Assembly: GCA_948444795.1 (NCBI GenBank)
Contig: CAOJUX010000001.1
Coordinates: forward strand, 1-57,827
Direction: 5' to 3'
Length of the DNA stretch: 57,827 nt
DNA from: an uncultured Erysipelotrichaceae bacterium
GTDB lineage: Bacteria; Bacillota_I; Bacilli_A; RF39; UBA660
Part shown: positions 1 to 57,827 of the stretch, piece after piece
Layout of the letters: each line of letters opens with the position of its first letter
Position numbering within the stretch: the stretch's first letter is position 1
Made by a program: the position numbers and the translations under genes
Notes under the pieces: generated by a model
Databases searched by the model: none
Seen by the model: only the letters and a program-made list of their open reading frames with translations
Told to the model about the DNA's origin: nothing

Positions 1-792
1 TTCTTTTATTTCTTTATCTACTATATCCATATAAAATTCTATTTGACCTTTATCTTCTTTTTGTAATTCTCTTAATTTTAGTTCTACAACAATAAAAGAG
101 TTTAGTTTATAATTAAACAGTAAGATATCTATAAAGTAGTTTTTATTATTGTAAACTAACTTATATTGATTACCCACAAGTGTAAATCCATTCCCTAGTT
201 GACTAAAAAAGTTTTTTAATTGAGATAATATTATTAATTCTAAATCTTTTTCTGATTCTATTTTTTGATTATCCCAAAGTTCTAGTATGATGGGATTCAT
301 TATATTATTTTTAATATTATTTTTTTCTTTATATCCTATTATTTCAATTTTTTGGGGTTTATCTATAAGTCTTTCATAGGCATTATTTTTTATTTCTCTA
401 ATTAAATCTCTTTTAGATAAGTTTCTTTTTATACATAGGTTTATGTAATAATTTCTTTTATTTTCGTCTTTTATGGGTAATATGTGTTTGATATGTGTCC
501 AAGATACTTGCCCCAGTGGAGCAAGTATTGGAAAAAATAAATAAAATTTTCTAAATCTAGTTAAGTTTGTATAATTATATCCACTACCATACTTCTTAGT
601 GAATTTTTCTGACCATTCTTTGATCAAACCGTTTCCATACTTTGCTCTTGCTTCGCCACCTTGTGCTTCTACTAAAAGCTTACCTATATTCCAGTAAGTA
701 TTTACAATATCATTATTTTCTTCTAATATTCTGGTTCTTTTATTTACTTCATTTCTTTTAATTAGATTTTCCACTTCTTCATAATAGTTCAT
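1..792 (-). CDS. DUF1016 / PDDEXK nuclease family protein, copy 1 (3' end cut by window edge)
   Basis: Reading leftward from the ATG at 792 the frame stays open for 264 codons to the window edge. Two full-length copies (13962-14858, 14877-15779) show that about 35 C-terminal residues are missing. The N-terminal half resembles the DUF1016 helical/winged-helix region (start MNYYEEVENL, then NTYWNIGKLL). The C-terminal half has a PDDEXK-type core: FIDILLFNYK followed by the ExK motif in VELKLREL. Family members are predicted nucleases often found near restriction or mobile DNA; the precise function is unknown. Bases 1-353 match 14064-14416 with no difference I could see, while the middle differs, so the gene is a mosaic. 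A palindrome lies inside it at 504-528. Seen: frame, motifs, identity. Inferred: nuclease activity. Confidence 0.85.
   Translation of the reverse strand, partial: MNYYEEVENLIKRNEVNKRTRILEENNDIVNTYWNIGKLLVEAQGGEARAKYGNGLIKEWSEKFTKKYGSGYNYTNLTRFRKFYLFFPILAPLGQVSWTHIKHILPIKDENKRNYYINLCIKRNLSKRDLIREIKNNAYERLIDKPQKIEIIGYKEKNNIKNNIMNPIILELWDNQKIESEKDLELIILSQLKNFFSQLGNGFTLVGNQYKLVYNNKNYFIDILLFNYKLNSFIVVELKLRELQKEDKGQIEFYMDIVDKEIKE
504..528. repeat. Intragenic palindrome in DUF1016 copy 1
   Basis: Arms ATACTTGC (504-511) and GCAAGTAT (521-528) pair perfectly. The inner CC/GG also pairs after one mismatch. It sits where the N-terminal half joins the PDDEXK half and encodes part of the segment between FPIL and SWTH. 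Copies 2 and 3 carry different palindromes at the same place. Confidence 0.8.
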
Positions 793-874
793 TTAAAATT
801 CATCTCTTTCTTTGGAAATGTTTATTATACTAACAAAAATAATTTAAAAAAATTGTCGAAAAAAATTATCTAAT

Positions 875-901
875 AAAAAAACTTCCCAAATTAGGAAAGT
901 T
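875..901 (-). terminator. Rho-independent terminator after the 891-1715 gene
   Basis: On the minus strand a stem AACTTTCC / GGGAAGTT (one G-T wobble, 6-nt loop) is followed by a run of T. It overlaps the stop codon region of the gene ending at 891. Confidence 0.7.
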
Positions 902-1715
902 CTGTACTAAAATAATAATAACCACTACCACTTTTCTTAAAAGTATGTTTAAACGTTTTAAATTTATCTAAATTGTTATTAAAATATTCTAATGCTTGTT
1001 CTTCATCTGATACAATTGTAACTTTGTTATTAGGGTTAGAAGTAGAAAGAATATCCAAAAGGGTATCATTTTCATATATATTTTTATATACAAGTCCTAC
1101 TTTTTCAGTTATTATCAAATTATTATCTAATATTTTATAATCAACTATTTTGTTAATTTTAGAATTAATATTATCCGCACCACTGTTATCACATTTATAT
1201 AATTTGTTGTTATATTCAACAACGCTACTACCCATATACTCGAAACGGTATTCTTCTTTTCCTTGGCTTTCATATCCATATTCATTTTGATAAACAGGGT
1301 TAGATATATTATAATACTTTTTCAAAATATCTTTAAAATCTTTAACACTTCCGTATGATTCACAATCTAAATATATATCATTTTCAATTCTTTTCATTTC
1401 TTTAAATACTCGAGAATATAAAACTGATTTGCTAATATCATCAACTGTTATATACTCTCCAATATAAGGATCTTTTTCTTCTTCGTTACTTACATGCAGA
1501 GATAGTGGTATAATATTTAAATAATCTTTAATCTCCGAATCTGATATTTTTACTTCCTGATTTTCGACATTTTCGTTATTTTCTTTTGTTTCATTACTAT
1601 TTTTAATACTATTTTGTTGAACTTTTTTAACATAATTATAATAAGAATATCCCCCTATTCCAATTACAATTAGTAAGATAAATATTACACTTAAATAAAT
1701 TCCATTTTTTTTCAT
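891..1715 (-). CDS. Membrane-anchored hypothetical protein
   Basis: This 274-residue protein has a single N-terminal membrane segment (about residues 6-26) after MKKNG, then an Asn/Glu-rich linker (about 30-55) and an extracytoplasmic region with only two cysteines (about residues 118 and 174). I recognise no family. It stands alone: a terminator separates it from the pilus genes upstream (1813-2211) and another follows its stop. It lies between the Tad-like locus and DUF1016 copy 1, so it could be a surface accessory of the locus or an unrelated passenger. The start is supported by an AGGTG-type ribosome site just upstream. Function unknown. Confidence 0.75.
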   Translation of the reverse strand: MKKNGIYLSVIFILLIVIGIGGYSYYNYVKKVQQNSIKNSNETKENNENVENQEVKISDSEIKDYLNIIPLSLHVSNEEEKDPYIGEYITVDDISKSVLYSRVFKEMKRIENDIYLDCESYGSVKDFKDILKKYYNISNPVYQNEYGYESQGKEEYRFEYMGSSVVEYNNKLYKCDNSGADNINSKINKIVDYKILDNNLIITEKVGLVYKNIYENDTLLDILSTSNPNNKVTIVSDEEQALEYFNNNLDKFKTFKHTFKKSGSGYYYFSTELS

Positions 1716-1771
1716 AAACTACACCTCTTATTTAGATAATATTATAATTTTAGCCGACATACAATTATAAA

Positions 1772-1798
1772 ATAAAAAAGTAAATTAAATTTTACTTT
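1772..1798 (-). terminator. Terminator at the end of the pilus locus
   Basis: Minus-strand stem AAGTAAA / TTTACTT with a 6-nt loop, then TTTTTATT. It closes the transcript that ends with the 1813-2211 gene. Confidence 0.7.
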
Positions 1799-1812
1799 TA
1801 TTTTACTTTCAA

Positions 1813-2211
1813 TTAATTTTTCCAAGCAGCTTCGGCTTTACTTTTACAATCAGAATCAGTTGGATTTGAAACACATCTACGACAAACATTATAATCTTCT
1901 CTTACTGCGGAATCATTATTAAAATTACCAACAAAGCCAATAATAAATGATATAATTGTAGGAATTAAGAAAATTATAATACCTGCAATTACTCTCCAAA
2001 CAAGATTCATAACATTCTTTTTAACTTCATCTTGTTTACCTGCTACTACTGCTTTTCCTAAATCAATAATACCAAAAATAATTAATAAAATTGGAATTAC
2101 TATTTTAAATACTAATACAACGTAACCTATTAATTGCCAAATATTTGCTGTAGCTGTACAAAAGCCAATACCTGAACCTCCTGTTTTTGCTAATGTTAAA
2201 AATATATTCAT
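1813..2211 (-). CDS. Small VirB2/TrbC-like pilin-type membrane protein
   Basis: This 132-residue protein has hydrophobic helices at about residues 26-48 and 68-94, separated by a short charged loop (GKQDEVKK), then a soluble tail with cysteines in a VCRRC pattern and a final DSDC. The size and two-helix hairpin recall VirB2/TrbC-type pilins and the pilin-like conjugation proteins of mollicutes, but the sequence match is only topological. It is the last gene of the Tad-like locus, 66 bp after the TadZ-like gene. Another possibility is a small membrane platform subunit. Family assignment is an inference; the membrane topology is clear. Confidence 0.6.
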   Translation of the reverse strand: MNIFLTLAKTGGSGIGFCTATANIWQLIGYVVLVFKIVIPILLIIFGIIDLGKAVVAGKQDEVKKNVMNLVWRVIAGIIIFLIPTIISFIIGFVGNFNNDSAVREDYNVCRRCVSNPTDSDCKSKAEAAWKN

Positions 2212-2277
2212 TTTTTAAACCTCTCTTCCGTTAACTAAATTTAGTTTAACTAAATAATTGTTTAATGTCAAGTTTAT

Positions 2278-3282
2278 CTATTTAAATATGTTAAATAGTT
2301 TACTATTTTTTATCTCTCCTTCATCAATTCTAACAAAACCAAGTCTTATTAAAAATTTATTTAATGTTTTGTGATTGTCTAATTTGTCATCCAAATAAGG
2401 AATATTATAAAAAACTTTACTATGAGATTCATATTCAAAATCACTAACATCTTTATCATTTAAAACACTTCTGTTTAATACAATTTTTTTATTTTTTAAT
2501 TTTTCAAATGCTCTTTTATCTTTTCTAATTAATTTATTTAATTTTAATAATCCTGGTTCTATTAAATATATGACTTCTGTACAAGATCCTATGCTTCCTT
2601 GTTCGTTTAAATCAACTAAAATAACTTCAGCATTACCATTTCTTGCAATAAAAGATGGTAAATCTAAACTATCTACTGATTTTAAACTTTTATCATTAAA
2701 ATAAATAAAATCATGTTCATCAACTTCTACTGCAATAGTATTATATTTTTTCTCTAATTGTTTTTTCATTAAATAAGTTAAGGTTGTTGCTCCAGCATGT
2801 TCTGTAACATTTTTAATTCCTATTACTCTAAGGCCTAAATTTTTAATATTACTGCCACTAGAATAATTATCATTAGAGGTGTCGCCAGAATCATAATTAT
2901 TATTTAATTGGTGATATTGAGCAACATCTTTATATGTATTTGGATTATCTATTAAAAATTTAATAGAATCAATATTCCTAGTAAAATTATAGATTCCCAT
3001 AGATACTAAACTTGATAAATATTTGGGAGAATTAACTATTTCCGAATCATCAAGTAGAAGAATAATATTACTAACATCCATATTTACAGATAAAGATTGC
3101 ATAGTACTTATATCATCATAATTTTTTATGGCTGTTATATCTAATATCATTTTATTAAAATAAAAATTAGTAAATTGACTGACTAAATCATCTATTTCAA
3201 ATTCACCAGTCATACTCTTAATTATATCAATATCAAGATTATTTAAAACATCTTTATACTTATTAGATACTATAACATTCAT
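2278..3282 (-). CDS. tadZ: TadZ/CpaE-like ATPase (degenerate P-loop)
   Basis: This 334-residue cytosolic protein has an N-terminal receiver-like half (residues ~1-115, with DVSNIILLLDDSE) and a C-terminal MinD/ParA-like half beginning about residue 150. The usual KGGxGKT loop is replaced by NVTEHAGATTLTY, close to the atypical P-loops of TadZ proteins. The strand ending EVILVDLNEQG occupies the Walker B-like position. TadZ localises the Tad machine at the membrane. Its place between the TadE-like genes and the VirB2-like gene supports the call. ATP hydrolysis is doubtful because the signature lysine is missing. Confidence 0.75.
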   Translation of the reverse strand: MNVIVSNKYKDVLNNLDIDIIKSMTGEFEIDDLVSQFTNFYFNKMILDITAIKNYDDISTMQSLSVNMDVSNIILLLDDSEIVNSPKYLSSLVSMGIYNFTRNIDSIKFLIDNPNTYKDVAQYHQLNNNYDSGDTSNDNYSSGSNIKNLGLRVIGIKNVTEHAGATTLTYLMKKQLEKKYNTIAVEVDEHDFIYFNDKSLKSVDSLDLPSFIARNGNAEVILVDLNEQGSIGSCTEVIYLIEPGLLKLNKLIRKDKRAFEKLKNKKIVLNRSVLNDKDVSDFEYESHSKVFYNIPYLDDKLDNHKTLNKFLIRLGFVRIDEGEIKNSKLFNIFK

Positions 3283-3295
3283 TTATTTTCACCTC

Positions 3296-3784
3296 TTATT
3301 CTTCTACTGCTATTTTATTATCAGCAGGAATTGCAACATCTTTAGTTGTTCCATCAATATTAAATTTAAATATATCTCCAACTACTGGTAAATTAAAATA
3401 AAAATAAATATCAGCTTTATAATATACTTTCTTTTTATATTTATTTGTAGTTGCATTTATTTTCTTTACGCAATAATAATATTGTTTTGATGCTCCAGAA
3501 ACATATTCGGCACTAGCACTATCTAAATTACTTACCCCATAAGATCCATCTTCACATCTTCCTTTAGTATGATAATTATTAGATTTTAGATAATTGTTTA
3601 TAAGTTCAATAGAACCACCTGATCCATCAGTGAATCCCTCTTTTTTTTCTATCATAGTTAAAATATCATTTTTCATTTGAAAAGTTTTAGTATAATTAAT
3701 TGATAAAGCCAAAAAAGCGACAAATATTAACATAAATACTATAACTATTCCAGTTAACCATGTTCCACCAATTGATTCTCTCAT
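3296..3784 (-). CDS. TadE-like pseudopilin candidate 1
   Basis: 162 residues. The N-terminus is MRESIGGTW followed by one membrane helix (about 9-30), then a soluble domain with two cysteines (GRCEDGSYG, YYCVKK). The start ATG overlaps the stop of the upstream gene 3781-4257 in an ATGA junction, indicating translational coupling. The two neighbours share the same plan and the motif GGTWL, so they are paralogs. Their form fits TadE/TadF minor pseudopilins, which join or prime a Tad pilus. No classical prepilin cleavage motif with Glu at +5 is seen; a cut after IGG would be an inference. Confidence 0.65.
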   Translation of the reverse strand: MRESIGGTWLTGIVIVFMLIFVAFLALSINYTKTFQMKNDILTMIEKKEGFTDGSGGSIELINNYLKSNNYHTKGRCEDGSYGVSNLDSASAEYVSGASKQYYYCVKKINATTNKYKKKVYYKADIYFYFNLPVVGDIFKFNIDGTTKDVAIPADNKIAVEE

Positions 3785-4257
3785 TGTACATCACCTACAT
3801 CAATAACTTTTGTATCTCCAGTTAATCTAAAATTAAAGGCTGAACTTAAAATTGGTAAATCAAGTTGATAGAAAACTACAACACGATAATAACTCATATC
3901 TGGAAATTCTTCTGGATGATAATCTACTCCTCGAACATTTTGCTTTTTAATGCAAAATGTAGCATTTTTATTATCTAATTTGCCATCACGATTATACCCA
4001 GTATAGCTTGCATCAGGACAGGAGCCAATAGTACGATAAGAAGCTTTTTTTAAGTATGCTACTATAGTTTTCATAGCTGGATCAGTATCAGGGTTTGATA
4101 AATCTATTCCATCATATCTTTCAATAGCATTGACTATTTCATTTTTAACATTAAAAGCTTTAGTATGGTTAATTGTTAAACACATAAATCCAGTAAATAG
4201 TAAAACAAATACTACAACTATTTGTACTAACCATGTTCCACCTATTGCTTCTCTCAT
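3781..4257 (-). CDS. TadE-like pseudopilin candidate 2
   Basis: 158 residues, paralogous to the next gene. It has MREAIGGTW, a hydrophobic helix at about 9-30, then NHTKAF and a soluble domain with two cysteines (GSCPDASY, TFCIKK). The conserved pair of cysteines in both paralogs suggests one disulfide outside the cell. It ends in an ATGA overlap with the gene at 3296-3784 and starts 18 bp after the 79-residue pilin-like gene. The role as a minor pseudopilin is inferred from topology and operon position. Confidence 0.65.
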   Translation of the reverse strand: MREAIGGTWLVQIVVVFVLLFTGFMCLTINHTKAFNVKNEIVNAIERYDGIDLSNPDTDPAMKTIVAYLKKASYRTIGSCPDASYTGYNRDGKLDNKNATFCIKKQNVRGVDYHPEEFPDMSYYRVVVFYQLDLPILSSAFNFRLTGDTKVIDVGDVQ

Positions 4258-4275
4258 ATCATCACTTCCCTTTTA

Positions 4276-4515
4276 TTATCCTTTATAAGCACAAGTAAAA
4301 TCTCCGCCTTCTTGTCTACCATTTTTATAATATTTACAAGTTACTTTTCCATCATTTAACGTTCTTACATCACATACAGCATCGTTACATTTGCTACTCG
4401 CTATAAAAGTATTTTTTAAAGATGGCCATAACACAGTATAGAAAAAAGCCGATAGGGTTGCTATCGCTACAACTATTGTTACAGTCATATTTAGTTCACC
4501 TGTGGCTTGTTTCAT
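4276..4515 (-). CDS. Flp-like mini-pilin candidate 2
   Basis: 79 residues: MKQATGELNMT, then a hydrophobic helix (about 11-31), then a short tail with four cysteines (CNDAVC, VTCKYY, FTCAYK). It is paralogous to the gene just upstream (4536-4775) with the same ATGELNMT start and four-cysteine tail. Size, helix and tandem arrangement match Flp/Tad major pilins. Flp prepilins are normally cut after Gly and carry Glu at +5; here the Glu directly follows Gly (G-E), so processing may differ. Major-pilin status is inferred. Confidence 0.65.
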   Translation of the reverse strand: MKQATGELNMTVTIVVAIATLSAFFYTVLWPSLKNTFIASSKCNDAVCDVRTLNDGKVTCKYYKNGRQEGGDFTCAYKG

Positions 4516-4535
4516 ATTTTCCTACTCTTTTCTAA

Positions 4536-4775
4536 TTAATGTTTTGAAGCTGTGTCATATCCTTCACAACTAATAGTTTGATTATTACCCTCATTATCAA
4601 TATAAGTACAATTTTTTCTTTCAGAGTCTGTACAAAATGCTGTTGCACAATATGTTTGGCGGTTAATATTATTTTTAATAGCTGGCCATACAAATGCATA
4701 GAAGAATGCTGCTACAGCTGCTATTGCTACTACAGTTACTACTGTCATATTTAATTCTCCAGTTGCTTCTTTCAT
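4536..4775 (-). CDS. Flp-like mini-pilin candidate 1
   Basis: 79 residues: MKEATGELNMT, an alanine/valine-rich helix (about 11-31), then a tail with four cysteines (CATAFC, KNCTYI, ISCEGY). It is the first gene after a strong promoter (4816-4844), as expected for the most abundant subunit. An AGAAAGAAGG ribosome site lies upstream. The C-x4-C pair is shared with its paralog. Most Flp pilins lack cysteines, so disulfide-stabilised subunits would be unusual. Function inferred from context. Confidence 0.65.
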   Translation of the reverse strand: MKEATGELNMTVVTVVAIAAVAAFFYAFVWPAIKNNINRQTYCATAFCTDSERKNCTYIDNEGNNQTISCEGYDTASKH

Positions 4776-4815
4776 TTATTTAATTCCTTCTTTCTAATTA
4801 TCTATCTTCTTTTTT

Positions 4816-4844
4816 ATTATATCTTGTTTTAGAATAATTATCAA
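4816..4844 (-). promoter_or_regulatory. Sigma-A-type promoter for the mini-pilin operon
   Basis: On the minus strand TTGATA (4839-4844), a 17-nt spacer and TATAAT (4816-4821) precede the first mini-pilin gene. This gives the pilins their own transcription, separate from the TadABC operon, which has a terminator at 5523-5551. Confidence 0.75.
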
Positions 4845-4932
4845 TTACTTTTTAGGAGTTTTGACGGTTTTTACTATTTAAATTAAAATTAAAAAGATAT
4901 ATTACTTTTACATAATATATCACTAATTATAT

Positions 4933-5406
4933 TTAATTAACTTGTTTTACAATAATACTGGCATTTTCTTCTAATGTTATTTCTGTTACTGCATTTGAAG
5001 AAATAGTTATATCAATAGTACTATCTTTATCTAAAGGGCAAATAGTACTTGCAACAAAAAGAGTGCTTTCTTTTTCAGCTAAACTTTTAATTTTTTCACT
5101 AGCTATAACTAACTTATTATTTTCCCAAATCGAAACTGTTATATCAGCTTTTTCTGAGGTTGTAACGTCTAAAATATAAGTTATTTCGTATATTCCTTGA
5201 TTTAAGATATTAAGTCCGTTGGTAGTATAATTAATATTATTAGCAGTTATCGTACCATCTAAGGGAAGATCTACTGGGGTAGCTATATCCAAATTTAATA
5301 CGTTTAAACAACTACTATATCTTCCACCATAAGCATTTAAGCCATTAGCAGGTCCAGTTGGTCCTTGAGGAATAGTAAAATCTAACAAAAAATTTTTAGA
5401 GTTCAT
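4933..5406 (-). CDS. Collagen-remnant / BclA-type C-terminal-domain surface protein
   Basis: 157 residues. A short N-terminus is followed by PQGPTGPA, a remnant collagen-like Gly-X-Y stretch, then a beta-rich domain of about 125 residues (YGGRYSS..., ending ITLEENASIIVKQVN). Exosporium and collagen-like glycoproteins of Bacillota (BclA type) carry a comparable C-terminal TNF/C1q-like trimerisation domain after long collagen repeats; here only one or two repeats remain. There is no signal peptide or membrane helix, which fits assembly onto spores from the mother cell. It lies between the terminator after tadC and the mini-pilin promoter, so it is probably an independent transcript. Confidence 0.6.
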   Translation of the reverse strand: MNSKNFLLDFTIPQGPTGPANGLNAYGGRYSSCLNVLNLDIATPVDLPLDGTITANNINYTTNGLNILNQGIYEITYILDVTTSEKADITVSIWENNKLVIASEKIKSLAEKESTLFVASTICPLDKDSTIDITISSNAVTEITLEENASIIVKQVN

Positions 5407-5522
5407 ATTCTTTTCCTTTCTTATTTTAACTTATAAATCTCTTTATATTTTATGAGAAAAACAAAAAAATGTTTCTAATACTAAAAATTTTTTGATTTTT
5501 TCTTATCTTTTTTATGTATACA

Positions 5523-5551
5523 TAAAAAAGATAACCCTAATTTAGTTATCT
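5523..5551 (-). terminator. Terminator after tadC
   Basis: Minus-strand stem AGATAAC / GTTATCT with a 9-nt loop, followed by six T. It starts 3 bp after the tadC stop codon and ends the 13.6-5.5 kb transcript. Confidence 0.85.
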
Positions 5552-5553
5552 GA

Positions 5554-6342
5554 TTATAAATTCATTAACATTAATACTGAGAATATTAATAAAATCATTA
5601 CGCCAACTCCTGTTGTTATTAACATACTCATTGTTTTTTGTTCCATTTTTTCTAAACGCTCTTTATATTTTGTTTCACGGGCTTTTTGTTGTAAATTACT
5701 TATTGTTTTAGAAAATGCTAATAATTGTTCTTGTTTATGTTCTTGGCGTCCTAAACTTAAACGATATAAAAGTCTCATCATTCGCATTGAATCTCTTACA
5801 GGATATTCTTTAGCAAAATTGACATATGGGTCTATTTTATCATTACCTGAATTGATCTCATTGATAAGTTCATGTAAACCTTCTTTAAATATTGCTGGAG
5901 CATCATCTATAGATTTACCTATTGCTACGGGTACTGTATAATGTTGAATTAATATTTCAAGTGATTTTAAATAATGAGGCAACATAGAGTCTATTTCATG
6001 TAAATGAGCTTTATAATATTTTTTGATGTTTAAATAATCTAACTTGAATACTAAGTAGCCTCCTAATATTGAGAAAAGAAGTGTTACATAGTTTAATTTA
6101 GATATAAAACATAATACTAATACTACAATTATTATTAAACCATTTCTAATTCTTTTATTAAATAAAGCATCTGGATTCACACCATCACCATATTTAGCTT
6201 TAACATAAAAATCCCAATCTTCTTCTTTTAGTTTTTTAAAATATACTTCATTATCTTGAATAAATTTATTAGCATTTATTCTTCCTGTATAATTCATGAC
6301 AAATAAGAAAATAACACCTATTATTAATATTTCAACTGCCAT
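5554..6342 (-). CDS. tadC: TadC-like inner-membrane platform protein (T2SS-F family)
   Basis: 262 residues. Membrane segments lie at about 2-18, 69-110 and 240-262, with a helical T2SS-F cytoplasmic domain between (from HLHEIDSMLPHYL to KYKERLEKMEQK). TadC pairs with TadB to form the platform on which the TadA ATPase acts. The start ATG shares one base with the stop of tadB (TAATG), so translation is coupled. It is the last gene before the terminator at 5523-5551. The family is clear from size, topology and order; sequence identity to characterised TadC is likely low. Confidence 0.85.
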   Translation of the reverse strand: MAVEILIIGVIFLFVMNYTGRINANKFIQDNEVYFKKLKEEDWDFYVKAKYGDGVNPDALFNKRIRNGLIIIVVLVLCFISKLNYVTLLFSILGGYLVFKLDYLNIKKYYKAHLHEIDSMLPHYLKSLEILIQHYTVPVAIGKSIDDAPAIFKEGLHELINEINSGNDKIDPYVNFAKEYPVRDSMRMMRLLYRLSLGRQEHKQEQLLAFSKTISNLQQKARETKYKERLEKMEQKTMSMLITTGVGVMILLIFSVLMLMNL

Positions 6343-7235
6343 TATTCTACCCCCAAATCTTCATTATAATATTTTTCTCCAGTTATTAAGAAATAACTAT
6401 TTATAATAAGAATTAAATGAAGAATTATTTGAACATACCAAATATCTAATAATTCGATATAACTGTCTGTTCCAAGTAAAAATTGCATAGCCATTACGAG
6501 TAAAAATAAAGCAAGTCCAAAAGTAATAAATCTTTTGTGGAAATTTTTACGATCTGCTTGGTCTCTATATACACCTTCTACTAAAGCATCTATATCTTGA
6601 CTCATATTTTCTAAAGCTTCTCCAGAATCTTTTGCTCCTTCTTTAGTAATCTGTAAGAATAATTGATTCATATTTTTGACCATATAATATGGATACTTTT
6701 CATTAAAAAAATCAATTGATTCATCAATAGTACCATTTTGATATGACATTTCTATCATGGTTTTAACATCAGCAAGTACTGGATCTTCTAAAATACCAGA
6801 ATCTCTAACACCTTCTAGACTTTTTACAAAACTTTGAGTTGTTGTAAATTCCATTATAACATTTGTTGTATATATTTGAACTTGTTCAAAAACAAATTCA
6901 CTATATATTTTTTGATATCTTAAATATGTTAAGTAAGGAATAAAAGCAATAGCTATACCAGCATAAACTAAGGCAATAATTATATTATAAAAATATAAAT
7001 AAGATATACCTCCTGCTACAACGCCAAAAATTATGGCTTGAGATGCATATTCACGAGTTGAAAATTCTTGACCTAATTCTTTAACTTTTGCTCTTACTTC
7101 TTTGTAACTATAAGGAGCATATTTATCATATACTTCACTTACTTTTGAAACAAAAAATTTATATACATTTTCACCATTATTTTGACGATAGGATATAACA
7201 TATATTGCAATTATTATTAATATTATTAATTCCAT
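6342..7235 (-). CDS. tadB: TadB-like inner-membrane platform protein (T2SS-F family)
   Basis: 297 residues. Hydrophobic segments lie near the N-terminus (2-17), at about 65-105 and at about 235-285, with a T2SS-F helical domain between them (EFVFEQVQIYTTNVIMEF... to SGEALENMSQDID). In Tad systems TadB and TadC form the membrane platform. The gene follows tadA by 23 bp and is fused by a TAATG junction to tadC. Together with the ATPase and CpaB-like gene this fixes the locus as Tad-like rather than conjugative. Confidence 0.85.
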   Translation of the reverse strand: MELIILIIIAIYVISYRQNNGENVYKFFVSKVSEVYDKYAPYSYKEVRAKVKELGQEFSTREYASQAIIFGVVAGGISYLYFYNIIIALVYAGIAIAFIPYLTYLRYQKIYSEFVFEQVQIYTTNVIMEFTTTQSFVKSLEGVRDSGILEDPVLADVKTMIEMSYQNGTIDESIDFFNEKYPYYMVKNMNQLFLQITKEGAKDSGEALENMSQDIDALVEGVYRDQADRKNFHKRFITFGLALFLLVMAMQFLLGTDSYIELLDIWYVQIILHLILIINSYFLITGEKYYNEDLGVE

Positions 7236-7258
7236 ATTTTTTCCCTACTCTCTTTATT

Positions 7259-8500
7259 CTATATAATTCCATTAATAGGTGGTGTATTATTTATTATATT
7301 CCCTTGTGGATTTTGATTAAGACCGTTAGGCATAACCATAGTAGGTCTTACTTGCGGATTATTTACATTATTTTGAAGATTTGGATTTACTCCTACTGGA
7401 TTATTTAATGGTGGTACATTACTTGCTGTAGTGTTACTTCCAGCTTCTCTAAATATATTTTCGGGAAGAGTAACGCCTTGAATAGCTAAATAATCTCTTA
7501 AATGATTAGTTGGATTGTTTAAAGTGAATTTACCATCCATTGTTTTTTGAAAAATTGTATTAGTTTTGGGATTATTATCCTCATCTACATAAAATTCACA
7601 AATTTCCATTATTTCTCTTTGAAATCTACCCAACTCTTTACTCATATACCCTTTTACATATATACCTATTTGAACGTATCTATGAATTGTTGCAAGAAAT
7701 TGTTCAACATCTAAGTTGGATTCTAAAAGCGAATACATACGCATTGGTATAGATGCTGCTTTATCAGCATGGATTGTTGATAAAATATGGTGCCCACTTG
7801 ATATAGAGTTACGTACTGCAAGAACTGCTTCTGCACTACGAACTTCTGATAAAAGTATCCATATTGGATTTTGTCTCATACAAGTGACAAGTACATCTGA
7901 GTATGAAGCAATGTTGTTTGTTTTCATAGCTACTATATCACGATGAGGAAATATTCTATCTAAATGAAGTTCAAGAGTATCTTCGATAGTTATTATTTTT
8001 TCATCTGGTTTAGTAGTGCTGGCTAAATATTTAACAAGTTCAGTTTTACCACTACCAGTTTCTCCACTAACTATTATATTAGCATGACCTTGAACGCAAG
8101 AAAGGAGAAAATCTAATAAATCTTCTGAAACATATTTTTCATCTATTAGCTTTTCTCTGTTTAATCTTATTTTAGCAGGAGTTTTACGTATTAAACAAGC
8201 AATACCATTAGTAGCAATAGATTCATGGACAAAATTAAGACGTAATTCAGTTGATTCGGCATCAAGAAATGGGTGGGCCATATTAAAGGTTTTCCCCATT
8301 ACATTAGAACATTGGAATGCTAGTTTTTCCATTAAAGCATTATTAATTTCTGGACGTTCTACTTTAAAATTACCTTTAGATAAAGTTTTTAAAAATAATT
8401 GACCGTTGTTACTATATGAAATATCAGTAACGTCATCAAGTTTCAAAAATTCATCAAGAGGTCCAAAATCTAATTGTGAAAATATTGCATCATTATTCAT
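7259..8500 (-). CDS. tadA: TadA/CpaF-type secretion ATPase
   Basis: The ATPase that powers pilus assembly. Walker A is GETGSGKTE; an Asp box (TIEDTLEL), a Walker B-like strand (WILLSEVRSAEA) and a His box (SSGHHILSTIHADKA) follow in the order of the VirB11/GspE superfamily. The C-terminal ~80 residues (after about 335) are an Asn/Pro-rich tail unusual for TadA. The frame extends to a GTG at 8509, but the ATG at 8500 has AAAGGAGT eight bases upstream and is chosen. The protein is then 413 residues, near the family size. It lies between cpaB-like and tadB genes. Confidence 0.92.
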   Translation of the reverse strand: MNNDAIFSQLDFGPLDEFLKLDDVTDISYSNNGQLFLKTLSKGNFKVERPEINNALMEKLAFQCSNVMGKTFNMAHPFLDAESTELRLNFVHESIATNGIACLIRKTPAKIRLNREKLIDEKYVSEDLLDFLLSCVQGHANIIVSGETGSGKTELVKYLASTTKPDEKIITIEDTLELHLDRIFPHRDIVAMKTNNIASYSDVLVTCMRQNPIWILLSEVRSAEAVLAVRNSISSGHHILSTIHADKAASIPMRMYSLLESNLDVEQFLATIHRYVQIGIYVKGYMSKELGRFQREIMEICEFYVDEDNNPKTNTIFQKTMDGKFTLNNPTNHLRDYLAIQGVTLPENIFREAGSNTTASNVPPLNNPVGVNPNLQNNVNNPQVRPTMVMPNGLNQNPQGNIINNTPPINGII

Positions 8501-8532
8501 TAGTAACACTCCTTTTATTCTTTTGTTTTTTA

Positions 8533-9408
8533 TTAATCCTGATTATTTGTAGTTGTTCTATTATTTGTAGTACTATTTCCTCCAGTACTATTATTATCAC
8601 CAGTTGTAGTAGTACTAGTTGTAGTGTTCATTGGTATTGTTGCACTTTTAGATAGAATGAAATCTCTTATTGTATCACTTGACACTATAGTATCTCCTGG
8701 ATTTGCACTATATGATGCATTTCTTGGCACAGGAATTATTTCAATTGAAGCTCCACTTATATACTCTGCTTTCATAAGAAGTAGGTACATATCATCAGGA
8801 ACTGCAAATAATAATTCAGCTGGAGTACGTGACTCAACAGTAGTTTCAAATACATGGTTACCATTACTATCTTTTACAGCCAAAACTTCAATACTTTCAA
8901 TTAATTTTCCAAACATAATTTTATTTAAATCATCAACACCTTTAAAATATAAATCTATATAATTTCCAGGATAAATTGAGTTACCATAAGTAGTATGTTG
9001 ATTAACACTTAAACTAAATATTGTATAGCCATCTGGAATGTCAGCAAATGCTGAATCTGGCATTTCATCACTTGATAAAACTTGTGATTTATAGAACATA
9101 CTATTAGCTGGAATAGTTGTTCCAAAAGCAACATAGTAATTAACTAATTGTTGTGAATTTGTAATCAAATTAGGACTACTTTTGACTACGCTATTTGATA
9201 CTTCCATATACCCTATCATGTCACTGGTAATTAATGTACGTGATGATATTTCCTCTTTTGCATATGGAACAGTTACGGGATTAGTAGCTTGTTTTACACG
9301 AAAATTATATCCAGCATATAAAACTACTAATCCAAGAATTACTCCTAGTATTGTAACAGTATTTTTGTTACCTAAAAATCTTTTAAATGTGGTTAATATA
9401 TTTCCCAT
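8533..9408 (-). CDS. cpaB: CpaB/RcpC-like SAF-domain pilus assembly protein
   Basis: 291 residues. A membrane helix lies at about 18-33 and an SAF-like domain follows (VPYAKEEISSRTLIT to PANSMFYKSQVL). The next domain (DGYTIFSLSVNQHTTYGNSI...GNYIDLYF) matches the usual second half of CpaB. The last 40 residues are a Thr/Asn/Ser low-complexity tail (TSTTTTGDNNSTGG). CpaB/RcpC helps build Tad pili at the envelope. Operon order (pseudopilin candidate, cpaB, tadA, tadB, tadC) is that of Gram-positive Tad loci. Confidence 0.85.
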   Translation of the reverse strand: MGNILTTFKRFLGNKNTVTILGVILGLVVLYAGYNFRVKQATNPVTVPYAKEEISSRTLITSDMIGYMEVSNSVVKSSPNLITNSQQLVNYYVAFGTTIPANSMFYKSQVLSSDEMPDSAFADIPDGYTIFSLSVNQHTTYGNSIYPGNYIDLYFKGVDDLNKIMFGKLIESIEVLAVKDSNGNHVFETTVESRTPAELLFAVPDDMYLLLMKAEYISGASIEIIPVPRNASYSANPGDTIVSSDTIRDFILSKSATIPMNTTTSTTTTGDNNSTGGNSTTNNRTTTNNQD

Positions 9409-9426
9409 TTTTATTCCTCCTCATTA

Positions 9427-9837
9427 TTATCTTGTTGTTTCATTGATTTCTAAAATTCCATCAATCTTATTAACTATATCAAAAGATGTAGAATCTCCTG
9501 CTACCATGAAACTATTTGTTTTAGATGTTACTTTAACGCTTACTTTTGGTGGTGCTTCATATATATCATAAAAACTTATGGTATAAGTATTTAAACTTAC
9601 ATTTTCAGCAAATCTTCTAAGAAATGATTCCACAAATTTTTCACGATCAATTTTAAGTTCACCATACTCACGATAATAGCCATAATTTACGGCATCCACC
9701 ATTGCTGCTTCTGTAACTTCTTTAACTAAATAATAATCTTGAGTATTTTTAGTAGTTACATTTGAAACTAACATCATTATTACTATTACAAAAACCCCTA
9801 ACAAAATCAACCAATAGCCCCAATATGATTCTTTCAC
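9427..9837 (-). CDS. TadE-like / DUF5411-like single-pass protein
   Basis: 136 residues. MKESYWGYW begins a hydrophobic helix (about 9-27), followed by a compact extracytoplasmic domain without cysteine. The N-terminus resembles those at 3296-4257 (charged pair, G-x-W, long helix), so this is probably a third minor pseudopilin candidate. The size and pattern also fit the uncharacterised family DUF5411; I cannot confirm that without a profile search. It lies 17 bp after the large cysteine-rich gene and 18 bp before cpaB. Confidence 0.6.
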   Translation of the reverse strand: MKESYWGYWLILLGVFVIVIMMLVSNVTTKNTQDYYLVKEVTEAAMVDAVNYGYYREYGELKIDREKFVESFLRRFAENVSLNTYTISFYDIYEAPPKVSVKVTSKTNSFMVAGDSTSFDIVNKIDGILEINETTR

Positions 9838-9854
9838 TTATTTAGTCATCCTTT

Positions 9855-12830
9855 CTACTTCCAAGATGGTCCTGATCCATCATTATTAATTTCTCCAGTC
9901 CAAAGTGTCCAGTTAGTATTACGTTTAATAGTCTTGAAGAAACCTTTAGCATCACCTTCATCTAAGAAATCACTTGTACCATTAATATTTTTATAACCAC
10001 CTTGATCATGGAATTTAAGTTCATGTTTAGCATAAGTTCCAGTTTCTTTATTATGATCTCTTATTTTTTTCATAGCACTTGCATCTAATTTATATTCATA
10101 TTGAGCTTCTTTATAAATCTCGTCGCCTGATTTTTCTATTGCATCTTTAGTAGCTACTCCTTTATCACTAGACCAATTTGCTCCAGTTGTACGTTCATTT
10201 GGAAAGATATCATTATTAGAAATTGTTTTATATTTGAAGTTATCTTTTCCATCGAATACACAATTTTTACATTCAACTTCACAGTCTGGGCAATCAGCAG
10301 GAGGTGTTATAGTACAAACAGTTTTATCTGCATTAGCAACACAAGTATATCCATCTGGCAGATTAGGTGGACAAACGCATTCTTGTTCACAATCTGGGCA
10401 ATCAACACGGTATATACAAGCATAACCAAGATCAGAATATAATTTAGAATTTATTTTTTTAGCAACATCATTTAATCTTCCACTTTTACATGTAGTGCTA
10501 TCATTATACTGACCAATTTCGGTAAGTTTTAATGTCCAGTTATATACACCTTGTGGTGTTTTAAGGGCAACTGGGAATACTGCTCCTAAATAAGTATAAT
10601 TATATGATAATTTATCTTTATTTTCTACTTTATCAACTATACCAGTTGGATAATTAGTTTGAAATTCTGTTTTATTATTATATTCAGCAGTTCCATCAGA
10701 TACTACTTTACGATAATAATATCCTGTGGCAAGTGTAGAAATATTTTCAGCTTTATGTGATGGAGTACATCCTTTTGAATCACAAGTTAAATAGTTAACA
10801 GTTTCAAGGGCTGCATTAGATATATCTGTTGTATAAGCATCATCAATTGAAGTTCCTCTTTTATAAGTTACAGAACTATTATTATTTACTTTTTTAGATA
10901 ATTGAGAATAATCAATTTTATCTTTATAGGTTTCATTATAATCAAAAGCTATTTTAGTATCTAAACATAATTCATTAGTAAAATTATAACAAGCTTTAAT
11001 ATCATCAATTGCTGAGGCTTTTTTACCTTGGGCAGAAGCCATTGCACTTTGAGCGTCATTTCTCATCTTATCCCAATCTGGTTCATCATCTTTACCCCAA
11101 TGATATGAATCAGTTTGATGAGTTACAGTTCTAGTATTACATACACCAGTTTGTGAGTTACAACTTCCAACTTCAACACCTTGATAAGATACAGATTGTT
11201 TAGTATAAGATTCTTCATTGTTTCCAGTTCCATGAGTAGCTGAACTAGTAACAGGTGCTTCCATAGTAGCTACAGCTTTTAAATAGCTGTCATAGGCTGC
11301 AATTTGTTCTTTTTGAGCATCTATTATATCACTAACAAAGTTATTGATTCCAATAGCACTAGAATTGTTTTTACCAGCAGTATAACAAGTTCTAGTTGCT
11401 TTTACAGTAGTATTTTTAAGTTTGAAATATCTACCACTATCAACAAATTGTGCACCAGGCATATTTACTTCATAATCTTCTTTACAATATACTGAACAAT
11501 ATTTATTACTTGTCTTTACTGCTTTGGTATCTTGATAAGTATTTCCAGCATCATCTTTTCCGTGTAATACACATTGTTTAATTTGTTTAGATGGTCCAGT
11601 AATTTTAATTTGTTCATCACTAGCATCATCACAAATTCCTGGAGTTTCAATTTTAGTTGGTTCATCACATTTATTAGGATTTGTACAATGATATCTGTAA
11701 AATTCACTATTTTCAGGAACTTTATCAACAAGTGTTCCATATTTACCACCAGAGCGTTCATAAGTATCTTCATCATCCTCAATTGGACAATCCATATAAA
11801 TTAATTTTTGGTATCCCACAATTCCAGTTGTACAAACATAAATAGTATTAGCTGTACAATTTCCATCATTATTTTCAGTTTTAACTAATTCATCTGCAAA
11901 TATTTTATAGGTACAATCAGGATTTTCAGTATTTGTTGGAATTTTGGCAACAATTGTTATCTCCCAAGTTTTTGAACCCACTTTACCAATTCTAGTTATT
12001 TCACAATTTTTATTGCATCTAAATTGTATTGCATTTTCATCTATTTTTTCAGATGATTTAGCTATATAAGTGACTTGATACTTATCTTTAGTTGTTACTT
12101 CAGTACCATCTTTTTTCTTAAAAGTAACTTCAGCATCACTTATAGTAGAATCATTAATATTGGAAAAGCCAGAAGAATGTTCAAAAGCTTTATAGTATCT
12201 TTTTATAGCTAACTTTATTCTATTTTCTCCAGCTGCATTTTTGCCTTTCATGATACCTTTGTCTTTTAAGCATTTATATGCACCATCAGAATCGCCATTT
12301 TCCCAATATTTTTTCTTATCTAAACATTGTTTGACGCCAGCTTTTAAAGCTCTACCCATGTCTGAGCCTGAATATCCGGCATCATGATGATAAAACATAA
12401 ATCTAACAGCAAGTAAATTAGCAACAGTATTTTCTTTTTCTCCTGCATCATCAATTATAGAAAAAAGCTTTGCTATGTGTTCTTTGGCCTCCTCTGATAA
12501 ACCAAGACTAGATTTATTTAATGTTGTACAAGTAAAATTTTTGTGTTTTAAATAACTTGCTGTCCATCCTGGGTCAATACAATATGCATTTTGATTTTTT
12601 CCACTTCTATTTAAGGTCATATTATTTTGATGGTAATTTTTTAAAGTATTTTTATTCCCTACACTACCTGAAGAACTTACAGTAGCATTATATTCAATGT
12701 CTTGTCCAATTGAACTTGGTATAGGATTTAATGTGGCACTAAAAGCCTCAACTTTGTTAAAAAAGACAACACTTATTAATATAGTTATGCTTAATAATAT
12801 CTTATTTATTTTTGTTATTTTATTTGTCAT
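9855..12830 (-). CDS. Large cysteine-rich secreted protein of the Tad-like locus (adhesin candidate)
   Basis: 991 residues with a signal peptide (hydrophobic 12-25, ending about VEAFSA). It contains about 35 cysteines, with a dense cluster near residues 830-890 (DCPDCEQECVCPPN, DCPDCEVECKNC). There is no LPxTG motif, lipobox or C-terminal membrane helix, so it must be retained by partners or secreted. The region AYCIDPGWT (about residue 83) followed by LAVRFMFYHH (about 140) recalls thioester domains of Gram-positive adhesins, but no Gln is visible at the second site. It is encoded between its anchored neighbour (ATGA overlap with 12827-13570) and the pseudopilins, which suggests a tip or scaffold protein. 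Function inferred. Confidence 0.7.
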   Translation of the reverse strand: MTNKITKINKILLSITILISVVFFNKVEAFSATLNPIPSSIGQDIEYNATVSSSGSVGNKNTLKNYHQNNMTLNRSGKNQNAYCIDPGWTASYLKHKNFTCTTLNKSSLGLSEEAKEHIAKLFSIIDDAGEKENTVANLLAVRFMFYHHDAGYSGSDMGRALKAGVKQCLDKKKYWENGDSDGAYKCLKDKGIMKGKNAAGENRIKLAIKRYYKAFEHSSGFSNINDSTISDAEVTFKKKDGTEVTTKDKYQVTYIAKSSEKIDENAIQFRCNKNCEITRIGKVGSKTWEITIVAKIPTNTENPDCTYKIFADELVKTENNDGNCTANTIYVCTTGIVGYQKLIYMDCPIEDDEDTYERSGGKYGTLVDKVPENSEFYRYHCTNPNKCDEPTKIETPGICDDASDEQIKITGPSKQIKQCVLHGKDDAGNTYQDTKAVKTSNKYCSVYCKEDYEVNMPGAQFVDSGRYFKLKNTTVKATRTCYTAGKNNSSAIGINNFVSDIIDAQKEQIAAYDSYLKAVATMEAPVTSSATHGTGNNEESYTKQSVSYQGVEVGSCNSQTGVCNTRTVTHQTDSYHWGKDDEPDWDKMRNDAQSAMASAQGKKASAIDDIKACYNFTNELCLDTKIAFDYNETYKDKIDYSQLSKKVNNNSSVTYKRGTSIDDAYTTDISNAALETVNYLTCDSKGCTPSHKAENISTLATGYYYRKVVSDGTAEYNNKTEFQTNYPTGIVDKVENKDKLSYNYTYLGAVFPVALKTPQGVYNWTLKLTEIGQYNDSTTCKSGRLNDVAKKINSKLYSDLGYACIYRVDCPDCEQECVCPPNLPDGYTCVANADKTVCTITPPADCPDCEVECKNCVFDGKDNFKYKTISNNDIFPNERTTGANWSSDKGVATKDAIEKSGDEIYKEAQYEYKLDASAMKKIRDHNKETGTYAKHELKFHDQGGYKNINGTSDFLDEGDAKGFFKTIKRNTNWTLWTGEINNDGSGPSWK

Positions 12831-13570
12831 AATACTCGACTCCTTTTTCTTTTGATGAGTATCACTGCTGTGGTAACCCCCGCAACCACTATAACGCCTG
12901 CTATTATGTTAATAACTAAAGCATGGTCTTTATAGAATTTCACTATTTTATTCTCTTTTTTAGTTTCTTCAGTTTCTTCTTCTTCTGTGTGTGTACTTTT
13001 ATATTTTTCAAAACCTGCAACAAATTCATCATCAGTAAACTCTCTAGTTACATATTGTTGGCATAAAGAATATCCTTGATAATCGTCACATCCTGAATTA
13101 AAATAATATTTATTGATCATCGGCAAAATTAGATTAATTTTTCTTATTAATTCACCTTTACAATTAGCATTATTAGAATATACATTGATTTCATATTCAG
13201 TTATTTTGTAAACATCACTATGTTCAAAACTAATTATTCCATCATTGGCATTTGCACTATAATATGTTTTGCTCTCACCAGTAACTTTATTGTCAACAGT
13301 AAGATATATACTGTCATTAATATTGGTAATATTAACATTCATATAGTATTCTTTAAGCATGTGATCATCTTCATCATCTGCAATATCAGTATTTATTGCA
13401 TCTTCATAATATTCATCACGTTCTTCTGCTGTATAACTTGCTTTTATATTTCCAGCTATATTATTTAATTCAGCTTGTTCAGAATAACTACAAGAACTTT
13501 CAGCATTTACTAAACAAGGAATTAAAAAAGAAACTAACACAATTATCACCCTAGATAAACTCTTTTTCAT
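12827..13570 (-). CDS. Cys-containing surface protein with C-terminal membrane anchor
   Basis: 247 residues: a signal peptide (to about NAES), an acidic extracellular domain with several cysteines (SSCSYSEQ, ANCKGEL, GCDDYQGYSLC), a Glu/Thr-rich stalk (EEEETEETKK) and a C-terminal helix (about 217-238) ending in KRKRSRVL. The anchor has no sortase motif. It is the first gene of the pilus operon, behind the promoter at 13602-13630 with an AGGTGG ribosome site, and its stop overlaps the start of the 991-residue protein (ATGA). It may tether that protein to the membrane; this is inference. Confidence 0.7.
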   Translation of the reverse strand: MKKSLSRVIIVLVSFLIPCLVNAESSCSYSEQAELNNIAGNIKASYTAEERDEYYEDAINTDIADDEDDHMLKEYYMNVNITNINDSIYLTVDNKVTGESKTYYSANANDGIISFEHSDVYKITEYEINVYSNNANCKGELIRKINLILPMINKYYFNSGCDDYQGYSLCQQYVTREFTDDEFVAGFEKYKSTHTEEEETEETKKENKIVKFYKDHALVINIIAGVIVVAGVTTAVILIKRKRSRVL

Positions 13571-13601
13571 TCATTCACCACCTAAAATTTTCTTTATTAA
13601 A

Positions 13602-13630
13602 ATTATAACATAGGAAAAAGTCAATTACAA
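13602..13630 (-). promoter_or_regulatory. Promoter of the Tad-like operon
   Basis: Minus strand: TTGTAA (13625-13630), a 17-nt spacer, then TATAAT (13602-13607) preceded by TGT, i.e. an extended -10. It lies about 30 bp before the start codon at 13570. Confidence 0.75.
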
Positions 13631-13634
13631 GGTT

Positions 13635-13685
13635 AAAATAGATGTAAAATATGCGTATATATGTACCTGTAAAAACATCTATTTT
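13635..13685. repeat. Inverted repeat upstream of the pilus promoter
   Basis: AAAATAGATGT (13635-13645) and ACATCTATTTT (13675-13685) are exact reverse complements separated by 29 bp. The nearer arm is 4 bp from the -35 element of the pilus promoter, so it could be an operator. No recombinase gene is present in the window. Confidence 0.65.
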
Positions 13686-13961
13686 ATGTGAAAATATTAA
13701 TTAACTTTTTAGGTGATTTTATTTAATTAATATATTATCTTTTCCATTTCACAATATCCTCCCTCTTTTATTTGAGTAATATAATATTACAAAAATGGGA
13801 AATAGTCAAATATTTTTGCAAATTGATTAAATATTATTCAAAATTCTCGATTTTTTATGAACAAGGGATAAGTTGTTGAAATATTATCTAGACCCTTGAG
13901 TGATATACATAAAGTATAATGTTGCCTCAAATAAAGTATTTCTTTATTTGTTAATTATAGT

Positions 13962-14858
13962 TTAATAAGTAAGAGGGATTATTTCGTCACTACCTACAAA
14001 CTCTGCTATAAATTTATCTTGTTTTTTTGAGATTATTATCCCTATTGTTTTATTGTGAAAAGCTTCTTTTATTTCTTTATCTACTATATCCATATAAAAT
14101 TCTATTTGACCTTTATCTTCTTTTTGTAATTCTCTTAATTTTAGTTCTACAACAATAAAAGAGTTTAGTTTATAATTAAACAGTAAGATATCTATAAAGT
14201 AGTTTTTATTATTGTAAACTAACTTATATTGATTACCCACAAGTGTAAATCCATTCCCTAGTTGACTAAAAAAGTTTTTTAATTGAGATAATATTATTAA
14301 TTCTAAATCTTTTTCTGATTCTATTTTTTGATTATCCCAAAGTTCTAGTATGATGGGATTCATTATATTATTTTTAATATTATTTTTTTCTTTATATCCT
14401 ATTATTTCAATTTTTTCTGGTTTGTCTATAAGTCTTTCATAGGCGTTATTTTTTATTTCCCGTTCCAATTCACGTGTACTTAAATTATTTTTGATACAAA
14501 TATTTATATAATAATTACGTTTATTTTCATCTTTAATTGGTAAAATAGTCCTAATTTGTGTCCAGTTCAATTTGGAACGCATTGCGTTCCAAATTGGAAA
14601 AATAAGATAAAATTTTCTCATATTTCTAAGATTTCTATCGCAATAATTTTTACCATATTTCTTGGCAAACTTTTCTGACCATTCTTTAATTAAGCCATTC
14701 CCATACTTTGCTCTTGCTTCTCCACCTTGAGCTTCTACTAAAAGTTTTCCTATATTCCAGTAAGTATTTACAATATCAGAGTTTTCTTCAAGGATTCTGG
14801 CTCTTTTGTTTATTTCATTTCTTTTAATTAAGTTTTCTACTTCTTCATAATAGTTCAT
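13962..14858 (-). CDS. DUF1016 / PDDEXK nuclease family protein, copy 2
   Basis: 298 residues, complete. The N-terminal DUF1016 region and C-terminal PDDEXK core (FIDILLFNYK, VELKLREL) are nearly identical to copies 1 and 3. The middle differs: KNYCDRNLRNMRKFYLIFP and IWNAMRSKLNWTQIR replace the NYTNL... QVSWSH version. The AMRSKLNWT segment is encoded by a 29-bp palindrome (14568-14596). The gene lies 18 bp after copy 3 in the same direction, so both may be one transcript. Known of the family: predicted nucleases of uncertain role. Inferred: the variable centre changes recognition. Confidence 0.88.
   Translation of the reverse strand: MNYYEEVENLIKRNEINKRARILEENSDIVNTYWNIGKLLVEAQGGEARAKYGNGLIKEWSEKFAKKYGKNYCDRNLRNMRKFYLIFPIWNAMRSKLNWTQIRTILPIKDENKRNYYINICIKNNLSTRELEREIKNNAYERLIDKPEKIEIIGYKEKNNIKNNIMNPIILELWDNQKIESEKDLELIILSQLKNFFSQLGNGFTLVGNQYKLVYNNKNYFIDILLFNYKLNSFIVVELKLRELQKEDKGQIEFYMDIVDKEIKEAFHNKTIGIIISKKQDKFIAEFVGSDEIIPLTY
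14568..14596. repeat. Intragenic palindrome in DUF1016 copy 2
   Basis: Arms CAATTTGGAACGC (14568-14580) and GCGTTCCAAATTG (14584-14596), separated by ATT, are perfect. The sequence is unrelated to the palindromes of copies 1 and 3, although the flanks (TCC... and ...TTGGA) are shared. Confidence 0.9.
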
Positions 14859-14876
14859 TTGTAATCTCCTTTATTT

Positions 14877-15779
14877 TTATATTGTTTGATAAGTAAGAGG
14901 GATTATTTCATCACTACCTACAAACTCTGCTATAAATTTATCTTGTTTTTTTGAGATTATTATCCCTATTGTTTTATTGTGAAAAGCTTCTTTTATTTCT
15001 TTATCTACTATATCCATATAAAATTCTATTTGACCTTTATCTTCTTTTTGTAATTCTCTTAATTTTAGTTCTACAACAATAAAAGAGTTTAGTTTATAAT
15101 TAAACAGTAAGATATCTATAAAGTAGTTTTTATTATTGTAAACTAACTTATATTGATTACCCACAAGTGTAAATCCATTCCCTAGTTGACTAAAAAAGTT
15201 TTTTAATTGAGATAATATTATCAATTCTAAATCTTTTTCTGATTCTATTTTTTGTTTACCCCAAAGTTCTAATATGATGGGATTCATTATATTATTTCTA
15301 ATATTATTTTTTTCTTTGTATCCTATTATTTCAATTTTTTCTGGTTTATCTATAAGTCTTTCATAAGCGTTATTTTTTATTTCCCGTTCTAATTTGCGAG
15401 TACTTAAATTGTTTTTAATACAAATATTTATATAATAATTACGTTTATTTTTGTCTTTGATTGGTAAGATTATTTTTATATGACTCCAAGATACTTGCCA
15501 CACTGTGGCAAGTATTGGAAAATATAAATAAAACTTTCTAAATCTAGATAAATTTGTATAATTATAACCACTACCATACTTCTTAGTGAATTTTTCTGAC
15601 CATTCTTTAATTAAGCCATTTCCATACTTTGCTCTTGCTTCTCCACCTTGAGCTTCTACTAAAAGTTTTCCTATATTCCAGTAAGTATTTACAATATCAA
15701 AGTTTTCTACAAGAATTCTAGCTCTTTTATTTACTTCATTTCTTTTAATTAAGTTTTCTACTTCTTCATAATAGTTCAT
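14877..15779 (-). CDS. DUF1016 / PDDEXK nuclease family protein, copy 3
   Basis: 300 residues, complete, first of the tandem pair. Its middle (GSGYNYTNLSRFRKF, ATVWQVSWSHIK) resembles copy 1 rather than its tandem neighbour, while its C-terminal half is almost identical to both. The C-terminus has three extra residues (QTI). The upstream sequence (15780-15830) resembles that upstream of copy 1, so these two probably share a promoter type, whereas copy 2 has a different leader. The catalytic-type residues (D in FIDILL, ExK in VELKL) are intact. The mosaic pattern suggests recombination among copies. Confidence 0.88.
   Translation of the reverse strand: MNYYEEVENLIKRNEVNKRARILVENFDIVNTYWNIGKLLVEAQGGEARAKYGNGLIKEWSEKFTKKYGSGYNYTNLSRFRKFYLYFPILATVWQVSWSHIKIILPIKDKNKRNYYINICIKNNLSTRKLEREIKNNAYERLIDKPEKIEIIGYKEKNNIRNNIMNPIILELWGKQKIESEKDLELIILSQLKNFFSQLGNGFTLVGNQYKLVYNNKNYFIDILLFNYKLNSFIVVELKLRELQKEDKGQIEFYMDIVDKEIKEAFHNKTIGIIISKKQDKFIAEFVGSDEIIPLTYQTI
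15491..15515. repeat. Intragenic palindrome in DUF1016 copy 3
   Basis: Arms ATACTTGCCAC (15491-15501) and GTGGCAAGTAT (15505-15515) pair perfectly around ACT. It shares the outer ATACTTGC with copy 1 but the inner bases differ in a paired way, so the symmetry is kept. Confidence 0.9.
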
Positions 15780-15885
15780 TTGAAATTCATCTCTTTCTTT
15801 GAAATGTTAATTATACTAACAGATCAAAATTAAATATTTTGTCGTTTTTTGTCAAAGTATATTATAATATTCAATAGGTGATTTT

Positions 15886-16560
15886 ATGACATTGTATGAA
15901 AAAATATTAAGTAATAAAAATTATTTAAATACAGCAAAAGAGATTGATAATATTAAATTTATCTCAGATGGTAAATGGGACTGGGAACATGGGCTTGGTC
16001 ATTATAAAAGAACAATGGAATATGCCAAAAACATATTAATGCAACTAAAAGCTGATGAACGCACTATTGATTTAGGAATGAGTGCTGCTCTTTTACATGA
16101 CATTGGGTTAATTAAAGGTAATAAAAATGATCATGCTTTATAAAGTGCTAAATTATTTACTAATTATATTTCTAAAGAAGATATTAGTATAGAAGAATAT
16201 CATTTATTAAGACAAGCAATTAGGGATCATTCTAAAGGAGAAAACATATCTTCTTTGATTGGACTTTCTTTAGTTTTAGCAGATAAACTAGATGTTACAT
16301 ATCATAGAACTATAAATTCAAGTATTCAGGATGTTATAAACAAACAAATAATGAAAATAAAAAAAGTTGATATTACGATAAATGAATTAAATTTAATAAT
16401 AAATTATTTGACTTGTAAAGATTTTGATTTAGATATTTTACTTGCATGACCTAAAGCTATTACTATCCCAGCAAAAGTTGCAGATTATTTAAATAAAAAG
16501 TTTATATTTTTAAATAATGGAAAAGAAACTTCTATAAATAATTTTTTATCTCATAGATGA
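15886..16560 (+). pseudogene. Broken HD-domain phosphohydrolase gene
   Basis: One reading frame runs from the ATG at 15886 to a stop at 16558 but is interrupted by TAA at 16141 and TGA at 16447. Conceptual translation shows an HD-type metal-binding pattern: HGLGHYKRT, SAALLHDIGL, then IRDHSKGE and LVLADKLDV. Family members hydrolyse nucleotides or other phosphoesters. Both stops are single-base changes from sense codons and no frameshift is needed, so decay is recent. A GGTG ribosome site precedes the start. Alternatively the first 85 residues could still be made. Confidence 0.75.
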
Positions 16561-16614
16561 TGTTATTTGATTGCGCCACTCTTTCATTTATGATATATTT
16601 TAAATGGTGATGAT

Positions 16615-17058
16615 ATGGAATTTTTAAAAAAATATTGGTGGATGTTTTTAGCAATTATTATTGTCTTAGCTATAGGATCATTCATTATTTTTAATAAGAA
16701 AGATGAAAAATTTAAAAATATTGTAGAAATTAATCCTAGTAAAATGGAAGAAATGATTAATAATGAAGAAAGCTTTATTGTAGTTATAACTCAAACTGGT
16801 TGCAGTCATTGTGAAAAATATTTACCAGAACTTGATAATGCTTTAAAAGAAAATAATTTAACTGGATATGATATTAATGTAAGTATTCTAAATGATGATG
16901 AAAAAAGTATTCTAAATAAATATATTAGTTATTCTGGTACTCCTACTACTGTATTTATTAATGAAGGAAAAGAAAAAACTACCCTTAATAGACTCATAGG
17001 ATATGCAAACAAAAATAAAATAAATGAAAGACTTAAAACTATGGGGTTTATTAAATAA
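16615..17058 (+). CDS. Membrane-anchored thioredoxin-like protein
   Basis: 147 residues. A signal anchor (about 7-26) is followed by an extracytoplasmic thioredoxin fold with active-site CSHC in TQTGCSHCEKY and the cis-Pro motif in SGTPTTVF. It would catalyse thiol-disulfide exchange outside the membrane. It begins a three-gene unit: its stop overlaps the start of the CAAX protease gene (TAATG). About 1 kb of pilus-locus flank separates it from an appendage system whose proteins are cysteine-rich, so it might serve them. That link is inferred; the fold and CxxC are seen. Confidence 0.85.
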   Translation: MEFLKKYWWMFLAIIIVLAIGSFIIFNKKDEKFKNIVEINPSKMEEMINNEESFIVVITQTGCSHCEKYLPELDNALKENNLTGYDINVSILNDDEKSILNKYISYSGTPTTVFINEGKEKTTLNRLIGYANKNKINERLKTMGFIK

Positions 17059-17780
17059 TGGAAAAGTTTATTAAATTTATTAAAGGAATTTTATTTAGTT
17101 TAGTAATATTTTTAATATATTATCTTGTTTGTCCTTATATATTTTCTTCAATATTCAAGAATGGGCTTTTAAGTAGTAACTTCTGGATTCGTAATTTTTC
17201 TTATCTTGCTGTTTATGCTTTAACTTTTCTTGTTATATTTTTAATAGTTAGAAAAGATATTATTAAACAATTTAAAGAATTTCTAAAAGATAAGAAAAAA
17301 GTTTTAAGTAAGGGTTTTAATTACTGGATATATGGTATTATTATCATGTTTATATCTAATCTAGTTATTACATCTATTATTGGCTCTATTGCTGTTAACG
17401 AACAAACTACTGAAAAAGTAATATTTTCTACACCTTTTTATGCAATTCCCACAATTGTTTTCTTTGGTCCTTTTTTAGAAGAACTAGTATTTAGATATGG
17501 AATTAGAAAATCATTTAATAAAAAAACACCATATATTTGGTTTAGTGGTATTGTTTTTGGTCTGCTTCATGTTTCAACTGCTCTTGATAGTTTTACTATT
17601 AGTGAAATAATTAAACATGCTAGCGAGTTTTTGTTTATTATTCCTTATGGAGCACTTGGATACTTTTTTGCTAAAGCATATTATGAAACTGATAATATAT
17701 TTTCGTCAGTAATACCTCATATGCTTCATAATACAATGTCTGTTGTTTTAATTTTAATTACTCATTTTATAGGAGGATAA
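17058..17780 (+). CDS. CPBP-family (CAAX/Abi) intramembrane metalloprotease
   Basis: 240 residues with several membrane helices. It contains the family motifs EELVFRYGIR (EExxxR), FGLLHVST and HMLHNTMSV, which hold the Glu and His residues of the active site. CPBP proteins are intramembrane proteases, in bacteria often linked to bacteriocin immunity or protein processing. It is translationally coupled to the thioredoxin-like gene (shared A of TAATG) and followed 1 bp later by the phosphoesterase-like gene. Substrate unknown. Confidence 0.88.
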   Translation: MEKFIKFIKGILFSLVIFLIYYLVCPYIFSSIFKNGLLSSNFWIRNFSYLAVYALTFLVIFLIVRKDIIKQFKEFLKDKKKVLSKGFNYWIYGIIIMFISNLVITSIIGSIAVNEQTTEKVIFSTPFYAIPTIVFFGPFLEELVFRYGIRKSFNKKTPYIWFSGIVFGLLHVSTALDSFTISEIIKHASEFLFIIPYGALGYFFAKAYYETDNIFSSVIPHMLHNTMSVVLILITHFIGG

Positions 17781-17781
17781 G

Positions 17782-18675
17782 ATGGAAACAAATATTAATT
17801 TAAAAGAAGAAATTAAAACTGAAAATAATTTTTTTAAAATATTAAGAAATGTTCTGATAGTTATAACTGCAATCATTTTATTATTTTATATTTATATTAG
17901 ATTCGTAGAGCCAAAAATAATTACTGTTGAAGAAAAAGCTTTAATAAGCGATGCTATTCCTAATAGTTTCAATGGATTTAAAATAGTTTTCTTTTCTGAT
18001 ATTTTATATGGTACTACTATTAATGATAAAAATATTGAAAAAGTCATTAATAAAATAAATGAGCTTGATGCTGATATTATAATTTTTAATGGAGATTTAT
18101 TTAATCAATATATAAATTATAATGATAATAATTATGAAATTTTAAAAAATAACTTAAGTAATATAAAAGCAAGTTTAAAAAAACTTGCGGTTATGGGGGA
18201 TCAAGATTATAAAAATAAAGAAAAATATGAAAGTATTATGAATGATTCAGGTTTTAAAATATTAAATAATGAAGTTGAATACGTTTTTTATAAAGATAAT
18301 ACCCCTCTAATGATTGTTGGTGTTCCTTCTTTACTTCAAAATGATACTAATTTATCTACTAATGTTGATTTGGCTATTGATACAGCTAATGTTTTTAAAA
18401 TCTTGGTTGGACATGAACCAATAATAATAGATAAAGCTATTAATTCTGATTTTAGACCTAATATTATTTTAGCTGGTCATACTCTTAACGGTCTTGTTAA
18501 AATACCTTTTTCAGGATATTTATTAAATCAAGATGGTGAAAATAATTATAAAGAAAAGTTTTATCATAAATATGATATGGATATGTATATCTCAAATGGT
18601 CTTGGAACATATAAATATAATATTAGATTTTTAAATAATCCTACTATAAATTTATTTCGATTATACAACCATTAA
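17782..18675 (+). CDS. Degenerate YkuE/YaeI-like metallophosphoesterase, membrane anchored
   Basis: 297 residues. One membrane helix (about 21-43) precedes a calcineurin-like fold. The metal-binding motifs are recognisable but altered: DxH is FFSDILYG, GNHD is MGDQDY, and GHxH is AGHTLNG, whereas NGDLFN and VGHEP remain. Loss of three histidines and the GNHD Asn argues against normal phosphoesterase activity. YkuE/YaeI enzymes act on membrane lipids or peptidoglycan precursors. The gene follows the CPBP protease by 1 bp and ends at a bidirectional terminator. It is probably a pseudoenzyme, or it uses a different metal site. Confidence 0.8.
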   Translation: METNINLKEEIKTENNFFKILRNVLIVITAIILLFYIYIRFVEPKIITVEEKALISDAIPNSFNGFKIVFFSDILYGTTINDKNIEKVINKINELDADIIIFNGDLFNQYINYNDNNYEILKNNLSNIKASLKKLAVMGDQDYKNKEKYESIMNDSGFKILNNEVEYVFYKDNTPLMIVGVPSLLQNDTNLSTNVDLAIDTANVFKILVGHEPIIIDKAINSDFRPNIILAGHTLNGLVKIPFSGYLLNQDGENNYKEKFYHKYDMDMYISNGLGTYKYNIRFLNNPTINLFRLYNH

Positions 18676-18698
18676 AAAAAGACCTTAGGGTCTTTTTT
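18674..18698. terminator. Bidirectional terminator
   Basis: AAAAAAAGACC / GGTCTTTTTT stem with a TTAG loop lies between convergent genes and ends in T-runs on both strands. Confidence 0.9.
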
Positions 18699-19134
18699 AC
18701 ACACACTCTACAAAAGTATCTGTCAAACATCTAATAGTACATATACAGTCTAAGCTCATTGTAAAGAAAGAATTTGTAGCTATGTATGGATTTAAACTTG
18801 TTGTATCTGGATTATCTTGTAAAACACGACATGTACAGCAATTCCCATCTACTTTTTCAACTCTAAATACACTAGAACAGTTTTCTACAGTTCCATTACA
18901 AGATGCTACACTATCTTTACTAGTTGGCATACTCCATGGAGTTCCATTTCCACAACAAGTGTAAAGCATTATTGGTCTAGTATTACAAATAAGACAATTA
19001 GGCCCTCCACCAAGCATTGGTCTATCACAAGAATCTAAACAATTTTCTGGACAAGCATTTTGTTGAAGGACTAAAATAACATTTAATATTTCAGCAATAC
19101 AACTTGTTTCTTTATTGTTATTATTGTTACACAT
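18697..19134 (-). CDS. CotY/CotZ-like cysteine-rich spore coat protein
   Basis: 145 residues rich in cysteine (for example NACPENCLDSC, YTCCGNG, NCCTCR, LDCICTIRC). It begins MCNNNNNKETSCIAEIL, close to the start of the CotY/CotZ crust proteins, in which C...I..VL.LQ precedes cysteine clusters. These proteins form cross-linked outer spore layers. The frame extends to a GTG at 19161, but the ATG at 19134 has an AAGGGTGAGG ribosome site and gives the expected N-terminus. It is a single gene between a bidirectional terminator and the EIIB-like gene. Confidence 0.8.
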   Translation of the reverse strand: MCNNNNNKETSCIAEILNVILVLQQNACPENCLDSCDRPMLGGGPNCLICNTRPIMLYTCCGNGTPWSMPTSKDSVASCNGTVENCSSVFRVEKVDGNCCTCRVLQDNPDTTSLNPYIATNSFFTMSLDCICTIRCLTDTFVECV

Positions 19135-19255
19135 ATTCCTCACCCTTTCATGTATTCTCACTAATAATCTATGAAATTAACTTAAAATTGTTCTTAAAAT
19201 CAAAAATGTTTTAAATTTTTTAATTTTATAGTATAATCTTTATAGGTGATAAATT

Positions 19256-19573
19256 ATGAATATATGGCTACAATATATAATTATTGTAATGGTTTTGATA
19301 ATAATTTCTTTAGTAATTATTAAGTTAATGAAAAAAGATTTTAGTGTGGAAGCTAATAAATTAATCAATTATTTAGGCGGTAAAGATAACATTATTAATG
19401 CAGAATGCAATATGTCTAGGTTCAAAGTTTTATTAAAAGATATATCAATTGTTGATAAAGACGCTATTCAAAAGCTTGGGGCTAAAGGTATTGTTGAAAT
19501 TGATAATCAATTAAAAATTATATTTGGTAAAGATGCTAGACAGTTAAAAAAATATATAGATGATATTATTTAA
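19256..19573 (+). CDS. Orphan membrane-anchored PTS EIIB-like domain
   Basis: 105 residues. An N-terminal helix (about 4-24) is joined to a glucose-type EIIB domain: YLGGKDNI, then AECNMSRFKVLLKD with the phospho-accepting cysteine in its usual place, then LGAKGIVEIDNQLKIIFG. Normal EIIB domains pass phosphate from EIIA to sugar bound by EIIC; no EIIC, EIIA or transporter is present here. A TATAAT (19232-19237) and AGGTGAT ribosome site precede it. It could be a regulatory or scavenged domain. The domain is clear; the role is unknown. Confidence 0.8.
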   Translation: MNIWLQYIIIVMVLIIISLVIIKLMKKDFSVEANKLINYLGGKDNIINAECNMSRFKVLLKDISIVDKDAIQKLGAKGIVEIDNQLKIIFGKDARQLKKYIDDII

Positions 19574-19597
19574 AAGTGTATTATTACACTTTTTTTA
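19572..19597. terminator. Bidirectional terminator
   Basis: AAAAGTGTA / TACACTTTT stem with a TTAT loop and a T-run lies between the convergent genes ending at 19573 and 19584. Confidence 0.85.
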
Positions 19598-19871
19598 ATT
19601 TTACAATATCGTCTATATTAATGATATCATTATCTATTGTAAGAAGTTTGTTATCTTTAATACCTACTACATCTTTTACAACAACTTTATTTTTTAGAGT
19701 TATCTCTAATTTTGTTTTATAAACATGATCAGAAGATGAAAAAATTTTATAAATTTCTTTTTTGTCAATCAACTCGCTTCTATCTTCATTTTTTGTTTGA
19801 TGAAATATAATATCATTATTTTTAAATTCTTTATTAATAGGAACTTGAAATACTTTTGGTAATTTATTCAT
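19584..19871 (-). CDS. Small hypothetical protein
   Basis: 95 residues, soluble, no cysteine and no membrane helix. The second half alternates short beta-type strands (KTKLEITLKNKVVVKDVVG, then LLTIDNDIINIDDIVKL), suggesting a small barrel. I recognise no family. An AAAGGTTGATGATGAGCC leader gives a ribosome site. It is divergent from the SEDS gene, and the 49-bp space between them must hold both promoters. Confidence 0.65.
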   Translation of the reverse strand: MNKLPKVFQVPINKEFKNNDIIFHQTKNEDRSELIDKKEIYKIFSSSDHVYKTKLEITLKNKVVVKDVVGIKDNKLLTIDNDIINIDDIVKLKKV

Positions 19872-19920
19872 GGCTCATCATCAACCTTTCAATACATTTT
19901 ATGTTTAATTTTAAAAAACG

Positions 19921-21045
19921 ATGCATAATAGTAATATGAAAGCAATTTATAAAAAAAATATCTTACTTTTTATTCCTTTATTTATACTAATGATAATTAG
20001 TTTTTTTTGTATGTATCAAGCAAAATTTATTAGACCTAGTTTTAATAATTATTTATATAAACAAATTATTTGGTTTATAGTTGGTTTTATAATTTTATTT
20101 ATATTAAAAAAAACCAAAATTAAATTTTTATTTGAATATAGCTTTATTTTATACTTGATTAGTAATATACTTTTAATTTTAGTTTTATTTATTGGCCATG
20201 AAGCTGGGGGAGCTAGAGCTTGGTTCAATTTTAAAATATTTAATTTTCAACCTAGTGAATTTATGAAAATCACATTGTCATTATATTTAGCAAATATTTG
20301 TAATGATTTTAATAATAATAGAAATAGTGAGTTTAAATTTATATTAAAATGTATAATTATTACGCTTATTCCTTCAATTTTAGTATTTTTGGAACCTGAT
20401 ACAGGTGCAGTTATTTTTTATTTATTAATATTATTTGCAATATTATTAGTTTCTAAAATTAAAAAAAGATGGTTTATTATTTCATTTGCTATTGCATTTA
20501 TAATTATTTTTTTGGGAATTTATTTATATATTTATAATCAAGATTTATTAATAGATATTTTAGGCAATAATCTATTTTATAGAATTGATAGGTTAATTAG
20601 TTTTAAAAATGGTAGCGGAATGCAACTTAATAATGCACTAACTACAATTGGTTCTTCAAGCGTTTATGGCTCTTTTATTAAAAAAAATATATTATATGTT
20701 CCAGAACTTCCTACTGATTTTATTTTCACTTTAATTATATCTATATTTGGTTTTGTTGGGGCTATTTTGGTTTTAATTTCTTTTTTAGTTATAACACTTT
20801 TTTTGATTAATATTTATTCCAAAAATATTGATTTGTCTTATAAAGCTTTTATTAATACTTTTATTCTTGTTTTTATATTTCAACAAATTCAAAATATATT
20901 TATGAATATAGGCCTCTTGCCTATTATGGGTATACCTTTACCATTTTTATCTTATGGCGGTTCTAATATGATAGTATATTTTATATATTTAGGAATTATT
21001 TTAAATATAAAAAAACAAGAAATGAATCTTGTTTATTTGCCATAA
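19921..21045 (+). CDS. SEDS-family protein (FtsW/RodA/SpoVE type)
   Basis: 374 residues with about ten membrane helices. The SEDS signature regions are present: GARAWFNF followed by QPSEFMKI, then EPDTGAV, LPTDFIFTLI and GIPLPFLSYGGSNM. SEDS proteins are peptidoglycan glycosyltransferases working with a class B penicillin-binding protein, in division, elongation or spore cortex. Nothing nearby decides which. GARAWF with FQPSE is RodA/FtsW-like. The ribosome site is weak; an alternative start is the ATG five codons downstream (19936). It overlaps the convergent gene at 21033 by 13 bp. Confidence 0.88.
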   Translation: MHNSNMKAIYKKNILLFIPLFILMIISFFCMYQAKFIRPSFNNYLYKQIIWFIVGFIILFILKKTKIKFLFEYSFILYLISNILLILVLFIGHEAGGARAWFNFKIFNFQPSEFMKITLSLYLANICNDFNNNRNSEFKFILKCIIITLIPSILVFLEPDTGAVIFYLLILFAILLVSKIKKRWFIISFAIAFIIIFLGIYLYIYNQDLLIDILGNNLFYRIDRLISFKNGSGMQLNNALTTIGSSSVYGSFIKKNILYVPELPTDFIFTLIISIFGFVGAILVLISFLVITLFLINIYSKNIDLSYKAFINTFILVFIFQQIQNIFMNIGLLPIMGIPLPFLSYGGSNMIVYFIYLGIILNIKKQEMNLVYLP

Positions 21046-21248
21046 GGATAATAATAGCTATATGAAGAATATCCATATGGTCCTGGTCCCATTGGAGGAT
21101 ATGGGCGATATCCATAACTTGGAGCCACATTATAAATAGGTCTTGGTCTTGTAAGTCCAACTGCTGCACCACCCGCAAGACCTCCTAATAAAAATGGTAC
21201 AATAAATTGACGATCACCATTTTGATATGGCATATTAGTATAATACAT
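21033..21248 (-). CDS. Small Tyr/Pro/Gly-rich protein with a glycine-rich hydrophobic segment
   Basis: 71 residues from the ATG at 21248, which has AAAGGAGAG upstream; the open frame continues to a TTG at 21269. It has MYYTNMPYQNGDRQ, a hydrophobic stretch FIVPFLLGGLAGGAAVGL, then a tail dominated by Pro, Tyr and Gly (YGYRPYPPMGPGPYG). Such proteins are common among spore coat and envelope components of spore-formers, but I recognise no family. It overlaps the SEDS gene end. Confidence 0.7.
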   Translation of the reverse strand: MYYTNMPYQNGDRQFIVPFLLGGLAGGAAVGLTRPRPIYNVAPSYGYRPYPPMGPGPYGYSSYSYYYPYGK

Positions 21249-21301
21249 AAAATACTTCTCTCCTTTCAAAATATTTTATGTAAATATTATAATTTGGTTT
21301 A

Positions 21302-22534
21302 TTATTTAAATATTCCAATATATTGTTTCTTTTTACCTTTTTTTACTAAAATCACTTTATTATCTATAGCAAGTTCTTTATTTATAATTAAATTTTCATC
21401 ATCTATTTTTTTATTATTTATTGAAATAGCATTATTTTTCAAAAATTCTCTAGCTTCTCTTTTACTAGTACAAATATTATGATTTACTAAAAAATCAACT
21501 ATGTTTTCTTCTTTTTTTATATCAATAGTAGGAACACCATTAAAACTTGCTAAAATATCATTAGCTTTTAATTCATTTATTTTTTCAGTAAATAAACATT
21601 CACTGATATATAAAGCTTTTTCATATTCTTCCCTACCATGAAGGAAGGTTATTACTTCACAAGCTAAGGCTTTTTGAGCTATTCTATCTTCAGGTTTTGT
21701 TTGATGATTCTTTAAAATCTCTTCGATTTTATCTTTTTCTAAGAATGTATATCTTTTTAAATAATCTTCCATCATTACATCATCAAAGTTAAGCATGTAT
21801 TGATATAGTTCATAACTTGAAGTTTTATTTTTATCAAGCCATAAAGCATTTCCATATGATTTTCCTAGTTTTATACCATCTTTATCAGTAGTCAAAGGCA
21901 TAGAAAAGGCATATACTTCTTCACCATTTAATTTCCTTATAAGTTCTATACCAGTAGTTAAATTCCCCCATTGATCGGAACCACCAAATTGAAGATTCAC
22001 TCCATAGTCTTCATGCAAACGTTTAAAATCGTAGCCTTGTATTAACATATAAGAAAATTCAGCATAAGAAATACCTATTTCCATTTGTCTTTTTACTAGA
22101 TCTTTATTTATCATATAATTTACATTTATGTATTTACCAATATCTCTTAAAAAGTCAATATAATTCATATTTTTGAACCAATCATAATTATTGACAATTT
22201 TAATGTCTTTACCAAATAAATATTCCATTTGAGCTTTTATTTTAACAAAGTTTTGTTCAATAATGTTTTCATCTGCTTTTTCTCTTTCACCTGTTCCTCT
22301 TGGATCTCCTACTCTTCCTGTTGCTCCACCTACTAAAACCATAGGATGATGTCCTGCTCTTTTTAATCTTTCAATCATTAAAAATGTTGGTAATTGTCCT
22401 ATGTGAAGACTTTCGGCGGTTGGATCTGCTCCAATGTAAAAGGTCATACCTCCTTTATTTATTTTTTCTTCTAAATCAGGACTTGTTACATCTTTAATAA
22501 GTCCTCTCCACATTAAATCTTCATAAACTGTCAT
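21302..22534 (-). CDS. tyrS: Tyrosyl-tRNA synthetase
   Basis: 410 residues, usual size. Class I motifs: HIGQLPTF (HIGH) and KLGKSYGN (KMSKS-type). The tyrosine pocket (GADPTAESLHIG, GGSDQWGN) is present and a C-terminal S4-type RNA-binding domain occupies about 340-405. It is expressed with the CYTH gene (ATGA overlap) under a tyrosine T-box leader (23092-23293), so transcription should rise when tRNA-Tyr is uncharged. Confidence 0.97.
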   Translation of the reverse strand: MTVYEDLMWRGLIKDVTSPDLEEKINKGGMTFYIGADPTAESLHIGQLPTFLMIERLKRAGHHPMVLVGGATGRVGDPRGTGEREKADENIIEQNFVKIKAQMEYLFGKDIKIVNNYDWFKNMNYIDFLRDIGKYINVNYMINKDLVKRQMEIGISYAEFSYMLIQGYDFKRLHEDYGVNLQFGGSDQWGNLTTGIELIRKLNGEEVYAFSMPLTTDKDGIKLGKSYGNALWLDKNKTSSYELYQYMLNFDDVMMEDYLKRYTFLEKDKIEEILKNHQTKPEDRIAQKALACEVITFLHGREEYEKALYISECLFTEKINELKANDILASFNGVPTIDIKKEENIVDFLVNHNICTSKREAREFLKNNAISINNKKIDDENLIINKELAIDNKVILVKKGKKKQYIGIFK

Positions 22535-23076
22535 TTTCTTTCCTCCTCCAATTTAAGTTCTTTTATTTCATCTAAGTTATAGCCATAATCTTCATAGATT
22601 GTTTGAACATCTTTAGTAGTAGTATCTTCATTATTATATCCTAAAAGTTTAACTATGTTATATACTTCATTAACTGTTTTACCCTCTATTTCAATATAGT
22701 CTGGAATAAACGGCCATGAATCTATATCAATTTCTACATTGTTTAGATAATATCTACGTCTTTTATTTTCTTGATAGGCTTTTTTTTGATATCCTAATTC
22801 ATTTAATATTAAATTAGTTTTATTAAAATCATTAACTTTTATTTCTAATTCTTCTGTACCATCTACTTTATCTGATTTTATATTTTTAATAGTTAAAGTT
22901 GAATCTAAGCCATCAGTACGTAATCTAATCCATTTTTTCTTTTCAACCTCATTAAAATCATATACATATCTTTGTTGTAATCTTTCCCACTTAAATTCTG
23001 CATTTAATTTTTCTAATTTTTTTATTATTTCTTCTTTGTTAATATTTAATATCCTCAGTTCTATTTCAATATTCAT
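22531..23076 (-). CDS. CYTH-domain protein (triphosphate tunnel family)
   Basis: 181 residues. The N-terminal EIELR matches the ExExK/R signature of CYTH proteins, followed by RLRTDGLDSTLTIK and a late VEIDSWPFIPDYIEIEG block typical of class IV adenylate cyclase-like or thiamine-triphosphatase-like members. CYTH enzymes bind triphosphates inside a tunnel of charged residues. It is the first gene under the tyrosine T-box and overlaps tyrS by ATGA, an unusual pairing. The substrate cannot be predicted. Confidence 0.85.
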   Translation of the reverse strand: MNIEIELRILNINKEEIIKKLEKLNAEFKWERLQQRYVYDFNEVEKKKWIRLRTDGLDSTLTIKNIKSDKVDGTEELEIKVNDFNKTNLILNELGYQKKAYQENKRRRYYLNNVEIDIDSWPFIPDYIEIEGKTVNEVYNIVKLLGYNNEDTTTKDVQTIYEDYGYNLDEIKELKLEEERK

Positions 23077-23091
23077 AGTTTTCCCTCCAAA

Positions 23092-23293
23092 AATATAAAA
23101 AACTCATAAATATAAGGACGAGATATTCCCCGCGGTACCACCTTATTTTATGAGTTACATACACTTTAAACTATATAGCGTTACCCTTTAAACTCCAAAT
23201 ATGTATCTTCATTATTAATAACCATTTGTTTACACCAGCCACAAACTCTCTTTTACGTCAATTAATAACTACTATTATTCTTCTTCGTTTTAT
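23092..23293 (-). promoter_or_regulatory. Tyrosine T-box riboswitch leader
   Basis: On the minus strand the T-box core AAGGTGGTACCGCG (23131-23144) sits in an antiterminator. The alternative terminator pairs AACTCATAAA-type arms around it and ends in a T-run (23092-23103). Upstream is an AGAGAGTTTGTGG Stem I element. The likely specifier is TAC (23203-23205) within GATACAT, i.e. a Tyr codon followed by A, agreeing with tyrS downstream. Confidence 0.93.
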
Positions 23294-23299
23294 ATACCA

Positions 23300-23328
23300 A
23301 TAATATCATGTTAAAATATTTTTGTAAA
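23300..23328 (-). promoter_or_regulatory. Promoter of the T-box operon
   Basis: Minus strand TTTACA (23323-23328), 17-nt spacer, TATTAT (23300-23305). It begins directly after the stop of the 99-residue gene. Confidence 0.7.
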
Positions 23329-23628
23329 TTATATTTTTAAAGTTTTTGCTAATTTATCATCTTCTTGCTTTTGTAAAGTTTCTTGCATTCTTTCAACTTC
23401 AGCTGAAGCTAATTGTTTTTGTTCAGTTATTTTAGATTTCAAAAAAATCGCAATTAAATAAAATAAGAAATACATATCTTTTATAGTCCCATTATCCTTT
23501 TGACTATAAGCAAAACAATATTGTTCCAAAAAATATATAATTAAACTTATATCTAATAAATTTACTTCTTTAGCAAATCTTAATAAGTCTTTGGCTTTTT
23601 TTAATTCTTCATTTTTGATTTTTAGCAT
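23329..23628 (-). CDS. Small helical hypothetical protein
   Basis: 99 residues, helical, with a hydrophobic middle (LLDISLIIYFLEQYCF and YFLFYLIAIFL, possibly one or two membrane-associated helices) between charged ends; the C-terminus (AEVERMQETLQKQEDDK) could form a coiled coil. I recognise no family. Its promoter (23661-23689) and leader are clearly related to those of the 23715-24959 gene, so both are probably under the same control apart from the G-tract. No recognisable transport or enzyme motif. Confidence 0.65.
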   Translation of the reverse strand: MLKIKNEELKKAKDLLRFAKEVNLLDISLIIYFLEQYCFAYSQKDNGTIKDMYFLFYLIAIFLKSKITEQKQLASAEVERMQETLQKQEDDKLAKTLKI

Positions 23629-23660
23629 ATTTTTTCCCCTCTTTCTTTTTACAATAAGGT

Positions 23661-23689
23661 ATTATGCCTATTTTTAGTTTGTTTGTCAA
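23661..23689 (-). promoter_or_regulatory. Promoter of the 99-residue gene, sister of the poly-G promoter
   Basis: Minus strand TTGACA (23684-23689), 17-nt spacer, CATAAT (23661-23666). The bases following the -35 (AACAAACT) and after the -10 (ACC...TTGTAAAAAGAAAGAGGG) closely match the promoter at 24992-25023, where a G10 run replaces part of the spacer. Confidence 0.8.
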
Positions 23690-23714
23690 GAAAAAAGCCA
23701 TTTTTAAGGCTTAA

Positions 23715-24959
23715 TTATCTATTTATAGTATGACTTATATTTTCGATTGGAACTCTATAAAAATTATTCTCTACGATGTTTTGATACTTACTAGCATTTT
23801 TACAAATATTCTCAATTTCATCTTTTGTCATATATTCTTTAAGTTCTATACCATTTAATAAAGCAAAGTCATGAAAACTAGTTAGTATTGTACTAGTACT
23901 TGATGTATCGCTTATATTAGCCATATCTATATCGTATATTGCTTCATCAGTATCTGGGTTTACATATTCTACTGTATTATATTTACTTACAGTTACTGAT
24001 ACTTTATCATTTAATATATCGCTATAAACGTAGTTATCCTCTCCAAATGTATAAGGACAGTTAAGTCTAATAAAATGGTAGATATCGCTAGTATTTCTTT
24101 TGTAAGATATATTACCTAATACATTAATTATAGCAATATCACTTGTTGGTATTAATTCAGTATCTTCATAATTCATTCTTCTTTTACTTACATCAGTTGC
24201 TATTTTTTGAATTTCAGCAAAAGTGTATGTAGGTTTTATTTGTGTATATTCATTTAAATTAGCTAAATAAAGATTTTTACTTTCTAATTTTATTAAAATA
24301 ATATTATTTAAGTTAAACGCAAGTACTTTATCATCTTGGTTTGTAATAATATTACATGTTCCTTGTTCATTTAAAACATTAAAACTTTCATAAATTTTGA
24401 TATCTCCATAGTTTGCCAATTGATAAAACATATACATTTGGTTTGGTATTTCATAAGCACTATTTTCTAAGTTATCAAATATTTTAATTTTTTCTTCTTT
24501 ATAATCATTTTCTTCTTGATTATTTTTTTTATATAATTCCTCTGCTGCATGTGATATAGTGCAACATAAAGAACTTTCTATTACAGAATTATATTCCTTT
24601 GTACATATATCAAATATATTTTCTAAAATATAATCACTTGTTGATGTTAATACCATATCTTTTAAAATACTTTTAGTAGTTTTATCAAAAGAAGATTTAC
24701 GTATATACTCTAAAAGTTCTGGTTTTGAGACTGTTTTTTTACTTGTTACTTCTTCTAAAGTTATGTCATTTAATACCTCTTTTGTTTCTTCTTGATCTGG
24801 TTTTTCAACATGAAGTTGTGTTGTTATTGGTGCAACTACATTACTTATCTTTGTATTATTTACTTGTTTAGTACCACAACCATTTAAGCTTACTGCTCCA
24901 GCTAGAATAGTAGCTGTTAATGCCTTTCTCATTTTAATTAAATTTTCTCTTTTTTCCAT
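23715..24959 (-). CDS. Putative lipoprotein behind a poly-G promoter
   Basis: 414 residues. After MEKRENLIKMRK a hydrophobic segment ends in AVSLNGC, a lipobox-like site (Asn at -2 is unusual). The rest is a soluble extracytoplasmic domain with few motifs; four cysteines cluster at about residues 115-140 (FDICTKEY, SSLCCTI) and elsewhere. I recognise no family. Expression should depend on the length of a G tract between the -35 and -10 (24992-25023), which now gives a 20-nt spacer and hence presumably weak transcription. It is probably a variably displayed surface lipoprotein; this is inferred. Confidence 0.75.
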   Translation of the reverse strand: MEKRENLIKMRKALTATILAGAVSLNGCGTKQVNNTKISNVVAPITTQLHVEKPDQEETKEVLNDITLEEVTSKKTVSKPELLEYIRKSSFDKTTKSILKDMVLTSTSDYILENIFDICTKEYNSVIESSLCCTISHAAEELYKKNNQEENDYKEEKIKIFDNLENSAYEIPNQMYMFYQLANYGDIKIYESFNVLNEQGTCNIITNQDDKVLAFNLNNIILIKLESKNLYLANLNEYTQIKPTYTFAEIQKIATDVSKRRMNYEDTELIPTSDIAIINVLGNISYKRNTSDIYHFIRLNCPYTFGEDNYVYSDILNDKVSVTVSKYNTVEYVNPDTDEAIYDIDMANISDTSSTSTILTSFHDFALLNGIELKEYMTKDEIENICKNASKYQNIVENNFYRVPIENISHTINR

Positions 24960-24991
24960 AAAAATTTCCCTCTTTCTTTTTACAAATTGGT

Positions 24992-25023
24992 ATTATAACC
25001 CCCCCCCCAGTTTATTTTGTCAA
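24992..25023 (-). promoter_or_regulatory. Candidate phase-variable promoter with G10 spacer tract
   Basis: Minus strand TTGACA (25018-25023) and TATAAT (24992-24997) flank a 20-nt spacer containing ten consecutive G. Optimal sigma-A spacing is 17, so loss of three G would restore it. Both hexamers are perfect consensus, unlike the sister promoter at 23661-23689. Confidence 0.85.
24999..25008. repeat. Homopolymer tract C10 (G10 on minus strand)
   Basis: Ten consecutive C on the plus strand, one of only two such runs seen in this AT-rich window. It lies between promoter elements. Confidence 0.95.
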
Positions 25024-25055
25024 GTAAAAAGTAATTTATAAACATTAAAAAACTA

Positions 25056-25508
25056 CTAAGCTTTTTTCTTAGTAGTTTGAGATTTCTTTGTAGTTTTCTT
25101 TGGTTTTTCATCTTCTTCTAATTTAGAAGTAGCACTTTTTAAAACTGCTATTGTTTTTTCTTTTACTTCTTTAGCAGCTGCTTCTATAACAGGAGCACTT
25201 TTTTCTTTAGCAATAGTCATTAATTCATCTGCTTTTTTACTTATTTTATTTGCTTTATCTTTTACTATTTCAATAGCTGTTTCCTTATCTAGATTTTCTA
25301 AATCATTTTTTAATTCTTTTAATTTTTTTTCTAAATTCTTTTTAATATCTTGTGGTTTAGTATTTTTAATTTTTTCTACTGTTTTACTAGCACCTTCTTT
25401 TAAATCTTTTCTAGTTTCACTTCCTTTTTTAGGAGCAAATAAAACTCCTAATCCAGCACCAATTAAAGTACCTACAACAAATTTTCCCATCCCTTTTTTA
25501 TTACTCAT
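25056..25508 (-). CDS. YtxH-like small envelope/stress protein
   Basis: 150 residues from the ATG at 25508, with AAAGAGGAGAAA upstream; the frame extends further 5' inside the previous gene and that part is not used. It begins MSNKKGMGKFVVGTLIGAG, then LGVLFAPKKGSETRKDL, the YtxH signature of one short helix followed by a basic, helical region. The remainder is Lys/Glu-rich amphipathic helix ending in KKTTKKSQTTKKKA. YtxH is a general stress protein of unknown activity. It overlaps the DUF948 gene by 8 bp, the usual YtxG-YtxH pairing. Confidence 0.85.
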   Translation of the reverse strand: MSNKKGMGKFVVGTLIGAGLGVLFAPKKGSETRKDLKEGASKTVEKIKNTKPQDIKKNLEKKLKELKNDLENLDKETAIEIVKDKANKISKKADELMTIAKEKSAPVIEAAAKEVKEKTIAVLKSATSKLEEDEKPKKTTKKSQTTKKKA

Positions 25509-25797
25509 TATTTTTCTCCTCTTTCTTTTTCTTTTTATTTTTAAATAACAATTTACTAAATAAATTAACAACTCCATCAGCAAGTTTATCTGTTACTAAT
25601 GAAATTTTATCAGTAGCATAATCCATTATATGAAAAAATCCATTTAAAGTTTGAACTTTATCATTAATATCATCTACTACTTTATCTAATCTATTTAAAA
25701 TAAATATTACTTTAACACCTAATATTATGCCAATTATAAGCATAATTATTAATAAAATATATATTATTATTGGTAAAAATTCTAACCAAAAGCTCAT
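25501..25797 (-). CDS. DUF948/YtxG-like membrane protein
   Basis: 98 residues: one long N-terminal membrane helix (about 7-32), then a helical segment (VIFILNRLDKVVDDINDKV) and a Lys-rich tail (KNKKKKKEEK). This matches the DUF948/YtxG type usually encoded with YtxH, as here (8-bp overlap). Its start shares one base with the stop of the acidic gene upstream (TAATG). It is probably part of a small envelope stress operon. Confidence 0.8.
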   Translation of the reverse strand: MSFWLEFLPIIIYILLIIMLIIGIILGVKVIFILNRLDKVVDDINDKVQTLNGFFHIMDYATDKISLVTDKLADGVVNLFSKLLFKNKKKKKEEKNNE

Positions 25798-26633
25798 TAT
25801 TCATCCTCCTTATTATCATACATTGAATCAATCAAATCAAATAAATCATTTTCTAAAGTATTTTCTTCTACAAACTCTTTATTAGAATCTACTTTTTCCT
25901 CTTCAACTTCTCTATCAAGTTCTTTTTCAATTTCATCAGTATTATTTTGAAGTTTAGGCAAGTTTAATTCTTCAGTATAATCATTACTATCAGTTATAAT
26001 TACTTCGTCATCAATAGATTTATTTAGTAAATCATTAACTATATCTTTTTCTTCTTCATTTTCTTTTTTATCATAAAAACTTTTAACTGATTCATTTAAT
26101 GTTTTTTCAATATCATCTTCTAAGGTTCCAAAGGCCTTTTTTCTAACCATATCAACATCGATTTTTTTAGGAATTTCTGGCTTACTTGCCTTAATTAAAT
26201 CCTCTTTTTTATAATTTTTATCTAAAATACCATATACAGGAGAAATAATGGGAGAAGGATGAAATACTTTAACTGGTTCTGGTTCTTCTAATTTAGTTTT
26301 TTCTCTCCTACTTACTCTTGATTCTTTTATCTTAGTTTTTTTAGATTGTTCTAAATTTATTTTTGGTTTTTCCTCTTCTATTGATTTCTTTTTAATTTCT
26401 TTAACTTTTGGAGGTTGATAGTTAATTGCAAATTCTTCTTCGTCAAAATCCGGAAATTTGAAAGTATTTTCCGCTTTAAAAAGATCTCTTTCATTTTCAC
26501 CCTGTAATTCTTCTTCTATTCTTGGTGGCTCCTCAATTTCTTCATCTTTAATTACAACTTTATCCATATTAGGTTCTATATCTATCTCTTCTTCTTCAAA
26601 TAAAGCATTTTTTAATTTATTTAAAAGTCCCAT
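25797..26633 (-). CDS. Acidic, largely disordered protein with a conserved SPIISPVYG motif
   Basis: 278 residues, very rich in Glu, Asp and Lys, with no membrane helix. MGLLNKLKNALF could be an amphipathic helix. A short hydrophobic island, FHPSPIISPVYGILDKNY (about residues 126-143), stands out in an otherwise charged sequence and is the sort of segment that binds a partner. I believe similar proteins occur in related low-GC Bacillota but cannot name a family. It is the upstream gene of the DUF948-YtxH unit (TAATG coupling). Cell-division or envelope scaffolding is a guess. Confidence 0.7.
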   Translation of the reverse strand: MGLLNKLKNALFEEEEIDIEPNMDKVVIKDEEIEEPPRIEEELQGENERDLFKAENTFKFPDFDEEEFAINYQPPKVKEIKKKSIEEEKPKINLEQSKKTKIKESRVSRREKTKLEEPEPVKVFHPSPIISPVYGILDKNYKKEDLIKASKPEIPKKIDVDMVRKKAFGTLEDDIEKTLNESVKSFYDKKENEEEKDIVNDLLNKSIDDEVIITDSNDYTEELNLPKLQNNTDEIEKELDREVEEEKVDSNKEFVEENTLENDLFDLIDSMYDNKEDE

Positions 26634-26646
26634 TTCACACCGTCCT

Positions 26647-27297
26647 CTAATTTATTAGATCTGTATCTTTTATTTCTTCATAATCTTCATATTCATCAGA
26701 AGAATTATCATCATATTCAATAAAATTACTTTCATCTTTAGCAGTTTCAAAAATATTAAATTCTACTTCATTATAATTTAATGTATTTTCTTCTACCATA
26801 TTTTTAACAATAGTATCATTATAATTTATAGAGCTTAATAAAAGTATGGCATAAGTAACGACACTTTTTAAATCTCTTTCTGCTACTATTACTTCTATTT
26901 TAGCATAATTATACATTATTTCAACTAAATATTTATCATTTTTATAAGAATTTATTTCTAAATATCCAAAATTATCGCCATTTATTATTTCTTTACTATA
27001 GTAAGAACCAGCTTTTTCAAAGTACTTTTCATGAGTCTTATTATAATAGCTAATAAGATCAACATACATATAAAGTTTTACATTATTCTTTTTTAAAATT
27101 AAACTATTTTTATTTTTATTTTCAATATGAAGACCATTTGGAAGATAAAAATTAAATCCACTATAACTTTGATTTTTTAAGTTTATATACTTACTGTTAA
27201 TTGCATATTTTATAATATCTTCATAACTACTGTCTGATATATTTACACATCCAGAAATTAGAAAAGTTAAAAATATTAATAGTACTATTTTTTTCAT
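26647..27297 (-). CDS. Lipoprotein of unknown function
   Basis: 216 residues with signal peptide and a perfect lipobox (LISGC, Cys at residue 17). The mature protein starts VNISDSSYED and contains a compact domain with alternating strands (FNFYLPNGLHIENKNKN, KLYMYVDLIS) and an acidic C-terminus (DDNSSDEYEDYEEIKD). I recognise no family. It lies 13 bp upstream of the acidic protein gene in the same direction, with an AGGAGGT ribosome site, so it is likely the first gene of the lipoprotein-acidic protein-DUF948-YtxH operon. Confidence 0.75.
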   Translation of the reverse strand: MKKIVLLIFLTFLISGCVNISDSSYEDIIKYAINSKYINLKNQSYSGFNFYLPNGLHIENKNKNSLILKKNNVKLYMYVDLISYYNKTHEKYFEKAGSYYSKEIINGDNFGYLEINSYKNDKYLVEIMYNYAKIEVIVAERDLKSVVTYAILLLSSINYNDTIVKNMVEENTLNYNEVEFNIFETAKDESNFIEYDDNSSDEYEDYEEIKDTDLIN

Positions 27298-27357
27298 AAG
27301 TACCTCCTATGCTACTAATTTATTATATCAAAATACATTTTTTTTTTAAATAGTATT

Positions 27358-28032
27358 TTAAGCAGCTTCTTTTTTCTCTTTTATTATATCTTTATTTTCA
27401 AGCTCTCTTTTTTTTATAATTTTTTCTTCTTTTTTATTTTCATCTATAATATTTTTAGACTCTTCTAAAAAGTCTTCTTTTTCTATTTGATCTTCGAATA
27501 TATCTAAAAATTCTTCTTCTAAGTTTATGTTTTCTTCTTCTAATTCAGAAATTTTTAAATTATTTTTAGATATTTCTTCTTGTAAATCATATTTTTCATC
27601 CTGTAAAATCATATTTTTATCTTCAATTTTATTACATTGTTCAAATAGTTCATCATTATTTTTTTGTAAATCATCTATTTCTTTATCTAATTTTTTTATT
27701 TCATTATTTGAATTTTCCATCGAGTATATTGGAAATCCAAAATTATGTAATATTCCACTAATTTTATTTATTATATGATGCTTAGTTTTAAATTTTATAT
27801 TTTTAATATGTTTCTTTTTTTGAACATTAGCATATTTGATTTTGGCATTATTTTCAGATATTTTATCTTTTAGGTTTTGGATTTCTTCTTCATTTTTTTT
27901 GAGTTTTATTAATATTTCTTTTTGTTTTTCTAAAATTTTAATTATTTTTTCTTTATATTTTTGTATTTTTTCTAAATTATTTCTTCTTTTTTCATTATTT
28001 TCGGCTATTTTTTTCAATTTTTCTTTTTGCAT
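27358..28032 (-). CDS. Long coiled-coil hypothetical protein
   Basis: 224 residues, almost wholly Lys/Glu/Ile/Leu heptad-type sequence, with a single break around KTKHHIINKISGILHNFGFP (about 83-102). There is no signal peptide or membrane segment. The composition indicates a long antiparallel or parallel coiled coil. No function can be assigned. It lies 3 bp downstream of trmB, so it is probably cotranscribed with it. Confidence 0.65.
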   Translation of the reverse strand: MQKEKLKKIAENNEKRRNNLEKIQKYKEKIIKILEKQKEILIKLKKNEEEIQNLKDKISENNAKIKYANVQKKKHIKNIKFKTKHHIINKISGILHNFGFPIYSMENSNNEIKKLDKEIDDLQKNNDELFEQCNKIEDKNMILQDEKYDLQEEISKNNLKISELEEENINLEEEFLDIFEDQIEKEDFLEESKNIIDENKKEEKIIKKRELENKDIIKEKKEAA

Positions 28033-28035
28033 ATT

Positions 28036-28665
28036 TTACTCCTTTGAAACTTTAATATAATTTATTTTATATCCTAAATTTTTAAATTTAACTTCATATT
28101 CTGTTTCTATATTAGGGATATTATAATTTGCCAAGTCTAAAGTTATATCATCTATTTTATAGCCATAATTATTAAATGATTTAATGCTACTGGCAAATAA
28201 AATTATATTATCTGTTTTTTGAATAATTGTTTTTTTATCTTTAAAAATATTTTCATATATTTTTAAAAACTCATTACTAGTAAGTCTTCTTTTTTCATGT
28301 CTATTTTTAGGCCATGGATCTGAAAAGTTTAAATAAATGCAAGATATTTCATGCTCAAATACTTCATTTAGATTTTTAGCATCCATAACTATTAATTTTA
28401 AATTAGGAAGTGGTTCTTTATTTATTTTTTCGATTGCTCTTATTATAATACTTTCATATTTTTCAATACCTATAAAATTAATATTTGGGTATTTTTTAGC
28501 CATTTCATAAATGAATTTACCTTTTCCAATTCCAATTTCAATATGAATGTCGTTATTATTTTTAAATAAATTTTTAAATTTTTTTTTATAAATTATAGGA
28601 TTTTTAATAACAAATTCTGATAATCCAACTATTTCTTTTGCATTTTTTACATTTCGAAGTCGCAC
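28036..28665 (-). CDS. trmB: tRNA (guanine-N7)-methyltransferase
   Basis: It methylates G46 of tRNAs using S-adenosylmethionine. The motifs are HIEIGIGKGKF (SAM binding), FIGIEKYE, YLNFSDPWPKNRH (family signature) and KTDN. The open frame reaches 28791, but that extension runs antisense through the next gene's start and is not TrmB-like. The natural N-terminus RLRNVKNA begins at the GTG at 28665, giving 209 residues, the usual size. I therefore choose GTG 28665, leaving 55 bp for divergent promoters. Confidence 0.93.
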   Translation of the reverse strand: MRLRNVKNAKEIVGLSEFVIKNPIIYKKKFKNLFKNNNDIHIEIGIGKGKFIYEMAKKYPNINFIGIEKYESIIIRAIEKINKEPLPNLKLIVMDAKNLNEVFEHEISCIYLNFSDPWPKNRHEKRRLTSNEFLKIYENIFKDKKTIIQKTDNIILFASSIKSFNNYGYKIDDITLDLANYNIPNIETEYEVKFKNLGYKINYIKVSKE

Positions 28666-28720
28666 AAATATCACTACTTTCTGATTATTTACATATAATG
28701 AAAATGTAAAGGAGATTTTT

Positions 28721-29050
28721 ATGAAAAAAGACCGTAATACATTTTTTAACGAAGCGGGGTTCCAAACATCTAGTTTTGGTAGTACACCCAATATGCCGCT
28801 TATGCAACCTAATTATACAATGAATGGAGGTTTTGGGCAACAAAGTAGTTCAAGTTTTTATTCTGGACCTATGAATCAAGGAATGGCGGGAATGAATGCA
28901 GGAAATGATTATATGAGTGAAATTGAATCTAGATTATCCAAAATTGAACGCCAAATTAATAGATTAGATGCTAGAATAAATAAACTAGAATCTAAAGGAA
29001 TTGTAACTACAGAGAACTATGATAATACCACTAATATGTATATGCTTTAG
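28721..29050 (+). CDS. Small Met/Gly/Gln-rich protein with C-terminal coiled coil
   Basis: 109 residues: a disordered N-terminal half (NMPLMQPNYTMNGGFGQQ, then SSSSFYSGPMNQGMAG) and a heptad region (EIESRLSKIERQINRLDARI), ending NTTNMYML. The start has AAAGGAG upstream. I recognise no family. The composition resembles small coat or envelope-associated proteins of spore-formers. It is divergent from trmB and convergent with the flippase gene, overlapping its end by 4 bp. Confidence 0.75.
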   Translation: MKKDRNTFFNEAGFQTSSFGSTPNMPLMQPNYTMNGGFGQQSSSSFYSGPMNQGMAGMNAGNDYMSEIESRLSKIERQINRLDARINKLESKGIVTTENYDNTTNMYML

Positions 29051-30690
29051 TTATTACTTACCTTATGGCAGGTAAGTTTTTTTATAATTTTTTGGAGATA
29101 ATTTTTTCCTATAACTCTTTCTAATAATTTAGTTTTATAAGCAACAAATAAATAAGTAAGACCTCCTATAATACTTATAATACCCACATAGAAAGTGCAA
29201 GAAATTTTTGAAGCTAATGAAACTTTTAGAAAACTTTTTAATATCTCAACGATTACTATCATACAAACTGTTGGAATTAATATATCTTTTAAAGTTTTAA
29301 ATATTTCAGTATATTTTAACTTATGATCTTTTTTTAATTTCATAAATGATATTATTATTGATACAAAGTAGCCAGTCGCAGTAGATATAATAGCGCCAAT
29401 ATATGGCGGCAAGCCCAAATAATTAAATAAAATCATAAATGGTATATTACATATAATATTGGTGGTAAATCCTAAAATAGCACTTAAATAAACGGTTTTA
29501 AATTTATTAAGTCCTTGCAAAGTTGAGTTAGTTATAGTATATATATTAAAAAATAAAGAGACAAATATCTGTACTGATAATATCATACTTCCTGTTTTAT
29601 TTGTTCCATAAAATATTGTCCAAATACCATCACTTAATAATGATATACCAATACACATTGGAATAGAAGTTACTAAAATAAGTTCAATAGCTTTGTTAAA
29701 TTTATTATTTACTTCTTTATAATCTTTTTTAGCATAAGCTCCAACAATTGTCGGAATTAAACTAGTTGTCATACCTATAGCTATAGAATTAATTATCATA
29801 CTAATTTTGGGGCTCCATGTAGTTATAGCAGTAGTAGCAAACTCAACTTTAGAGGCATCCATTTTCAAAAAATCTAAAGTATTTAAAATCATAACCATAT
29901 CAGCAAAATTATTGATTGATGCAGCGATGGCAATAATTATGAACGGAATAGCATAATAAATTATTTTTTTGACTATTTCTTTATTTGTTATGCTATCTTT
30001 TTTATAATTTTTTTTCAACCCTAATATTTCTTTATTTTTACTAATCTTATTAAGAACATAAAAAATTGCAACAATTCCACCTGCGCATGCTCCAAAAACA
30101 GCTATACCAATTGTTGTTTTAATGGACAAATTAAATACTTTTAAAGCTAAAAAGCTTCCTCCTAACATAATAAGTATTCTAACAATTTGCTCTATAATTT
30201 GACTAATAGATGAAACATTTATAATATTATGACCTTGTAAATATCCTCTTGAAATACTAAGAATAGGCACGACAAGTATTGCAAAAGAAACAAAACGAAT
30301 AACAAATGCTACATCACTTATGGAATTTCCTCCTTGTAAATCACCTATAATAAATGATGCGATAAACTCAGCAAAAATAAATAAAATTAAAAATATTATG
30401 ATTGAAATAATGTTAATTATTTTTTTACCTATCTTATAAGCTCTAACTTTAGCATCTTGCATATTTAATGTACTATACTCTTTAATAATTTTAGACATAG
30501 CAATTGGGATGCCTGCTGTTGATATATCTAAAAATATTATATAAATATTGTATGCATAAGCATACAGCTCACTTCCCTTTTCTCCTACTAAAGAATAAAA
30601 AGGAATAACATATAACATACCCATTATTTTAGTAATAATAATGGCTAAAGTTGCTATAACTGTCCCTTCTAAAAAATTACTTTTTTTCAC
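29047..30690 (-). CDS. MOP-superfamily lipid flippase (SpoVB / MurJ / YtgP type)
   Basis: 547 residues with about 14 membrane helices. The start (NFLEGTVIATLAIIITKIMG) and the block RGYLQGHNIINVSSISQIIEQ match the SpoVB/YtgP branch of polysaccharide-biosynthesis flippases. Such proteins move lipid II or other undecaprenyl-linked sugars across the membrane, in vegetative wall or spore cortex synthesis. A neighbouring cse60 gene 10 bp upstream suggests possible coexpression during sporulation, but sequence alone does not separate SpoVB from YtgP. Confidence 0.85.
   Translation of the reverse strand: MKKSNFLEGTVIATLAIIITKIMGMLYVIPFYSLVGEKGSELYAYAYNIYIIFLDISTAGIPIAMSKIIKEYSTLNMQDAKVRAYKIGKKIINIISIIIFLILFIFAEFIASFIIGDLQGGNSISDVAFVIRFVSFAILVVPILSISRGYLQGHNIINVSSISQIIEQIVRILIMLGGSFLALKVFNLSIKTTIGIAVFGACAGGIVAIFYVLNKISKNKEILGLKKNYKKDSITNKEIVKKIIYYAIPFIIIAIAASINNFADMVMILNTLDFLKMDASKVEFATTAITTWSPKISMIINSIAIGMTTSLIPTIVGAYAKKDYKEVNNKFNKAIELILVTSIPMCIGISLLSDGIWTIFYGTNKTGSMILSVQIFVSLFFNIYTITNSTLQGLNKFKTVYLSAILGFTTNIICNIPFMILFNYLGLPPYIGAIISTATGYFVSIIISFMKLKKDHKLKYTEIFKTLKDILIPTVCMIVIVEILKSFLKVSLASKISCTFYVGIISIIGGLTYLFVAYKTKLLERVIGKNYLQKIIKKLTCHKVSNN
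29056..29083 (+). terminator. Terminator for the 28721-29050 gene, inside the flippase gene
   Basis: ACTTACC (29056-29062) / GGTAAGT (29071-29077) stem with an 8-nt loop followed by TTTTTT. It lies within the 3' end of the convergent gene 29047-30690. Confidence 0.85.
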
Positions 30691-30700
30691 AATTAATCAC

Positions 30701-30880
30701 TCATTCTTTTGTACAATATATTACCATCGCCGAAAAACAATATATTTGTTCTTCACCAAATACTCCAATTGATACTTGATACTTAATATCAATTATATCA
30801 CCCTTTGTACTCTCTAGAAAAGTATTAATTGCATTTTCTAAATCTTTCTCATGTGATTCATCAAATAATTTAACTTTCAT
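30701..30880 (-). CDS. cse60: Sporulation protein Cse60-like
   Basis: 59 residues: MKVKLFDESHEKDLENAINTF and the block EQIYCFSAMVIY match the small Cse60 family of spore-formers, in Bacillus made under sigma-E during sporulation; its function is unknown. The ATG at 30880 with AAAGAGGTG nine bases upstream is chosen over a near-cognate extension. It lies 10 bp before the flippase gene in the same direction, so the two may form a sporulation unit. Confidence 0.85.
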   Translation of the reverse strand: MKVKLFDESHEKDLENAINTFLESTKGDIIDIKYQVSIGVFGEEQIYCFSAMVIYCTKE

Positions 30881-30966
30881 ATATATTTGCACCTCTTTAT
30901 TATATTATCAATAAGAGAAAGAAAAAAATGTCTTTTTGTGTTATAATTTTAAATAAGGTGATGGAA

Positions 30967-31278
30967 ATGAAAAATTTTAAAAAAATTTTATTTGTTATTT
31001 TAGCTATTATTTTATTTGTAATATTTGTTTTTATTATGCATGGATATCTTTATAGAAATGTAGCAATTTATTATAATGAAAATGAAAAACCAAAGATTAT
31101 TGAAGTACGCAAAGGTAAAAAAATTAAAAATTTAGAAACTCCTATTAAAGATGGTTATGTTTTTATTGGGTGGTATAATTTAGAGAATGAAGAGGCATTT
31201 GATATTAGTAATGATGTTGTAAATGATGATTTAGCACTTACTCCAGGCTGGGCTAAAATAGCAAAAAATAGTGACTGA
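30967..31278 (+). CDS. Membrane-anchored InlB B-repeat-like protein
   Basis: 103 residues from the ATG at 30967, chosen because AAGGTG lies six bases upstream; the frame is open further 5'. A signal anchor (about 7-27) precedes one InlB/Flg_new-type B-repeat: KGKKIKNLETPIKDGYVFIGWYN, then FDISNDVV and LALTPGW. Longer proteins with such repeats are surface adhesins of Bacillota; here only one repeat sits on the membrane. It ends at a bidirectional hairpin. Confidence 0.75.
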   Translation: MKNFKKILFVILAIILFVIFVFIMHGYLYRNVAIYYNENEKPKIIEVRKGKKIKNLETPIKDGYVFIGWYNLENEEAFDISNDVVNDDLALTPGWAKIAKNSD

Positions 31279-31296
31279 TTTCACTATTTTTTTTAT
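31262..31296. terminator. Bidirectional terminator
   Basis: AAATAGTGA / TCACTATTT stem with a short loop and T-runs, between the convergent genes ending at 31278 and 31298. Confidence 0.8.
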
Positions 31297-31297
31297 T

Positions 31298-32266
31298 TTA
31301 TAATCTTGTTATTACGTTTCTATTTTTAGTATAGATAATTATTCCTATCGAAATCAATAAAGGAATTATAATAGTTATTATATCTTTTCCTCCAGTTTGA
31401 GGGTTATTAATTCCTATTTCATCTTTTTTAGTTATTACCTCAACTATGTCACCAAATTCTTCTCCACTACTAGCAAAAATAGCTTTATAATAATATTTAG
31501 TATTACTTTCTAAATCTTTATCTATTATTTCTTCATTACAATAAATTGCTTTATCATTTATTTTGACATATTTATTTTCGTCATCTTTAGTAGTGGAACG
31601 ATATATATCACAATACTGTTCAAGTCTATCATAATCTGTATTTTCTTTTTCGTAAGTTGCAATTAAAGAAACAGAATTTTCTGTTACACTTTTAATTACT
31701 ATATTTGGAGTAATATAGTTTTTCCCTCCTTGATTATTTGTATCATAAGATACATTTCTATATTTTTTTTCTAGAGCAGTAATTTTATCTGTATCTAAGG
31801 ATATTTTTCCATGTATTATATAGTCATTAGGTTCACCATTAAAAATACTTTGTTTTTTTTCTATATAAAGACCATATTCATCATAAGTTTCTTTAAAGTC
31901 AGCATCTAAATCTATATAGGGTTCACCCGTACTCATATTAATAATTGTAAAAAGAAAACTATAAAACACATTTTGGAAAATCATTATTTTTTTTTCATCA
32001 TCTAAATTTATTTTTTCGTTTTCTCTATCAAAAGAAATAAAATCATTACCATAATTAATTATTAAATACAATTCTTTATCACCATAAACTTCTATTTGTT
32101 TTGTTTCATTATTTACTTTAAAAACATATTCTTTTATTTCTGCATCACCATTTTCATAGGCTTCAGCAACGTTACTAGTAACTTCATTAACATCTAATAT
32201 TTTTGCTGATATACTAGGACTAAATAAAATTACTACTCCTATAAATAAAGTTAAAAATTTTTTCAT
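31298..32266 (-). CDS. Surface protein with NPQTG sorting signal
   Basis: 322 residues: a signal peptide (to about SISA), an N-terminal extracellular domain, a region resembling a fibronectin type III fold (about 190-285: NIVIKSVTENSVSLIATYE, LESNTKYYYKAIFAS), then NPQTGG, a hydrophobic stretch (about 296-313) and a positive tail (KNRNVITRL). That tail is a sortase-type sorting signal; NPQT motifs are typical of class B-like sortases. No active sortase is in the window, but a sortase-like protein without catalytic residues lies at 35816-36313. Confidence 0.8.
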   Translation of the reverse strand: MKKFLTLFIGVVILFSPSISAKILDVNEVTSNVAEAYENGDAEIKEYVFKVNNETKQIEVYGDKELYLIINYGNDFISFDRENEKINLDDEKKIMIFQNVFYSFLFTIINMSTGEPYIDLDADFKETYDEYGLYIEKKQSIFNGEPNDYIIHGKISLDTDKITALEKKYRNVSYDTNNQGGKNYITPNIVIKSVTENSVSLIATYEKENTDYDRLEQYCDIYRSTTKDDENKYVKINDKAIYCNEEIIDKDLESNTKYYYKAIFASSGEEFGDIVEVITKKDEIGINNPQTGGKDIITIIIPLLISIGIIIYTKNRNVITRL

Positions 32267-32376
32267 ATCACACCTCTATTATATTTATATAATAGCACAC
32301 AATATAATTATAACCAACTCTTTTTGACAAAATATTTAAAATTTTAAAAATAAAAAAAGCTTTTTTATAGCTTCTT

Positions 32377-35187
32377 TTATTTTACAATAATATTTATGAT
32401 TTTATTAGGAACATATATTTCTTTTACTATTTCTTTATTATTGATATATTTTTTAATAGTATCTAACTCTTTTACTTTTTTAAGAGCACTTTGCTTTTCT
32501 TCGTCTTTAATAATATCTACTGTTCCACGCATTTTACCATTTATTTGGACTCCAATTGTTATATTATTAGTTTCAAGTTTATCCTCATCATATGTAGGCC
32601 ATGGTTCATAAGCAATAGTTTTGTTATGTCCTAAATTTTGCCATAATTCTTCTGTTATATGAGGACATAAGGGATTTAATAATTTGATAAATCCTTCTTT
32701 CATATATTTTGGGAATTTTTCTTCTTTATAAACAGCATTAATAAATATCATCATTTGACTTACAGCAGTATTTATATTAAGTGATTCATAATCAGCACTT
32801 ACTTTTTTAACAGTTTGGTTATAAATCATTTCTAAATTTTCATTTTCTTCATCCAATTTATTCTCTTCAGTATAAAGCCTATAAATGCGATCTAAAAATT
32901 TTTTAGCCCCTACTACTCCATCATTATTCCAAGGTTTATCAGCACCAAGAGGGCCCATAAACATTTCATATAATCTTAAAGTATCTGCGCCATAATCCCT
33001 CACGATATCACTTGGATTTACAACATATTTAGGGTATCTTTTACCCATTTTTATACCATTAGAGCCTAAAATCATACCTTGATGAACTAATTTTTTAAAT
33101 GGTTCTTTAACAGGTACTATTCCTTTATCATATAAATAATTATTCCACATTCTAGAATATAATAGATGCCCTACAGCATGCTCTGGACCTCCAACATATA
33201 AGTCTACTGGCATAAAATATTCCATAAGTTTTTTATCAGCAAGACATTTATTATTATGAGGATCAATAAATCTTAAAAAGTACCAACTTGATCCAGCAGA
33301 TCCTGGCATTGTAGATGTTTCACGTTTTCCTTTTATGCCATTTCTTTCTATATTTACCCAATTAGTCGCATTTTCAAGAGGAGATACTCCATTTTTACCT
33401 TTGTAATCTTCAAGTTCAGGTAAAATCAGAGGAAGTTCATTATCTTCAAGAACAACATCTTTTCCGTTTTCTAGATGAATTATAGGAATAGGTTCTCCCC
33501 AATATCTTTGACGAGCGAATATCCATTCACGAAGACGATAGTTTATTTTCTTTTTGCCTAGTTTATTCTCTTCTAAGTAATCAAGCATTTTATTTATAGC
33601 ATCAGTTTTATTTAAACCATTTAAAAATTCAGAATTTATATGAATACCATCTTTTTCTAAAGCTTTATCCTCTAAAGCATATTCAAATGTTTTTTCGTGT
33701 AATTCATCTTTAATTTCATTTTCAATAACATCACGAGCTACCCATTCTATATCAAATTTTTCATCTTCATCTAAGTTTTGTTTACCTTTGTGGTTTGATT
33801 TTAATTTAAAATATAACCCTGTACTTTCTATTTCAAAATATTTGTCTTTATTATAAGCATAATAATGATGATTTATTTTAAAAGTTTCTCTTATTAACTC
33901 TAAATCATCATATCCGGTTTCTTCTTTTATTTCACGAAGAGCACAATCCATCGCATTTTCATTATCATGTCTTGTCCCACCAATAAATAATCTTCCTCCT
34001 AAATCATGCCAGTTTATAGTTAAATATTTGTCTTCTTTTTCATCATAAACAATTGCTACAATACTATCTTTATGAGTTTCATTTTTATTTTTTTTACCAG
34101 TTACTTCTTCTAAAACTTGGATTATATCAATATTATATTTTTTGGCAAATTCATAGTCTCTTTCATCGTGAGCGGGAACAGCCATAATAGCTCCAGTCCC
34201 ATAGCTTGCCAAAACATAGTCAGAAATCCAAATTGGTATTTTCTTTTGGTTTACTGGGTTAATAGCATAAGCTCCTGTAAATACTCCAGTTTTTTCTTTA
34301 TTTAATTCTGTTCTTTCTAAATCAGATTTCTTACTACACTCTTCTTTGTATTTTTTTACCTTTTCTTTTTGCTCCTTAGTAGTTATTTCATCTACTAAAT
34401 TATGTTCTGGCGATAAAACACAGTAAGTTGCTCCAAATAAAGTATCGCATCTTGTTGTAAATACAGTAAATTCTTTATTACTTTCTGCCACTTTAAAACT
34501 AACTTCTGCTCCAATTGATTTACCAATCCAATTTCTTTGCATTTCTTTTGTAGATTCAGGCCAATCAAGTTCTTCTAAACCATCTAATAATTTTTCGGCA
34601 AAAGCGGGAATGTCAATAACCCATTGTTTCATATTTTTTCTTACAACAGGAAATCCTCCACGTTCACTTTTACCATCTATTACTTCATCATTTGATAAAA
34701 CTGTACCAAGTTCTTCACACCAATTAACAGGCATACTTATGCATTTAGCATAACCATCTTCATATAATTTTTTGAATATCCATTGAGTCCATTTATAAAA
34801 TTCTGGGTCGCTTGTTGATAACTCTCTATCCCAATCGTAAGAAAAACCTAACATTTTTAGTTGTTCTCTAAAAGTGTTAATATTCTCGTTTGTAAATATA
34901 GCAGGATGGTTACCTGTATTTATTGCATATTGTTCAGCAGGAAGGCCAAAAGAATCAAATCCCATAGGATGAAGAACATTATATCCTTGCATACGTTTCA
35001 TCCGAGATACAACATCGGTTGCAGTATATCCCTCTGGGTGACCAGCATGAAGACCTACTCCAGATGGATACGGAAACATATCAAGAGCATAATATTTTGG
35101 CTTAGTAAAATCTATATTATCAAGTTTAAATGTTTTATTTTCTTCCCAATATTTTTGCCATTTTTTCTCTATTTCTTTAAAATTCAT
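32377..35187 (-). CDS. leuS: Leucyl-tRNA synthetase with inserted Nudix domain
   Basis: 936 residues, about 80-130 longer than ordinary bacterial LeuRS. Motifs: [10 protein letters not shown] (HIGH), [19 protein letters not shown] (editing domain), [14 protein letters not shown], and [13 protein letters not shown] in the KMSKS position. Residues about 361-505 are an extra in-frame domain with a complete Nudix box (about 404-426: GxxxxxE, then REIKEETGY) inserted between the editing domain core and [13 protein letters not shown]. Nudix domains hydrolyse nucleoside diphosphate-X compounds. The sequence on both sides is normal LeuRS, so this is an insertion, not a fusion. It is under a leucine T-box with a small membrane protein gene upstream. 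Confidence 0.95.
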
Positions 35188-35188
35188 T

Positions 35189-35542
35189 TTAATCTACCTC
35201 TTTCTTTTTTAAGTGTCTTCCATATATTTCATATAAAGCATAAATAAGAGCAAATATTATTATAAATCCTATTATAAGTCTTAAAAATATAGGAATTTTC
35301 AAAAGTGTAACAAATACTCCAGTTAATGAAATTATAAAACTATTTATTAATGAAATATAAATAATTTCATGTAAATAATTAATCTTATCTTTTTTTAATT
35401 TAAATTTAGTTATTAAATAATTCATCTCTTCAATTTTTTTATATTTTTTCTTTTTTACTCTTTTTAACTTAACTAAATAATTAGCTATTAAAACTATCGT
35501 AAATAATATGAAAAAATATAATATTTCAATTATCAGATTCAT
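35189..35542 (-). CDS. Small membrane protein upstream of leuS
   Basis: 117 residues with membrane helices at about 4-23, 68-90 and 91-112 and a Lys-rich cytosolic loop ([14 protein letters not shown]). I recognise no family. It stands 1 bp before leuS and directly behind the leucine T-box leader, with AGGAGGATG as ribosome site, so its synthesis is tied to leucine charging. It could be a transporter-like or signalling accessory protein, or simply a passenger. Confidence 0.7.
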
Positions 35543-35559
35543 AAAATTTCATCCTCCTA

Positions 35560-35790
35560 AAATAAAACACGCCAACTTCATCTTAAGGACGAAAATTGCC
35601 GTGGTACCACCTTAATTCCTAGTAAAAACTAGCTTTATATCTTATATAGGAGATTGCCCTTTAAAACTTAGAAAGTAAGTTCATAAATTTCTTTAGTTAA
35701 TTTTCACCAAACATTAACTCTCTTTATAAAGAATATTTTACTACTACTCTTTCATCAACGCTTTAATGTATTATATTAAATTTTTAAAAA
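35560..35790 (-). promoter_or_regulatory. Leucine T-box riboswitch leader
   Basis: Minus strand: T-box core AAGGTGGTACCACGG (35599-35613), preceded by a Stem I with AAGAGAGTTAATGTTTGG and, further on, GAACTTACT. The likely specifier is CTT (35677-35679), a Leu codon followed by A, in agreement with leuS. The 3' end of the leader is less clear: I do not see a strong terminator before the RBS, so control could be by weak termination or translation. Confidence 0.9.
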
Positions 35791-35815
35791 TAGTTCAAGA
35801 TATGGATGATATTTT

Positions 35816-36313
35816 TTAGTTATTTGTTAAAACTCCTGTTAAAATTAAATTATTATTAGTTTTTATAATAATAATTTCATCTTCATTTTTAAATTGATAA
35901 TTAATATTAAATAATGAGCTATTTTGAAGCGAATATAAATATTCTAAATAATTATTATTATAATTTACATTTTGTCTTAAAACTGAGAATATTCTATATT
36001 TATATTCATCATTTTTAAAAGTTAAATAAATATAAGAGTTTTCTTCAAAAAAATCATTATTTTGATATTCTTTTAAAATATTATAATCTAAATTATTAAT
36101 AGTTATTACTTTATTTTCTATGTAAAAATCACTTGTTTTTTTATTTTCTATTACATATGGAATATTTATAATAATATCTTCTTTAATTTCTTTATTTACT
36201 ATTAAATCTTTTCCATTTTCAATATTGCTAAATTCAATTGGAGATATTATTAACAATATATTTATAATAATAATTAATAAAAAAAATATCTTAAATTTGT
36301 TCATATATTTCAC
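35816..36313 (-). CDS. Sortase-B-like membrane protein lacking catalytic residues
   Basis: 165 residues. A membrane helix (about 8-25) precedes a sortase-like core: NLDYNILKEYQNNDFFEE, then IYLTFKNDEYKYRIFSVLR, then YLYSLQNSSLF and DEIIIIKTNNN. The layout follows class B sortases, but the catalytic His motif (GHN...) and the LSTC-type Cys are absent; the corresponding strand ends IIIIKTN. It would therefore be a pseudo-sortase, perhaps binding sorting signals. The match is by eye, so alternative folds remain possible. An NPQTG protein lies at 31298-32266. Confidence 0.65.
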   Translation of the reverse strand: MKYMNKFKIFFLLIIIINILLIISPIEFSNIENGKDLIVNKEIKEDIIINIPYVIENKKTSDFYIENKVITINNLDYNILKEYQNNDFFEENSYIYLTFKNDEYKYRIFSVLRQNVNYNNNYLEYLYSLQNSSLFNINYQFKNEDEIIIIKTNNNLILTGVLTNN

Positions 36314-36382
36314 CTATTATTAATATAACAAATCTAAGATATAAACTTTGTCGAAAAAAATTTTTTACTTTTTATAATATTA

Positions 36383-37538
36383 TTATTCGATAGATAAAAT
36401 GTAAGGGTCAGCTTTGGTACCTATGCCAGAAGATGTTTTTATTTGGTATTTTAAATATATACAACCTCGCGCTAACCAATTAGCAGCTGCTCCATAGCTA
36501 GAATTATCATATAAATTGCCATTTACAAGAGGAGAAAATACTCGGTTTTCAAAAGAAGAACTTGCTGTAATTAACCATTGAATGTCATTAATTTGTAACC
36601 AATTATTATTGAAACATAAAGAATCATTATAATTATCTAAACTTTTCTTTAGACAATCTCCACTTGTGGCAAAGCCATAATCACTTGGATATGCTAAGGC
36701 TACTTTGCCTATCCAATTTTTAGGATTAGTTCCATATACATTATTATTTCTTTCTCCTTGATAAAATTGTTCTGCTACATATCTACTTCCATCTAGTCCT
36801 CCTAAATACCATTTGCTGTTCCCTATCATATTTTTAGCAGAATCATTTAAATTATTATAATATTCACCATTTAAGTATTTTTGTAGTGTTGCATTACTCC
36901 AATCATTTTTTCCATTTGTATCCCAGGCCATATTTCCAATTGATTCATTTTTTATCAATTTAACTCTCTCTTTAAATTCTCCAGTTCCATCATCAGTATT
37001 AAATATTCCTATTATTCGCCATAACTCATCATTAAATAAAACATAGTTATTTGGATCTTTTCCTATATATCTATAATCTATATTAGTATTTGCTCCTGTT
37101 TGAACAGTAGCTTCATGCGTAAATTTTACTAGTTCATTTGTCTCTTTTAATACTTCAATTAAATCTCTACTTGTATAACTTTCAAAACTTATAGTACATA
37201 TTGTGGGTTTGGTCGTTGATAGATTTACTTTCCAGTTTGATATTTCATCATCATATGTTACATCTACTGTTGCATCATTTGAGCATTCATATCCGACATA
37301 TTTATGACCATTTTTATCAGGAAAACTATCTTGTTTTACTCCATCCACTAGAACTGCTAAAGTTATATCTCCTTTGGTAAAGTTTGGCACTTTTCCTTCT
37401 AGTATATTAAATGTTTTACTTGTTTCAAATAATGCAAAACTTCTATATACTAAAATACCCCCCCCCCAGTACTAGGACTAGGGCCATTACGCTTAGGAGG
37501 GTGTATTTTAGTTTTTTATTCTTTTCAAATTTTTTCAT
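36383..37538 (-). CDS. Phase-variable surface protein, currently frameshifted at a G10 tract
   Basis: Translation begins at the ATG at 37538 (GGAGGAAG upstream) with KKFEKNKKLKYTLL and a membrane helix. A run of ten G (37458-37467) then puts the ribosome into a frame ending at TAG after YFSI. With nine G the helix reads on as GGGILVYRSFALFETSKTF and joins a 336-residue extracellular frame (KVPNFTKGDITL..., ending DPYILSIE). The mature part includes YRYIGKDPNNYVLFNDELWR and DYGFATSGDCLKKS, features of cell-surface proteins in related bacteria. In this assembly it is OFF. The frame change is certain from the sequence; switching is inferred. Confidence 0.85.
37458..37467. repeat. Homopolymer tract C10 in the coding region (G10 on coding strand)
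   Basis: Ten C on the plus strand, in codons for the membrane helix of the 36383-37538 protein. Nine (or six, twelve) would restore the full frame. Confidence 0.95.
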
Positions 37539-37615
37539 TTTTCTTCCTCCTATTTTCTATCACTATTATAACCCACTATTATTCATAATTCAATTAGTAA
37601 TAATATAAACATTTT

Positions 37616-38935
37616 TTAATTGTCTTTATTTATACAAAATACAGCATATAAAGGAATAGATTTAATTTTATTTTTAGCATCATATCCAAATTCATTAGCA
37701 CTAATTTTTATTGAATATTTTGGTTTAAATTTATCACAATAAATTTTTAAACTTTTAGATTTAGTGTTATTATTTGCTTTAACTTCTATAGGAATAATAC
37801 CATCTTTATTATATATCAAAAAATCAATTTCAGCTGTATCATTATATTTCCAATAATATAAGTCAAAGCCATTACTCTTAAGGGCATTGGCAACATAGTT
37901 TTCTGCTATTACTCCTTTATATAATGATATATTATCAGTTAAAATATCTTGAATAGATATTTTTAAAATGTTACTAAGAATACCTATATCACTTAGATAT
38001 AATTTAAATATTTCATCATCAACAAAGCCCTCAAGTGGTATTTCTGGTAATTTAATAAATCTAGATTTCATAACTATATTACTAGCACATAACCAATCAA
38101 TACTGGTTTCATATTCTCTTGCTCTTGCTTTTTTATCTAATTTAGAATATTGAAATTTACGAGAATTATTAGCAAGCTGGGTGGGTAATGATTTATATAC
38201 TTTATTAATTTTCAATGCTTCATTATCATTTGTAACATATTTATTCATATCATTAAAATATGAATTTAAAATATTATCCAATATTGTTATATCATATTTT
38301 ATATAATCACTATTTACTAATACCATATTATTTATACTCTCTGGCATTCCCCCAGTAATTAAATAAACTCTGTATAAATTCATTGCTTTTTCATGAACCG
38401 AAGTTGATAATTTTTTATTTTTAGTATATGCATCTTTAATTGCAGAAATAAGTAATTCTTCCCCCATTGCCATTAAAAATTCTTCAAAATCCATAGGATA
38501 CATATTAATCATTTTAACCTTACCTACTGGAAAAGATGATTTTGATCTTTTTAATTTTACGCCAAGTAAAGATCCAGCACATATTATTCTTACATTATTG
38601 TGTTTTTCACAAAAATATTTTAGTTCAGATATTAATTTTTCTGACTCTTGAATTTCATCAATAAATAAAACAGTATTTTCTTTTTCAATATCAAAATTTA
38701 ATAATACTTTTAATTGAAGGAATTTTTCATCAGATGTTAAATTCGAATTATATAAAGAAACAATATTGTCTTGTTCAAATAAATTTACATAAATATAATT
38801 TTCAAATTCATTTTCACAAAATTTATTTATTATATAAGTTTTCCCCGATTGTCTAACCCCAAGTAGCATTAAAGGTTTAATATTAATATTATTATTTTTC
38901 CAATCTAATAAATTATTATATATTTTACGCCACAT
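37616..38935 (-). CDS. AAA ATPase with DUF4143 domain
   Basis: 439 residues. It starts with a P-loop (LLGVRQSGKTYI), has Walker B LFIDEIQESEK, then sensor GSLLGVKL, and ends with a nuclease-like DUF4143 region (LYYWKYNDTAEIDFLIYNKDGIIPIEVKAN), whose D...ExK residues resemble PDDEXK. These ATPases are widespread in Bacillota and Bacteroidota and of uncertain function, perhaps DNA-related. It is a lone gene; its start is at 38935 and the region upstream carries the repeated element. No partner gene is obvious. Confidence 0.85.
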   Translation of the reverse strand: MWRKIYNNLLDWKNNNINIKPLMLLGVRQSGKTYIINKFCENEFENYIYVNLFEQDNIVSLYNSNLTSDEKFLQLKVLLNFDIEKENTVLFIDEIQESEKLISELKYFCEKHNNVRIICAGSLLGVKLKRSKSSFPVGKVKMINMYPMDFEEFLMAMGEELLISAIKDAYTKNKKLSTSVHEKAMNLYRVYLITGGMPESINNMVLVNSDYIKYDITILDNILNSYFNDMNKYVTNDNEALKINKVYKSLPTQLANNSRKFQYSKLDKKARAREYETSIDWLCASNIVMKSRFIKLPEIPLEGFVDDEIFKLYLSDIGILSNILKISIQDILTDNISLYKGVIAENYVANALKSNGFDLYYWKYNDTAEIDFLIYNKDGIIPIEVKANNNTKSKSLKIYCDKFKPKYSIKISANEFGYDAKNKIKSIPLYAVFCINKDN

Positions 38936-39335
38936 TACACATCACCTATAATAAGGTTAACATTATTAAAAAAATGAGTCAAGCATAAATATCACGTTTT
39001 TTGATGTTTTTTTGCGCAAAATTATCACATTTTTTGGTGATTTTTTGACTCGTTTTATCACTTTTTCATTCTAGAAGTTTTGTATCAAACTTCCATAGGA
39101 TAAAGAGAAGAATTTTATTATGGTCTTGCTTATTTTACAAAATAATTACATAATAAAAAAGCGCTTGCTCACTTATATACATTTCCAAGTGTATGAGCAT
39201 AACGCTTTAGCATAAAGCAAAGTGTTATCAAAAATTTTTTCTAACACATTTTTATTTTATGAAGTTTCCTTCATCTACATACATATTATCATATATTTTT
39301 AACTTTAACAATAGCTTTTAAAAAAAGAGATTTCT
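38936..39335. other. Intergenic region with repeated structured element
   Basis: 400 bp without a coding sequence. Positions 38980-39080 contain short repeats of TCAC...TTTTTTGATG type. The 3' part holds element copy A (39167-39294), and from 39160 a terminator-like hairpin on the minus strand (AGCG...TGCTCA / TGAGCA...CGCT then T6). Confidence 0.6.
39167..39294 (-). repeat. Structured intergenic element, copy A
   Basis: About 128 bp, almost identical to 45998-46126. It contains stem arms GCTCA...TGAGC, ATACAT/TGTAT and AACGCTTT/AAAGTGTT, and, near one end, GATGAAGGAAACTTCAT. Differences between copies fall mostly in loops or keep pairing. It may be an RNA gene or a small palindromic mobile element. 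No long ORF. Confidence 0.75.
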
Positions 39336-39740
39336 CTACTTTTCTTCATTAATAGTTATATTTAAGTTATTATTTTCAAGTTCAGCTTCTAAATTATCAC
39401 TATATTCTGGATTTATTTCAATTGTACTTTCAATATTATCATCATTTGTTACTTCTTTATCTAAAATACATTTAATATTTCCATTATCAAGTTTCTCACA
39501 TTTGGCATTTTTATTTTCACCATTTACTCTAACATTTAAATTTAATGCTTCTTTAACCGCGTCAACAATTTTATTATCTGTCATAGCATTAACAGTAAAT
39601 GTTCCTGCTATAAAAAATGCAAATATAGCAATACTTAAACTAATTTTTTTTATTTTTCTCATTCTTTCTTTTTCCTCTTTTCTAAACATTTCATAACCAA
39701 TTAAACGATTGGTATTTTTTTTAATATTATTTGGATTCAT
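39336..39740 (-). CDS. Membrane protein, putative anti-sigma partner of the ECF sigma
   Basis: 134 residues: an N-terminal basic cytosolic region of about 30 residues (RKEEKERMRKIKK), one helix (about 32-50) and a small extracellular domain with two cysteines (NAKCEKLDNGNIKCILD). The start shares one base with the ECF sigma stop (TAATG), as for cognate regulators. No zinc motif of the ZAS type is visible, so the call rests on position and topology. The short extracellular part might sense a cell-wall or redox signal. Confidence 0.7.
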   Translation of the reverse strand: MNPNNIKKNTNRLIGYEMFRKEEKERMRKIKKISLSIAIFAFFIAGTFTVNAMTDNKIVDAVKEALNLNVRVNGENKNAKCEKLDNGNIKCILDKEVTNDDNIESTIEINPEYSDNLEAELENNNLNITINEEK

Positions 39741-40213
39741 TATAATTCCTCCTTTAATTTTTTTCGTATACGATGAAGCCTTACTTTAACTACATTTGAG
39801 TTTAAATTTAAAATAGATGATATTTCTTTAATTTTATAGCCATAAACATAAAAAAGTTCAAATATTTTATTATCTTTTTCATTTAATTTATCTAATTTTA
39901 AATTTATTTCTAATGATTTATCTATAATTTCATTATGTTCATATTCATATAAAAAATCATCTTGAAACTCAAAATCTATGTTCTTATTTTTTAGATATTT
40001 ATAAGAACAATTTCTAGCAATAGTTGCTATATAAGATTTTAAATTAGTATTTATTTTATTTTGGTTTTTCCATAAAAGATAAAAAGTTTCTGATACTATA
40101 TCTTCTTTATCTTGATATGTTAAATTATGACTTACAATATTACTTACTATTTTATAAACATAATTACTGTATTCTTCTATTATAATATCTATATTGCATA
40201 CTATTTTATTCAA
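39740..40213 (-). CDS. ECF-type RNA polymerase sigma factor
   Basis: 157 residues. Sigma-2 like region: DKEDIVSETFYLLWKN; sigma-4 like region: YVYGYKIKEISSILNLNSN followed by VKVRLHRIRKKLKEEL. The length and lack of a sigma-3 domain define an ECF factor. It is the first gene of a two-gene unit with the membrane protein below (TAATG). The upstream promoter (40251-40279) has an ECF-like TGTAACC box, consistent with autoregulation. Confidence 0.9.
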   Translation of the reverse strand: MNKIVCNIDIIIEEYSNYVYKIVSNIVSHNLTYQDKEDIVSETFYLLWKNQNKINTNLKSYIATIARNCSYKYLKNKNIDFEFQDDFLYEYEHNEIIDKSLEINLKLDKLNEKDNKIFELFYVYGYKIKEISSILNLNSNVVKVRLHRIRKKLKEEL

Positions 40214-40250
40214 GTCTTATAAATACCTCCTTTTGAACTAGTTCATTATA

Positions 40251-40279
40251 TAGATAGTAAAATTAATTAAAAGGTTACA
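40251..40279 (-). promoter_or_regulatory. ECF-type promoter upstream of the sigma factor gene
   Basis: Minus strand TGTAACC (40273-40279) followed by TTTT, a 16-nt spacer and TATCTA (40251-40256). The GTAACC-type -35 box is typical for ECF promoters; the -10 is weaker. Confidence 0.65.
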
Positions 40280-40294
40280 AAAAAAAAGTAGATT

Positions 40295-42019
40295 TTATTC
40301 TACTTGATAAAAATTTAATATACTATCTCCAATATTTTTAGCTATTTCTTCTTTATTATCTACAATCCATTTGGCATCATTATAATCATCATGATAAGCA
40401 ATTTCTATTAATGTAGCATTTTTATGAAAAGAATCATTAGCTTCTCCTAAAGATTTATTGGCATATTTAATTCCTCTATCACTAGTATTATCTTTATTTG
40501 GATAAATACTATATAAATTATGATAGATATTACTAGCAATAGAATATGATTTAGAACTTGCATTATCAACATATATTTCCATACCATGAGTATCATGCAG
40601 CTCACTTCCATTTGAGTGAATAGCAAGGTGAAGATCGCTTTTTACATAATTACTTTCACTTAACCAGAGATTAATATTTCCATTAGGTCTATTACGATAA
40701 ACTTTAACGTTATGATCTTTTAAATATTTTTCTAAATAATCTGTTAATTTATTCATTACTTGTTTTTCTGTTGTATATCCAGCACTTTTAATTCCATAGT
40801 TTTCACCTTGATTAGATGGACTTAAGTATACTACTAAGTTTTTTTCTCCTACTTTAAAATCAAATGAAGTCACTTCACTTTCATAATTATATTTTTTGTA
40901 AGCTTTAGCTTTAATTGTTACATCTTCATTAATGGTTATTGGTCCCTCATAAAGATTACTTTCTTCTGTCGGCTCTTTGCCATCTAAAGTATAATAAATG
41001 ATTGCTTTATTTGTATCACTAATTAGTCTTACACTACTTCCTTTTTTTATGTAAGTGAAATTTTTATCTGTATACACTGGTTTTACATTTTCTTTTGGAA
41101 GAATAGTTATACTAACATTATCTTTTTTAGATACTTCATAAAAGTCTTTATAACTTGCTACTAGTTCTAAATTATACGTAACATCATCTCTTAACATATT
41201 AGCTGGGATTTTTATATAACCATTTATATTATCTTCACTAAAACTACTTTCTAATTGACCTTGGTTATATAAATTTACTGTAACTTTAGTAGCATTTATG
41301 CCTCCAGTATATTCTATATCTAAATCACTATAATCTAAAGTATTTACATCTAATAAATTAGTAATATTTATATTACCTACCACCGGAGTATTTATATAAA
41401 GATTAAATGTACTTGTTATACGATCATTTCTGTTTTTTAATTTTAAAATTACTTTTCCTGATAAATTATCAAAAATGCTTGTAGGAATAGCTAAAACATT
41501 ATCATTAACTTCTAAAGTACCTAAGATATTACCTTCATAGTACATTTCTAGTTTATATTCATTAGCATCTCCATCAATATTTAAATTATATATAGCACTA
41601 TTTGTGTAATGTTCATTATTACTACTTATAGTGGCATCTTTAGAAGTATAAAGATAAGTATTAGTAGCAAGTAAACTCTCACTTTTTTTATTAAAGGCTG
41701 TTACAGTAAACATATATTTTTTACCATTTTCTTCATAAAAATCGTTTAATTTAACTATGTTTTCATCGCTTTTGGTTTCGTAAACCACATTATTATTTTC
41801 ATCTTCACAAGTTATTTTATATTCAATACTATTAGGAGATGCAGAAAAATTCAAATATAAACTATTGTCTTTTTCTACCACATTAATTATCTCAAATTCT
41901 TTTAAATTTGGATGCAAATAATTATAAAAACCAATTAGAAAAAAAATAAAAAATAAAAGACTTGATAAACTTAAAAAAATAATTATCTTTTTATTTACAA
42001 CTACTTTCATATACTTCAC
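40295..42019 (-). CDS. Cell-wall amidase (Amidase_3) with chitobiase-type and Ig-like domains
   Basis: 574 residues: a signal anchor (about 11-30), several beta-type domains, then a chitobiase/hexosaminidase C-terminal-type module (about 327-392: IIYYTLDGKEPTEES...) and an N-acetylmuramoyl-L-alanine amidase domain from about 395. The amidase has TTEKQVMNKL (Glu ligand), HLAIHSNGSE (His ligand) and TLIEIAYHDD (catalytic Glu). The first ligand segment reads LSPSNQGEN rather than DPGHGG, as in one branch of this family. It would cut peptide stems from peptidoglycan outside the cell. Its stop lies close to the ECF promoter, but it is transcribed from its own upstream region. Confidence 0.85.
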   Translation of the reverse strand: MKYMKVVVNKKIIIFLSLSSLLFFIFFLIGFYNYLHPNLKEFEIINVVEKDNSLYLNFSASPNSIEYKITCEDENNNVVYETKSDENIVKLNDFYEENGKKYMFTVTAFNKKSESLLATNTYLYTSKDATISSNNEHYTNSAIYNLNIDGDANEYKLEMYYEGNILGTLEVNDNVLAIPTSIFDNLSGKVILKLKNRNDRITSTFNLYINTPVVGNINITNLLDVNTLDYSDLDIEYTGGINATKVTVNLYNQGQLESSFSEDNINGYIKIPANMLRDDVTYNLELVASYKDFYEVSKKDNVSITILPKENVKPVYTDKNFTYIKKGSSVRLISDTNKAIIYYTLDGKEPTEESNLYEGPITINEDVTIKAKAYKKYNYESEVTSFDFKVGEKNLVVYLSPSNQGENYGIKSAGYTTEKQVMNKLTDYLEKYLKDHNVKVYRNRPNGNINLWLSESNYVKSDLHLAIHSNGSELHDTHGMEIYVDNASSKSYSIASNIYHNLYSIYPNKDNTSDRGIKYANKSLGEANDSFHKNATLIEIAYHDDYNDAKWIVDNKEEIAKNIGDSILNFYQVE

Positions 42020-42066
42020 CTATTATTTTTTATATTATAACAAATTTAAAGCAATAAAAAAAGAGC

Positions 42067-43215
42067 TTACACTCCTTTAAAAAGAATAAATGTTAAAAAT
42101 ACGATATATATTAATAATACTATTAAGCCATTTATTTTATCGGTCTGTTTCGACTTTCCTTCTACACCAACTGCCATTATAGATAAATAACCTCCAACTA
42201 GACCTCCGATATGTGCAAAATTATCAATACCACTTAAAGAAAAGCCTAAAAGCAAGTTAAGTATTATAATTGGTATTATCTGGCGAGTTATAACACTTCC
42301 TAAATACAAACGGTAATGATAGCCAAAATAGATCATACTTCCAAGAAGACCAAATATTGCTCCACTGGCTCCAACTGATATAGATGATGAAAATACACTT
42401 GACATTAAAGATCCACTTATAGCACTCATTAAATACACAAAGATAAATTTCTTTTTGCCAATAAAATTTTCAAGTTGTGACCCTATTATAAATAAAGAAT
42501 ACATATTACATATCAAATGAATTATACCAGCATGCAAAAATGTCCCTGTAACTAAGCGATAAATTTCACCATTTTTTATAGCAGGTGAATATACAGCACC
42601 AAATTTATATAAAGTAAAAGAATCAGTACTTCCTTTCCCAAAAATATAAGTTAAGCAAAACATTATTATACATATTGCTATAAGGATAAAAGTAATTATT
42701 ATTTTTTTAGGTTTAAATGTATCTTCATATATTCGGTTATTTTCAACAGTTTTGGCATTTATTCCTTCTGTTATATTAACTATTAAATCTAAACCATTAG
42801 TATCGTTTATTAATTTTTTACTAAATTCAGGAAAATAAAAATCTAAAGCATTTATTTCTTTTTTACTATCATCTTTTAAATAAAAGTTTATTATGTCTTT
42901 AGTAGTGTTTATCTTTACATCTTCATTTAAATCTAAATATATATTAAAAGTTTTAGCAGTAAACGATAATGTTTTTCTTTTAATCTGTTTAACTACATTT
43001 TTTATTTTCATCATATCTACTTTAAATTGTTCATTATTATGAATATAATTTGAGTTTATACGAACTATTTTATAATCAGCTTCATTATTTTCAAGCCATA
43101 CTTCATCTTTAACGCCTTTAACTACAATGGGAGTATAATTCATTTCTGTTATAAAATAATGAACTAATTTCATTGTTATTTCATCTTTTTCTGTTATTGT
43201 TATTGTATTTGTCAT
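42067..43215 (-). CDS. Rhomboid-family intramembrane serine protease
   Basis: 382 residues. A soluble N-terminal part (about 1-165) precedes six membrane helices. The signature residues are HLICNMYSLF, GASGAIFG (catalytic Ser) and NFAHIGGLVGG (catalytic His). The size and N-terminal extension resemble Bacillus YqgP/GluP. Such enzymes cut membrane proteins and are linked to membrane protein quality control and Mn/Mg balance in Bacillus. It is divergent from the small membrane gene at 43280. Confidence 0.9.
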   Translation of the reverse strand: MTNTITITEKDEITMKLVHYFITEMNYTPIVVKGVKDEVWLENNEADYKIVRINSNYIHNNEQFKVDMMKIKNVVKQIKRKTLSFTAKTFNIYLDLNEDVKINTTKDIINFYLKDDSKKEINALDFYFPEFSKKLINDTNGLDLIVNITEGINAKTVENNRIYEDTFKPKKIIITFILIAICIIMFCLTYIFGKGSTDSFTLYKFGAVYSPAIKNGEIYRLVTGTFLHAGIIHLICNMYSLFIIGSQLENFIGKKKFIFVYLMSAISGSLMSSVFSSSISVGASGAIFGLLGSMIYFGYHYRLYLGSVITRQIIPIIILNLLLGFSLSGIDNFAHIGGLVGGYLSIMAVGVEGKSKQTDKINGLIVLLIYIVFLTFILFKGV

Positions 43216-43279
43216 ATTATGTCTCCTTAGTAATATATTTTATTATAAATCATATTATTAGTAAAGAGGAGGGATAATT

Positions 43280-43612
43280 ATTAATATACTTTTTTTAACG
43301 GTTATATTTATCATATCATTTGGTTTGCTTAATTATTCTATAGGAAAAATAATTCTTAATAATAAAGTTAATAATGATTTATTATTTGCATATTTAAGCA
43401 ACATAATTTTAATTATAGCTATTTTATTTTTTTTATTTACTTACGAATCTTTTTCTTTTAGTTTATACATTTCTTTCTTTCAAATGATTTTTTCTTTTTT
43501 ACTTATATATAATATTAAAGATATTTTTAATAAATATCAATTAATAACTATTCCCTACTTCTTTATATCTACTTTTATTTTTGCCAAATTATTTATTATT
43601 TTCTTTTTCTAA
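43280..43612 (+). CDS. Small four-helix membrane protein, apparent ATT start
   Basis: 110 residues if started at the ATT at 43280, which lies six bases after a strong AGAGGAGGG site. No ATG, GTG or TTG lies at that position, and the first near-cognate downstream is TTG at 43325 without a ribosome site. The helix at the extreme N-terminus (NILFLTVIFIISFGLL) is only complete with the ATT start, which supports it. It has four membrane segments. Function unknown. It overlaps the convergent rluD gene end by 24 bp. Confidence 0.65.
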   Translation: MNILFLTVIFIISFGLLNYSIGKIILNNKVNNDLLFAYLSNIILIIAILFFLFTYESFSFSLYISFFQMIFSFLLIYNIKDIFNKYQLITIPYFFISTFIFAKLFIIFFF

Positions 43613-44488
43613 AGTATTTAAATAATCTGCAAAATAAGTAGGAAGATTAGTTTCAAAGTACATTTCTTTTTTTGTAATTGGGTGAATAAATTTTATATTT
43701 TTAGAATGTAAGAATTGTCCATATTCTTTAATTATTTGAGTTCCATAAACAGGGTCATTAAATACTGGATATCCAATATATTTCATATGAACTCTTATTT
43801 GATGAGTTCTCCCTGTTTCCAAATTTAAACTAACTAATGTATGATTTTTAAATCTTTCTATAACAGTTAAGTGAGTTATAGCTTTTTTGCTATTTTTTTC
43901 TGTAACACACATAGTTTTTCGGTTTTCTTTATCTCTTCCAATTGGAGCATCTATTAAGGCTTTATTATGGGGAAAAACTCCAGTTATAAGGGCTATATAT
44001 TCTCTTCTTACCAAATGTTTTTGAAAATCTTCTGATAATATTTGATGAGCTTTATTATTTTTAGCTACTAACATAATACCTGAAGTGTCTTTATCAAGCC
44101 TATGGACTATTCCAGGCCTTATATTCCCATTTATATTACTTAAATTATTTGTATAATATAAAAGGCCATTTACTAAAGTATCAGTATAATTTCCGCTTCC
44201 AGGATGAACTGTCAATCCAGCTTTTTTGTTAATAACCATTATATCATTATCTTCATAGATTATATCAATGTCCATTTTAGTTGGAATTACATTTATTTCT
44301 TTGGAAATTTCATTTATAACTTCTATTACATCATTTAATTTTAGTTTATAACTTGGTTTGATGCTTTTACCATTTACTAATATATCTGAATTATCGAGCA
44401 TTTTATTTATTTCAGTTCGAGAATATTCTAATATTTTTGTTAAATATACATCTATTCTTATTCCAACATCATTTTCCTTTATTTTCAT
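43589..44488 (-). CDS. rluD: RluD-type 23S rRNA pseudouridine synthase
   Basis: 299 residues: N-terminal S4 domain (RIDVYLTKILEYSRTEINKML) and RluA-family catalytic domain with HRLDKDTSGIM, where the Asp is catalytic, then RREYIALITG and ETGRTHQIRVHM. RluD modifies U residues in helix 69 of 23S rRNA; other RluA enzymes modify other sites. It overlaps lspA by 20 bp, a common bacterial gene pair. Confidence 0.92.
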   Translation of the reverse strand: MKIKENDVGIRIDVYLTKILEYSRTEINKMLDNSDILVNGKSIKPSYKLKLNDVIEVINEISKEINVIPTKMDIDIIYEDNDIMVINKKAGLTVHPGSGNYTDTLVNGLLYYTNNLSNINGNIRPGIVHRLDKDTSGIMLVAKNNKAHQILSEDFQKHLVRREYIALITGVFPHNKALIDAPIGRDKENRKTMCVTEKNSKKAITHLTVIERFKNHTLVSLNLETGRTHQIRVHMKYIGYPVFNDPVYGTQIIKEYGQFLHSKNIKFIHPITKKEMYFETNLPTYFADYLNTLEKENNK

Positions 44489-44942
44489 TAATTTTATCTT
44501 CTCCTTTAATTACTGCGATTATAAGAAGTATTATTCCTATTACGATAAATGTATCAGCAAAATTAAATACTGGATAATTATAGTTAAAGATTTTTATAGA
44601 AATAAAGTCTCTAACATATCCTAAAAAGATGCGATCAATTAAGTTACCTAGTAAACCACCTATAATAAAACCAAAAGCTATATTATTTTTTAAATTTTTT
44701 TTAAAACTATACATATATCTATAAATTAATACTAAAGCAATTATACTAGCTATTACTAAAAACTCAAGTTTATAATTAAATATACTAAAAGCTGCTCCGT
44801 AATTATTTATATTATATATTTTAAAAAAATTATTGATTATTATTACCATATCATTTAATTTTAAAAATGAACTTATTAATATTTTAGATATTTGGTCTAC
44901 TAATAAAACTATTATAGATATAGCAAAAATTTTTTTGTTCAT
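44469..44942 (-). CDS. lspA: Lipoprotein signal peptidase (type II)
   Basis: 157 residues with four membrane helices. The catalytic aspartates lie in GGLLGNLIDRIF and FNFADTFIVIG, the standard LspA motifs. It cleaves lipoprotein signal peptides, matching the lipoproteins at 26647 and 23715 (lipobox C). It overlaps rluD by 20 bp and follows an ordinary promoter region. Confidence 0.97.
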   Translation of the reverse strand: MNKKIFAISIIVLLVDQISKILISSFLKLNDMVIIINNFFKIYNINNYGAAFSIFNYKLEFLVIASIIALVLIYRYMYSFKKNLKNNIAFGFIIGGLLGNLIDRIFLGYVRDFISIKIFNYNYPVFNFADTFIVIGIILLIIAVIKGEDKINENKGK

Positions 44943-44976
44943 ATAAATCGCTTCTTTCTAATGTATTATAGCAAAG

Positions 44977-45201
44977 TTATTTTATTTCAACAAGTATCAC
45001 ATCTTCACCTATTTTTTTTATATCTGATATACTAACTTTACTTTCTTCTCCTTTAGAAAAAAAACGTAAAAATCTTTTTGGCTCTACTAAAAAGAAACTT
45101 ATTTGACCAGATTCTGTCATTTCAATATCAATTATTCTTCCGAGTCTTCTTCCATCTAAAATACTAACAACATCCTTTGTTTGTAATTCTGAAACACGCA
45201 C
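44977..45201 (-). CDS. YlmC/YmxH-family PRC-barrel sporulation protein
   Basis: 74 residues: MRVSELQTKDVVSILDGRRLG, then IDIEMTESGQISFFLV and VSISDIKKIGEDVILVEI match the small PRC-barrel proteins YlmC/YmxH of spore-formers. They are found near sporulation or division genes, with unclear function. Here it lies 34 bp before lspA. An AGGTGGTAT leader gives the ribosome site. Confidence 0.88.
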   Translation of the reverse strand: MRVSELQTKDVVSILDGRRLGRIIDIEMTESGQISFFLVEPKRFLRFFSKGEESKVSISDIKKIGEDVILVEIK

Positions 45202-45505
45202 TATATACCACCTTTATAAAATATATGTATAATATAATTATTCAAGTACATAATATTATTGATAGCAAAGATTACTATTGCTATCACTTAAAAAAGCCAT
45301 AATCTTTTTATAAGATTATAGCTTTATTTATTTGGAGATAAAACTACGTGGAAAGTTACAAGTACACATATTTCCAACCGGAAGTTTTTTAGTTAACCTA
45401 ATTATAAGTATAGCCTATACAATTAGAGCAATCTGAGCGAGCAATTAATGAGTATTTCTTCTCTTCTAAAATACATAATTATTACCTAAATTTTATAATT
45501 GTAAT
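45202..45505. other. Intergenic region, possible structured RNA or long 3' UTR
   Basis: 304 bp with no coding frame. On the minus strand a terminator hairpin (AAGCTATAATCTT / AAGATTATGGCTT, then T6) lies at 45290-45324. Between it and the cupin stop are several stems, including CTAATT...TATA / TATA...AATTAG and GGAAA / TTTCC. It could be a long 3' UTR of the cupin gene or a small RNA. I could not match it to 6S, tmRNA, RNase P or SRP RNA by eye. Confidence 0.55.
45290..45324 (-). terminator. Rho-independent terminator (minus strand)
   Basis: Thirteen-base stem with one G-T pair and a short loop, then six T. Confidence 0.8.
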
Positions 45506-45850
45506 TTATTTAACAATTTTATATTGTTCTTCATTCCAAGCAGGAATGCAAGATATAGAAATAACACAATATGTTGAATCCCAGTAATACTTTTCATTGG
45601 AATCTATTAAAATAGAATCTCCTTTTTTAAACTCAATACAATCATTTTCAAAATATAACTTTCCGTTTCCATCAAGAACATAAATTAATTCTTTACTAAT
45701 AGTATTTAAACAAAAGCCACTTTCTGGATATCTTCCTGTTATAGTTGCAATTCCTAAATCAATATCTTTATCACTAAATGAATACTCTAATATTTTACAC
45801 TTATCACTATTAGTACCTTTTATAGCATTGTTATTTTTTATTAATTGCAT
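45506..45850 (-). CDS. Small cupin-domain protein
   Basis: 114 residues. The cupin pattern is visible as a strand with ELIYVLDGNGKLYFENDC, then FKKGDSILIDSNEKYYW. The usual metal-binding histidines are replaced (no His in these strands), so it may bind a ligand without metal. Sequence SGFCLNTI precedes the barrel. Its role cannot be told from context: the repeat element lies upstream and a long 3' region downstream. Confidence 0.75.
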   Translation of the reverse strand: MQLIKNNNAIKGTNSDKCKILEYSFSDKDIDLGIATITGRYPESGFCLNTISKELIYVLDGNGKLYFENDCIEFKKGDSILIDSNEKYYWDSTYCVISISCIPAWNEEQYKIVK

Positions 45851-46194
45851 TTTGTTTTTCCTTTCAATAATTATATTTGCTATTTTTAAATTTAAATTAG
45901 CAAATAAATTTTACAAATTATTTTAGCAGCCTCATTAGGTTGTCTTTTTATAAGTTAACAAATAATCCTTGGTTTATTTATTATAATTTTTATGTTCGCT
46001 CAACTTATATACATTTCCACATGTATGAGCATAACGCTTTAGCGTAAAGCAAAGTGTTATCAAAAGTTTTTTCTAACACATTTTTATTTTATGAAGTTTC
46101 CTTCATCTATATACATATTATCATATTATTTTATCCTATGTAACTTCTTTTACTTTATAATTTAGATTATATTTTTTAGAAAAAATAGCATAAT
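45851..46194. other. Intergenic region carrying element copy B
   Basis: 344 bp without a coding frame. It holds copy B of the structured element (45998-46126). The remaining 45851-45990 contains AT-rich sequence with a short stem (AGCAGCCTCATTAGGTTGTC), possibly promoter of the cupin gene. Confidence 0.6.
45998..46126 (-). repeat. Structured intergenic element, copy B
   Basis: About 129 bp, near-identical to 39167-39294. In both copies the element lies just 3' of a minus-strand gene (here dut, 69 bp away) and 5' of another. Inner stem GCTTT-AGCGT-AAAGC has a loop change versus copy A (AGCAT) and the ATACAT...ATGTAT stem is kept. Confidence 0.75.
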
Positions 46195-46650
46195 TTATTT
46201 ATCTGTAGATCCAAATCCACCTGTTCTTACTCCTTCAGCAGAATCATCGTCAACCATTAAATATTTCATAAATATAACTTGACCAATTATATCGCCTTTT
46301 TTTACTTCTAAATCTTTGTCTGAAAAATTAAAATATTGAAAATAGAAATGTCCTTCATTATTTTCATTATTATAATAATCATGATCAATAATGCCAATAC
46401 TATTAGCCATTATAAACCCTTTTTTAGGGCCACTACTTCTATTTACTAATATATAATACTCATCTTCTTCACAATAAGCTTTAAGACCTGTTGGAATAAG
46501 TGTTGGTTTTGTTCCAAATTTGTAAGCTGGTATAATTACATCTTCCGCAGCCTCTACATCATATCCTGCTGAAAATTTTGTTTTACGAATAGGTAAATTA
46601 ATATTTTTATCTTTGTACTCACTTACTACTTCAAATCCTCTTTTACGCAT
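46195..46650 (-). CDS. dut: dUTP diphosphatase
   Basis: 151 residues. The five conserved motifs are in order: SAGYDVEAAED, LVNRSSGPKKG, NSIGIIDHDY, QYFNF... GDIIGQV and a C-terminal GGFGSTDK. It hydrolyses dUTP to dUMP and keeps uracil out of DNA. It overlaps nrdG by 8 bp, giving a nucleotide-supply operon (nrdD-nrdG-dut). Confidence 0.95.
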   Translation of the reverse strand: MRKRGFEVVSEYKDKNINLPIRKTKFSAGYDVEAAEDVIIPAYKFGTKPTLIPTGLKAYCEEDEYYILVNRSSGPKKGFIMANSIGIIDHDYYNNENNEGHFYFQYFNFSDKDLEVKKGDIIGQVIFMKYLMVDDDSAEGVRTGGFGSTDK

Positions 46651-47155
46651 AAACTTCTTCTCCTTCCATATGCATTATTTCTACTTTATCTTTTTTTAAA
46701 CTTTTTTGAACATCAATTATTCTTTGATTAGAACTTCCTCTAAAAAAAAGTTTTGGATTATATAAATCACATTTATATTGTCCATCAACTAAAACATCTA
46801 TATATTTAAATATTTCTTCATTTTTTAAATTTTCATATAAAAATCCTGACCATACCCATATAGTTTTATTTGGATATCTTTCTTTAAATGCTTTAGCAAG
46901 TTTATATGTTCCTAGTATATTTTTAGGATGAAGAGGTTCACCACCTAGTATCGACAAACCTTCAATATAATCATTTTCACAAAGATATATTACTTTTTCT
47001 ATAACTTCGCCATTAAATTCCTCTCCACCATTAAAATCATGAGTTTCTTTATTAAAGCAATCTTTACAATTAAATGTACAACCTTGCATAAATATTGATA
47101 CCCTTACTCCAGGTCCATTAGATATATCCATTTTTCTAATTTTATTATATCTCAT
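46643..47155 (-). CDS. nrdG: Anaerobic ribonucleoside-triphosphate reductase activating protein
   Basis: 170 residues. The radical-SAM cluster is CTFNCKDC (CxxxCxxC) near residue 26, followed by GGEPLHPKN. It uses a 4Fe-4S cluster and S-adenosylmethionine to form the glycyl radical on NrdD. It stands 2 bp after nrdD and overlaps dut by 8 bp. No aerobic reductase gene is present in the window. Confidence 0.95.
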   Translation of the reverse strand: MRYNKIRKMDISNGPGVRVSIFMQGCTFNCKDCFNKETHDFNGGEEFNGEVIEKVIYLCENDYIEGLSILGGEPLHPKNILGTYKLAKAFKERYPNKTIWVWSGFLYENLKNEEIFKYIDVLVDGQYKCDLYNPKLFFRGSSNQRIIDVQKSLKKDKVEIMHMEGEEVYA

Positions 47156-47157
47156 TA

Positions 47158-49314
47158 TTATGCAGCATCCTTATTATCTAAATGTATTACTCTTTCTTTT
47201 ATCTCTTCTGTTCTTCCTTTATTCCAAAAATTAGAGCCAATATATCCACAGGTACGTCTGGCAACATTCATTTTATTATGATCTTTATTACCACAATTTG
47301 GACAATACCATTCCAGATTTTCATCTATTAAAATCTCACCAGTATATCCACATTCTCCACAATAATCTAATTTAGTATTTAATTCAGCATACATAATATT
47401 ATCATAAATAAATTTAATTACTTCTATTATAGCTCCTAAATTATTAGAAAGGTTAGATGTTTCAATATAACTTATAGCCCCTCCTGGTGAAAGTTTTTGA
47501 AATTCACTTTCAATTGATAATTTTTTAAATGCATCTATTTCTTCAAATACTGGAATATGATAAGAATTGGTTATATAGTTTCTATCTGTTATCCCTTTAA
47601 TAACTCCAAATCTTTCTCTTAAACTTTTAGCAAATTTATATGTTGTAGATTCAATTGGTGTCCCATAAACACTATAGTCTATATCCTCTGCTTCTTTCCA
47701 TTCACGACATTTATCATTTAATTTTTGCATAACTTGAAGTCCAAAATCTTTGCCTTTGCCATTATCAGTATGAGAGTGTCCTGTCATATATTTAACACAT
47801 TCATAAAGTCCCGCATACCCAAGAGAAATAGTAGAATAGCCATGGTGTAATAAATCATGAATAGATTCTCCTTTTTTAAGTCTGGCAAGAGCTCCATATT
47901 GCCATAAAATTGGAGCAACATCACTAGTAGCTTTAGATAATCTTTTATGTCTTATTTGAAGTGCTCTATGACAAAGCTCAAGTCTTTCTTCAAATATATT
48001 CCAAAAATCTTCCATATTTTTATCACTAGATAGAGCTACATCGACTAAATTAATTGTAACAACTCCTTGATTAAATCTACCATAATATTTAGGTTTACCA
48101 TCTTTATCAACATAAGGTGTCAAGAAACTTCGACATCCCATACAAGGATAGCATCTTCCCTCACCAGTTTTATCAATTTTTAATTGTTTCATTACCTTTT
48201 CAGAAATATAATCAGGAACCATACGTTTAGCAGTACATTCTGCAGCAAGACGAGTTAAATAAAAATATTTACTATCTTCTTTAATATTATCTTCTTCTAA
48301 AATATATAAAAGTTTTGGAAATGCTGGTGTTACATAAACACCTTGATCATTTTTCATTCCTTCTATTCTTTGTTTTAAAACTTCTTCTATTATCATCGCA
48401 AGTTCTTCTTTATATTCATCTGTTTCACCTATATACATACATACACTTAAGAATGGAGATTGTCCATTTGTAGTTGTCATAGAATTTATTTGATATTGAA
48501 AAGTTTGAACACCATCAACTATTTCTTTATGTAAATCTTCCTTAGCATATTTTTCGCAATCAGCCTTAGAAAATTTTCTATCTTTATATTTTTTCAAATA
48601 ACAATTATAACTATCTCTTACAAAAGGTGCCAAATGTGTAAGAGTAATAGTACATCCTCCATATTGACTTGAGTTTACTGCAGTAATAAGTTGAGTTGCA
48701 ATAGTTACAGCAGTTAAAAATCTATGAGGTTTTTCTATCATCACTCCATTTATATTTGTTCCATTTTGAAGCATATCTTCAAGATCTATTAAATCACAAT
48801 TATGAAGGGCATTTTGAGCAAAATAATCTGCATCATGGAAATGAATTATCCCATCATCGTGAGCACTAACAATTTCTTCTGGAAGTAAAAATCTTCTTGT
48901 TATATCAGAGCTAGTAATTCCTGCCAAATAATCTCTTTGAGTAGTTACTATTTTAGCATTTTTATTAGAATTCTCTGTATTCCAATATTCATTTTCACCA
49001 TCAATTAATTCTTTAATTGCCAAATCAGTAGTGTTACTTTTTCTGACTAACTCTCTAGTATATCGATATGTAATATATTTTTTGGCTAATTTATATTTTC
49101 CAATACTCATTAATTTCATTTCAATAATATCTTGAATATCTTCTACTAAAATTCTTTTTTTTCCTAAATTTTCTATATATTTTTCAATATTTCTTATTTG
49201 AGTTGCTGATGCTTGATCATCATCTTCAACCTCTGCGTTTGCTTTATTTATTGCGGATTCTATTTTTTCTGGGCAATAATCCACCATATGTCCATCTCTT
49301 TTAATAACTTTCAT
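47158..49314 (-). CDS. nrdD: Anaerobic ribonucleoside-triphosphate reductase (class III)
   Basis: 718 residues. An ATP-cone lies at the N-terminus (KRDGHMVDYCPEKIESAI). The glycyl-radical region is RRTCGYIGSNFW near the C-terminus and a zinc site lies before it (YCGECGYTG, WYCPNCGN). It reduces ribonucleotides to deoxyribonucleotides without oxygen. Transcription probably starts at an extended -10 (TGCTATGAT, 49340-49348) with an activator-type palindrome centred at -41.5. The divergent Crp/Fnr-like gene is the likely regulator. Confidence 0.97.
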   Translation of the reverse strand: MKVIKRDGHMVDYCPEKIESAINKANAEVEDDDQASATQIRNIEKYIENLGKKRILVEDIQDIIEMKLMSIGKYKLAKKYITYRYTRELVRKSNTTDLAIKELIDGENEYWNTENSNKNAKIVTTQRDYLAGITSSDITRRFLLPEEIVSAHDDGIIHFHDADYFAQNALHNCDLIDLEDMLQNGTNINGVMIEKPHRFLTAVTIATQLITAVNSSQYGGCTITLTHLAPFVRDSYNCYLKKYKDRKFSKADCEKYAKEDLHKEIVDGVQTFQYQINSMTTTNGQSPFLSVCMYIGETDEYKEELAMIIEEVLKQRIEGMKNDQGVYVTPAFPKLLYILEEDNIKEDSKYFYLTRLAAECTAKRMVPDYISEKVMKQLKIDKTGEGRCYPCMGCRSFLTPYVDKDGKPKYYGRFNQGVVTINLVDVALSSDKNMEDFWNIFEERLELCHRALQIRHKRLSKATSDVAPILWQYGALARLKKGESIHDLLHHGYSTISLGYAGLYECVKYMTGHSHTDNGKGKDFGLQVMQKLNDKCREWKEAEDIDYSVYGTPIESTTYKFAKSLRERFGVIKGITDRNYITNSYHIPVFEEIDAFKKLSIESEFQKLSPGGAISYIETSNLSNNLGAIIEVIKFIYDNIMYAELNTKLDYCGECGYTGEILIDENLEWYCPNCGNKDHNKMNVARRTCGYIGSNFWNKGRTEEIKERVIHLDNKDAA

Positions 49315-49339
49315 ACTTTTCTACCTTTCTTACGTTAAA

Positions 49340-49348
49340 ATCATAGCA
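49340..49348 (-). promoter_or_regulatory. Extended -10 of nrdD promoter
   Basis: Minus strand TGCTATGAT (TGn + TATGAT). With the start point about seven bases downstream (near 49333) a palindrome at 49368-49381 is centred at -41.5. There is no good -35, which fits an activator-dependent promoter. Confidence 0.65.
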
Positions 49349-49367
49349 TACCGAAAAAATAATAATT

Positions 49368-49381
49368 GTTGCAATTGCAAC
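49368..49381. promoter_or_regulatory. Perfect palindrome, candidate Crp/Fnr-family operator
   Basis: GTTGCAATTGCAAC, 14 bp of dyad symmetry. It lies between nrdD and the regulator gene, directly before the -35 TTGACA (49385-49390) of the regulator, so it could serve both autoregulation and activation of nrdDG. Confidence 0.75.
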
Positions 49382-49423
49382 TTTTTGACATTTTTGTTAA
49401 AATTATTTTAAGAGGTGTTTAAA

Positions 49424-50050
49424 ATGACTGATTTATTCCGTAATATTACTGATAAAAATAAAGAAAAGATACTTTACACATTAGAAGCACACAGCTTGAC
49501 ATTTACTAGAAATACATATTTGACAGATTTATTTAATGATGAGTTTATTGGTTTTATAGAATATGGTTATATGCAAATAATCAGAACTGATTATAATGGT
49601 AATTCTACAATAATAGAAGAATTAAAAGAAAATGATAGTTTTGGTTCTTCTTTATCTTCTTTAAATAATAGCGAATTTGATTTAATTGCTAAAGAAGAAA
49701 CAAAAATCATAATAATTGATTTTGAGCGAATTATAACTGAAGAAAATACCAAAAATTCATATTTTAATCAATTTATTAAAAATTTACTTGAAATAGCCAC
49801 GGATAAAATTAATGAAAAAAATGAAAGAATAAATATTTTAACGAAAAAAAGTATTCGAGATAAACTTCTTGAATACTTTCAAATTATTTCTTCTAAGAAT
49901 GGCTCTAAAATTATTTATTTAACTTTAAATTATACTGAACTTGCTTTATATCTTGCTGTTGATAGAAGTGCAATGATGAGAGAAATAAAATATTTAAAAG
50001 AAGAAGGATTTATTAAAACTAATAAGCATAAAATTACTTTACTTTATTAA
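49424..50050 (+). CDS. Crp/Fnr-family transcriptional regulator
   Basis: 208 residues from the ATG at 49424, chosen because AAGAGGTG lies six bases before it; the open frame starts earlier. A cyclic-nucleotide-binding-like barrel (residues ~1-120: FIGFIEYGYMQIIRT, ENDSFGSSLSSL) precedes a dimer helix and a Crp-type HTH (LTLNYTELALYLAVDRSAMMREIKYLKEEG). There is no cysteine in the protein, so it cannot carry an Fnr-type Fe-S cluster. It is divergent from nrdDG. It probably controls that operon through the palindrome at 49368. Signal unknown. Confidence 0.88.
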   Translation: MTDLFRNITDKNKEKILYTLEAHSLTFTRNTYLTDLFNDEFIGFIEYGYMQIIRTDYNGNSTIIEELKENDSFGSSLSSLNNSEFDLIAKEETKIIIIDFERIITEENTKNSYFNQFIKNLLEIATDKINEKNERINILTKKSIRDKLLEYFQIISSKNGSKIIYLTLNYTELALYLAVDRSAMMREIKYLKEEGFIKTNKHKITLLY

Positions 50051-50815
50051 TCTTTTTAAATTATTAATAGCATTTTTCTCTATTCTTGAAACTTGGGCTT
50101 GAGAAATATCTAAAGATTCTGCTATTTCCATTTGAGTTTTGCCTATAATAAATCTTTCTACTAAAATTTCTCTTTCTCTTTCTTTTATTTTATTTATAGC
50201 TTTTCTTAAAGAAATTAACATATCATGATCTTTGTTAAACTCTTTTTTATCAGCTAATTGATCCATTAAATATATAGTATCACCACCATCATTATAAATA
50301 GGCTCATACATACTTACAGGTTCTTTTAAGCTATCTAAAGCAAAATTTATTTCATATTCAGTTATACCTAAATTCTTGGCTATATCGCTTGTTTTGGGAT
50401 AATCTCCATTTTCACTCATATACTCTTCTTTATATTTTAGTATCTTATAAGCAGTATCTTTAATACTTCTACTTACTCTTACTGAATTGTTATCACGAAT
50501 ATATCTTTTTATTTCCCCAAGTATTAATGGAACAGCATATGTTGATAATTTCAAATTATAAGATAAATCAAAATTATCTATTGCTTTAATTAATCCTATT
50601 ACCCCAACTTGAAATAAATCATCCATATTATATTTATCATTATTAAACTTTTTTAAAATACTAAGTACTAATTTTAAATTTCCATTTACTAATTCTTCTT
50701 TTGCTTTTTCATCTCCATTTTGATATTTTTTAAATAATTCTTTTGTTTCTTTTCCGCTTAATACTTTTATATCACTAGTGTTTATTCCCGTAATATCTAC
50801 TTTATATTTTGCCAT
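50039..50815 (-). CDS. sigG: Sporulation sigma factor G
   Basis: 258 residues. It has the sigma-G N-terminus VDITGINTSDIKVLSGKET, then region 2 (LKLVLSILKKFNNDKYNMDDLFQVG...) and region 4 (QMEIAESLDISQAQVSRIEK). Sigma-G drives late forespore genes. Unlike in Bacillus, where spoIIGA-sigE-sigG is contiguous, a pseudogene, a hypothetical gene and tspO lie between sigE and sigG. It overlaps the end of the Crp/Fnr gene by 12 bp (convergent). Confidence 0.93.
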   Translation of the reverse strand: MAKYKVDITGINTSDIKVLSGKETKELFKKYQNGDEKAKEELVNGNLKLVLSILKKFNNDKYNMDDLFQVGVIGLIKAIDNFDLSYNLKLSTYAVPLILGEIKRYIRDNNSVRVSRSIKDTAYKILKYKEEYMSENGDYPKTSDIAKNLGITEYEINFALDSLKEPVSMYEPIYNDGGDTIYLMDQLADKKEFNKDHDMLISLRKAINKIKEREREILVERFIIGKTQMEIAESLDISQAQVSRIEKNAINNLKRLIK

Positions 50816-50936
50816 AATTCCTCCTTAAAGAAGTTATGGTTAAAATATTTAATTTTTAATCAAAAAAAGATATTTTTTTTAATCAAATAACTTTATTTGA
50901 CATAAATTATAATATTTTGATAATCTATTAATAGGT

Positions 50937-51355
50937 GAAATATTTATATGAAAATGCTAAAATTTTACCTTTTGCTAAAGAAACAAATAAAAAATTAAAC
51001 GAATTTTATAATATTTATGTTTGTTCATCTTGTATTAATCCTTTTAATATTAAATAATCAGGCAAGATATTTAAAGATAAATACGATTTTTTAATTAAAG
51101 AACTCCAATTTATTAAACCAGAAAATTTTATTTTTACAAACGCCAAGCATTTATTTAAAGCAGATGTCCAAATAGATGATAGATTAGATAATTTTAGATA
51201 ATGAAATTGAAACTAAAATATTATTTCCTTCTTATCACAACAAAGATATACCAGATGAAGTATTAAATCAAAAGAAAATTTTACGAGCTGGAATTGACTG
51301 GAGAAATGGTTGGTTAAATGTTGCCGATATTTTATTAAATTCTTATAAAAAATAA
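50937..51355 (+). pseudogene. 5'(3')-deoxyribonucleotidase-like pseudogene
   Basis: Conceptual translation on the plus strand gives ENAKILPFAKETNKKLNEF, then after an in-frame TAA (near 51056) SGKIFKDKYDF, then KPENFIFTNAKHLFKADVQ and IDDRLDN. Here the frame breaks; after a +1 shift it continues EIETKILFPSYHNK to GIDWRNGWLNVADILL. A 10-bp tandem duplication (TTAGATAATT, then TTAGATAATG, about 51184-51205) explains the shift. The N-terminal catalytic part is missing. Nothing suggests it is expressed as a functional enzyme. Confidence 0.75.
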
Positions 51356-51382
51356 AAAAGTTCTCAAGAACTTTTTTATTTT
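51353..51382. terminator. Bidirectional terminator
   Basis: AAAAAGTTCT / AGAACTTTTT stem with a CA-type loop and T-runs on both strands. It lies between the pseudogene and the hypothetical gene at 51381. Confidence 0.8.
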
Positions 51383-51809
51383 AACCTCTAACTAATTTTT
51401 TTTCTAACTCATCACTTGGAGTTTTAAGTGCTCTTAGATATGAATCGTATTCTAATAGTATTTTAAAACGACGTGCAAAATCTTCTTTATCAAATTCTTT
51501 ATCATACTCTCGATTTAAAAATCTTTCTCGATAATTTTTTCTTTCTAAAGAAACAGAAGCATACTCATCTTTTAAAAACACCCCTAAATCATCATTATTA
51601 GCGCTCTTTGTTTTTATTTTTTCAAAAGATTGAATAGCTAAAGGACTTTCTTCTATTTCTGGATCCTTAACTACCTCATTTACACCAGTTTTAAATGTTG
51701 TGTTACAATTTATAGATTTTAATCTACTATTTTGATATTCTTCTCTTAATCTTTTCCAAAATCTAATTTCTTCATTTTTTGAATTTGATGTTCTATTTAT
51801 TTCATTCAT
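51381..51809 (-). CDS. Hypothetical charged soluble protein
   Basis: 142 residues from the ATG at 51809. A GGGGG-rich ribosome site lies about 12 bases upstream, which is far, so an earlier GTG (51830) remains possible. The protein is charged and helical: RFWKRLREEYQNSRL, then VSLERKNYRERFLNREYDKEF, with one cysteine and no membrane segment. I recognise no family. It sits between sigG and tspO, where Bacillus has no gene. Confidence 0.6.
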   Translation of the reverse strand: MNEINRTSNSKNEEIRFWKRLREEYQNSRLKSINCNTTFKTGVNEVVKDPEIEESPLAIQSFEKIKTKSANNDDLGVFLKDEYASVSLERKNYRERFLNREYDKEFDKEDFARRFKILLEYDSYLRALKTPSDELEKKLVRG

Positions 51810-51976
51810 AATATTTATAATCCCCCTCACTTTTTTCTAGTTATTATAAACTATTTTTGATAAAAAGCAAGAAAAATTGTTAATTTTGTAATTTTTCTGG
51901 TTTTTTACTCTTTTTTATAAGTTTTAAGTATATTTTATCTTTTATAATATATTATATTACTAGAAAGGATTTTTCT

Positions 51977-52435
51977 ATGAAAAAGCTTTTATTACACTTG
52001 TTTTATATATTTTTTCCACTAATAATTGGTGGTATAGTTGCTTTTATGATAAAGGATAGTATTGATTATACATCTCTTATAAAACCTCCTTTGGCACCGC
52101 CTAAAATATTATTCCCAATTGCATGGTCTATAATTTATTTTTTAATGGGCTTTTCTTATTTTATTTATAAAAAAAAATATAAAGAATTTAATATAGTTAA
52201 TATAGTTTATTATTTACAACTTTTTGTAAATGCTATGTGGTCCATTATTTTCTTTATATATAAAGCTAGATTTATAGCAATATTTTGGATAATTCTATTA
52301 GATGTTTTAGTTATTTACTTAATTTATTTATTTTCCCAAAAAGAAAAAATAAGTGCCTATTTAAATATCCTATATCTTTTATGGATACTATTTGCAACTT
52401 ATTTAACAATTGGGATTTATTTACTAAATCTTTAA
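51977..52435 (+). CDS. TspO/MBR family membrane protein
   Basis: 152 residues with five membrane helices. Family motifs: PPLAPPKILFPIAWSIIYFLMG, then NAMWSIIFF and LWILFATYLTIGIYLLNL, the last closing the fold. TspO binds porphyrins and other ligands and is regulated by stress in some bacteria. An AGAAAGGA ribosome site precedes the ATG. Its 3' end overlaps sigE by 12 bp, an unusual position for the sigE-sigG cluster. Confidence 0.9.
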   Translation: MKKLLLHLFYIFFPLIIGGIVAFMIKDSIDYTSLIKPPLAPPKILFPIAWSIIYFLMGFSYFIYKKKYKEFNIVNIVYYLQLFVNAMWSIIFFIYKARFIAIFWIILLDVLVIYLIYLFSQKEKISAYLNILYLLWILFATYLTIGIYLLNL

Positions 52436-53107
52436 AGAATTTTTTAAATCTTTAATTACTTTTTTTTCTATCCTTGATATGTAAGATTGACTTATCCCTA
52501 ATATTTCAGCTACTTCTTTTTGAGTATACTCTTTTGTATTGTTAAGACCATATCTTAACATCATAATTTGTTTATCACGAAGAGGTAACTTATTAATTTC
52601 TTTAGAAAGTAATATTTTATCTTGATTATTTTCAAATTCTTTTATAACAATGTCTTCATCTGTTCCCAAAATATCTTCTAAATGTAACTCATTTCCTTCT
52701 GAATCAAAATTTAAAGCATCTTCAAAAGAAATTTCACTTTTTCTTCTTTTGTTTTTTCTTAAAAACATTAATATTTCATTAGCAATGCAACGTGATGCAT
52801 ATGTAGCAAGTTTAATATTTTTATCTATTTTATAAGTATTTATTCCTTTAATTAAGCCAATTGAACCAATACTTACTAAATCTTCTAAATCATATCCCGA
52901 ACTCTCATACTTTTTAGCTAAAAATACTACTAAACGCAAATTATGCTCTATTAAAATATCTCTTGCAGATTCATCGCCATTTTGCAATTTTATTAAATAT
53001 GATAGTTCTTTTTCTTTTTCTAATGGTGGTGGCAATTTATCAGTACTACCAACAAAGAAACATTCTGAATATTTAAGTTTTAACCACATTATTATTTTTT
53101 TTAACAT
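52424..53107 (-). CDS. sigE: Sporulation sigma factor E (pro-sigma-E)
   Basis: 227 residues. The start MLKKIIMWLKLKYSECFFVG is the short pro-sequence with amphipathic helix, then STDKLPPPLEKEKELSYL as in Bacillus pro-sigma-E. Region 2 (LRLVVFLAKKYESSGYDLEDLVSIG) and region 4 (QKEVAEILGISQSYISRIEK) are complete. It is activated in the mother cell by SpoIIGA, encoded immediately upstream (its gene ends at 53108). Confidence 0.95.
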   Translation of the reverse strand: MLKKIIMWLKLKYSECFFVGSTDKLPPPLEKEKELSYLIKLQNGDESARDILIEHNLRLVVFLAKKYESSGYDLEDLVSIGSIGLIKGINTYKIDKNIKLATYASRCIANEILMFLRKNKRRKSEISFEDALNFDSEGNELHLEDILGTDEDIVIKEFENNQDKILLSKEINKLPLRDKQIMMLRYGLNNTKEYTQKEVAEILGISQSYISRIEKKVIKDLKNSLKI

Positions 53108-53878
53108 TTATATCTCCTCCATTAATTTATTATTCAATATACATTCTACTCCATCAATATTAAATTTTTTGTCGCTTATGGCAATTAAATAATTTTTATA
53201 TTTTTTTTCATTAATTTCTACATATAAAGGTTTAAAACATTTCAAAAGATTATGATTACCAATACTATTAAATGGAATATAATAATATTTTAAAGATTCA
53301 GAAATAATATCTTTTTCTATTAAAATTACAGGTTTATTAGTTATGGGATCAATTAATTTATTTCCTGTATCTAAATATCCTTTTAATTTATAAATATTTT
53401 TATTTATAACTATTTTTATATCATAAATCAAACTATTTTTTACTTTTATTTTATTTAAATATTTCTGATATATAATTAGAATAAATGGAGAAATAAACAG
53501 TAGAATATAATTAATATTTATGTGATGATTACTTAAAATTAAACCTACGGTTGTATATTTAAATTCAATATTTAAATAATATATAAATCCACCTAAAATA
53601 ACTCCTAACATATAAAAATAAATAAAATTTGTTAATGAATATTTAATATTTTTATGGCCAAATGATATTAATAACATTATTATCGCAAGAAATATCTTTA
53701 TTATTATTAATATAAAATTATTAATTTTAAAAAATACTAATAGTGTTGATAAACTTCCAACTAAACTTGCTATTATAATATTAAATATTTTAATATTTCT
53801 TTTTAAAATTAAACTTGTTATGTATAATAACCAAAAATCTATATAAAAGTTTAATACCCAAATTAAATCTACATACAT
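53108..53878 (-). CDS. spoIIGA: Sigma-E processing aspartic protease
   Basis: 256 residues from the ATG at 53878, chosen because AAAGGGGTGG lies four bases before it. Five membrane helices form the N-terminal half (start MYVDLIWVLNFYIDFWLLY). The C-terminal half contains the aspartic protease motif GYLDTGNKLID and PVILIE. It cleaves the pro-sequence of sigma-E. It is directly followed by sigE. A terminator (53902-53935) lies between it and ftsZ. Confidence 0.94.
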   Translation of the reverse strand: MYVDLIWVLNFYIDFWLLYITSLILKRNIKIFNIIIASLVGSLSTLLVFFKINNFILIIIKIFLAIIMLLISFGHKNIKYSLTNFIYFYMLGVILGGFIYYLNIEFKYTTVGLILSNHHININYILLFISPFILIIYQKYLNKIKVKNSLIYDIKIVINKNIYKLKGYLDTGNKLIDPITNKPVILIEKDIISESLKYYYIPFNSIGNHNLLKCFKPLYVEINEKKYKNYLIAISDKKFNIDGVECILNNKLMEEI

Positions 53879-53901
53879 ATGTCCACCCCTTTTATAGTAC
53901 A

Positions 53902-53935
53902 AAAAAAAATGACACTATTTTGTCATTTTTTAAGG
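53902..53935 (-). terminator. Terminator after ftsZ
   Basis: AAAATGACA / TGTCATTTT stem with an AAATAG loop and a T-run on the minus strand, between ftsZ and spoIIGA. Confidence 0.85.
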
Positions 53936-53941
53936 TATTTA

Positions 53942-55021
53942 TTAAAAATCATTATGGTTTCTTAAAAATGGTGGAATATCATACTCATTTTCTAATGGTT
54001 CTTCTTCTATTCTTCTTTTTGGCATATTAGAATTTGAATTATTAAACATATTTGTATCTTCTTCATCTTTATTTTTACCATCAAATCCAGTAGCTATAAC
54101 TGTTACAATTACTTCATCATTTAAATTAGAATTTGTAATAGCACCAAATATTATATTTATATCACTATTCGCTGCTTCTCTAACAGTTTCAACAGCATCT
54201 TCTATTTCAAATAATGTTAAATTTTCACCCCCAGTTATATTAATAATTGCATCTGTTGCACCTTCAATTGTTGTTTCTAAAAGTGCACTAGATACTGCTT
54301 GTTCTGCAGCTTCAATAGCTCTGTTATCTCCTACACCCATTCCAATTCCAATAAGAGCAGTTCCTGATTTTTCCATAACAGTTTTAACATCGGCAAAATC
54401 AAGATTTATTATTCCTGTTACAGCAATTAAATCAGATATTGATTGAACACCTCGATGTAAAACATTATCAACTTCCTTAAATGCATCCTTGAAACTTGTA
54501 GTTTTGTCTATTATACCTTTTAATCTATCATTTGGAATAATAATTAAGGTATCTACATTTTTCTTTAATTCTTCTAGACCTACTAACGCATGCTCCATTC
54601 TTCTTTTTCCTTCAAATCTAAATGGTTTGGTTACAATACCTACAGTTAAAGCACCAAGCTCTTGAGATATTTGAGCTATTATCGGAGCAGCGCCAGTTCC
54701 TGTACCTCCGCCAAGTCCACAAGCAATAAATACCATATCTGCACCTTTTACTGCTTCTTCTATTTCATTTTTGCTTTCAAGAGCTGCTTCTCTACCAACT
54801 TCTGGGTTTGCACCTGCACCTCGGCCACCAGTTATGTTTTCTCCTATTTGAATTTTATGCTCTGCTTTTGAATCATTTAATACTTGTAAATCAGTATTTA
54901 CCACATAAAATTCTACACCTTGAACTCCTTCTTCTATCATTCTATTAACGGCATTACATCCACCGCCGCCAACTCCAAATACTTTAATTTTTGCAATAGG
55001 GTCAATTTTTAATCCATCCAT
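53942..55021 (-). CDS. ftsZ: Cell division protein FtsZ
   Basis: 359 residues from the ATG at 55021, which has AAGGAGAG upstream; a longer frame exists but gives an unrelated N-terminus. The GTP-binding motif [10 protein letters not shown] is clear, as is [14 protein letters not shown]. The C-terminal peptide DIPPFLRN, which binds FtsA and other partners, is intact. FtsZ polymerises into the division ring. It follows ftsA by 13 bp. Confidence 0.97.
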
Positions 55022-55034
55022 AAATACACTCTCC

Positions 55035-56279
55035 TTAATTATCAAAAAAATATCCAAATAATTTGCCTAATACTGAATTATCAGATATATTAATTCTTTT
55101 ATGATTGCCGCCTAATTCTTCTTGTTCTTCTAAATCAAATATAGAAAATTCTTTATCTCTTAATAGCAGCTTATTATTATAATGTTTTATAAGACCAAGA
55201 CACGAAGAAAACTTATTATTTCTTACACCTAATTCATGAATTTTTGAAATTTTTGCATTATGTCCAAAAACACTTTCTAAAGTTAATTCAAAATCAGGCA
55301 TTTCACTTGATCCTCCAGTAACTATTATATAATGAATTTCTTTTTTTGTTAAGAGATTTATTTGTTTTTTAGCTAAACTAAGTATTTCTTCTAGTCTACT
55401 CATTATTATTTCACTTAATTCATATTGATTTACTGCTATTTCTTCTCCTAACTTATTTGTAACGATTATTTTACTACTAGACCAAGCCATTCTTTTGTGT
55501 GCCAATCCTAAATTTTCTTTTAATTTTTTAGCATCATTTTTCGTTACTTTATATATAAATGATATATCATTATCAATATTTTGTCCACCCATTTCAATTA
55601 CTTTTGTATTTGTAAGTACTCCTTTATTAAATATTGAGACTGTTGTCGATGAGTATCCTAAATTAATTATAGCTCCAATAGTACCTATAGTTTTTTCATT
55701 TTTTATTATTTCATAGTCACCTACAGAAGTTAAACCAACATCAATTACTTCTACTCCAATTTGTTTTAAACACTTTATAATTGGAATTACATTTTTTTGA
55801 GGAGTCATTGCAACTACTGTTTTAACACATAACTTATTTGCAGATATATTTAACGGCTTTTTTACTATTTTATCTTCATCTATAATAAAACTTGTAGGGA
55901 TTATTTCTACTATTTCATAACCTTTTGGAATTTTATTATATATTGATGCTTGCATTGATCTTACAATATCTATTCCTTTAACTTTTTTTTCTTCATTTGT
56001 TATAGTAGTACATCCTTCTCCTAAAATAAATTCAGTATCTTTGGATGGCACTGTAACTATTATTTTCTTTATAGGAAGTCCTAAAACATCTTCAGCTTGT
56101 TTTATAGTGTTTTTTAACACTGGTAGAAAATCTTCTTTATTTATAATAAAACCATTTTTTATACCATTTGTTATATTTTCTGCAATAGCAAGTATATTAG
56201 TTTTGTTTTTTATTATCTCAGCAACTATTAATTTTAATGTGTTATTACCAATATCTAAGCTTGCAATTATCTTTCTCAT
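55035..56279 (-). CDS. ftsA: Cell division protein FtsA
   Basis: 414 residues of actin-like fold: [16 protein letters not shown] (phosphate 1), then [13 protein letters not shown] (phosphate 2) and the adenosine motif [13 protein letters not shown]. The C-terminal amphipathic helix is [13 protein letters not shown], which tethers FtsZ to the membrane. It is the first gene of the ftsA-ftsZ unit, whose promoter (56309-56337) is immediately upstream. Confidence 0.97.
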
Positions 56280-56593
56280 AAGTACACTCCCTATTTTTAT
56301 CTACAATAATTATATAAAAAAGTTGTTAAAAACACAAGTTAAAAACAAATGATCTATTATTTATAGAAATTTTACAGAAATTTTTAGAAAAATTACTATT
56401 TTTTATTTTATTCGACAAAATTCGACAATTTTATTATTATTTTAGATGTACATTTAAATAAATAAGATATTTCTATTACAATTAAAAATAATTTATTTAT
56501 ATAAATATCAATTAATAATATGAAATATGAATTATTTTTAAATACATTTATAATAGTTATATGAAAATTAAATATATTATGTGAGGTGAAGTT
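56280..56593. other. Intergenic region upstream of ftsA
   Basis: 314 bp without a gene. Minus strand TTGTGT (56332-56337), a 17-nt spacer and TATAAT (56309-56314) form the ftsA promoter. Two tandem repeats (TTCGACAAAA, TTCGACAATT at 56411-56430) precede it. Otherwise only AT-rich sequence, with the small XRE gene's promoter on the other side. Confidence 0.7.
56309..56337 (-). promoter_or_regulatory. Promoter of ftsA-ftsZ
   Basis: TTGTGT, 17 nt, TATAAT on the minus strand, 30 bp before the start codon. Confidence 0.75.
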
Positions 56594-56830
56594 ATGAATA
56601 ATTTAGTTTATGTTTTAGAGGATTTTGGACATATCGATATTAAGTTAAAAAAACTTTTAGATGAAAAAGGTATTAGTCGCAACAAACTATGTAATATGAT
56701 GGGATGTAATTATGATTTAATTACCAGATATTATAATAATAAAGTATCTAGAATTGATTTAGAAATTATTGCCAAAATATGCTTTGTACTTAATTGTAAT
56801 ATAAATGATGTTATTGAATATATAAAATAG
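56594..56830 (+). CDS. Small XRE-family (Cro/CI-like) DNA-binding protein
   Basis: 78 residues with one HTH domain: KLKKLLDEKGISRNKLCNM then NYDLITRYYNNKVSRIDLEI and NCNINDVIEYIK, resembling the small HTH_26-type regulators. No other domain. GTGAGGTGAA precedes the ATG. It is divergent from ftsA and ends at a hairpin shared with the convergent gene (56825-56853). Confidence 0.88.
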   Translation: MNNLVYVLEDFGHIDIKLKKLLDEKGISRNKLCNMMGCNYDLITRYYNNKVSRIDLEIIAKICFVLNCNINDVIEYIK

Positions 56831-56853
56831 ATGAAAAAAATCTATTTTTTTTC
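56825..56853. terminator. Bidirectional terminator
   Basis: AAATAGAT / ATCTATTT stem with a T-run on each strand, between convergent genes ending at 56830 and 56842. Confidence 0.75.
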
Positions 56854-57621
56854 ATCTATTAAATCACTAACATAAATTACATTTAATCCTTTAAATTTTA
56901 TTTCATTTAAAATTAACTGCAAATATTCAATTCCCACATCCTTTTTTACTAAAATTATTGAACCACTTTCAATCTTTTTTTTAGCATCCACAATATTATT
57001 AGAATTTAAAGAAAAAGTTTCCTCAATTAAATATTTTTTTTCTTTTATGCATTTTTCTTTATCTAAATTTTTTATGTAGCATATATTAGTATTTTTATTA
57101 TTTTTATTAAGTAAAGATTCAATATTTTTATAAGAATTCATATCATTATTAATTTGCTCAAAATTAATTGTTTCTTTATAAGTTTCTTCGTTTATTAAAA
57201 TACTAGCTTTAATATTTTGACTTTTTAAATATTCTAGTACTTTTTTATTAAATTCTACTAAAAATGAGACGCTTTTTTTTGATTTATTTCCTTTTTTTAT
57301 TATTTTATCTTTATTATCTTCTATAGAAATATCAGGTTTAATACTATCAAATATTAAATAATGTTCATTAAAAACTCCAAAAGATTTCATATTAACATAA
57401 CTTTTGGTTTTATTAATACTTTTACCACTAATTCCAGGATAGATATAATTTCCAGAAATCTCGGCATTTACAGCTTCTTCAGTATGATCAGGAGTAACAT
57501 TTATTATTTCTTGCATTAAAGGACTTTTATTTTGCATAATAATAGCAATTTTTTCGGTATAATAAAAGCTAAAAAGTAAAAGACTTAAAATGCCAATATT
57601 TTTATAGATTTTTTTCATCAT
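56842..57621 (-). CDS. Membrane-anchored protein, possibly degenerate polysaccharide deacetylase-like
   Basis: 259 residues with an N-terminal signal anchor (about 9-28). The extracellular part has GNYIYPGISGKSINKTKSY, then GNKSKKSVSFLVEF and KVLEYLKSQNIKASILIN, which recall the first strands of NodB-type deacetylase folds. No canonical metal-binding Asp/His pattern is seen, so if that homology is right the protein is catalytically changed. Two cysteines (ICYIKNLDKEKCI) could form a disulfide. I place little weight on the family; the membrane anchor is clear. Confidence 0.55.
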   Translation of the reverse strand: MMKKIYKNIGILSLLLFSFYYTEKIAIIMQNKSPLMQEIINVTPDHTEEAVNAEISGNYIYPGISGKSINKTKSYVNMKSFGVFNEHYLIFDSIKPDISIEDNKDKIIKKGNKSKKSVSFLVEFNKKVLEYLKSQNIKASILINEETYKETINFEQINNDMNSYKNIESLLNKNNKNTNICYIKNLDKEKCIKEKKYLIEETFSLNSNNIVDAKKKIESGSIILVKKDVGIEYLQLILNEIKFKGLNVIYVSDLIDEKK

Positions 57622-57663
57622 TGATCACCTAATAAATTTATATGAAATTATTAATATTATTAT

Positions 57664-57827
57664 TTATTTTTTATCGACTAATTCTTTTTTATTTTCTATT
57701 TTTTCATCTTTTTGTTTAACACTTGATAAAAAAGTTATTTTTTCAGCTATTACTTCCGTAATATATTTTTTTTCTTTATTCTCATTTTCATATGTTCTAG
57801 TTTGTAGTCTTCCTTTTACACCTATAC
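57664..57827 (-). CDS. ssb: Single-stranded DNA-binding protein, C-terminal part (cut by window edge)
   Basis: The frame is open from the right window edge to the stop at 57664. It contains GVKGRLQTRTYENENKEKKYI then TEVIAEKITFL, a standard OB-fold end of bacterial SSB. It ends KQKDEKIENKKELVDKK, with no DDDLPF-like acidic tip, the usual contact site for SSB partners. The N-terminal part is outside the window. Either a secondary SSB or an unusual tip is possible. Confidence 0.8.
   Translation of the reverse strand, partial: IGVKGRLQTRTYENENKEKKYITEVIAEKITFLSSVKQKDEKIENKKELVDKK

Follow-up and report, generated by a model that had tools for sequence, protein, structure and literature searches.

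Why should a promoter with two perfect hexamers hold them apart with a run of ten guanines? We examined this question in a 57,827-nt stretch of DNA (hereafter the window) from an uncultured Erysipelotrichaceae bacterium (assembly GCA_948444795.1, contig CAOJUX010000001.1, positions 1–57,827). The source genome comprises 1.46 Mb in 74 contigs and is about 81% complete. Read directly on the minus strand, the promoter consists of a consensus −35 element, TTGACA (25018–25023), a 20-nt spacer, AAATAAACTGGGGGGGGGGT (24998–25017), and a consensus −10 element, TATAAT (24992–24997); the G10 homopolymer, the proposed site of slippage, lies within the spacer at 24999–25008. This agrees with the preliminary description of the window, which had reported both hexamers as perfect and the spacer as 20 nt long owing to G10, and had proposed that the tract is an ON/OFF switch.

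The promoter precedes a lipoprotein-like ORF of 414 aa (23715–24959, minus strand; ATG at 24959), for which inspection places a ribosome-binding site, AAAGAGGG (AGAGGG; 24968–24975, minus strand), 8 nt 5′ of the ATG. The N-terminus, MEKRENLIKMRKALTATILAGAVSLNGCG, is a lipoprotein-type signal peptide. No homologue of the ORF was found among 59 related genomes, a Pfam search assigned it to no significant family, and AlphaFold2 run without an alignment gave an unusable model (pLDDT 36). As the lipoprotein is an orphan among these 59 relatives, its own tract cannot be compared across species. A sister promoter without a tract lies at 23661–23689 (minus strand), ahead of a 99-aa ORF (23329–23628). 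Its description as a related promoter with a 17-nt spacer holds for TTGACA, for the spacer and for the leader, TTGTAAAAAGAAAGAGGG, which is nearly the same behind both promoters, but its −10 element is CATAAT, not TATAAT. Nearby, AAGGTGGTACCGCGGGG at about 23100–23330 (minus strand), upstream of the 22531–23076 ORF and tyrS, resembles a T-box leader, for which Rfam at the gathering threshold returned no match.

As had been supposed, the tract is not accounted for by chance: dinucleotide shuffling predicted 0.03 occurrences of G8 on either strand of the window, compared with six overlapping matches, which correspond to two G10 tracts. Tracts of G8 or more number 32 in the source genome; G10 is the greatest length, and 26 tracts have exactly this length. 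At least four of its further promoters carry poly-G spacers, making at least five with that of the window. Their spacers measure 17 nt (L032), 17 nt directly after mutS (L059), 20 nt (L047) and 15 nt 5′ of a type IV prepilin-like gene (L054). The prepilin gene has congeneric homologues without the tract; it was considered as an orthologue set for length variation and dropped, because tract-less homologues show turnover only. The window's poly-G promoter is one of many rather than an isolated case, a point that the preliminary description missed.

The design extends well beyond this genome. Across the family (193 genomes), matches to TTGAC-N-G8+-N-TANNAT numbered 492 and were spread over 56 genomes (overlapping choices of −10 element are counted), compared with three for the reversed pattern. 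With strict hexamers (TTGACA-N-G8+-N-TATAAT), 78 of 385 species genomes of the order yielded 346 matches and the reversed pattern none; 12 of 16 congeneric genomes were positive. The looser pattern was present in 45 of 296 genomes of the class, other families included, with no control matches, and in 19 of 245 genomes drawn from the phylum, with one control match. The maximum per genome reached about 30–48 matches. A narrow form of the pattern matched 21 stretches among 84,980 named species genomes. About half were labelled Bacilli, Tenericutes or Acholeplasmatales, these being mostly metagenome assemblies, often with rabbit, rumen or other gut in the label; a few came from Lachnospiraceae, Clostridia, Streptobacillus and other groups. 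Two families that appear to be Mycoplasma-like with small genomes (f4 and f15) had almost no matches, and 2.9 million viral contigs yielded eight.

Is the spacer length itself under constraint? In 446 kb of the source genome, ordinary promoters showed a sharp peak at 17 nt (35 sites, compared with about seven at other lengths), and the 20-nt spacer is off-optimum by this standard, as previously suggested. Across 114 distinct listed sites, the flank before the tract and the flank after it were negatively correlated (r = −0.82), and the variance of the total spacer was 5.2, compared with 24.5 when flanks were re-paired (observed value reached in 0 of 10,000 permutations), values that are indicative because related species are not independent. 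The constraint also held with one site per genome. The total −35/−10 distance of poly-G promoters was mostly 15–20 nt (mode, 19 nt), which, with 20 nt at the present locus, straddles the norm of 17 nt. The commonest poly-G spacer is 19 nt and not 17 nt, and most poly-G promoters are assembled at 18–19 nt, so that the ON length, and with it the optimum for a G-rich spacer, may differ from the 17-nt norm.

Tract length differs between promoters that can be compared. Eight same-genome sets of promoters had identical flanks and tracts of different lengths (e.g., G14–G16 in G682 and G9–G11 in G659), and tracts across the order ranged from G8 to G16. An ABC-transporter ATPase gene had orthologues in 14 congeneric species, 76–100% identical to the query; its promoter kept G9, G10 or G11, mostly G10, in seven of the 14, with diverged flanking bases, and lacked the tract in the other seven. 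That AT-rich genomes should keep the tract across so much divergence points to selection. The length differences thus come from same-flank copies and orthologues of other poly-G promoters, the window's lipoprotein having no orthologue. MutS (MutS_I) is present in the source genome and in 184 of the 193 family genomes, and we therefore reject the idea that slippage stems from a lost mismatch-repair system; with MutS present, slippage is probably not extreme.

We regard it as very probable, on comparative sequence grounds, that the G10 tract provides the variable element in a porA-type, slipped-strand phase-variable promoter that belongs to a lineage-wide set. The switch proposed in the preliminary description gains strong comparative support from the enrichment over the reversed pattern, the constrained spacer, the same-flank length differences and the retention of the tract in orthologues. 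During replication, slipped-strand mispairing would add or remove G residues, and each change in their number would alter the −35/−10 distance. To judge from the 17-nt norm, RNA polymerase would use the promoter well near 17–18 nt (G7–G8) and poorly at 20 nt, and the assembled G10 promoter is probably OFF or weak. The population would then be expected to be mixed, with the lipoprotein expressed by a minority of cells, and the locus would stand beside poly-G reading-frame switches of the same genome.

The alternative that survives best, improbable as we consider it, is that the G run is a fixed structural spacer, which through DNA twist or an A-like helix would set a constant, tuned promoter strength and in practice would not switch. 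The clustering of tracts at G10 in the source genome and at G9–G11 in orthologues suits this interpretation, as does the scarcity of poly-C, which slippage alone leaves unexplained; with 26 of the 32 tracts exactly G10 and the orthologues mostly G10, it could be argued that the length is fixed. However, a homopolymer is an unlikely means of holding a constant distance, and a constant distance is at odds both with same-flank copies of one genome that differ in length and with the G8–G16 range of the order. Moreover, the same genome has poly-G tracts within coding sequences, a position that makes sense for frame switching alone.

The second G10 tract of the window is of this intragenic kind. It lies at 37458–37467 (minus strand), 23 codons after the ATG (37538) of a secreted-protein gene (36383–37538, minus strand) that is split by the resulting frameshift. 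At G10, the frame is closed by a stop codon four codons past the tract; at G9 or G12 it is open, with 357 open codons at G9. About 20 similar copies or fragments of this secreted-protein family occur in the source genome, with the tract 22–23 codons in. In complete copies, G10 closes the frame and G9 opens it; one copy (L040, G9) is open, or ON, and the rest are OFF. The tract thus sits near the 5′ end of the ORF, and one length maintains the frame while neighbouring lengths truncate it. From these sequences, the 37458–37467 tract is predicted to switch the reading frame of a gene in this repeated secreted-protein family.

Two other observations concern intragenic tracts. In one family member (L056, 1501–1510, minus strand, contig 28 of G000), unrelated sequence stands upstream of the G-tract in place of the usual signal peptide, which gives the gene the look of a fusion at the tract, whether by recombination or as an assembly chimera. 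Tracts of G8–G10 also lie within other ORFs (L034, L042, L046, L033, L043, L051, L053 and L058), which include those for a Fic-domain protein, an SLT transglycosylase and an acyltransferase; as assembled, some of these tracts keep the frame and others are one G short.

The tract could instead be a regulator binding site or a G-quadruplex or R-loop element whose spacing is incidental, an explanation to which we assign very little probability. It would be in keeping with the strict placement of G on the non-template strand. Spacer tracts of the C version are nearly absent: replacing G8 with C8 gave a single match, in one of the 193 family genomes, so that poly-C spacers are essentially missing from the family. 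We found no explanation for this rule. The extended −10 position might benefit from a G, but the tract of many relatives abuts the −35 element instead. Against a binding site, which would be expected to stay put, the tract shifts freely relative to the −35 and −10 elements at a held total distance. In addition, a single G10 run cannot form an intramolecular quadruplex with normal loops.

An assembly or sequencing artefact is scarcely credible and largely refuted. Homopolymers are error-prone, and the contigs of many relatives stop no more than a few tens of bases from such promoters, but independent assemblies repeat the design, complete with flanking promoter elements and correctly placed ORFs, and reversed controls gave zero or near-zero matches. 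Exact tract lengths may nevertheless be off by one or two. The contig ends are an observation in their own right: in many relatives (L094, L103, L113, L118, L127, L205 and L210), the contig stops about 10–55 nt past the poly-G promoter, as though the assembly had been broken there by repeats or by variants in the population.

What would a phase-variable poly-G promoter of this kind control? ORFs start about 20–100 nt past the −10 element. A hydrophobic N-terminal segment was present in 53 of 65 genes behind poly-G promoters, compared with 68 of 327 background ORFs; the 65 genes were sampled mainly family-wide and are weighted towards multi-copy families. Family-wide targets are, by this measure, enriched for predicted exported proteins, and include prepilins, TasA/camelysin-like proteins, Ig-like surface proteins and membrane-anchored proteins with the phage-baseplate Gp10_C domain. 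In the window's own genus, about 10 of 24 targets look exported on inspection; among the others are ABC ATPases and uncharacterised cytoplasmic proteins. One genome (G176) encodes many membrane-anchored proteins, each behind a near-identical poly-G promoter (L093–L104); several end in a Gp10_C-like phage-baseplate domain (Pfam match for the L099 protein), and phase-variable display of phage-derived binding domains is possible there.

More broadly, random gain or loss of G residues probably turns many genes, frequently those for surface proteins, on and off in these related, uncultured, mostly gut-derived bacteria. We incline towards the view that an order-wide switchboard, routine, genome-wide and combinatorial, exists in mostly gut-derived Bacilli, in which many unlinked promoters each carry a separate G-tract. 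On this view, the tracts arose anew many times, invariably with G on the non-template strand, and operate beside poly-G frame switches in secreted-protein families that have expanded. If so, clonal diversity would be built into a large group of uncultured bacteria, most of them from the gut: each genome would have tens of promoters that switch stochastically and that often serve filaments, TasA-like proteins and surface proteins with phage-baseplate domains; this would bear on phage resistance, immune evasion and colonisation. The preference for G over C could, in turn, inform how RNA polymerase reads spacer DNA.

We compared the poly-G promoters with known systems. Searching the open-access literature, we found no description of the poly-G spacer design in this lineage. 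The mechanism of spacer-length switching is known, and it is the lineage and the scale that appear undescribed; the number of poly-G promoters per genome and the breadth of the lineage are the surprising part. In the opc and fetA promoters of Neisseria, poly-C spacers set the −35/−10 distance by their repeat number. The number of TA repeats does the same in the hif promoter of Haemophilus influenzae (PMC3899988). The present promoters share with these three the control of −35/−10 distance by repeat number, but differ in the repeat unit, poly-C being essentially absent from the spacers here.

The closest match in design is porA of Neisseria meningitidis, as the preliminary description had noted and a review confirms: poly-G lies between the −35 and −10 elements, transcript level tracks the number of G residues, and a single gain or loss matters (PMC3899988). 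As in porA, poly-G occupies the spacer of a surface-protein promoter. Unlike porA, which is one locus in a Gram-negative pathogen, the design here is found in Bacilli that are AT-rich and mostly gut-derived, where a single genome can have up to dozens of unrelated promoters of this kind; the tract lies at varied positions, and the non-template strand always carries G, not C.

Among commensals, the nearest precedent that we found is Bifidobacterium breve, a high-GC actinobacterium. In the pilus switch of B. breve UCC2003, tracts of G9–G12 showed measured length heterogeneity and selection in mice, and the authors mention additional G-tracts in promoter spacers (PMC9187656). This gut commensal's studied tracts are intragenic and switch the reading frame, which places them nearer to the window's tract at 37458–37467 than to its promoter. 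The mycoplasmas, reduced and AT-rich relatives that switch surface lipoproteins, offer another likeness. The vlp genes of Mycoplasma hyorhinis encode phase-variable lipoproteins and have poly-A near the promoter. The phase-variable vpma lipoproteins of M. agalactiae are reported to switch by DNA inversion (PMC2268961). The mycoplasma systems thus use poly-A or DNA inversion, in contrast to the poly-G spacers described here.
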